21,987 nt of DNA from IMG/VR virus record IMGVR_UViG_3300021962_000731, positions 1 to 21,987 of that record, one strand, 5' to 3'. Below the pieces are notes generated by a model. The model did not search any database and was not told where the DNA came from. It worked only from the letters and a program-made list of their open reading frames with translations. The DNA is from a virus. The translations under genes and the position numbers were made by a program. Below, one piece after another: positions 1-21,987 of this stretch (position 1 is its first letter; each line of letters opens with the position of its first letter).

Positions 1-1
1 T

Positions 2-79
2 GGACAAATGATGGAGGGTGACAATGTGGACATTTCTGATGAAGATATTTCAGAAGAATACGAAAATCAAGATATGTGA
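2..79 (+). CDS. C-terminal tail of an upstream gene, probably UvsX recombinase (partial)
   Basis: The second frame is open from the window edge and stops at TGA 77-79. It encodes about 25 residues that are strongly acidic (MEGDNVDISDEDISEEYENQ is most of it). A short acidic tail fits the C-terminus of the RecA-like UvsX recombinase. In T4 and marine relatives uvsX lies just upstream of gene 41, which is what follows here. Only the tail is visible, so the identity comes from synteny and composition rather than from any catalytic motif. The frame overlaps the start of the next small gene, and its last codons contain that gene's ribosome binding site. If this is not UvsX, it is still very likely the end of a real gene, because random sequence rarely gives so regular an acidic run. 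Confidence 0.5.
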   Translation, partial: GQMMEGDNVDISDEDISEEYENQDM

Positions 80-254
80 TCAATGTGGGGTCGTTCTGAA
101 AAAGAATGACCCTGCTATTTGCCTTCACGGTATCGAAGAGGGTCTCGAGTATGAGATCTTTGTTTGTGAACCATGTTGCATTAAAATTGCACATGAATAT
201 GATGAGATAGAGGATTTAAAAGTTGCAGAAGATCGAGACGATTATACTGAGTAA
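24..254 (+). CDS. Small Cys-rich (zinc-ribbon-like) hypothetical protein
   Basis: A 76-residue protein if translation begins at ATG 24, which has GGAGGG six bases upstream. GTG 18 and ATG 39 are in-frame alternatives with poorer spacing. It carries a CDQC pair near residue 18, a lone Cys near 33 and a CEPCC cluster near 48-52. This spacing suggests a zinc ribbon or another metal site; the C-terminus is acidic. It overlaps the acidic tail of the upstream gene by 56 bases and the helicase start by 32 bases, so the three are probably translationally coupled. It sits where T4 has gene 40, but I see no resemblance to gp40. Function is unknown. The Cys pairs support it being real; the long overlap with the upstream frame leaves its N-terminus uncertain. 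Confidence 0.55.
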   Translation: MWTFLMKIFQKNTKIKICDQCGVVLKKNDPAICLHGIEEGLEYEIFVCEPCCIKIAHEYDEIEDLKVAEDRDDYTE

Positions 255-1611
255 ATTGTTTTCTGATGAAGACTATGCTCGCAAGGTAATGCCATTCATA
301 ACACCAGAATATTTCCATGATACTTCTGAGCGCAAGATTTTCAATTATGCCAGAGAGTTTATCGAGAAGTATAATTCACTTCCGACAGTCGAAGCAATTG
401 AAATCGCAGTGCAGAATGACCGTGGTATAAACGAAAATGAATTTAAAAGTATCAATGAGAAACTGACGCATCTAGATGATTCTCTTGATGTGAACGGTAA
501 GTGGTTGCTTGAAGAAACTGAGAAGTTCTGTAAGGACAAGGCAGTTTACAATGCAATCATGCAATCGATTCAGATTATCGATGGTGATGATAAGCAACAT
601 ACTCAGGATGGTATCCCGTCCATTCTTCAGGATGCATTGAGTGTTTGTTTCGACAATAACGTCGGGCATGATTACCTTGACAATTCAGAATCGCGGTTTG
701 ACTTCTATCACCGTGTTGAAAACAAGTTACCCTTCGATCTTGACATGTTCAACAAGATTACTAATGGTGGTCTACCAAACAAGACTTTGAATATTGCGCT
801 TGCTGGAACTGGTGTTGGTAAGTCTTTGTTCATGTGTCACATGGCAGCGGGTGCGTTGGGTCAAGGTAAGAACGTTCTGTATATCACCATGGAAATGGCA
901 GAAGAACGTATCGCTGAACGTATTGATGCGAACTTGATGAACGTCAACATTCAGGATCTTAAAGATCTCTCAAAGTCCATGTTCGATAATCGGATTGATA
1001 AGATTAAGAAAAAGACCGAGGGTAAACTGATCATCAAGGAGTATCCAACTGCTAGTGCGCATGTCGGTCACTTCAAAGCATTGCTAAACGAACTACAACT
1101 GAAGCGCAACTTTACTCCTGATATTATCTTCGTCGATTATCTCAACATCTGTGCATCCAGTCGGTTCAAGGCAGGTGCTGGTGTCAACTCTTATACATAT
1201 GTGAAGGCGATTGCTGAAGAACTTCGTGGGTTTGCAGTTGAGTTTGATTTACCTGTTGTTTCTGCCACTCAAACTACTCGTGGCGGTTATGCTAACAGCG
1301 ACGTTGACTTGACTGATACTTCAGAGTCCTTTGGTTTGCCAGCAACTGCTGACTTGATGTTTGCTCTTATCTCGACTGAAGAACTTGAGAACATGGGTCA
1401 ACTTATGGTCAAGCAGTTAAAGAATCGGTATAATGACCCTGCTATAAATAAAAGGTTCATGGTTGGTATTGACCGTGCTAAAATGAAACTGTTTGATCTA
1501 GAGTTATCTGCTCAACAAGGTATAACCGATTCAGGGCAAGATGCGGTTCCTGTATTTGAGCGGACTCCATCTGGATCTCGATCGAGGGAGTTGTCTAAGT
1601 TTGACTTCTAA
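223..1611 (+). CDS. 41: Replicative DNA helicase, T4 gp41-like (DnaB family)
   Basis: This is the hexameric 5'-3' helicase of the phage replisome, partner of the gp61-like primase encoded at 16645. At 462 aa it is close to T4 gp41 (475 aa). The N-terminus (IETIILSKLF, then PEYF) follows the T4 protein closely. The RecA-like core has Walker A AGTGVGKS at residues 194-201, an EMAEERI segment at 224-230, Walker B IIFVDYL at 301-307 and a conserved SFGLPATADLM stretch near 369-379. KNRYND at 400-405 lies where DnaB helicases place their arginine finger region. The chosen start is TTG 223, preceded by AGAGGA eight bases upstream, and it gives the same N-terminal length as T4. The gene overlaps the preceding small gene by 32 bases and the following oxygenase by 11. 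Identification is very secure; only the non-ATG start is a judgement. Confidence 0.95.
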   Translation: MQKIETIILSKLFSDEDYARKVMPFITPEYFHDTSERKIFNYAREFIEKYNSLPTVEAIEIAVQNDRGINENEFKSINEKLTHLDDSLDVNGKWLLEETEKFCKDKAVYNAIMQSIQIIDGDDKQHTQDGIPSILQDALSVCFDNNVGHDYLDNSESRFDFYHRVENKLPFDLDMFNKITNGGLPNKTLNIALAGTGVGKSLFMCHMAAGALGQGKNVLYITMEMAEERIAERIDANLMNVNIQDLKDLSKSMFDNRIDKIKKKTEGKLIIKEYPTASAHVGHFKALLNELQLKRNFTPDIIFVDYLNICASSRFKAGAGVNSYTYVKAIAEELRGFAVEFDLPVVSATQTTRGGYANSDVDLTDTSESFGLPATADLMFALISTEELENMGQLMVKQLKNRYNDPAINKRFMVGIDRAKMKLFDLELSAQQGITDSGQDAVPVFERTPSGSRSRELSKFDF

Positions 1612-2191
1612 TTTTATAGAACTATATCCAAACGTATTGACTGCCGAGGAATGTGCCGAGGCATGCGCTAGAATCGATGATATTATTTCACGCCCAGATC
1701 CTGGAAGTTCCTGCGTCTTGTCTGACAATTCTTCAAGAACCGATTGGAATATATTTACTGGTCGGTATAGTTCCTTGAAAACACCAGAGGATAAGATAGT
1801 AGAAGCGTTGTCTCGCGCTTGGCGAAAGTATAATACTGCATATTCTGCATCCTCTAAATCATTTTTTGAAGTCTTGTCGCCAGGATGGAAATTCCAGCGC
1901 TCTGACACAGGTGGAGGATTCCATCAATGGCATCATGAACAAGGTTCTGGTAGAGAATCTCCTGCAAGATTTGCAGTTTGGATGATATACTTGAATGATG
2001 TGGAAGAAGGCGGAAAAACTGAATTTAAACATCAGGAGTTAGCGTTCACACCTACTGCTGGAACACTGGTTATTTGGCCAGCTGCATATACTCACATCCA
2101 CAGAGCAAATCCAGATCTAGTTGGAAAAAAATATATTGCGACGGGATGGTTTGTTTATCCTGAGAGAGATAGATTTCGAGAAAACCGTTGA
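1601..2191 (+). CDS. 2-oxoglutarate/Fe(II)-dependent dioxygenase (prolyl 4-hydroxylase-like)
   Basis: A 196-aa protein of the 2OG-Fe(II) oxygenase superfamily, which couples oxidative decarboxylation of 2-oxoglutarate to hydroxylation of a substrate. The iron triad is visible as H111-x-E113 (in QWHHEQGS; an HxE variant of HxD) and a distal His in THIHRANP (H165 or H167). K176/K177 before YIATGWF is placed to bind the 2OG carboxylate. The strand pattern RFAVWMIYLNDVEEGG and FTPTAGTLVIWPA is typical of the phage P4H-like group. The reading frame is open further upstream, but TTG 1601 has a GAGGGAG ten bases before it, yields a natural N-terminus and overlaps the helicase by only 11 bases. The substrate cannot be read from the sequence; a protein residue or a DNA base are both possible. 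Such enzymes are common in aquatic T4-like phages. Confidence 0.9.
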   Translation: MTSNFIELYPNVLTAEECAEACARIDDIISRPDPGSSCVLSDNSSRTDWNIFTGRYSSLKTPEDKIVEALSRAWRKYNTAYSASSKSFFEVLSPGWKFQRSDTGGGFHQWHHEQGSGRESPARFAVWMIYLNDVEEGGKTEFKHQELAFTPTAGTLVIWPAAYTHIHRANPDLVGKKYIATGWFVYPERDRFRENR

Positions 2192-2216
2192 CAAATTCGA
2201 ATAAGTATAGTATAGT
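2188..2216 (+). promoter_or_regulatory. Sigma70-type promoter (TTGACA-N17-TATAGT)
   Basis: A perfect -35 hexamer (TTGACA, 2188-2193) is followed after exactly 17 bases by TATAGT (2211-2216), one mismatch from the -10 consensus. The -35 overlaps the stop codon of the oxygenase gene. The expected start is near 2223, so the transcript would contain the tRNA and then the homing endonuclease-like gene. This is the best host-type promoter seen in the window and a plausible early promoter. Confidence 0.6.
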
Positions 2217-2259
2217 TGAATAGTAATTTGGATAGGATAAGAGTGTAGATTTATAATAT

Positions 2260-2267
2260 TATAAATA
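2260..2267 (+). promoter_or_regulatory. T4-type late promoter octamer (TATAAATA)
   Basis: An exact match to the T4 late promoter -10 element, recognised in T4 by the gp55 sigma factor. It lies in the AT-rich leader just before tRNA-Arg, 44 bases downstream of the host-type promoter, so the tRNA and following genes could be transcribed early and late. AT-rich background makes chance occurrence possible. Confidence 0.5.
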
Positions 2268-2276
2268 TTAGTATAT

Positions 2277-2352
2277 GCGCCTATGGTGAAACTGGATATC
2301 ACAGTAGTCTTCTAAACTTCTATTTCGGGTTCGAGTCCTGATAGGCGCACCA
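2277..2352 (+). tRNA. tRNA-Arg(TCT): tRNA-Arg (anticodon TCT)
   Basis: A complete cloverleaf can be drawn by hand. The acceptor stem GCGCCTA (2277-2283) pairs fully with TAGGCGC (2342-2348), followed by discriminator A and an encoded CCA (2350-2352). The D stem is GTGA/TCAC with a GG-containing loop. The anticodon stem is GTAGT/ACTTC with one T-T mismatch, and its loop CTTCTAA gives anticodon TCT at 2311-2313. The variable loop is 4 bases. The T stem TCGGG/CCTGA has one G-T wobble and the loop is TTCGAGT. It should read AGA and AGG arginine codons, which are frequent in these genes (AGA especially). It is a single tRNA rather than a cluster, located between the promoters and a homing endonuclease-like gene. 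Confidence 0.93.
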
Positions 2353-2374
2353 CTATATTTGAGGTATATATCTG

Positions 2375-3007
2375 ATGATTCGACACTGTAAGCATTGTAA
2401 TCAGAAATTTGATATTTCTTTGAAACCAAAGGGATTTATGGCAAATCATTCCCGATGGTGCGATTCAAACCCAAAAAGGTCTGAGTATATAGAAGCATTA
2501 AATATCAACAGATCAAAATCAAATAGTGATCCTGCGACAATTTCAAAAAGAGCAGAAGGTGTTAAACGAGCACATGCTGCTGGTAAATATAACCATGTTA
2601 ATCGAAAAACATTTCTAGGTAAAACTCATACTAAAGAAACCAGACAGAAGATTAGTGAAAAGGCTTTGTTATCACCACATAGAAGGTTAAGAAGAAATAT
2701 TATAGAGTATAAGGGGGTGAAACTAGATTCAACATGGGAATTAGTTTTAGCACAAAGATTAGATGAATTGAATATAAATTGGAATAGACCTGAACCGCTA
2801 AACTGGGTAGATGAACAAGGAAAAACACATCATTATTTTCCGGATTTTTACCTTGAAGATTATGATATTTTTCTAGACCCTAAAAATCCGCATGCGATAA
2901 CAGTGCAAAAAAGTAAATTAACGATATTACTAAAACAGTACAGTAATATAGTAATAATTGATTCATTAGAATCTTGTAGAAATTTTAATCCAAAGGATAG
3001 ATTATGA
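2375..3007 (+). CDS. Homing endonuclease-like protein (zinc finger, NUMOD3-like, Vsr/EDxHD-like nuclease)
   Basis: A 210-aa protein, probably a free-standing DNA endonuclease that spreads its own gene. The N-terminus has C5-x2-C8 with H25-x3-C29, a zinc-finger-like pattern. Residues 81-97 (LGKTHTKETRQKISEKA) match the NUMOD3 DNA-binding motif common in phage homing endonucleases. The C-terminal half looks like the Vsr/EDxHD nuclease fold: E122 in STWELVLAQRLDEL, then HHYFPDFYLED with D157, and FLDPKN with D168 and K170. It is adjacent to a tRNA gene, as T4 segB lies in the T4 tRNA region. Its codons look more AT-rich than those of its neighbours, which suggests separate acquisition. The start ATG 2375 has GAGG ten bases upstream. 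It overlaps the next gene by ATGA. The exact nuclease family is an inference from motif order. Confidence 0.75.
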   Translation: MIRHCKHCNQKFDISLKPKGFMANHSRWCDSNPKRSEYIEALNINRSKSNSDPATISKRAEGVKRAHAAGKYNHVNRKTFLGKTHTKETRQKISEKALLSPHRRLRRNIIEYKGVKLDSTWELVLAQRLDELNINWNRPEPLNWVDEQGKTHHYFPDFYLEDYDIFLDPKNPHAITVQKSKLTILLKQYSNIVIIDSLESCRNFNPKDRL

Positions 3008-3375
3008 CTGAACAAAATGAAACACAAGAATTGAAATTAAAGTTGGTTGCAACCACACTGGTATGGACTAATGCAGGAACCGAAGACATGCCTCTGTGGA
3101 GAGCAACTGGCGGCAAAGAATATATTATTGCTCGGTTTGATCATGAACCAACATTACCTGAGATTGGTAAGGTTATGGATTCTAAACGTCATCTTATTGA
3201 GAATCATCATCCACAACTCCACGAAACTCTTTCGGGGTGGCAACTGTATATTGACGAAATGATGACACATAATGAATACATGCAGTATCACTTGACGCAA
3301 TCAGTGGACTTTCCTGCGACTGACTTGACCGTCGTCGATGCCTCCGAGGAGATGGCGGGAATTGTCGCGCAATAA
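3004..3375 (+). CDS. Hypothetical protein
   Basis: A 123-aa soluble protein that I do not recognise. It starts within ATGA shared with the stop of the nuclease gene, a sign of translational coupling, and its 3' end overlaps the glycosyltransferase start. The sequence is a mixed alpha/beta type with several Trp residues (LVWTNAG, LWRATGG, LSGWQLY) and two His-rich spots (IENHHPQLH). It has no signal peptide, membrane segment or Cys pair. Coding status is supported by the coupling on both sides and by codon use like that of its neighbours. No function is proposed. Confidence 0.7.
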   Translation: MTEQNETQELKLKLVATTLVWTNAGTEDMPLWRATGGKEYIIARFDHEPTLPEIGKVMDSKRHLIENHHPQLHETLSGWQLYIDEMMTHNEYMQYHLTQSVDFPATDLTVVDASEEMAGIVAQ

Positions 3376-4081
3376 TCTCACGATAATTCATACGTATTAT
3401 AATGAAAACACACTACTCGAAACTCAACTCGAGAGGTGGAATGTTTACAACCAACCAGTAAACATTATTTTGATTGATGATGGATCGCAGAAAGTTCCTG
3501 CGATTGATGTGATAAAACAGCACAAACTTAAAGATTATATTAATTTTTCTTTATATCGTGTTACAGAAGACATCGGATTCAACAGTCATGGTTGCCGAAA
3601 TCTTGGTGCCAGACTAGCAAATACTGATTGGTTGGTGTTCCTAGACATCGACTATACGATTCAACCATCAGACCTAGCAAGATTAAAAGCAGAACCCCTC
3701 GATCCTGATACATGGTATGAAATGAATGCCAAGTTTAAGGGTCGAGGCGATCCGTACATGGCATTAAATCAGTTTGTTATTACAAAGAAAATGTTTTTAG
3801 ATCATGGTGGTTATGATGAATCTTTTGTTCCGTTTCACCATGGCGATAGAGAATTACTATCAAGTCTAGAAACCAGACATAACAAGAAAAATCTTGATTG
3901 GTTAAACTTAACATGTCGTCGCGGCGGTAGAAAAGCAAGAGTAGATGACACTCTCATGATTCCAGTCTATGACGATGAGAACATGCTATTACATACACCG
4001 CGATTTGATATAGAATCCATCGTACGCAAAGACACTAAATTGAATTTTACATGGGAAGAAATTGTTATAAATAGGGGGTAA
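3362..4081 (+). CDS. Family 2-like glycosyltransferase (GT-A fold)
   Basis: A 239-aa protein that should transfer a sugar from a nucleotide-sugar donor. The N-terminus LTIIHTYYNE begins a Rossmann-like strand. IILIDDGS (residues 35-42) is the nucleotide-binding Asp motif, and GFNSHGCRNLGA (72-83) is the typical ribose/phosphate-contacting segment. VFLDIDYTI contains the metal-binding DxD at D95-x-D97. GGYDESFVPFHHGDRELL (149 onward) corresponds to the catalytic-base region of GT2 enzymes. An upstream ATG at 3338 has no ribosome binding site; TTG 3362 has GAGGAG ten bases before it and fits the family N-terminus better. It overlaps the previous gene by 14 bases. The acceptor (virion protein, host glycan or modified DNA base) is unknown; the late promoter directly after it and neighbouring structural genes make a virion protein plausible. 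Confidence 0.85.
   Translation: MSRNNLTIIHTYYNENTLLETQLERWNVYNQPVNIILIDDGSQKVPAIDVIKQHKLKDYINFSLYRVTEDIGFNSHGCRNLGARLANTDWLVFLDIDYTIQPSDLARLKAEPLDPDTWYEMNAKFKGRGDPYMALNQFVITKKMFLDHGGYDESFVPFHHGDRELLSSLETRHNKKNLDWLNLTCRRGGRKARVDDTLMIPVYDDENMLLHTPRFDIESIVRKDTKLNFTWEEIVINRG
4066..4073 (+). promoter_or_regulatory. T4-type late promoter octamer (TATAAATA)
   Basis: Exact TATAAATA overlapping the last codons of the glycosyltransferase gene, 26 bases before the ATG at 4100. The spacing to the ribosome binding site (AGGA, 4091-4094) leaves room for a short leader. It would drive the ligase-fold gene, the nucleotidyltransferase and the structural genes behind them late in infection. Confidence 0.55.
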
Positions 4082-4099
4082 CATTATATTAGGATTCCC

Positions 4100-5218
4100 A
4101 TGCACAGTTTCTTATCATTTATTTCCGAAGCAGCAATACTTCACATTGAGCATCCATCCGATAGATTATTCGATGGACCACAACCAGCAAAACATGCGCT
4201 TAAAACGCTGAAGCAGGTTTCCGCCAGTAAAGCACCGACAATGACTCGCAAGATTGATGACAGAATGTCATTCAATGTTATTCGTAGAGCAGACGGTAAA
4301 GTCGGGGTTAAGTATAAGGGAACAGGTTCCTCTTACAATTTCAGCGAACAAGATATTGAAGACCAACATAGTCATAAACAATATCTTGCACATCCATTAA
4401 AACTTTTGTTGAAGCATCTTCCTAAAGTTATTCCGCATACTCCAGGCGAGTATCAGGGCGGATACATGTCAGATCGCGAATCTAGGGAGCATGAGAATGG
4501 GAAGATTTCTCATACACCAAACACAATTAAATATGAGACAGACGCTGATAGTCCTGAAGGTAAGGCGCTTGCTAAATCTAAAGTAAGTGCCGTCATTCAT
4601 ACTAAGATTACACCAGCAGGGGCAAAACCTCTGACAAATATGACTGGTTTCAACCATCATCCTGATGTTCATCTTGTTCAACACCTCGTGTCAAAAGATC
4701 AAGCGGTTATTCCGAAAGAACATAAGTCTAAAGCAGATGAACATCTGAAAAAGGCAGAACAAATGATGGCGTCACATACATATGACCATCATGTCGGGCA
4801 CGAACAAACACTTCGCCAGTATATCAACTCGACATTGTCAACCAATGATACACCTTCGACTCAGGGGTATAAGAGTTATCTTACGAAGTGGCATCAGAAA
4901 AAGATTGATGCAGTTAAAACTGACAAGACGAAGGTTGCTAAAAAGAAGGTGTTGGATGACGCGATTGATCATGTCTCCAAACACCAAAAGCAATTCAATG
5001 ATACCTTAGAAATACATCACCACTTGCAACAGGCAACTAATCACCTTTCGAGAGGATTAGATTCTTCTGGTGCAGGTGGTTTCACTACATCTATCGCAGG
5101 TGCTGCAGCAGGTGGCGAAGGGCACGTCTATAATGGACTGAAGGTTGTCGATCGTCAAGGATTCTCGGCAGCAAATCGCGCTCGTAGTGAAATGTTCAAG
5201 GCGAGTAAGGGACAATGA
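4100..5218 (+). CDS. Ligase/nucleotidyltransferase-fold protein (DUF6267-like) with capsid-targeting N-terminus
   Basis: A 372-aa protein resembling a family of marine T4-like phages that I recall as DUF6267. Features suggest the covalent nucleotidyltransferase fold of RNA/DNA ligases: K51-I-D-D in the place of the KxDG nucleophile motif, YQGGY at 118-122, SHTPNTIKYE at 137-146, a hydrophobic VSAVIHTKI strand at 162-170, EGHV at 340-343 and LKVVDR at 347-352 (a motif V candidate). The canonical G of KxDG is D here, so activity is uncertain. The first ten residues, MHSFLSFISE followed by AA, resemble the T4 internal-protein capsid targeting sequence with its gp21 cleavage site. The gene follows a late promoter, has AGGA five bases before the ATG and overlaps the nucleotidyltransferase gene by ATGA. 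Function is inferred from motifs only. Confidence 0.75.
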   Translation: MHSFLSFISEAAILHIEHPSDRLFDGPQPAKHALKTLKQVSASKAPTMTRKIDDRMSFNVIRRADGKVGVKYKGTGSSYNFSEQDIEDQHSHKQYLAHPLKLLLKHLPKVIPHTPGEYQGGYMSDRESREHENGKISHTPNTIKYETDADSPEGKALAKSKVSAVIHTKITPAGAKPLTNMTGFNHHPDVHLVQHLVSKDQAVIPKEHKSKADEHLKKAEQMMASHTYDHHVGHEQTLRQYINSTLSTNDTPSTQGYKSYLTKWHQKKIDAVKTDKTKVAKKKVLDDAIDHVSKHQKQFNDTLEIHHHLQQATNHLSRGLDSSGAGGFTTSIAGAAAGGEGHVYNGLKVVDRQGFSAANRARSEMFKASKGQ

Positions 5219-5826
5219 GTGAAACACACCATCTGACTATCGGCAGATTCGCACCTGTTCATGCTGGGCATGCACTAATGATCAACCATGTTTTAAATGC
5301 AGCAAGATCTGATAATGCACAACATACTATTCTTACAACTGCAACACATGATGGTAAAAAGAATCCACTGACTCCAGATCTTAAAGTAAAGCATCTAAAG
5401 AGAGCATTTCCTTCTGCAAATGTTGAAGCATTGAGTAAAGGTTCTCCGACATTATTACACCACTTGTCTAAATTACATAGTCAAGGTGTGAAGAATATTG
5501 TTGTTCATGCTGGATCCGATAGAGCACATGATTATCATTCCCTAATAAACAAGTATAATAATGTCGAAGGTCGCCATGGGCATTACAATTTCGATTCGAT
5601 AAAAGTGAAGACAGTAGGTGCAGTTAGAACTGATGCTGACGAAGGTGTTGCTGGTGCATCCGCAACTAAGATGCGCAATGCAGCATCCTCAGGTGATGAG
5701 AAAACATTCCATTCCATGGCACCAAGTTCTATGTCTAAACCACACAAACATGAGATGTATAAAGATGTTCGTCGTGGTCTTGGAATCCAAGAGTCAATTT
5801 CATTCAAACAATTTCTAGGAATCTAA
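5215..5826 (+). CDS. HxGH-type nucleotidyltransferase (cytidylyltransferase-like)
   Basis: A 203-aa member of the HxGH nucleotidyltransferase superfamily (cytidylyltransferase, NMN and pantetheine-phosphate adenylyltransferases). The start has TIGRFAPVHAGHALMI, with H16-x-G-H19 for nucleotide phosphate binding. The C-terminal half has GASATKMR at 147-154, which occupies the position of the ISxTxxR signature. The segment NNVEGRHGHYNFDSI (115-129) is characteristic of the version found in many aquatic T4-like phages. The real substrate is not known. The protein ends ESISFKQFLGI; SFKQF is the core of the capsid-targeting-like element seen at the N-terminus of other proteins in this window, here at the C-terminus. 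It overlaps the ligase-fold gene by ATGA, and the pair probably acts together, as covalent nucleotidyl transfer and nucleotide activation are chemically related steps (inference). Confidence 0.85.
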   Translation: MSETHHLTIGRFAPVHAGHALMINHVLNAARSDNAQHTILTTATHDGKKNPLTPDLKVKHLKRAFPSANVEALSKGSPTLLHHLSKLHSQGVKNIVVHAGSDRAHDYHSLINKYNNVEGRHGHYNFDSIKVKTVGAVRTDADEGVAGASATKMRNAASSGDEKTFHSMAPSSMSKPHKHEMYKDVRRGLGIQESISFKQFLGI

Positions 5827-5827
5827 G

Positions 5828-6655
5828 ATGGCACAGATTAGAGTTAATGACGAATTCTATGAGACCCATGGTCTTGTAACATCAGATGGTGAGTTGGTAA
5901 CAACTGCTAATCCTCTTCCTGTCACACAAGCAGGTGGCGCTGCTGTTTCTGAAAATAGCACCTTTGGATTGAATGTTGCTCGTGGTCTTGTTCCTGGTAT
6001 GTCAGGGGTGTTCAAGGCAGGATACAACGAAGCGTTTGCTAATGGCACAGAAGAAAGTTTCTGGTCGCACTCTGAAATATATCCTTGGTCGGCATGGTCG
6101 ACACCAGGAACGTTAAGTCTTGTTAGTTCCTCTACCAGCGACACAGGAACAATTCTTATTCAGGGATTGAATGCATCTACATTTGCATCACAAACTGAAA
6201 CCATAACTCTTAACGGCACAACTCCTGTTGTTACCTCTCTTTCTTATGCCCGTTTGAATTACCTGCACTATAGCGGAACAACGAATTCAAACATTGGTGA
6301 AATCCATGCTAACAGAAATGGAACCTGCGTAGGTCATATTGCACCACAAACAGGTATTGCTCAAGGCGCACAATATACCATTCCTGCTGGTTATACTGGA
6401 TACATGTTGCAAGGTACTGCGAATATTGGTAAGGGTAATGACGGTAAAGGATACTTCAAGTATCGTCCATATGGTTCGTCGTTCCAACATGCAATGACAT
6501 TCTTATTGTATCAATCTGTATTTGATTATACATTTGCTGTTCCACTTCCTCTACCTGAAAAAACTGATATAGATGTTACGATGATCGCATCAAACTCTGG
6601 CACTCCAGCAACCTGTGAATATAGTTTGCTGTTGATAGCAAATCCAGAAGAATAA
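5828..6655 (+). CDS. Virion structural protein (beta-rich)
   Basis: A 275-aa protein, rich in Ser, Thr, Gly and Asn, with alternating beta-strand character and no Cys pairs or membrane segments. The N-terminus (MAQIRVNDEF, TSDGELVTTANPLPVTQAGG) is of the kind found on phage attachment or decoration proteins. The middle GTILIQGLNASTFASQTETI reads as a beta-sandwich. The C-terminal half (YFKYRPYG, FAVPLPLPEKTDIDVTMIAS) is like virion proteins I recall from cyanophages and other marine myoviruses. It follows the nucleotidyltransferase by one base and precedes the spanin genes, in a block governed by a late promoter. I cannot assign it to head, neck or tail. Confidence 0.7.
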   Translation: MAQIRVNDEFYETHGLVTSDGELVTTANPLPVTQAGGAAVSENSTFGLNVARGLVPGMSGVFKAGYNEAFANGTEESFWSHSEIYPWSAWSTPGTLSLVSSSTSDTGTILIQGLNASTFASQTETITLNGTTPVVTSLSYARLNYLHYSGTTNSNIGEIHANRNGTCVGHIAPQTGIAQGAQYTIPAGYTGYMLQGTANIGKGNDGKGYFKYRPYGSSFQHAMTFLLYQSVFDYTFAVPLPLPEKTDIDVTMIASNSGTPATCEYSLLLIANPEE

Positions 6656-6658
6656 ATA
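6651..6658 (+). promoter_or_regulatory. Late-promoter-like octamer (AATAAATA, one mismatch)
   Basis: AATAAATA overlaps the stop of the structural gene, 19 bases before the ATG of the i-spanin at 6677. It differs from the T4 late consensus in the first base. Its position between genes makes a weak late promoter for the spanins possible, but one mismatch in AT-rich DNA is weak evidence. Confidence 0.3.
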
Positions 6659-6676
6659 TAGGAAAAGGAAATTGAT

Positions 6677-7189
6677 ATGTTCGGTATGATCCCATTACCA
6701 TATAAGTTACTGGCAGGTGTTGCCTTGATACTTGGTGTATTTGTATTTGGTTACATGAAGGGATCTGCTCATGCCGAAGTGGAACTGCAAAGATTTGCTG
6801 CTAAGAATGCAACATTAACTGCAGATATGGAAAAGAAAAATTCAGAGATCTCCACTGAAGTGGTGACTCAATATGTTGACCGTGTAAATACAATTAGGGA
6901 AAAAGAATATGTCTATCGCGATGTCGCCAAAACTGTTGTGCCTTCTCAGTCTGTCCTTTCTAATGGTTGGGTGTTCACGCACGACGCTAGTGCCACAGGC
7001 AGTAATGCCGACGCCACCAGAAGTTCTGATGCGTCCCCCTCAGGTATTGCAGACAATCAAGCCCTCTTCACCATCATCGGAAACTACGCAACCTGTCAAG
7101 CAAACGCCGAGCAATTGATTGCTCTTCAGAAATGGATTGCGGATAACAAGACAGCGATCGACGAACTAAACAAGAAAGCGAAAAAGTAA
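6677..7189 (+). CDS. Inner-membrane spanin (i-spanin, Rz-like)
   Basis: A 170-aa protein with the layout of an i-spanin, the inner-membrane half of the complex that fuses inner and outer membranes at the last step of lysis in Gram-negative hosts. After a short N-terminal segment there is one hydrophobic span at about residues 10-26 (LLAGVALILGVFVFGYMKG). A charged helical periplasmic region (about 33-75) follows, likely coiled coil, and the C-terminus is Cys-containing and helical. The assignment is strongly supported by an o-spanin gene nested entirely inside it in another frame at 6909-7118. It begins after an AAGGAAA ribosome binding site, and its stop TAA shares its last base with the ATG of the next gene. 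Unusually, it lies about 7 kb from the endolysin and holin genes. Confidence 0.82.
   Translation: MFGMIPLPYKLLAGVALILGVFVFGYMKGSAHAEVELQRFAAKNATLTADMEKKNSEISTEVVTQYVDRVNTIREKEYVYRDVAKTVVPSQSVLSNGWVFTHDASATGSNADATRSSDASPSGIADNQALFTIIGNYATCQANAEQLIALQKWIADNKTAIDELNKKAKK
6909..7118 (+). CDS. Outer-membrane lipoprotein spanin (o-spanin, Rz1-like), nested
   Basis: A 69-aa protein read in the +1 frame completely inside the i-spanin gene. It has a short basic start (MSIAMSPK), a hydrophobic signal core (LLCLLSLSFLMV) and a lipobox ending MVGC, which places the lipidated Cys at residue 22. The mature part is short and rich in Pro, Ser and Thr (TPPEVLMRPP, KPSSPSSET), as is typical of o-spanins. AGGGA lies eight bases before ATG 6909. 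Signal peptide, lipobox, Pro-rich mature region and embedded position together make this one of the clearest small genes in the window. It would be anchored in the inner leaflet of the outer membrane and bind the i-spanin in the periplasm. Confidence 0.85.
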   Translation: MSIAMSPKLLCLLSLSFLMVGCSRTTLVPQAVMPTPPEVLMRPPQVLQTIKPSSPSSETTQPVKQTPSN

Positions 7190-9618
7190 TGGCAGAAAAA
7201 AAGTATATCGGCAAACCAGGAAAACAAGACGATCCTTGCTGGAAGGGTTACAAGCGTGTCGGCATGAAAAAGAAAGGCGATAGAATGGTTCCTAACTGTG
7301 TACCTGAAGCAAGAGAAATTATCGAGAAGGCGAAAGCAAAGTTGAAGAAAGATCCATTGACTGGCGCCAAGATCGATTCGCAGCGTTTCATTCTACCCGA
7401 AGAAACTAACCTCGAAGAAGCATCATATAGTCATCGTGACTATGCTTCCCACAGTTTAATGCACCCTGACATGGCAAAGCACATGAAGAAGGGTGACGAG
7501 GTAGATTATTATCTCCCAGGAAATGGCGATAAGCATTCTGGTATTGTTGCAAAGAACGATGGCGCAAGCGTTCATATTCGTGCCCACAAAGACGGTCAAG
7601 TTGCCAAAGGTCCATTGCATAAGTTTAAGGTTACTCCGCATCTTCCAACGAAGACTAATGAAGAAGCAGAACTTGATGAAGCACTGACTCGTGTTACTTC
7701 TGGTAACAAGGGTTATGGTTACCATGGTAACGTAGAAGCACGCGACGATGCTGAGAAAGATAAGAGATATTCTGCCATGCATCGTTATGCTAAGAAACTA
7801 GTAGGCGATGCTGGACATCTTCAAGATGCGAAGAAACCAAACGTAATGGTAAAACACTTCCTTGACTCTGCGCATGGTCGTCACATTGCTGACAATCCAA
7901 CGGATAAAAACATCACTAGCAGATTCGCTCACTTCAAGAAGTCATATAATCCTGCGATGCATGAAGAAGTTGAAATTGATGAAGGCGTAACTAATCCAGA
8001 AATCAAGAAAGCATATGCTGATCTTATAAAAACTCCTGGTGGTTCTTCGGAGCGCAAATCTGCTATCCGTCGTTACAAGAGTCTTCGTCAGAATGCTGTC
8101 AAGGAAGAAGTAAACATAGACAAGTATGCCGACATGTTGATAAAGCGCGATAAACAAAATCTTAGTAAAAGTCATGTAGTCCACGCAGCTCGTGTTGCGG
8201 GCGTAGATCATAAGAAACTTATGTCCGCTGTTAATCAAAAAGTAGGTCGCATTAAAGAAGAATCTGAGATCGAAGAAGCATACGGCATGTGGAAGGTAGA
8301 CTTCCCTAAGCAACATGCTGGCAAGGCAGTCGCTGCTGGTTCGGTTCACGTTAAGGCGCAGAACACTGCTCATGCTCACAAGGTTGCAGCAAAGAGAGTC
8401 GGTGTTGATCATAAGATGTTCAAGTCGAAGGTCACTAAGTCGAGCATTCTTCCAGAGGGCGTTCAACTTGATGAAGTCTTGGGTAAGGACAACGAATGGG
8501 GTCGTCCAGAACTACGCAAGAAGTTTGCTGCTATGACTCCAGGACAAGAAGGTATGACAGCAGATAAGATTCCTTCATTCGATCCACGTTACGACGATGT
8601 AACTACTCAATACTGTGGCGGAATCAGAGAAGGTTATCTTGCTGAGATTTCTGCCAAGGGCGCAGAGGCACGTGCTAAGTTCCAATCAAAAGTCAGACAA
8701 ACACTGGCAGATCCTAAGAATATTGCAAGAGCAAAGAAAACTCTTGCTAAGAAAAAAGAAGCAGAAAAAGCAAAAGAACCGCCGCACCTTGTAATGCAAC
8801 TGCGCAAAGCAGTAAGCATTGGTTCTAAGGTTCACTTCCAAGATGGTCAGCATCACACAATTGCCCCTAACCATGCTGATGTATTCATGAACAAGTATAA
8901 CTCTGCCAAGTCTTCTATTGAAAAAGAAGCACTGCAGAAGCGTGCTCACAAATCGCATGCTGAATTTATGAAGACAATTGCTGAAAGTGTTCACGAGAAC
9001 TGTGGAACTCCAGACTGCTGCCAGATGTGTGACACCGCTGAAATGGGAACGCACCATGTTGATTCATATGAAGCGCACAAGGGTTCGGGTGATCAAATCT
9101 CACCAGTAATTTCACACGATGATGAAGATATTCGCTTCCAAGATTTCGATGAAGAAGCATTCGAAAAAGAACTAGAAGCAGATGTTCTTGCTCTTTCGTG
9201 GGATGATTTAGTAGATCTCTATGACGAAGATGAAATCGAATATGATGACTCACCTGAAACAGAAGAAGGCGAAGAACTAGAGGAAGGTATTACTCCTGCT
9301 GGTCGTCTCAAGAAAAAATTCAATGCGATGCGTTCTAAGAGTCGTCGAATGATGGCAAGAAATATTGCAATCAAGCGTGTGTCTTCACCAGAAAAACTTA
9401 AATCGAGATCGATTCGTGCTGCTCGTCGCATGGTTTACAAGAGACTGTTGCGTAATAGAGATATTTCGACAGTATCTTCATCTGAAAAGACACGTCTCGA
9501 AGCACAGATAAAGCGTATGGCACCAATGGTTGCTCGTCTATCTGTCAGAGTCATGCCAGCAGTTCGTAAACTTGAGCAGTCAAGAATCAAGAACAGCAGA
9601 ATGAAGAAGAGGAAGTAA
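7189..9618 (+). CDS. Large modular protein with repeated prohead-protease-like sites (candidate head polyprotein)
   Basis: An 809-aa protein built of short unrelated-looking segments separated by acidic stretches ending in L/I-x-E. Candidate gp21-type cut sites follow E77 (NLEE/A), E164 (ELDE/A), E265 (EIDE/G), E363 (EIEE/A), E429 (QLDE/V), E486 (YLAE/I), E599 (TIAE/S) and E699 (ELEE/G). The N-terminus contains DPCWKGYKRVGMKKKG and VPNCVPE, a motif common in marine T4-like head proteins. Residues 322-352 and 394-417 carry copies of a module (SKSHVVHAARVAGVDHKKL) that recurs in the 10380 gene. A Cys cluster lies at 605-614. Residues 641-699 are extremely acidic (29 Asp/Glu in the last 60 residues before the E699 site) and the last 110 are extremely basic (36 Lys/Arg). 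I infer a capsid-internal precursor. No enzymatic domain is recognised. Its ATG overlaps the spanin stop by one base. Confidence 0.75.
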   Translation: MAEKKYIGKPGKQDDPCWKGYKRVGMKKKGDRMVPNCVPEAREIIEKAKAKLKKDPLTGAKIDSQRFILPEETNLEEASYSHRDYASHSLMHPDMAKHMKKGDEVDYYLPGNGDKHSGIVAKNDGASVHIRAHKDGQVAKGPLHKFKVTPHLPTKTNEEAELDEALTRVTSGNKGYGYHGNVEARDDAEKDKRYSAMHRYAKKLVGDAGHLQDAKKPNVMVKHFLDSAHGRHIADNPTDKNITSRFAHFKKSYNPAMHEEVEIDEGVTNPEIKKAYADLIKTPGGSSERKSAIRRYKSLRQNAVKEEVNIDKYADMLIKRDKQNLSKSHVVHAARVAGVDHKKLMSAVNQKVGRIKEESEIEEAYGMWKVDFPKQHAGKAVAAGSVHVKAQNTAHAHKVAAKRVGVDHKMFKSKVTKSSILPEGVQLDEVLGKDNEWGRPELRKKFAAMTPGQEGMTADKIPSFDPRYDDVTTQYCGGIREGYLAEISAKGAEARAKFQSKVRQTLADPKNIARAKKTLAKKKEAEKAKEPPHLVMQLRKAVSIGSKVHFQDGQHHTIAPNHADVFMNKYNSAKSSIEKEALQKRAHKSHAEFMKTIAESVHENCGTPDCCQMCDTAEMGTHHVDSYEAHKGSGDQISPVISHDDEDIRFQDFDEEAFEKELEADVLALSWDDLVDLYDEDEIEYDDSPETEEGEELEEGITPAGRLKKKFNAMRSKSRRMMARNIAIKRVSSPEKLKSRSIRAARRMVYKRLLRNRDISTVSSSEKTRLEAQIKRMAPMVARLSVRVMPAVRKLEQSRIKNSRMKKRK

Positions 9619-9619
9619 G

Positions 9620-9907
9620 ATGCTTTCATTTAAAGAATTTGTTGCTGAAGCAGCAGTTGACGGCAAGGGTCATAAGAGTTCTACTGGTGGTCTAACTCAG
9701 AAGGGTCGCGACTATTACAACAACAAGTATGGCGGCAATCTACAGGCACCAGTAACAACCAAACCTTCTAAGTTGAAGGCAGGCAGTAAAGCAGCGAATC
9801 GTCGCAAGTCTTTCTGTGCTAGAATGTCTGGCGTCGATGGTCCAATGAAAGACGAAAAGGGTCGTCCGACTCGCAAGGCACTAGCACTAAGAAAATGGAA
9901 TTGTTAA
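9620..9907 (+). CDS. DUF6321-like small basic protein with capsid-targeting N-terminus
   Basis: A 95-aa basic protein. The N-terminal decapeptide MLSFKEFVAE followed by AA closely resembles the capsid targeting sequence of T4 internal proteins (M-K-T-Y-Q-E-F-I-A-E) with the gp21 cut after the last Glu. The rest resembles a family I recall as DUF6321 from T4-like phages: GGLTQKGRDYYNNKYGGNL, then RRKSFCARMSGVDGPM, and a C-terminus TRKALALRKWNC. It lies between the large modular protein and the Dps-like gene, two bases after the former's stop. After cleavage the product would be about 85 residues and strongly basic, which suits binding of packaged DNA (inference). The function of the family is not established. 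Confidence 0.8.
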   Translation: MLSFKEFVAEAAVDGKGHKSSTGGLTQKGRDYYNNKYGGNLQAPVTTKPSKLKAGSKAANRRKSFCARMSGVDGPMKDEKGRPTRKALALRKWNC

Positions 9908-9908
9908 C

Positions 9909-10346
9909 ATGGATGAACTGAACACATCAATGAAGATAGTGCTCGCAAATACTTTTGCGATGTATTTCAAAGCACATGGACATCACTGGAATGTAGAAGG
10001 CAAAGACTTCTCCCAAATGCATGACTTCTTTTCGAACATCTATGAAGAACTATTCGCTGCGGTTGATCAGATTGCTGAGCAGATTCGTGCACTAGATGAT
10101 TATGCACCATATGGACTAGATACTGTGTCTAGCATTGCAACCATCAAAGATTCATCAATCAATGGTAACAATATCCCTTCGATGCTTCAAGATTTAATGG
10201 ATGCTAATGCGGCAGTCATCGAAGCATTGAATGCTGCACATAAATTAGCAGAAGCAGAAGGTAACAGAGGTCTTGTTAACCATCTTGAAGGGCGTCTTGA
10301 TGTTCATGCTAAACATGGTTGGATGCTTCTCGCAACCTCAAAGTAA
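9909..10346 (+). CDS. Dps-like ferritin-family protein
   Basis: A 145-aa protein of the Dps/ferritin-like family, which forms dodecamers that oxidise and store iron and may coat DNA. The signature region HGHHWNVEGKDFSQMHDFF (residues 23-41) is followed by NIYEEL and VDQIAEQIRAL. Against E. coli Dps the intersubunit ferroxidase residues H51, H63, D78 and E82 correspond to H26, H38, D53 and E57. The D67 position falls on S42, so one metal ligand is changed. Length is near that of short Dps proteins, and there is no long basic N-terminal tail for DNA binding. It begins two bases after the DUF6321-like gene and ends just before a late promoter. Its setting among head-protein candidates suggests that it acts in or around virion assembly, or protects phage DNA from oxidative damage; neither is shown. 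Confidence 0.85.
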   Translation: MDELNTSMKIVLANTFAMYFKAHGHHWNVEGKDFSQMHDFFSNIYEELFAAVDQIAEQIRALDDYAPYGLDTVSSIATIKDSSINGNNIPSMLQDLMDANAAVIEALNAAHKLAEAEGNRGLVNHLEGRLDVHAKHGWMLLATSK

Positions 10347-10354
10347 TATAAATA
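10347..10354 (+). promoter_or_regulatory. T4-type late promoter octamer (TATAAATA)
   Basis: Exact TATAAATA immediately after the Dps-like stop codon and 26 bases before the ATG at 10380, with ribosome binding site AGAGG at 10366-10370. Octamer, short leader and ribosome binding site have the same spacing as at 4066-4100, which strengthens both calls. Confidence 0.6.
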
Positions 10355-10379
10355 GATAAAAGATTAGAGGAATCATTTA

Positions 10380-12125
10380 ATGAGACTAGAACAAACTATT
10401 AGGTCAACAATGACTGAAGCGATGGATATGGATGGCAGACTCGACCAGTTGGTTCGCGCTGGTTTGATGCCAACAAGTTCGTTGCCACTTCTGAAGCGTG
10501 CCATTTCTAGAATGCATGCTGGTATGTCACTTCAGGGTGCTGAGCGTGATGTAATGAACATGTTCATCAACTCGATGATGTTCATTGTTCTCGGTGATGA
10601 CACAGTATTCAATAAGGCACGTGCTGGTGCTAAGTCATATGCTGCTGAAGAAGTTGAACTCGACGAAAATGCTCCGATCGTTGCTCATCTGACTAAACGT
10701 TACGGTGACAACATTCGTAAGAGTCATGTTATGTCTGCTGCCAAAGACTTCGGTGTCGATCCGTCAAAACTTTCAAAGGCAGTTCGCAAGAAACTCGGTA
10801 AGTCAATGCTCGATGAAGCAAAAGAAAAGCAAGAGTATGACTACGAAGGTGACATGGCAATGAATGCTCAGAAGAATGAAGAAGTCGAGGTAATCGACGA
10901 ACTCTCAAAGAAGACCATGGGTTCTTATGTTAAGAAAGCATCAGGTGCTGAACAACCAAAGAATGTAATGAGTCCAAAGAATGTTCCTCTGACAAAGATC
11001 GCTGCATACCAAGGTGACAGTGAAACAGGACACTTCGGTTCAAGATTCAACCAAGCAACTTATGATAAAGCAGAGCGTCTCCGTAAGAATCGCGAGACAG
11101 GTATCAAGAGAGCAGTTGATAAACTTGCCAAGGAAGAAGTCGAGATTACCGAAGCATCAGTGGCAGATGTAGCAAAAACTGCACATCTACATGTTAGAGC
11201 AGGTAAGCATGACAGTATCCATACTGCTATTCAATCTGCAGTTAATACGCATTTCCCATCTTCGGTGCACTCCGCGGTGACACGTAAGAAGGTTGCTGCC
11301 CAAGCGTTGAATAAAATTCAATCGATGAATAAATCTAAGATGACCAAAGAAGAAGTCGAACAGGTCGATGAGATCTCGAAGGCAATGGCAGGTCGCTATA
11401 TTAACAAAGCGAAAAACTCTATCGATCTAACTGCCTGGAGACAAGGGTATAAAGAAGCCGGTGCTGGTAGTCCTTCGAAGCATATGGAAAAGAAGTTATC
11501 GAAGCGTCACAAAGGTATCGAAACCGCTGTCAAGAAACTGACTAAGGAAGAGTCTGAGCAGATTGATGAAAATCAGCAGTATGTTGAAATCACTAATGCG
11601 CATCACGGCGGCAAGTCATATATTCCTGTTCACCCGACTCAGGCATATGCTGCTCTGAATCACTACAACAGTTTCTCACACAACAAGAAAGTTCGCATCA
11701 TCGATCAAAAGCAACATGATGCAATTCATGCCGCTAAGACTGCAGTCAAGGAAGAACTTGACTTTAACGAAGCATTCGAGCAGATCGACGAACTCTCAAA
11801 GAAGACTCTCGGTTCTTATGTTAACAAAGCAGCAGAACGTATCGGAACAAAAGGTGTTAGTGCTGGACTAAGGATTGCTGCTGACGAGAAGTCGAGTGGA
11901 AACTTTAAGGACATGGGCAAACGCCAAAAGGGTATCTCGAGAGCAGTTAATAAACTGACAAAAGAAGATATTGATGCAGTAAAGCAAATGAACGAGTCAT
12001 ATAAGACTGCATTTGAAACTGCTCTTAATGAATATGGTATCAAGTCTCCCTCGGAACTTGATGAATCGAAAAGAAAAGAATTTTTCAATCACGTAGATCT
12101 AGAATTTAAAAAGGGAGACAATTAA
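10380..12125 (+). CDS. Second large modular protein with repeated modules and prohead-protease-like sites
   Basis: A 581-aa protein of the same design as the 7189 gene product. Candidate L/I-x-E cut sites follow E96 (ELDE/N), E146 (MLDE/A), E174 (VIDE/L), E258 (EITE/A), E397 (QIDE/N) and E471 (QIDE/L). Three copies of one module are visible. Each begins [DE]-E-[LI]-S-K and GSYVKKA or similar (residues 174-188, 331-344, 471-485). After a variable insert each ends with KGI-x-RAV-x-KLTKE or similar (239-253, 378-391, 517-530). A further module (residues 97-140, RKSHVMSAAKDFGVDPSKL) is shared with the 7189 gene. The last about 40 residues (KTAFETALNEYGIKSPSEL, RKEFFNHVDLEF) form another conserved phage module. 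It follows its own late promoter. Scaffold/core or cleaved internal head protein is the best guess. Confidence 0.75.
   Translation: MRLEQTIRSTMTEAMDMDGRLDQLVRAGLMPTSSLPLLKRAISRMHAGMSLQGAERDVMNMFINSMMFIVLGDDTVFNKARAGAKSYAAEEVELDENAPIVAHLTKRYGDNIRKSHVMSAAKDFGVDPSKLSKAVRKKLGKSMLDEAKEKQEYDYEGDMAMNAQKNEEVEVIDELSKKTMGSYVKKASGAEQPKNVMSPKNVPLTKIAAYQGDSETGHFGSRFNQATYDKAERLRKNRETGIKRAVDKLAKEEVEITEASVADVAKTAHLHVRAGKHDSIHTAIQSAVNTHFPSSVHSAVTRKKVAAQALNKIQSMNKSKMTKEEVEQVDEISKAMAGRYINKAKNSIDLTAWRQGYKEAGAGSPSKHMEKKLSKRHKGIETAVKKLTKEESEQIDENQQYVEITNAHHGGKSYIPVHPTQAYAALNHYNSFSHNKKVRIIDQKQHDAIHAAKTAVKEELDFNEAFEQIDELSKKTLGSYVNKAAERIGTKGVSAGLRIAADEKSSGNFKDMGKRQKGISRAVNKLTKEDIDAVKQMNESYKTAFETALNEYGIKSPSELDESKRKEFFNHVDLEFKKGDN
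10893..10940 (+). repeat. Direct repeat copy 1 (module start inside the 10380 gene)
   Basis: A 48-base segment identical at 44 positions to 11784-11831, including a run of 22 or more identical bases at its start. It encodes IDELSKKTMGSYVKKA. DNA-level identity beyond what the protein requires points to a fairly recent internal duplication or to gene conversion. Confidence 0.85.
11784..11831 (+). repeat. Direct repeat copy 2 (module start inside the 10380 gene)
   Basis: Second copy of the 48-base repeat at 10893-10940, 891 bases downstream and in the same reading frame. It encodes IDELSKKTLGSYVNKA. Recombination between the copies would delete 891 bases (297 codons) and keep the frame open. 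Confidence 0.85.
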
Positions 12126-12967
12126 TGTCCGCATGGGGTAAAGCAGATAGTAAAACAGCGACGGGCACACTGTCAATCGCAAGTACTGGTGTAGTAACAG
12201 GTTCAAATACTCTATTCACCACACAGGCTGCAGCGGGTGACTTCATCCGCGCAATAATTGCAGGAGCAGGTGCTGACCAAGAGCGTTCGTGGATCGTCAA
12301 GTCAATCACGAGCGACACTGTTGCTGCGGTAATTCCAGCAGATCCAGAGTTAGAATACATGACCGCGTATGCTAACTATACTACTTTTGGCGCTCAAACA
12401 TATCAGTTAAGCGAAAAACCAATTTCTATTGCATCCGATCCTAACACACAAGCATCACAAGTATTTGGTGTTGATGTTGCAGAAATGGCAGCAAATAAAT
12501 TGGAAGAGGGCGCTGCTCATACTGGTTGGAATAAGATCAGAACAGTTGGTTCGCGCAAGATCGTAGAAACTCTCGTTGCACTGTCAAAGAATGGTATTAC
12601 TGGCGACGTTGAGGATGTTGTGTTTGAGGATGCCTTGATCACAATCGCAACACAACCTACTGCAACTAAAACTGCTGCTGCTGGTGCAGCAATTGTAAAT
12701 CTTGGTACTGTTGTTGCAACAATCGTTCCTGAAACTGCAACTCTAACATATCTGTGGCAACATTCAGTAAACGGCGGAACAAGTTACTCGGATATTAACC
12801 CGAATGGTGGTGTATTTACTGGTGCGACCACAGCAACATTGGGCGTTCTCGCCGCAAAGACTGATACCTCTTCGACTTGGAATAATGCTAAGTTCCGTTG
12901 TGTCGTTTCGTCGACAGGCGCGGACAGCGTTACTTCTTCAGCAGTAACTCTTACTGTTACTGCATAA
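12125..12967 (+). CDS. Virion structural protein with C-terminal Ig-like domain
   Basis: A 280-aa beta-rich protein. The N-terminal part (MSAWGKADSKTATGTLSI, VVTGSNTLFTTQAAAGDFIR) is a compact beta-domain common in aquatic phage virion proteins. HTGWNKIRTVGSRKIVETLV at 132-151 matches a segment I recall from T4-like structural proteins. From about residue 172 the sequence reads as one Ig-like/PKD-type domain (TLTYLWQHSVNGG, WNNAKFRCVVSSTG, SSAVTLTVTA). Such domains decorate many phage virions and are thought to help surface attachment. It shares one base with the stop of the upstream gene and is preceded by GGGAG, so it is probably cotranscribed from the late promoter at 10347. Head decoration or tail location cannot be told apart. 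Confidence 0.75.
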   Translation: MSAWGKADSKTATGTLSIASTGVVTGSNTLFTTQAAAGDFIRAIIAGAGADQERSWIVKSITSDTVAAVIPADPELEYMTAYANYTTFGAQTYQLSEKPISIASDPNTQASQVFGVDVAEMAANKLEEGAAHTGWNKIRTVGSRKIVETLVALSKNGITGDVEDVVFEDALITIATQPTATKTAAAGAAIVNLGTVVATIVPETATLTYLWQHSVNGGTSYSDINPNGGVFTGATTATLGVLAAKTDTSSTWNNAKFRCVVSSTGADSVTSSAVTLTVTA

Positions 12968-12978
12968 GGTAATTTAGA

Positions 12979-13431
12979 ATGGCAGACAATAAAGTAACCG
13001 CCATGATTCCAGTGACGTCAGTTTCACCGACCGACGTCCTGTATCTCGTGAAACCAAACACAAGTCCATATGATCATAAGGTTACTGTTGCCAATTTTTT
13101 TGGTGGCATTCCAGTTCCCGTAGTTCTGGAAGACGATCTGATTCTTGGTGGCGCTGTGCAGATATTAACATCTGCTGGCGCCATCAGCGTTACTACACTG
13201 GTTACCAGAATCAATTCGCCTGATGCTGCTGGAACTTTGACTATCCCTGATGGGGTTGACGGGCAAATTAAAGTAATCGTAATGGTAAGCAATGCAGGTA
13301 GTCATGCATTGACAATCAGTTCGAATATTGGACACTCTTCTATCGTGTTTAATGCTCCAGGTAAAACTGCTACTCTTATGTTCTTGGCAGGAAATTGGTA
13401 TTTCCTCGGGGGAACGGCGACAGTTACATAA
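12979..13431 (+). CDS. Small beta-rich virion protein (probable tail or fibre-associated)
   Basis: A 150-aa protein. The N-terminus (VTSVSPTDVLYLVKPNTSP, YDHKVTVANFF) has the form of the short linker or attachment modules that precede fibre domains in tail proteins. The rest is a run of hydrophobic beta-strands with Gly/Ser turns (LTIPDGVDGQIKVIVMVS, TATLMFLAGNWYFLGG) like the end-cap or head domain of short fibre proteins. It has no Cys, transmembrane segment or enzymatic motif. It lies 11 bases after the Ig-domain protein with a weak AAGGT ribosome binding site. Membership in the virion is inferred from composition and neighbourhood. Confidence 0.6.
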   Translation: MADNKVTAMIPVTSVSPTDVLYLVKPNTSPYDHKVTVANFFGGIPVPVVLEDDLILGGAVQILTSAGAISVTTLVTRINSPDAAGTLTIPDGVDGQIKVIVMVSNAGSHALTISSNIGHSSIVFNAPGKTATLMFLAGNWYFLGGTATVT

Positions 13432-13432
13432 C

Positions 13433-13795
13433 ATGATTGAACTAAATAATGATACCTTCTTGATTTATGCTATTAAAAATTATGACAATCCCAGTTGTAA
13501 TGGGATGCCTGATTTAGAAGAAGACATGAAGAGATTCAAATATATAAAACGATTGTTTAAGAGATATGAAAAAACTGATGTCTTGAATGAACGGTTGATT
13601 TTAAATCATATAATTGTTTTATATAATGTATTTGGTAATGCTGCAACTAACATGCTGTTTTACAAAATAGAAGAGAAATATTGGCACTACCTGAAAACAT
13701 TCCTCGTTTTTCTCAATAGAATAACGAGCAGTTCTATGGTCGAAGTCAACTTAGACCATAACATAGTTACAAAGTTAAGGGAACTTAATGTCTAG
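13433..13795 (+). CDS. Conserved T4-like phage protein of unknown function (DUF7207-like)
   Basis: A 120-aa protein starting at ATG 13433, directly after the upstream stop. The frame is open further upstream, but that part overlaps the virion gene and is an artefact. The sequence (FLIYAIKNYDNP, DMKRFKYIKRLFKRYE, NERLILNHIIVLYNVFG, MLFYKIEEKYWHYLKTFLVF) belongs to a widespread small family of T4-like phages. I recall it under the label DUF7207, though the number is from memory. It is mostly alpha-helical, basic and aromatic-rich, with no catalytic signature. It overlaps the next gene by 8 bases; these two genes form a pair that I recall as conserved in related phages, though I cannot confirm this here. 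Confidence 0.75.
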   Translation: MIELNNDTFLIYAIKNYDNPSCNGMPDLEEDMKRFKYIKRLFKRYEKTDVLNERLILNHIIVLYNVFGNAATNMLFYKIEEKYWHYLKTFLVFLNRITSSSMVEVNLDHNIVTKLRELNV

Positions 13796-14339
13796 ATTTG
13801 TAGATGCACTGATAACATATCGTATTCTAAGGTTGTTGACTACACCTTTCGATCAACAGGATGCATTTCGTCTAGGATTGATCGATAAGCATGGCAATCG
13901 ATTGAAGAAAGAGAACGAGATAAATACCACTGAAGAACAAGAGGCATATAGTCTGCTTCATAGAATGGTATTTAGATTAAAACGAATCATCGAGAAGGTT
14001 CCTATGGACAATAAGAACTTCCTATCATTCGCTGCTGCTGTTGCTTTGGTAAGAGAGCAGGTTGAATATGATGATGAAATATTAGAGGAAGTTTTTTACA
14101 TGACACAAGAACGCCAAGATGTTAAGGATCTCGCTGAAGAACTCGAGACAGGAAAAATCCAGTCATTCAAACAGTTTATTGAAGAGATGGGTGTTGGTGG
14201 TGGTGGAGTCGCAGGGATTGGTATTCCGCATCCAACAAAAGCAAACCAAGCAGAACCTGGACTTACCAAGAGTCAGCAGAAAAAATATAAAAAGAAAAAC
14301 ACAGTAGGTGCACCTGCTGTACTGATTAGAAGGAAGTAA
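13788..14339 (+). CDS. Conserved T4-like phage protein with internal SFKQFIEE element
   Basis: A 183-aa protein. The N-terminal 100 residues (FVDALITYRILRLLTTPFDQ, FRLGLIDKHGNRL, LLHRMVFRLKRIIEKVP) are a helical domain common in T4-like phages, function unknown. Residues 126-133 read SFKQFIEE, the same element as the capsid-targeting-like N-termini of the 4100 and 9620 products. Here it is internal and followed by a glycine-rich stretch (MGVGGGGVAGIGIP) and a basic C-terminus (SQQKKYKKKN). If the prohead protease cuts after E133, a 50-residue basic Gly-rich peptide would be released. The ATG has AAGGGA upstream and overlaps the previous gene by 8 bases. Confidence 0.75.
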   Translation: MSRFVDALITYRILRLLTTPFDQQDAFRLGLIDKHGNRLKKENEINTTEEQEAYSLLHRMVFRLKRIIEKVPMDNKNFLSFAAAVALVREQVEYDDEILEEVFYMTQERQDVKDLAEELETGKIQSFKQFIEEMGVGGGGVAGIGIPHPTKANQAEPGLTKSQQKKYKKKNTVGAPAVLIRRK

Positions 14340-14340
14340 C

Positions 14341-14775
14341 ATGAAGGGTTTGTTGGATTTCGTTAAAGTCTCGAACAATATCGACTCTCTAGAAAAACTA
14401 GAGATCGAAAAGGGTAAAGTCCAGATTATGATCATGAAGATGGCAGCAATTACGCTGGGATCTATCATGCTTTCTGTTGTGATCATGATGTTGATCGGAT
14501 TGTTTTTACCAAATGCAATGATCGATAACAATGAGATCTTCAAGATTATTGGTCCAGCATTCTCGATGATTGTTGGTGCATTCGTTGGTGCATTTGCTAC
14601 AATGATGAACATGAAAGTTTCTGAGTTTGATCCAAATGTTAAGGTCCAAGAAATGGGCAAGACTGATTATAAGCATATCGCTGAAGCAAACTCTATCGAA
14701 GCAGACACTGAAATCAAACTGATGGCAGCGGTCGATAAGTATAAAGACAGCGATGACGACTTCGGTCCATTCTAA
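14341..14775 (+). CDS. Putative holin (two membrane segments)
   Basis: A 144-aa protein with two hydrophobic spans: about residues 34-57 (MAAITLGSIMLSVVIMMLIG) and 68-90 (IIGPAFSMIVGAFVGAFATM, Gly/Ala-rich). Between them is a short polar loop (NAMIDNNE). Both ends are charged: an N-terminal helix of about 30 residues, and an acidic C-terminal tail ending DSDDDFGPF. Position ten bases upstream of the endolysin gene, size and topology all fit a holin, which would accumulate in the inner membrane and trigger lysis. It does not resemble T4 holin gpT, so the assignment rests on topology and context. Ribosome binding site AAGGAAG is well placed. Confidence 0.65.
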   Translation: MKGLLDFVKVSNNIDSLEKLEIEKGKVQIMIMKMAAITLGSIMLSVVIMMLIGLFLPNAMIDNNEIFKIIGPAFSMIVGAFVGAFATMMNMKVSEFDPNVKVQEMGKTDYKHIAEANSIEADTEIKLMAAVDKYKDSDDDFGPF

Positions 14776-14785
14776 GGAGTAGATT

Positions 14786-15961
14786 ATGACACAACTAACT
14801 GAACATTTTACTCTCGGAGAAATGATTGTCTCGCCAACTGCAAAGCGTCTTGGCATTCCTAACACACCGACTGCTGAACATATTGAGAACATGCGTTACT
14901 GTTGCGAGAAAATTCTTGAACCAGTTCGTGCTAAGTTTGGTCCAGTAACAATCAACTCCTCATATCGTGCACCACTTGTTAACAAGGCAGTTGGTGGATC
15001 TGCTACATCCCAACACGTTAATGGTCAAGCAATTGACTTTGAAGTAAAGGGCGTAGACAATAAGAAGGTTGCTGATTGGGTTGCTGACAATCTCGAGTTT
15101 GACCAAGTTATCCTAGAATTCTATGCCGCTGGTGACAAGAACTCTGGTTGGGTCCATGCTTCTATTAAAAAGGAAGGCGGAAACCGCAAGCAGCGTCTAG
15201 TTGCTACTAAGTCCAAGGCAGCTGGAACAAAGTATACTCCTGTTGCCGACTTTGATCCAAGCACAACAAAGGAAGCAGGCGCGCCTGTGGTAGAAGCAGT
15301 CGCGCAGGTTGCTAAGGCGGGAGTCCAAGCGCCAACTGTTGCTGGTCTTGGTCCAATGCAAGCACTTCAAGCAAAATGTGGTGTCGCTGCTGATGGTAAG
15401 TGGGGACCAGGAACATTCAAGGCAGCGAGAGATCACTATAAGTTATCGACTGCTGGTGCTGCTCACTTCTTCGGGCAGTGCGCTCACGAGTCAGGTGGTT
15501 TCAAGGTATTCCAAGAGAACCTGAACTACAGTGACAAGGGTCTCAACGGTATCTTCAAGAAGTATTTCCCAACAATCGCTTCGACTGCAGGATATGCTCG
15601 TAAACCAGAGAAGATTGCCAACAAGGTTTATGCTAATCGTATGGGCAATGGTCCAGAGTCATCGGGTGATGGATGGAAGTTCCGTGGACGTGGTCCGATC
15701 CAGTTGACTGGTAAGAGCAACTATACTCAATTCGCTCAAGACATCGGTCGTCCTGATGTTTTGACAAATCCAGATATCGTAGCAACCGAACTCGCATTCG
15801 AATCAGCACTATGGTTCTTTAACAAGAACGGACTGTTCGCAATCGCTAACAAGGGCGTTACCGATGCAGTTATTGGTCAAATTACTCGTCGAGTAAATGG
15901 TGGAACTCATGGTCTAGATGACCGTATTAAGAAAACAAAACAATTCGCAGCATGGGGATAA
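14786..15961 (+). CDS. Two-domain endolysin: M15 peptidase, peptidoglycan-binding linker, GH19 muramidase/chitinase
   Basis: A 391-aa peptidoglycan hydrolase with two catalytic domains. Residues 1-128 are a D-Ala-D-Ala carboxypeptidase-like M15 domain: SSYRAP at 58-63, then SQHVNGQAIDF with zinc ligands H77 and D84, and WVHAS with H124. Residues about 140-185 are an Ala/Lys/Pro-rich linker. Residues about 187-220 (GPMQALQAKCGVAADGKWGP) are a peptidoglycan-binding repeat. Residues about 222-391 are a GH19 chitinase/lysozyme-like domain with catalytic E235 in QCAHESGGF, a second acid E244 in FQENLNYS, and the substrate-cleft motif GRGPIQLTGKSNY. It would cut both peptide and glycan strands. There is no signal peptide, so release by the adjacent holin candidate is expected. 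AAGGAG lies seven bases before the ATG. Confidence 0.93.
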   Translation: MTQLTEHFTLGEMIVSPTAKRLGIPNTPTAEHIENMRYCCEKILEPVRAKFGPVTINSSYRAPLVNKAVGGSATSQHVNGQAIDFEVKGVDNKKVADWVADNLEFDQVILEFYAAGDKNSGWVHASIKKEGGNRKQRLVATKSKAAGTKYTPVADFDPSTTKEAGAPVVEAVAQVAKAGVQAPTVAGLGPMQALQAKCGVAADGKWGPGTFKAARDHYKLSTAGAAHFFGQCAHESGGFKVFQENLNYSDKGLNGIFKKYFPTIASTAGYARKPEKIANKVYANRMGNGPESSGDGWKFRGRGPIQLTGKSNYTQFAQDIGRPDVLTNPDIVATELAFESALWFFNKNGLFAIANKGVTDAVIGQITRRVNGGTHGLDDRIKKTKQFAAWG

Positions 15962-15965
15962 GAAT

Positions 15966-16136
15966 ATGCTAAATCAAATTAAAGACGCACTAAAGAAACT
16001 TTTTGGTTTCGTTGATGCTAACAAGGATGGCAAGGTGGATCTTGCTGAGATTACTGCAGCAGTCGACAAAGCAGAAGCAAAGGTCGAAGAAGTCAAGGCA
16101 GTTGTCAAAAAAGTACGTAAACCAAAGGCGAAGTAA
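15966..16136 (+). CDS. EF-hand microprotein
   Basis: A 56-aa protein starting at ATG 15966, four bases after the endolysin stop; the longer open frame starting inside the endolysin gene is not credible. After a short amphipathic helix (LNQIKDALKKLFGF) comes a complete canonical EF-hand calcium loop, residues 17-28 DANKDGKVDLAE, with ligands D17, N19, D21, K23 (backbone), D25 and E28 and the required G22 and V24. A helix rich in Ala, Lys and Glu and a basic tail (KKVRKPKAK) complete it. A single EF-hand can also be dockerin-like, where pairs are needed; here there is only one. The context (endolysin before, XhlA-like protein after with a TAAATG junction) suggests a role in lysis or membrane association, possibly controlled by calcium, but this is inference. 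Confidence 0.8.
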   Translation: MLNQIKDALKKLFGFVDANKDGKVDLAEITAAVDKAEAKVEEVKAVVKKVRKPKAK

Positions 16137-16604
16137 ATGGAATCTTTGGAAACAAAAGTTGCAGTCATTGAACACGATCTGAAGCAAATTCAGATCGTGT
16201 TCAGTCGTCTCGACCTCGCCATCGAAAAGATTGGCGATGTTTCCAACTGCATCAATAAGATGCTCGCTGTTCATGATACTAAACTTGAAGCGCAAGAATC
16301 AGTCAACGAAGATATCTACGAAAGTTTAGAAGTGCACAGACAAGAAACCAAGACAATTAACGCTGAGTTACATTCGCGTATCACGACAACCACTCGTGAA
16401 CTCGAGGCAAAAATTCAGTCCACCGAAGACAAGATGCTTGCTGCCATCGGTTCACTAAAAACTTCTGTTGATAAAGAAGAAGAAAAAAACAAAAATCGTA
16501 TTGACAAATTGGAAAAAACCAAGTATCTTATGATTGGTGGCGGTATCGTTGTCGGTGCTATCATCACCAAGATACTCCCAATGCTTATGAAATTTATTCA
16601 ATAA
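16137..16604 (+). CDS. XhlA-like coiled-coil protein with C-terminal membrane anchor
   Basis: A 155-aa protein. Residues 1-127 are a continuous heptad-like helix (VIEHDLKQIQIVFSRLDLAI, ELHSRITTTTRELEAKIQST). One hydrophobic span follows at about 130-152 (YLMIGGGIVVGAIITKILPM) with a short tail. This layout matches the hemolysin XhlA-type proteins that sit in phage lysis regions and assist holins. ATG 16137 follows the previous stop directly (TAAATGG). Codons 11-23 contain a 15-bp perfect inverted repeat. Spanin-like or structural coiled-coil functions are alternatives, but the C-terminal anchor and lysis-region position favour the XhlA-like reading. Confidence 0.7.
   Translation: MESLETKVAVIEHDLKQIQIVFSRLDLAIEKIGDVSNCINKMLAVHDTKLEAQESVNEDIYESLEVHRQETKTINAELHSRITTTTRELEAKIQSTEDKMLAAIGSLKTSVDKEEEKNKNRIDKLEKTKYLMIGGGIVVGAIITKILPMLMKFIQ
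16169..16203 (+). repeat. Perfect 15-bp inverted repeat (hairpin, 5-base loop) inside the XhlA-like gene
   Basis: TGAACACGATCTGAA (16169-16183) and TTCAGATCGTGTTCA (16189-16203) are exact reverse complements around the loop GCAAA. Outward, a T-G wobble and an A-T pair could extend the stem to 17. It lies within codons 11-23 of the XhlA-like gene and is not followed by a T run, so it is not a standard intrinsic terminator. Confidence 0.9.
16501..16529 (+). promoter_or_regulatory. Candidate sigma70-type promoter upstream of the primase gene
   Basis: A perfect TTGACA (16501-16506), 17 bases, then TATCTT (16524-16529, two mismatches to TATAAT). It is inside the end of the XhlA-like gene, about 115 bases before the primase ATG. 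It marks the switch from lysis genes to replication and nucleotide-metabolism genes, where an early promoter would be useful. Evidence is limited to the hexamers. Confidence 0.3.
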
Positions 16605-16644
16605 AAACCTTTACTTCTCCCTCGTTTCGAGGTATAACTATATT

Positions 16645-17679
16645 ATGAGTTTATATATTGACATCAAGTATCTGAACGCGATCGCGCATCGTCTCGAGAA
16701 CTTCAAGAAAAAATCACAAGATTTGTTCAACTGCAGATGTCCTATCTGTGGTGATTCACAGCGTAATAAGAAACGGGCACGTGGTTATTTCTATCGTGGT
16801 AAACAGGATCTATATTACAAGTGCCATAAATGTGGCGCGAGTCATCACTTTGGAACTTTCCTGAAGAACTTCGATCCCACCCAATATAGTCAGTATGTCG
16901 TTGAGCGATATGCTGATGGCGGTCATGGCCGCGCCAATGCACATAAGAATGTTGAAGAAGTTCTCAAGTTCGAAGAACCAAAGTTTACAAAGAAACCTGA
17001 ACCAAAACTTATCGACTCGATTATGGATCGCCTCGATACACTACCAGATGACCATGAGGTAATTCAATATGTTACTGACCGCAGGATCCCTCGCGATGCT
17101 TTTGATAGGTTGTATTTCATATCTAATGTTAAAGATGTCATACAACTTAATGACAAATACAAAGACTCGATCATTACGTCTGAACCGCGACTCGCGATTC
17201 CTTTTCTTGATGGCAATAACAAACTCCTTGTTGTTAGCCTTCGCGGAATCAGAGGCGAGTCACTTCGTTATATTAACGTTAAAGTAGATGAAGATGCTCC
17301 CTCGATTTTTGGTTTGGATAAGGTCGATCCTACGCAAGAAGTATTCGTCGTCGAAGGGCCTCTTGATTCCCTTTTTCTGCATAATTCTATTGCTTGTGCT
17401 GGAACCTCATTCGGAAAGATTGATCAACTACCTATCCCAAAAGAAAACATAACAATTATCTTTGATAATCAACCCAAGAACAGAGACGTCGGTAAGTTGA
17501 TGAATAAGTATATTGATCAGGGATATAAGATTGTAATCTGGCCAGATGTTCCAGGAAAAGATATTAATGAAATGATTGAAAATGGATTGACTTCTAGTGA
17601 AATTCAGAGTATTATAAATGATAATACGTTTAACGGTCTATCGGCAAAAGCAAAATATGCCATGTGGAGGAAAGTATGA
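16645..17679 (+). CDS. 61: DNA primase, T4 gp61-like
   Basis: A 344-aa primase, close to T4 gp61 (342 aa), that makes RNA primers on the lagging strand with the gp41-like helicase encoded at 223. An N-terminal zinc ribbon uses C32/C35 (CPICGDSQ) and C60/C63 (KCHKCGAS). The TOPRIM catalytic core has FVVEGPLDSLF with E237, the metal-binding acidic segment IIFDNQPKN with D274, and WPDVPGKDINEM (299-310) with D301 and D306. The 40-base gap before the ATG contains a short hairpin (CCTCG-TTT-CGAGG, 16620-16632), whose 3' arm holds the only visible ribosome binding site (GAGG). The stop overlaps the next start by ATGA. Confidence 0.93.
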   Translation: MSLYIDIKYLNAIAHRLENFKKKSQDLFNCRCPICGDSQRNKKRARGYFYRGKQDLYYKCHKCGASHHFGTFLKNFDPTQYSQYVVERYADGGHGRANAHKNVEEVLKFEEPKFTKKPEPKLIDSIMDRLDTLPDDHEVIQYVTDRRIPRDAFDRLYFISNVKDVIQLNDKYKDSIITSEPRLAIPFLDGNNKLLVVSLRGIRGESLRYINVKVDEDAPSIFGLDKVDPTQEVFVVEGPLDSLFLHNSIACAGTSFGKIDQLPIPKENITIIFDNQPKNRDVGKLMNKYIDQGYKIVIWPDVPGKDINEMIENGLTSSEIQSIINDNTFNGLSAKAKYAMWRKV

Positions 17680-17942
17680 GCGAGTTAGTCGCCAACGAAT
17701 ATGGCGTAGAGTTTGACCATATTAAGATTACAAAGTTACGCATCCATCGAACAGACGACATGTGGATGGTAGAGTATCGACGCGAACCTCGCTGGTTTCT
17801 TGGACTCGACCGCTGGTGGTGGTTCGATGATGGTAGGTATGCAAATTATGCCGACGCTACTGACCGCATAGATACTCTTTTGGGTATTGGTTTCGTAAGT
17901 AAGGCGCAGTTCCAAACAGTGAAGGAATTTGAAGTTGAGTGA
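17676..17942 (+). CDS. Hypothetical Trp-rich small protein
   Basis: An 88-aa protein of unknown function. ATG 17676 has GGAGG seven bases upstream and overlaps the primase stop by ATGA; an in-frame ATG four codons earlier falls on the ribosome binding site and is unlikely. The striking segment is EPRWFLGLDRWWWFDDGRYA (about 37-56), with four Trp in a short stretch, followed by a predicted helix (ADATDRIDTLLGIGF). The N-terminal half has alternating polar and hydrophobic residues, consistent with a small beta-sheet. There are no Cys pairs or membrane span. It sits between primase and thyX and is coupled to both by overlaps, so it is probably expressed with the replication genes. Confidence 0.7.
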   Translation: MSELVANEYGVEFDHIKITKLRIHRTDDMWMVEYRREPRWFLGLDRWWWFDDGRYANYADATDRIDTLLGIGFVSKAQFQTVKEFEVE

Positions 17943-18633
17943 AGTAAATCTAGTAAGTCTGTCTAAACCGTCTGCGTACACAGAGTGTAATTCTGCCAAT
18001 GAATTGGTTGCATGGGCAGCAAGAGTATCTAATCCGTCAAACCAAAACAACACCGCAACAGCACCTAAGTTGGTTCAATATCTTATTAAGAACCAACACT
18101 GGTCACCACTGGAGATGGTCCATGTCGCAATGGAAATTAAAACAACACGAGATATTGCCCGCCAGATTTTGCGGCATAGTTCTTTCAGATTCCAAGAGTA
18201 CAGTCAGCGTTACGCCGATCCAACCAAGGATCTGGGATTTGTTGTACGGGAAGCACGCCTGCAGGATGCCAAAAACCGACAGAACTCAGTAGAAGTTGAA
18301 GATAGCGAACTTGCTGGAGAGTGGGATTTGAAACAACGAACCTTAACTCATGCTGCGGTAGATACTTATGAGTGGGCAATTGAAAATGGTATCGCCAAGG
18401 AACAGGCACGTGCTGTTCTCCCTGAAGGTCTAACAGAATCAACTATCATCATGGCAGGTTCGCTTCGATCATGGGTTCACTATTGTCAGTTGCGTATGGA
18501 TAAGGCAACGCAAAAGGAACACCGCTTCGTCGCCGAGCAGTGCTGGGAAATCATTTGTCACCACTTCCCCGATGTGAAGGCAGCAATTGATAGCATGGCA
18601 GCGCAAGCAGAGTTCGAACGAAAACTACCTTGA
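17935..18633 (+). CDS. thyX: Flavin-dependent thymidylate synthase ThyX
   Basis: A 232-aa FAD-dependent thymidylate synthase, making dTMP from dUMP with methylenetetrahydrofolate and NADPH. The family signature RHRx7S is present as R80-H81-S82 x7 S90 (RHSSFRFQEYSQRY), so the third Arg of the motif is Ser here while an Arg appears three residues later. The C-terminal substrate-binding part is intact: EQARAVLPEGLTESTIIMAG (156-175) then SWVHYCQLRM (179-188). Two TTG codons could start it. TTG 17935 has AAGGAA seven bases upstream and is preferred over TTG 17929. It overlaps the preceding gene by 8 bases. With nrdA, nrdB and MazG downstream it forms a nucleotide-supply module. Confidence 0.93.
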   Translation: MSEVNLVSLSKPSAYTECNSANELVAWAARVSNPSNQNNTATAPKLVQYLIKNQHWSPLEMVHVAMEIKTTRDIARQILRHSSFRFQEYSQRYADPTKDLGFVVREARLQDAKNRQNSVEVEDSELAGEWDLKQRTLTHAAVDTYEWAIENGIAKEQARAVLPEGLTESTIIMAGSLRSWVHYCQLRMDKATQKEHRFVAEQCWEIICHHFPDVKAAIDSMAAQAEFERKLP

Positions 18634-19250
18634 CCCAATCTGGAAAAAAGTTTCAAAATTCTCGGGACGTGATTTTTTCGCGGCCCAATTTTGAGTCCAA
18701 AAACCCGCACGAAACCGCAATTATAAAATACAATGAAGAAGAAGATTTTTACTATTTAGAATCTGAAGTTTTTGAGCGAGTTGGTTGGAAACCAGGAGAT
18801 GATATCATCTGGATTGAAAATGAAGATGGCAGTTTTACATTAAGGAAAGAAGAAAATATTATGAATAACCAAAAAGATGTTACCGAATTTATGGCAGCTG
18901 CCGATCAGTATGTTGGAACAACCCCGCACTTGAACGAGAAAAATGAGCAGCAAGCACGCCTATATATTGACCTGATTGATGAAGAATTTCGTGAACTTTG
19001 TGACGGATTTCTTCGTCGCCATATCGGAGACATTGCTGACGGTGGTGCCGACCTAGTTTGGGTTGTCCAAGGATTGTTTACAACTCTTGGTATCGACTTC
19101 AATAAAGTCTGGGAAGAAGTTCGTGCGTCAAACATGAGCAAGGTTTCTGATAATGGTAAGATTAAAAAGCGTGAAGATGGTAAGATTCTAAAACCAGAAT
19201 CATACTTCAAACCAGATATCGAACGAGTATTAAAGGAACAGGGACTATAA
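18630..19250 (+). CDS. AbrB-like domain fused to MazG-type nucleotide pyrophosphohydrolase
   Basis: A continuous 206-codon frame holding two units. Residues 1-75 include ETAIIKYNEEEDFYYLESEV and VGWKPGDDIIWIENEDGSF, a small swapped-hairpin AbrB-like fold that I recall as a separate short protein in related phages. Residues 78-206 are a MazG-like all-alpha NTP pyrophosphatase: DEEFREL with E118/E119 and E122, then DIADGGADLVWVVQGLFTTL with D137 and D141, and a conserved C-terminal part (EVRASNMSKVSDNGKI, REDGKILKPESYFKPDI). MazG enzymes hydrolyse NTPs or dNTPs to monophosphates or lower (p)ppGpp. The frame starts at TTG 18630, overlapping the thyX stop as TTGA. An internal ATG at 18861 (M78) has an AG-rich sequence before it and could give the MazG unit alone. 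Confidence 0.8.
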   Translation: MTQSGKKFQNSRDVIFSRPNFESKNPHETAIIKYNEEEDFYYLESEVFERVGWKPGDDIIWIENEDGSFTLRKEENIMNNQKDVTEFMAAADQYVGTTPHLNEKNEQQARLYIDLIDEEFRELCDGFLRRHIGDIADGGADLVWVVQGLFTTLGIDFNKVWEEVRASNMSKVSDNGKIKKREDGKILKPESYFKPDIERVLKEQGL

Positions 19251-21050
19251 ATGAAAAAAGAAACATATCTGGGTATAGAAATAGATTATTCACGCGACTC
19301 TCTATTTGATAAACTTGGTATCCAGCGACTAGAAGAATCATACATGCGAGAGGACGAAACTTCCCCGCAGCATAGATTCGCCTATGTTTCTACTGCTTTC
19401 GCATCAAATCTCGAGCATGCGCAACGTCTATATGATTATTCATCGAAACATTGGTTGTCATATGCGACACCAATTCTTTCCTTTGGTCGTTCTAAGCGTG
19501 GAATGCCAATCAGTTGTTTTTTAAATTTCATTGATGACACGGCAGAAGGTCTAGTTGAGAATCTCAGCGAAACCAGTTGGTTGTCGATGCTCGGGGGCGG
19601 TGTTGGAATTGGTTTTGGTATTCGCGCTGCTGATGATAAGTCTACTGGTGTTATGCCACATCTTAAAACTTATGATTCAAGTTCGATGGCGTATCGTCAG
19701 GGTCGCACTCGTCGTGGCAGTTATGCCGCTTATCTTGACATTAGTCATCCTGACGTGGGACAATTTCTTGAGATGCGTAAACCTACTGGCGATCCCAATA
19801 TCCGATGCCTGAATTTACACCACGGAATCAACATTACCGACGACTTCATGGAAATCATCCAACGATGCATGGCAGACCACGAAGCAGATGACAGTTGGAA
19901 TCTAACCGACCCTAAGTCTGGCGAAATTCGTGAAACAGTTTCTGCGAAAGAACTATGGCAGAAGATTCTAGAACTGCGTATGATGACTGGCGAACCATAC
20001 CTGCACTTCATTGATACATCAAATCGCATGATGCCACAGTTCCAGAAAGATCTCGGTCTGAAAATTCATCAGTCAAATCTCTGCTCAGAAATTATTCTGC
20101 CAACTGACAAGAAGCGTACTGCTGTTTGTTGTTTGTCATCCGTCAATCTAGAATATTATGATGCTTGGTCGAAAGATTCTATGTTCCTAAAGGACATGGC
20201 AGAGATGCTTGACAATGTTCTCCAGTATTTTATTGACAATGCTCCGAATACAGTAAAACGTGCTAAGTACGCAGCAATGCGCGAACGTTCTATTGGTATT
20301 GGCGCACTTGGGTTCCATGCTTATCTACAACGCAAGGGTATTGCGTGGGAGTCAGCAGTCGCCAAGGGCACTAACATGCGCATGTTTAAACTGATCAAGA
20401 ATCGTCTCGATGTTGCAAATCTAGAACTTGGTGCTGAACGTGGCGAAGCACCTGATGCTGCTGGCACTGGTCGTCGATTCTCTCATACACAGGCAATCGC
20501 ACCAAATGCATCTTCATCAATCATCATGGGAAATACCAGTCCGTCGATTGAACCGTGGCGAGCAAATGCATATCGTCAAGATACGCTATCGGGTTCATTT
20601 CTTAATAAGAATAAATACCTTGATATTATCATCAAAGATGAAGCAGCGAATCACAAAGATGGGTGGTATGATGAGACTTGGTCTTCAATTATCGCCAATG
20701 ATGGTTCAGTGCAACACCTTACGTGGATGGATGCAATTACTAAGGAAGTTTATAAGACCTCCATGGAAATTGATCAGCGGTGGGTCATCGAGCACGCTGC
20801 AGACAGACAGAAGTTTATTGATCAGGCACAGTCTCTCAATCTATTCTTCCGTCCTGATGCAAATATCAAATATCTTCATGCTGTCCACTTCCTCGCATGG
20901 AAGCAGGGGTTGAAGACTTTATATTATTGTCGTTCAGAAAAAATAGGAAAAGCAGACAAGGTTTCTAAGCGCATTGAGCGTGAAGCAATTAAAGAAATTG
21001 ACTTCAAGGCAATGATCGACGGTGATAACTGCGTTGCATGCGAAGGGTAA
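19251..21050 (+). CDS. nrdA: Ribonucleoside-diphosphate reductase alpha subunit, class Ia (NrdA), short form
   Basis: A 599-aa catalytic subunit that reduces ribonucleotides to deoxyribonucleotides with the NrdB radical subunit encoded 236 bases downstream. Catalytic residues are present: C89 in ISCFLNF and C293 in AVCCLSSVNL (the redox pair), N276-x-C278-x-E280 in QSNLCSEIILPT (thiyl radical site), tandem Tyr in TLYYCRS for radical transfer, and a C-terminal CVAC pair (C594, C597) for re-reduction. E. coli NrdA has 761 residues; this one begins near the catalytic barrel and has no N-terminal ATP-cone, so dATP feedback control is probably absent. The start codon follows an AGGAACAGGGA ribosome binding site. 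Just before it, TATAAATG resembles a late octamer but contains the ATG itself. Confidence 0.95.
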   Translation: MKKETYLGIEIDYSRDSLFDKLGIQRLEESYMREDETSPQHRFAYVSTAFASNLEHAQRLYDYSSKHWLSYATPILSFGRSKRGMPISCFLNFIDDTAEGLVENLSETSWLSMLGGGVGIGFGIRAADDKSTGVMPHLKTYDSSSMAYRQGRTRRGSYAAYLDISHPDVGQFLEMRKPTGDPNIRCLNLHHGINITDDFMEIIQRCMADHEADDSWNLTDPKSGEIRETVSAKELWQKILELRMMTGEPYLHFIDTSNRMMPQFQKDLGLKIHQSNLCSEIILPTDKKRTAVCCLSSVNLEYYDAWSKDSMFLKDMAEMLDNVLQYFIDNAPNTVKRAKYAAMRERSIGIGALGFHAYLQRKGIAWESAVAKGTNMRMFKLIKNRLDVANLELGAERGEAPDAAGTGRRFSHTQAIAPNASSSIIMGNTSPSIEPWRANAYRQDTLSGSFLNKNKYLDIIIKDEAANHKDGWYDETWSSIIANDGSVQHLTWMDAITKEVYKTSMEIDQRWVIEHAADRQKFIDQAQSLNLFFRPDANIKYLHAVHFLAWKQGLKTLYYCRSEKIGKADKVSKRIEREAIKEIDFKAMIDGDNCVACEG

Positions 21051-21053
21051 GAA

Positions 21054-21290
21054 ATGACAAGTTATTTTGCACAAATAGTATCAAAACCTGAATGTCCATA
21101 CTGTACTCTTGCGAAAGAGTTTATGGTAGGAATGGACATCCAGTATACAGAAATGGTAGTTGGTAAAGACTGCCTGTGGGAAGACATTACCGCACAATTG
21201 CCTGATGTGAAGACTGTTCCTCAGATCTGGGTGAACGGTGAGCATGTTGGTGGTTATGACGATTTAGTAAAGTGGGCAGAAACAGTATGA
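21054..21290 (+). CDS. Glutaredoxin (NrdC-like)
   Basis: A 78-aa glutaredoxin with active site CPYC at residues 14-17 (SKPECPYCTLAKEF), the cis-Pro motif TVPQIWVNG and the GGYDDL glutathione-binding segment at the end. It would reduce the C-terminal Cys pair of the NrdA encoded three bases upstream. Its gene lies between nrdA and nrdB, and its TGA overlaps the nrdB ATG (ATGA), so the three subunits of the system are translated in series. AAGGGT precedes the ATG. Confidence 0.93.
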   Translation: MTSYFAQIVSKPECPYCTLAKEFMVGMDIQYTEMVVGKDCLWEDITAQLPDVKTVPQIWVNGEHVGGYDDLVKWAETV

Positions 21291-21987
21291 CCTTAATGAC
21301 AGAACGAGCATATTTTAAACCGTTCAACTACCCATGGGCATATGACGCATGGTTGAAACATGAGCAGTCGCATTGGTTGCACACTGAAGTCCCGATGTCC
21401 GAAGATGTCAATGACTGGAAGAAGCGTCTTAATGATGGCGAAAAGCATTTCCTAACTAACATTTTCCGCTTCTTCACACAGGGTGACATTGATGTTGCTG
21501 GTGGTTATGTGAAGAACTATCTGCCACATTTCCCACAACCTGAAGTTCGCATGATGCTGATGGGTTTCGCGGCAAGGGAGGCATTACATGTTGCAGCGTA
21601 TTCTCACCTTATTGAAACACTGGGTATGCCAGAAACGACGTATCAGGAATTCCTTGAATACGACTCAATGCGAGCAAAGCACGACTACTTTACAGATTTG
21701 TCGAATGCAAATGGAACACCTGAATCAGTCGCGACCAATATCGCTGCATTTAGTGCATTCACTGAAGGTATGCAGTTGTTCTCGTCCTTCATCATGCTGC
21801 TCAACTTCCCTCGTCACGGAAAGATGAAAGGTATGGGACAGATTGTTACTTGGTCGATTGTTGATGAAACTCAACACGCTGAAGGTATGATTAAACTGTT
21901 CCGTTCATATGTTGAAGAAAATCGTGAATTGTGGAATGACGATCTAAAGTCACAGATCTATACTATCGCAGAAAAGATGGTTGAACT
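21287..21987 (+). CDS. nrdB: Ribonucleoside-diphosphate reductase beta subunit NrdB (partial, 3' end outside window)
   Basis: An open frame of 233 codons running off the window edge, from ATG 21287 (ATG 21296 is an alternative that begins MTERAYFKPF). It is the diiron-tyrosyl radical subunit of class I ribonucleotide reductase. Metal and radical residues are visible: TQGDIDVAGG near 64-73, REALHVAAY with E98, H101 and the radical-position Y105, TEGMQLF with E160, and VDETQHAE with E194 and H197. The spacing E-x2-H-x3-Y matches E. coli E115, H118 and Y122, so this is a canonical Tyr-radical enzyme and not a metal-free or Tyr-less variant. The C-terminal tail that docks into NrdA is not in the window. 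Confidence 0.95.
   Translation, partial: MTLMTERAYFKPFNYPWAYDAWLKHEQSHWLHTEVPMSEDVNDWKKRLNDGEKHFLTNIFRFFTQGDIDVAGGYVKNYLPHFPQPEVRMMLMGFAAREALHVAAYSHLIETLGMPETTYQEFLEYDSMRAKHDYFTDLSNANGTPESVATNIAAFSAFTEGMQLFSSFIMLLNFPRHGKMKGMGQIVTWSIVDETQHAEGMIKLFRSYVEENRELWNDDLKSQIYTIAEKMVE

Follow-up and report, generated by a model that had tools for sequence, protein, structure and literature searches.

The window, a virus record of 21,987 bases that we analyzed over its whole length, carries 28 genes, and its nucleotide matches in a phage collection were confined to a marine virus and to T4-like phages of Synechococcus, with about 71 to 73% identity across the gp41 helicase gene. Among its other genes are an Rz-like spanin candidate (6677-7189) and a fusion of an M15 peptidase with a GH19 lysozyme-like domain (14786-15961). 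We studied two consecutive genes that share the letters of an ATGA stop/start overlap, a spacing class that is among the most frequent in homologous loci (Table 1). The first encodes a DUF6267 protein. The second encodes an HxGH adenylyl/cytidylyltransferase, named "cytidyltransferase" in phage annotation and therefore called CyT here. The original prediction, made from the sequence, had described a ligase-like protein with KIDD, EGHV, and KVVDR motifs overlapping an HxGH nucleotidyltransferase with an SATKMR motif and an SFKQF tail. Both open reading frames (ORFs), the overlap, and all of these motifs are present, and the family matches show that neither ORF is a chance reading frame. A T4-late-promoter-like element lies upstream of the DUF6267 gene, within the 3' end of the preceding glycosyltransferase ORF.

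Table 1. Features of the DUF6267/CyT locus (window coordinates)
Feature	Coordinates	Strand	Remarks
T4-late-promoter-like element TATAAATA	4066..4073	+	34 nt 5' of DUF6267 start
DUF6267 protein, predicted ligase-superfamily nucleotidyltransferase fold, KIDD clade, 372 aa	4100..5218	+	Pfam PF19782, E 6e-38
Capsid-targeting-like N terminus MHSFLSFISEA	4100..4132	+	Compare T4 IPII/IPIII, MKTYQEFIAEA
Motif I, K51-I-D53-D54	4250..4261	+	K51, predicted lysyl-AMP nucleophile
Q119-G-G121, motif III-like position	4454..4462	+	Sister-clade acid D121 missing here
All-helical insert, residues 206-321	4715..5062	+	Secondary structure from model; between motif III-like and motif IV regions
Motif IV, E340-G-H-V343	5117..5128	+	E340 and G341 kept in 98.8% of 247 relatives
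Motif V-like, K348-V-V-D-R352	5141..5155	+	K348 98.8%, V350 98.8%, R352 97.2% (247 relatives)
ATGA stop/start overlap, DUF6267/CyT	5215..5218	+	Shared letters of both ORFs
HxGH nucleotidyltransferase CyT, NMNAT/PPAT-like, 203 aa	5215..5826	+	phrog_3041, E 4e-43; phrog_395, E 3e-41
GRFAPVHAGH, T/HxGH signature with GR lead-in, residues 10-19	5242..5271	+	G10, R11, G18, and H19 invariant
SATKMR, (S/T)xxR-type motif, residues 149-154	5659..5676	+	S149 and R154 invariant
SFKQFL C-terminal tag-like tail, residues 196-201	5800..5817	+	Tail in 48/59 short KIDD-clade CyTs

We modeled DUF6267 from 41 sequences, comprising the window protein and proteins of viral loci, and the model (pLDDT, 91.3; pTM, 0.86) has the nucleotidyltransferase core that had been anticipated. 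Foldseek searches with the model gave weak E values (best, 0.08), with DNA ligases in the top rows. When the matches were realigned with VIA-align 2, RNA or DNA ligases made up 49 of the 50 best rows, and the ligase rows had Z scores of 5.7 to 8.5 and a root mean square deviation (rmsd) of about 4 to 5 Å over 157 to 195 residues. A Naegleria RNA ligase ranked first, with a Z score of 8.5 and an rmsd of 4.1 over 183 residues; further rows included T4 Rnl1 (Z, 7.3), a tRNA ligase (7.0), LIG1 (6.9), REL1 (6.8), and Rnl2 (6.6). Since a Z score near 8 may say little by itself, the case for a ligase fold is built on the uniform list of rows and the order of the motifs, and the ends of the aligned ranges are consistent with K348 lying near motif V. 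Profile comparison of DUF6267 with T4 Rnl2 relatives using hhalign was not significant (E, 0.08 to 0.29), although the best local match paired the EGxV motifs of the two families, and the ligase assignment thus rests on fold and motif order. Profile searches of the PDB with DUF6267 found no credible relative and no ligase, and neither NCBIfam nor PADLOC gave a match. We rejected rhinovirus VP1 as a relative, since its matches were short, fell only at profile positions 59 to 95, and had E values above 0.1.

DUF6267 shares with the RNA and DNA ligases (Naegleria RNA ligase, T4 Rnl1, T4 Rnl2, REL1, and LIG1) the fold and the order of a motif I lysine, a motif IV EGxV, and a motif V lysine. Unlike these enzymes, it has no significant sequence similarity to the group, its core is interrupted by the helical insert of about 115 residues, and the model runs from motif V to the C terminus as a single helix with no OB or equivalent C-terminal domain. 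The window protein further differs from them in having KIDD in place of KxDG and in lacking the motif III acid. Its predicted structure places DUF6267 in the covalent nucleotidyltransferase (ligase) fold group, as a divergent member.

All 247 DUF6267 relatives that were scored keep K51 and D53; Q119, N141, and Y145 are likewise invariant, and the EGxV of motif IV is present. The second lysine of motif V (KxK) is missing; K348 is kept, V350 stands in place of the second lysine, and R352 is conserved. A tree of 68 representatives split into two clades with full support. One, the KxDG clade, has G54 and D121 (146 sequences), and the other, the KIDD or KLDD clade to which the window protein belongs, has D54 and G121 (101 sequences). 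This exchange is strict, with no exception among the sequences that are readable at both positions, and the window protein accordingly has neither a full KxDG box nor the motif III acid. Only nine positions differ fixedly between the clades, and eight of these are at 54, 56, 71 to 73, 76, 79, and 121. Compared with the KxDG clade, the KIDD clade has lost an acid at 121 and gained one at 54, and it has lost a lysine at 76 and gained lysines at 71 and 73. Aligned by eye, D121 appears to match E99 of T4 Rnl2, and K76 appears to match R55 of the same enzyme. The original prediction had called motif I a degenerate nucleophile box and had made conservation of K51, EGxV, and KxVxR among homologues a test of its reading. 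All three are conserved, and the description as degenerate was misleading, since only the fourth position of the box differs and it exchanges strictly with position 121. Because K51, D53, EGxV, and KxVxR are near-invariant in the 247 relatives, the motif I box reads as remodeled rather than decayed, and by the alignment the active site of the window protein is remodeled, not degenerate. Both clades are monophyletic, so the exchange may be a single historical event, and it serves as a natural test of which positions in a ligase-fold active site can hold the acid.

The CyT model (pLDDT, 90.7) had NadM as its best Foldseek match (E, 3.6e-6). Its VIA matches scored Z 13 to 15, with PPAT (14.9) and NMNAT (13.7) nearly tied, and in NCBIfam the NMNAT profiles ranked first but far under their cut-off (best, 22.4 bits versus a cut-off of 127). 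The NMNAT/PPAT fold and the T/HxGH and (S/T)xxR motifs are all present in CyT and are shared with NadM/NadR-type NMN adenylyltransferases and with CoaD (PPAT), as is the G10-R11 lead-in, which is typical of the NadM/NadR-type NMNATs. CyT differs from these enzymes in falling far under all of the NCBIfam equivalog cut-offs and in having no Nudix or NR-kinase domain. A number of related loci (L075 to L085 and similar loci) encode proteins of 500 to 1,100 aa in which an N-terminal CyT domain is joined to a zeta-toxin-like P-loop domain, DUF5824, DUF5661, or DUF6321; in L153, a DUF6321 domain is fused C-terminal to CyT. The SFKQFL tail was found in none of 46 long fused CyTs of the KIDD clade. In locus L119, the next ORF did not align as CyT and was removed from the alignment. 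The long CyT proteins resemble polyvalent phage proteins (PMC5512222), whereas the window has the domains as separate genes; a term search of that paper turned up neither DUF-named families nor HxGH enzymes.

We scanned viral contigs three times for the pairing of the two genes, with 80 DUF6267 loci in each scan. CyT lay downstream of DUF6267 in 80/80, 79/80, and 74/80 loci, or 233 of 240 metagenomic loci, counted as sequences, many of which are closely related and are not independent events. The seven loci without CyT are contig ends, with at most 253 bases left downstream. The co-occurrence of the two families, which the original prediction had proposed to survey, is therefore near-total. 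DUF6267 is known from about 470 sequenced phage records, chiefly of cyanophages, and all eight isolate genomes with DUF6267 that we inspected (S-SCSM1, P-SSM2, P-SSM5, ACG-2014f, S-PM2, P-HM1, Stenotrophomonas phage DLP6, and Vibrio phage 2.275.O) also have CyT. The genes are unlinked in several of these isolates; in S-SCSM1, DUF6267 is at 221 kb and CyT is at 89 kb of a 229-kb circle, whereas in the window they overlap. The pairing is not reciprocal, as the jumbo phages CBB and K64-1 have CyT and no DUF6267. Both proteins match phrog_455, a 764-position profile, in different parts (96 to 333 and 423 to 609), which indicates a fused protein in some phages, and one viral locus (L149) encodes a DUF6267-CyT fusion. 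In S-PM2 (L402, 103025-104804), DUF6267 is split across two frames, and the second half runs into CyT.

The element TATAAATA, the T4 late promoter core, occurs at most 80 nt upstream of 65 of the 101 DUF6267 genes of the KIDD clade, against a mean of 2.5 and a maximum of 10 after shuffling, and upstream of none of the 137 KxDG-clade genes. It was not found upstream of the tagged CyT genes of the KxDG clade either, which limits the late-promoter argument to the KIDD clade. The N terminus of the window DUF6267 is of the MxxFxxFIxEA type found in IPII and IPIII of the T4 record, whose N-terminal sequence is a capsid-targeting sequence (PMC9958956). This head-tag pattern occurs twice in the window's 28 genes against 0.007 expected from composition, and the earlier description of a capsid-targeting-like start thus stands. 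Compared with the T4 internal proteins, the cargo here would be a predicted enzyme that is putatively targeted to the head. A strict form of the pattern is on DUF6267 in 75 of 101 KIDD-clade proteins versus 1 of 139 KxDG-clade proteins, and it is on CyT in 63 of 127 KxDG-clade proteins versus 1 of 105 KIDD-clade proteins. The tag, where present, is therefore on one partner or the other, and the other half of the KxDG-clade CyTs do not carry the strict form.

Only two annotated coding sequences of S-SCSM1 have the strict tag pattern, and one of them is CyT, which starts MKSFLQFLKEA. This CyT (ORF91), a homologue of the window CyT, was detected in purified virions by mass spectrometry, with the authors' caution that it could be carry-over of a highly expressed protein (PMC9602691), and the homologous CyT of S-CREM2 (ORF154) was also found in virions by mass spectrometry (PMC10665884). 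The S-SCSM1 DUF6267 carries no tag and is not among the listed virion proteins, which fits the tag idea. In S-SCSM1 the tag is on CyT, whereas in the window it is on DUF6267, and CyT has only the C-terminal SFKQFL. An annotated virion protein of S-SCSM1, SSCSM1_93 (L323, 31627-31836), ends in RTFKEFLEYIE, a possible C-terminal head tag, and by analogy this protein suggests that the CyT tail could be one as well. From these patterns, DUF6267 and CyT of the window's clade look late-expressed and head-tagged. The proposal that the pair is packaged is thus backed indirectly, by the clade-limited late element and head tag and by the published mass spectrometry that detected CyT proteins in virions of cyanophages; the unlisted S-SCSM1 DUF6267 counts against it.

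The explanation that we favor, with a probability of roughly 0.6, is a coupled adenylyl-transfer module that is loaded into the head in the KIDD clade. DUF6267 would probably form lysyl-AMP at K51 and hand the AMP on, with a nucleic acid end as the most plausible acceptor. CyT would use ATP to adenylate a small phosphorylated acceptor; the most plausible one is NMN, which would give NAD+. In the KIDD clade, both proteins would be synthesized late and taken into the prohead through tags like those of the T4 internal proteins, at the N terminus of DUF6267 and possibly at the C-terminal tail of CyT, and the packaged proteins would then enter the cell with the phage DNA. The two reactions might be joined if NMN released from NAD+ by DUF6267 were re-adenylated by CyT, an attractive guess that we nevertheless hold to be unlikely. 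A bolder scenario, which seems to us rather improbable as a whole, makes a ligase-fold enzyme the head cargo of one clade of T4-like phages: its acid shifted from motif III to motif I, its gene gained a late promoter and the protein a capsid tag, and it is delivered with an NMNAT-like enzyme for NAD+/AMP chemistry on host nucleic acid or cofactors at ejection. Against the adenylyl-transfer module we counted the nonsignificant Rnl2 profiles, the weak Foldseek scores, the motif V without a second lysine, the missing OB domain, the S-SCSM1 DUF6267 that is unlisted in the virion, the isolates with unlinked genes, and CyT occurring alone in CBB and K64-1.

The modeled ligase fold would also suit a protein that acts as the phage's own polynucleotide ligase in replication or repair and replaces a missing DNA ligase, with CyT as an unrelated neighbor or a supplier of NAD+. 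In cyanophages the neighbors of the locus include recA-like genes, MazG, and the gp41 helicase, DUF6267 of the KxDG clade lacks both the late element and a tag, and searches of S-SCSM1 and of the records G007 (192 kb) and G008 (172 kb) gave no PF01068, PF01653, or PF09414 match. However, several of the searched records are fragments, and in one record of the KIDD clade (G003) an ATP-dependent DNA ligase is encoded in addition to DUF6267. The divergent motif V, the model without an OB-type domain, and the apparently late and head-directed character of the KIDD clade also speak against a replication or repair ligase, and ligation alone leaves the near-obligate pairing with CyT unexplained; we consider this explanation unlikely, although it is the main rival.

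We think it quite unlikely that the pair counters NAD-depleting defenses of the host by replenishing NAD+ or another cofactor, with CyT as the active NMNAT and DUF6267 as an accessory. Phage reconstitution of NAD+ has a precedent in NARP1 (PMC12774641), and an NMNAT-like CyT found in virions would be available immediately at entry. However, a search of nine records, of which several are fragments, gave no match to the Nampt/NAPRTase family (PF04095). DUF6267 had no PADLOC match and is not known as a component of NARP, and the NMN specificity of CyT is a prediction. A DUF6267 that keeps the ligase fold but is catalytically dead and serves as a head or core protein would be consistent with the late element and tag of the KIDD clade and with its noncanonical fourth motif I residue and motif III position. 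The retention of K51 and D53 in all 247 relatives and of EG and K348 at 98.8% makes this very unlikely, and the acid lost at 121 and regained at 54, like the lysine lost at 76 and regained at 71 and 73, suggests compensation and not loss.

The original prediction knew of no described function for the pair. For DUF6267 this holds in the open-licence literature that we searched, where no paper mentions either DUF6267 or PF19782. CyT by itself, in contrast, has been described as an NMNAT-like protein of virions. A virion-borne NMNAT-like CyT is therefore already known; what appears to be new is the ligase-type fold, the 54/121 exchange, and a late element and tag position that are specific to the clade. 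The assignment of a ligase-type core with K51 as the nucleophile gives the anonymous DUF6267 family a simple assay. It would also provide a context for the NMNAT-like proteins that recur in virions of cyanophages, and it may be relevant to the absence of recognizable ligases from some of these phages.

Other genes of the window have features that resemble head tags or head proteins. The second head-tag-like N terminus, MLSFKEFVAEA, belongs to a DUF6321 protein (9620-9907), which adjoins a gene for a Ferritin/Dps-like protein (9909-10346). The product of 13788-14339 contains an internal SFKQFIEE with a glycine-rich stretch after it, resembling this head tag or a prohead-protease site. Two large Lys/Glu-rich proteins (7189-9618 and 10380-12125) are perhaps head proteins processed by the prohead protease; 13 (I/L)xE sites were counted in the first, whereas shuffled versions averaged 6.3, and a further copy of TATAAATA lies 33 nt upstream of 10380.
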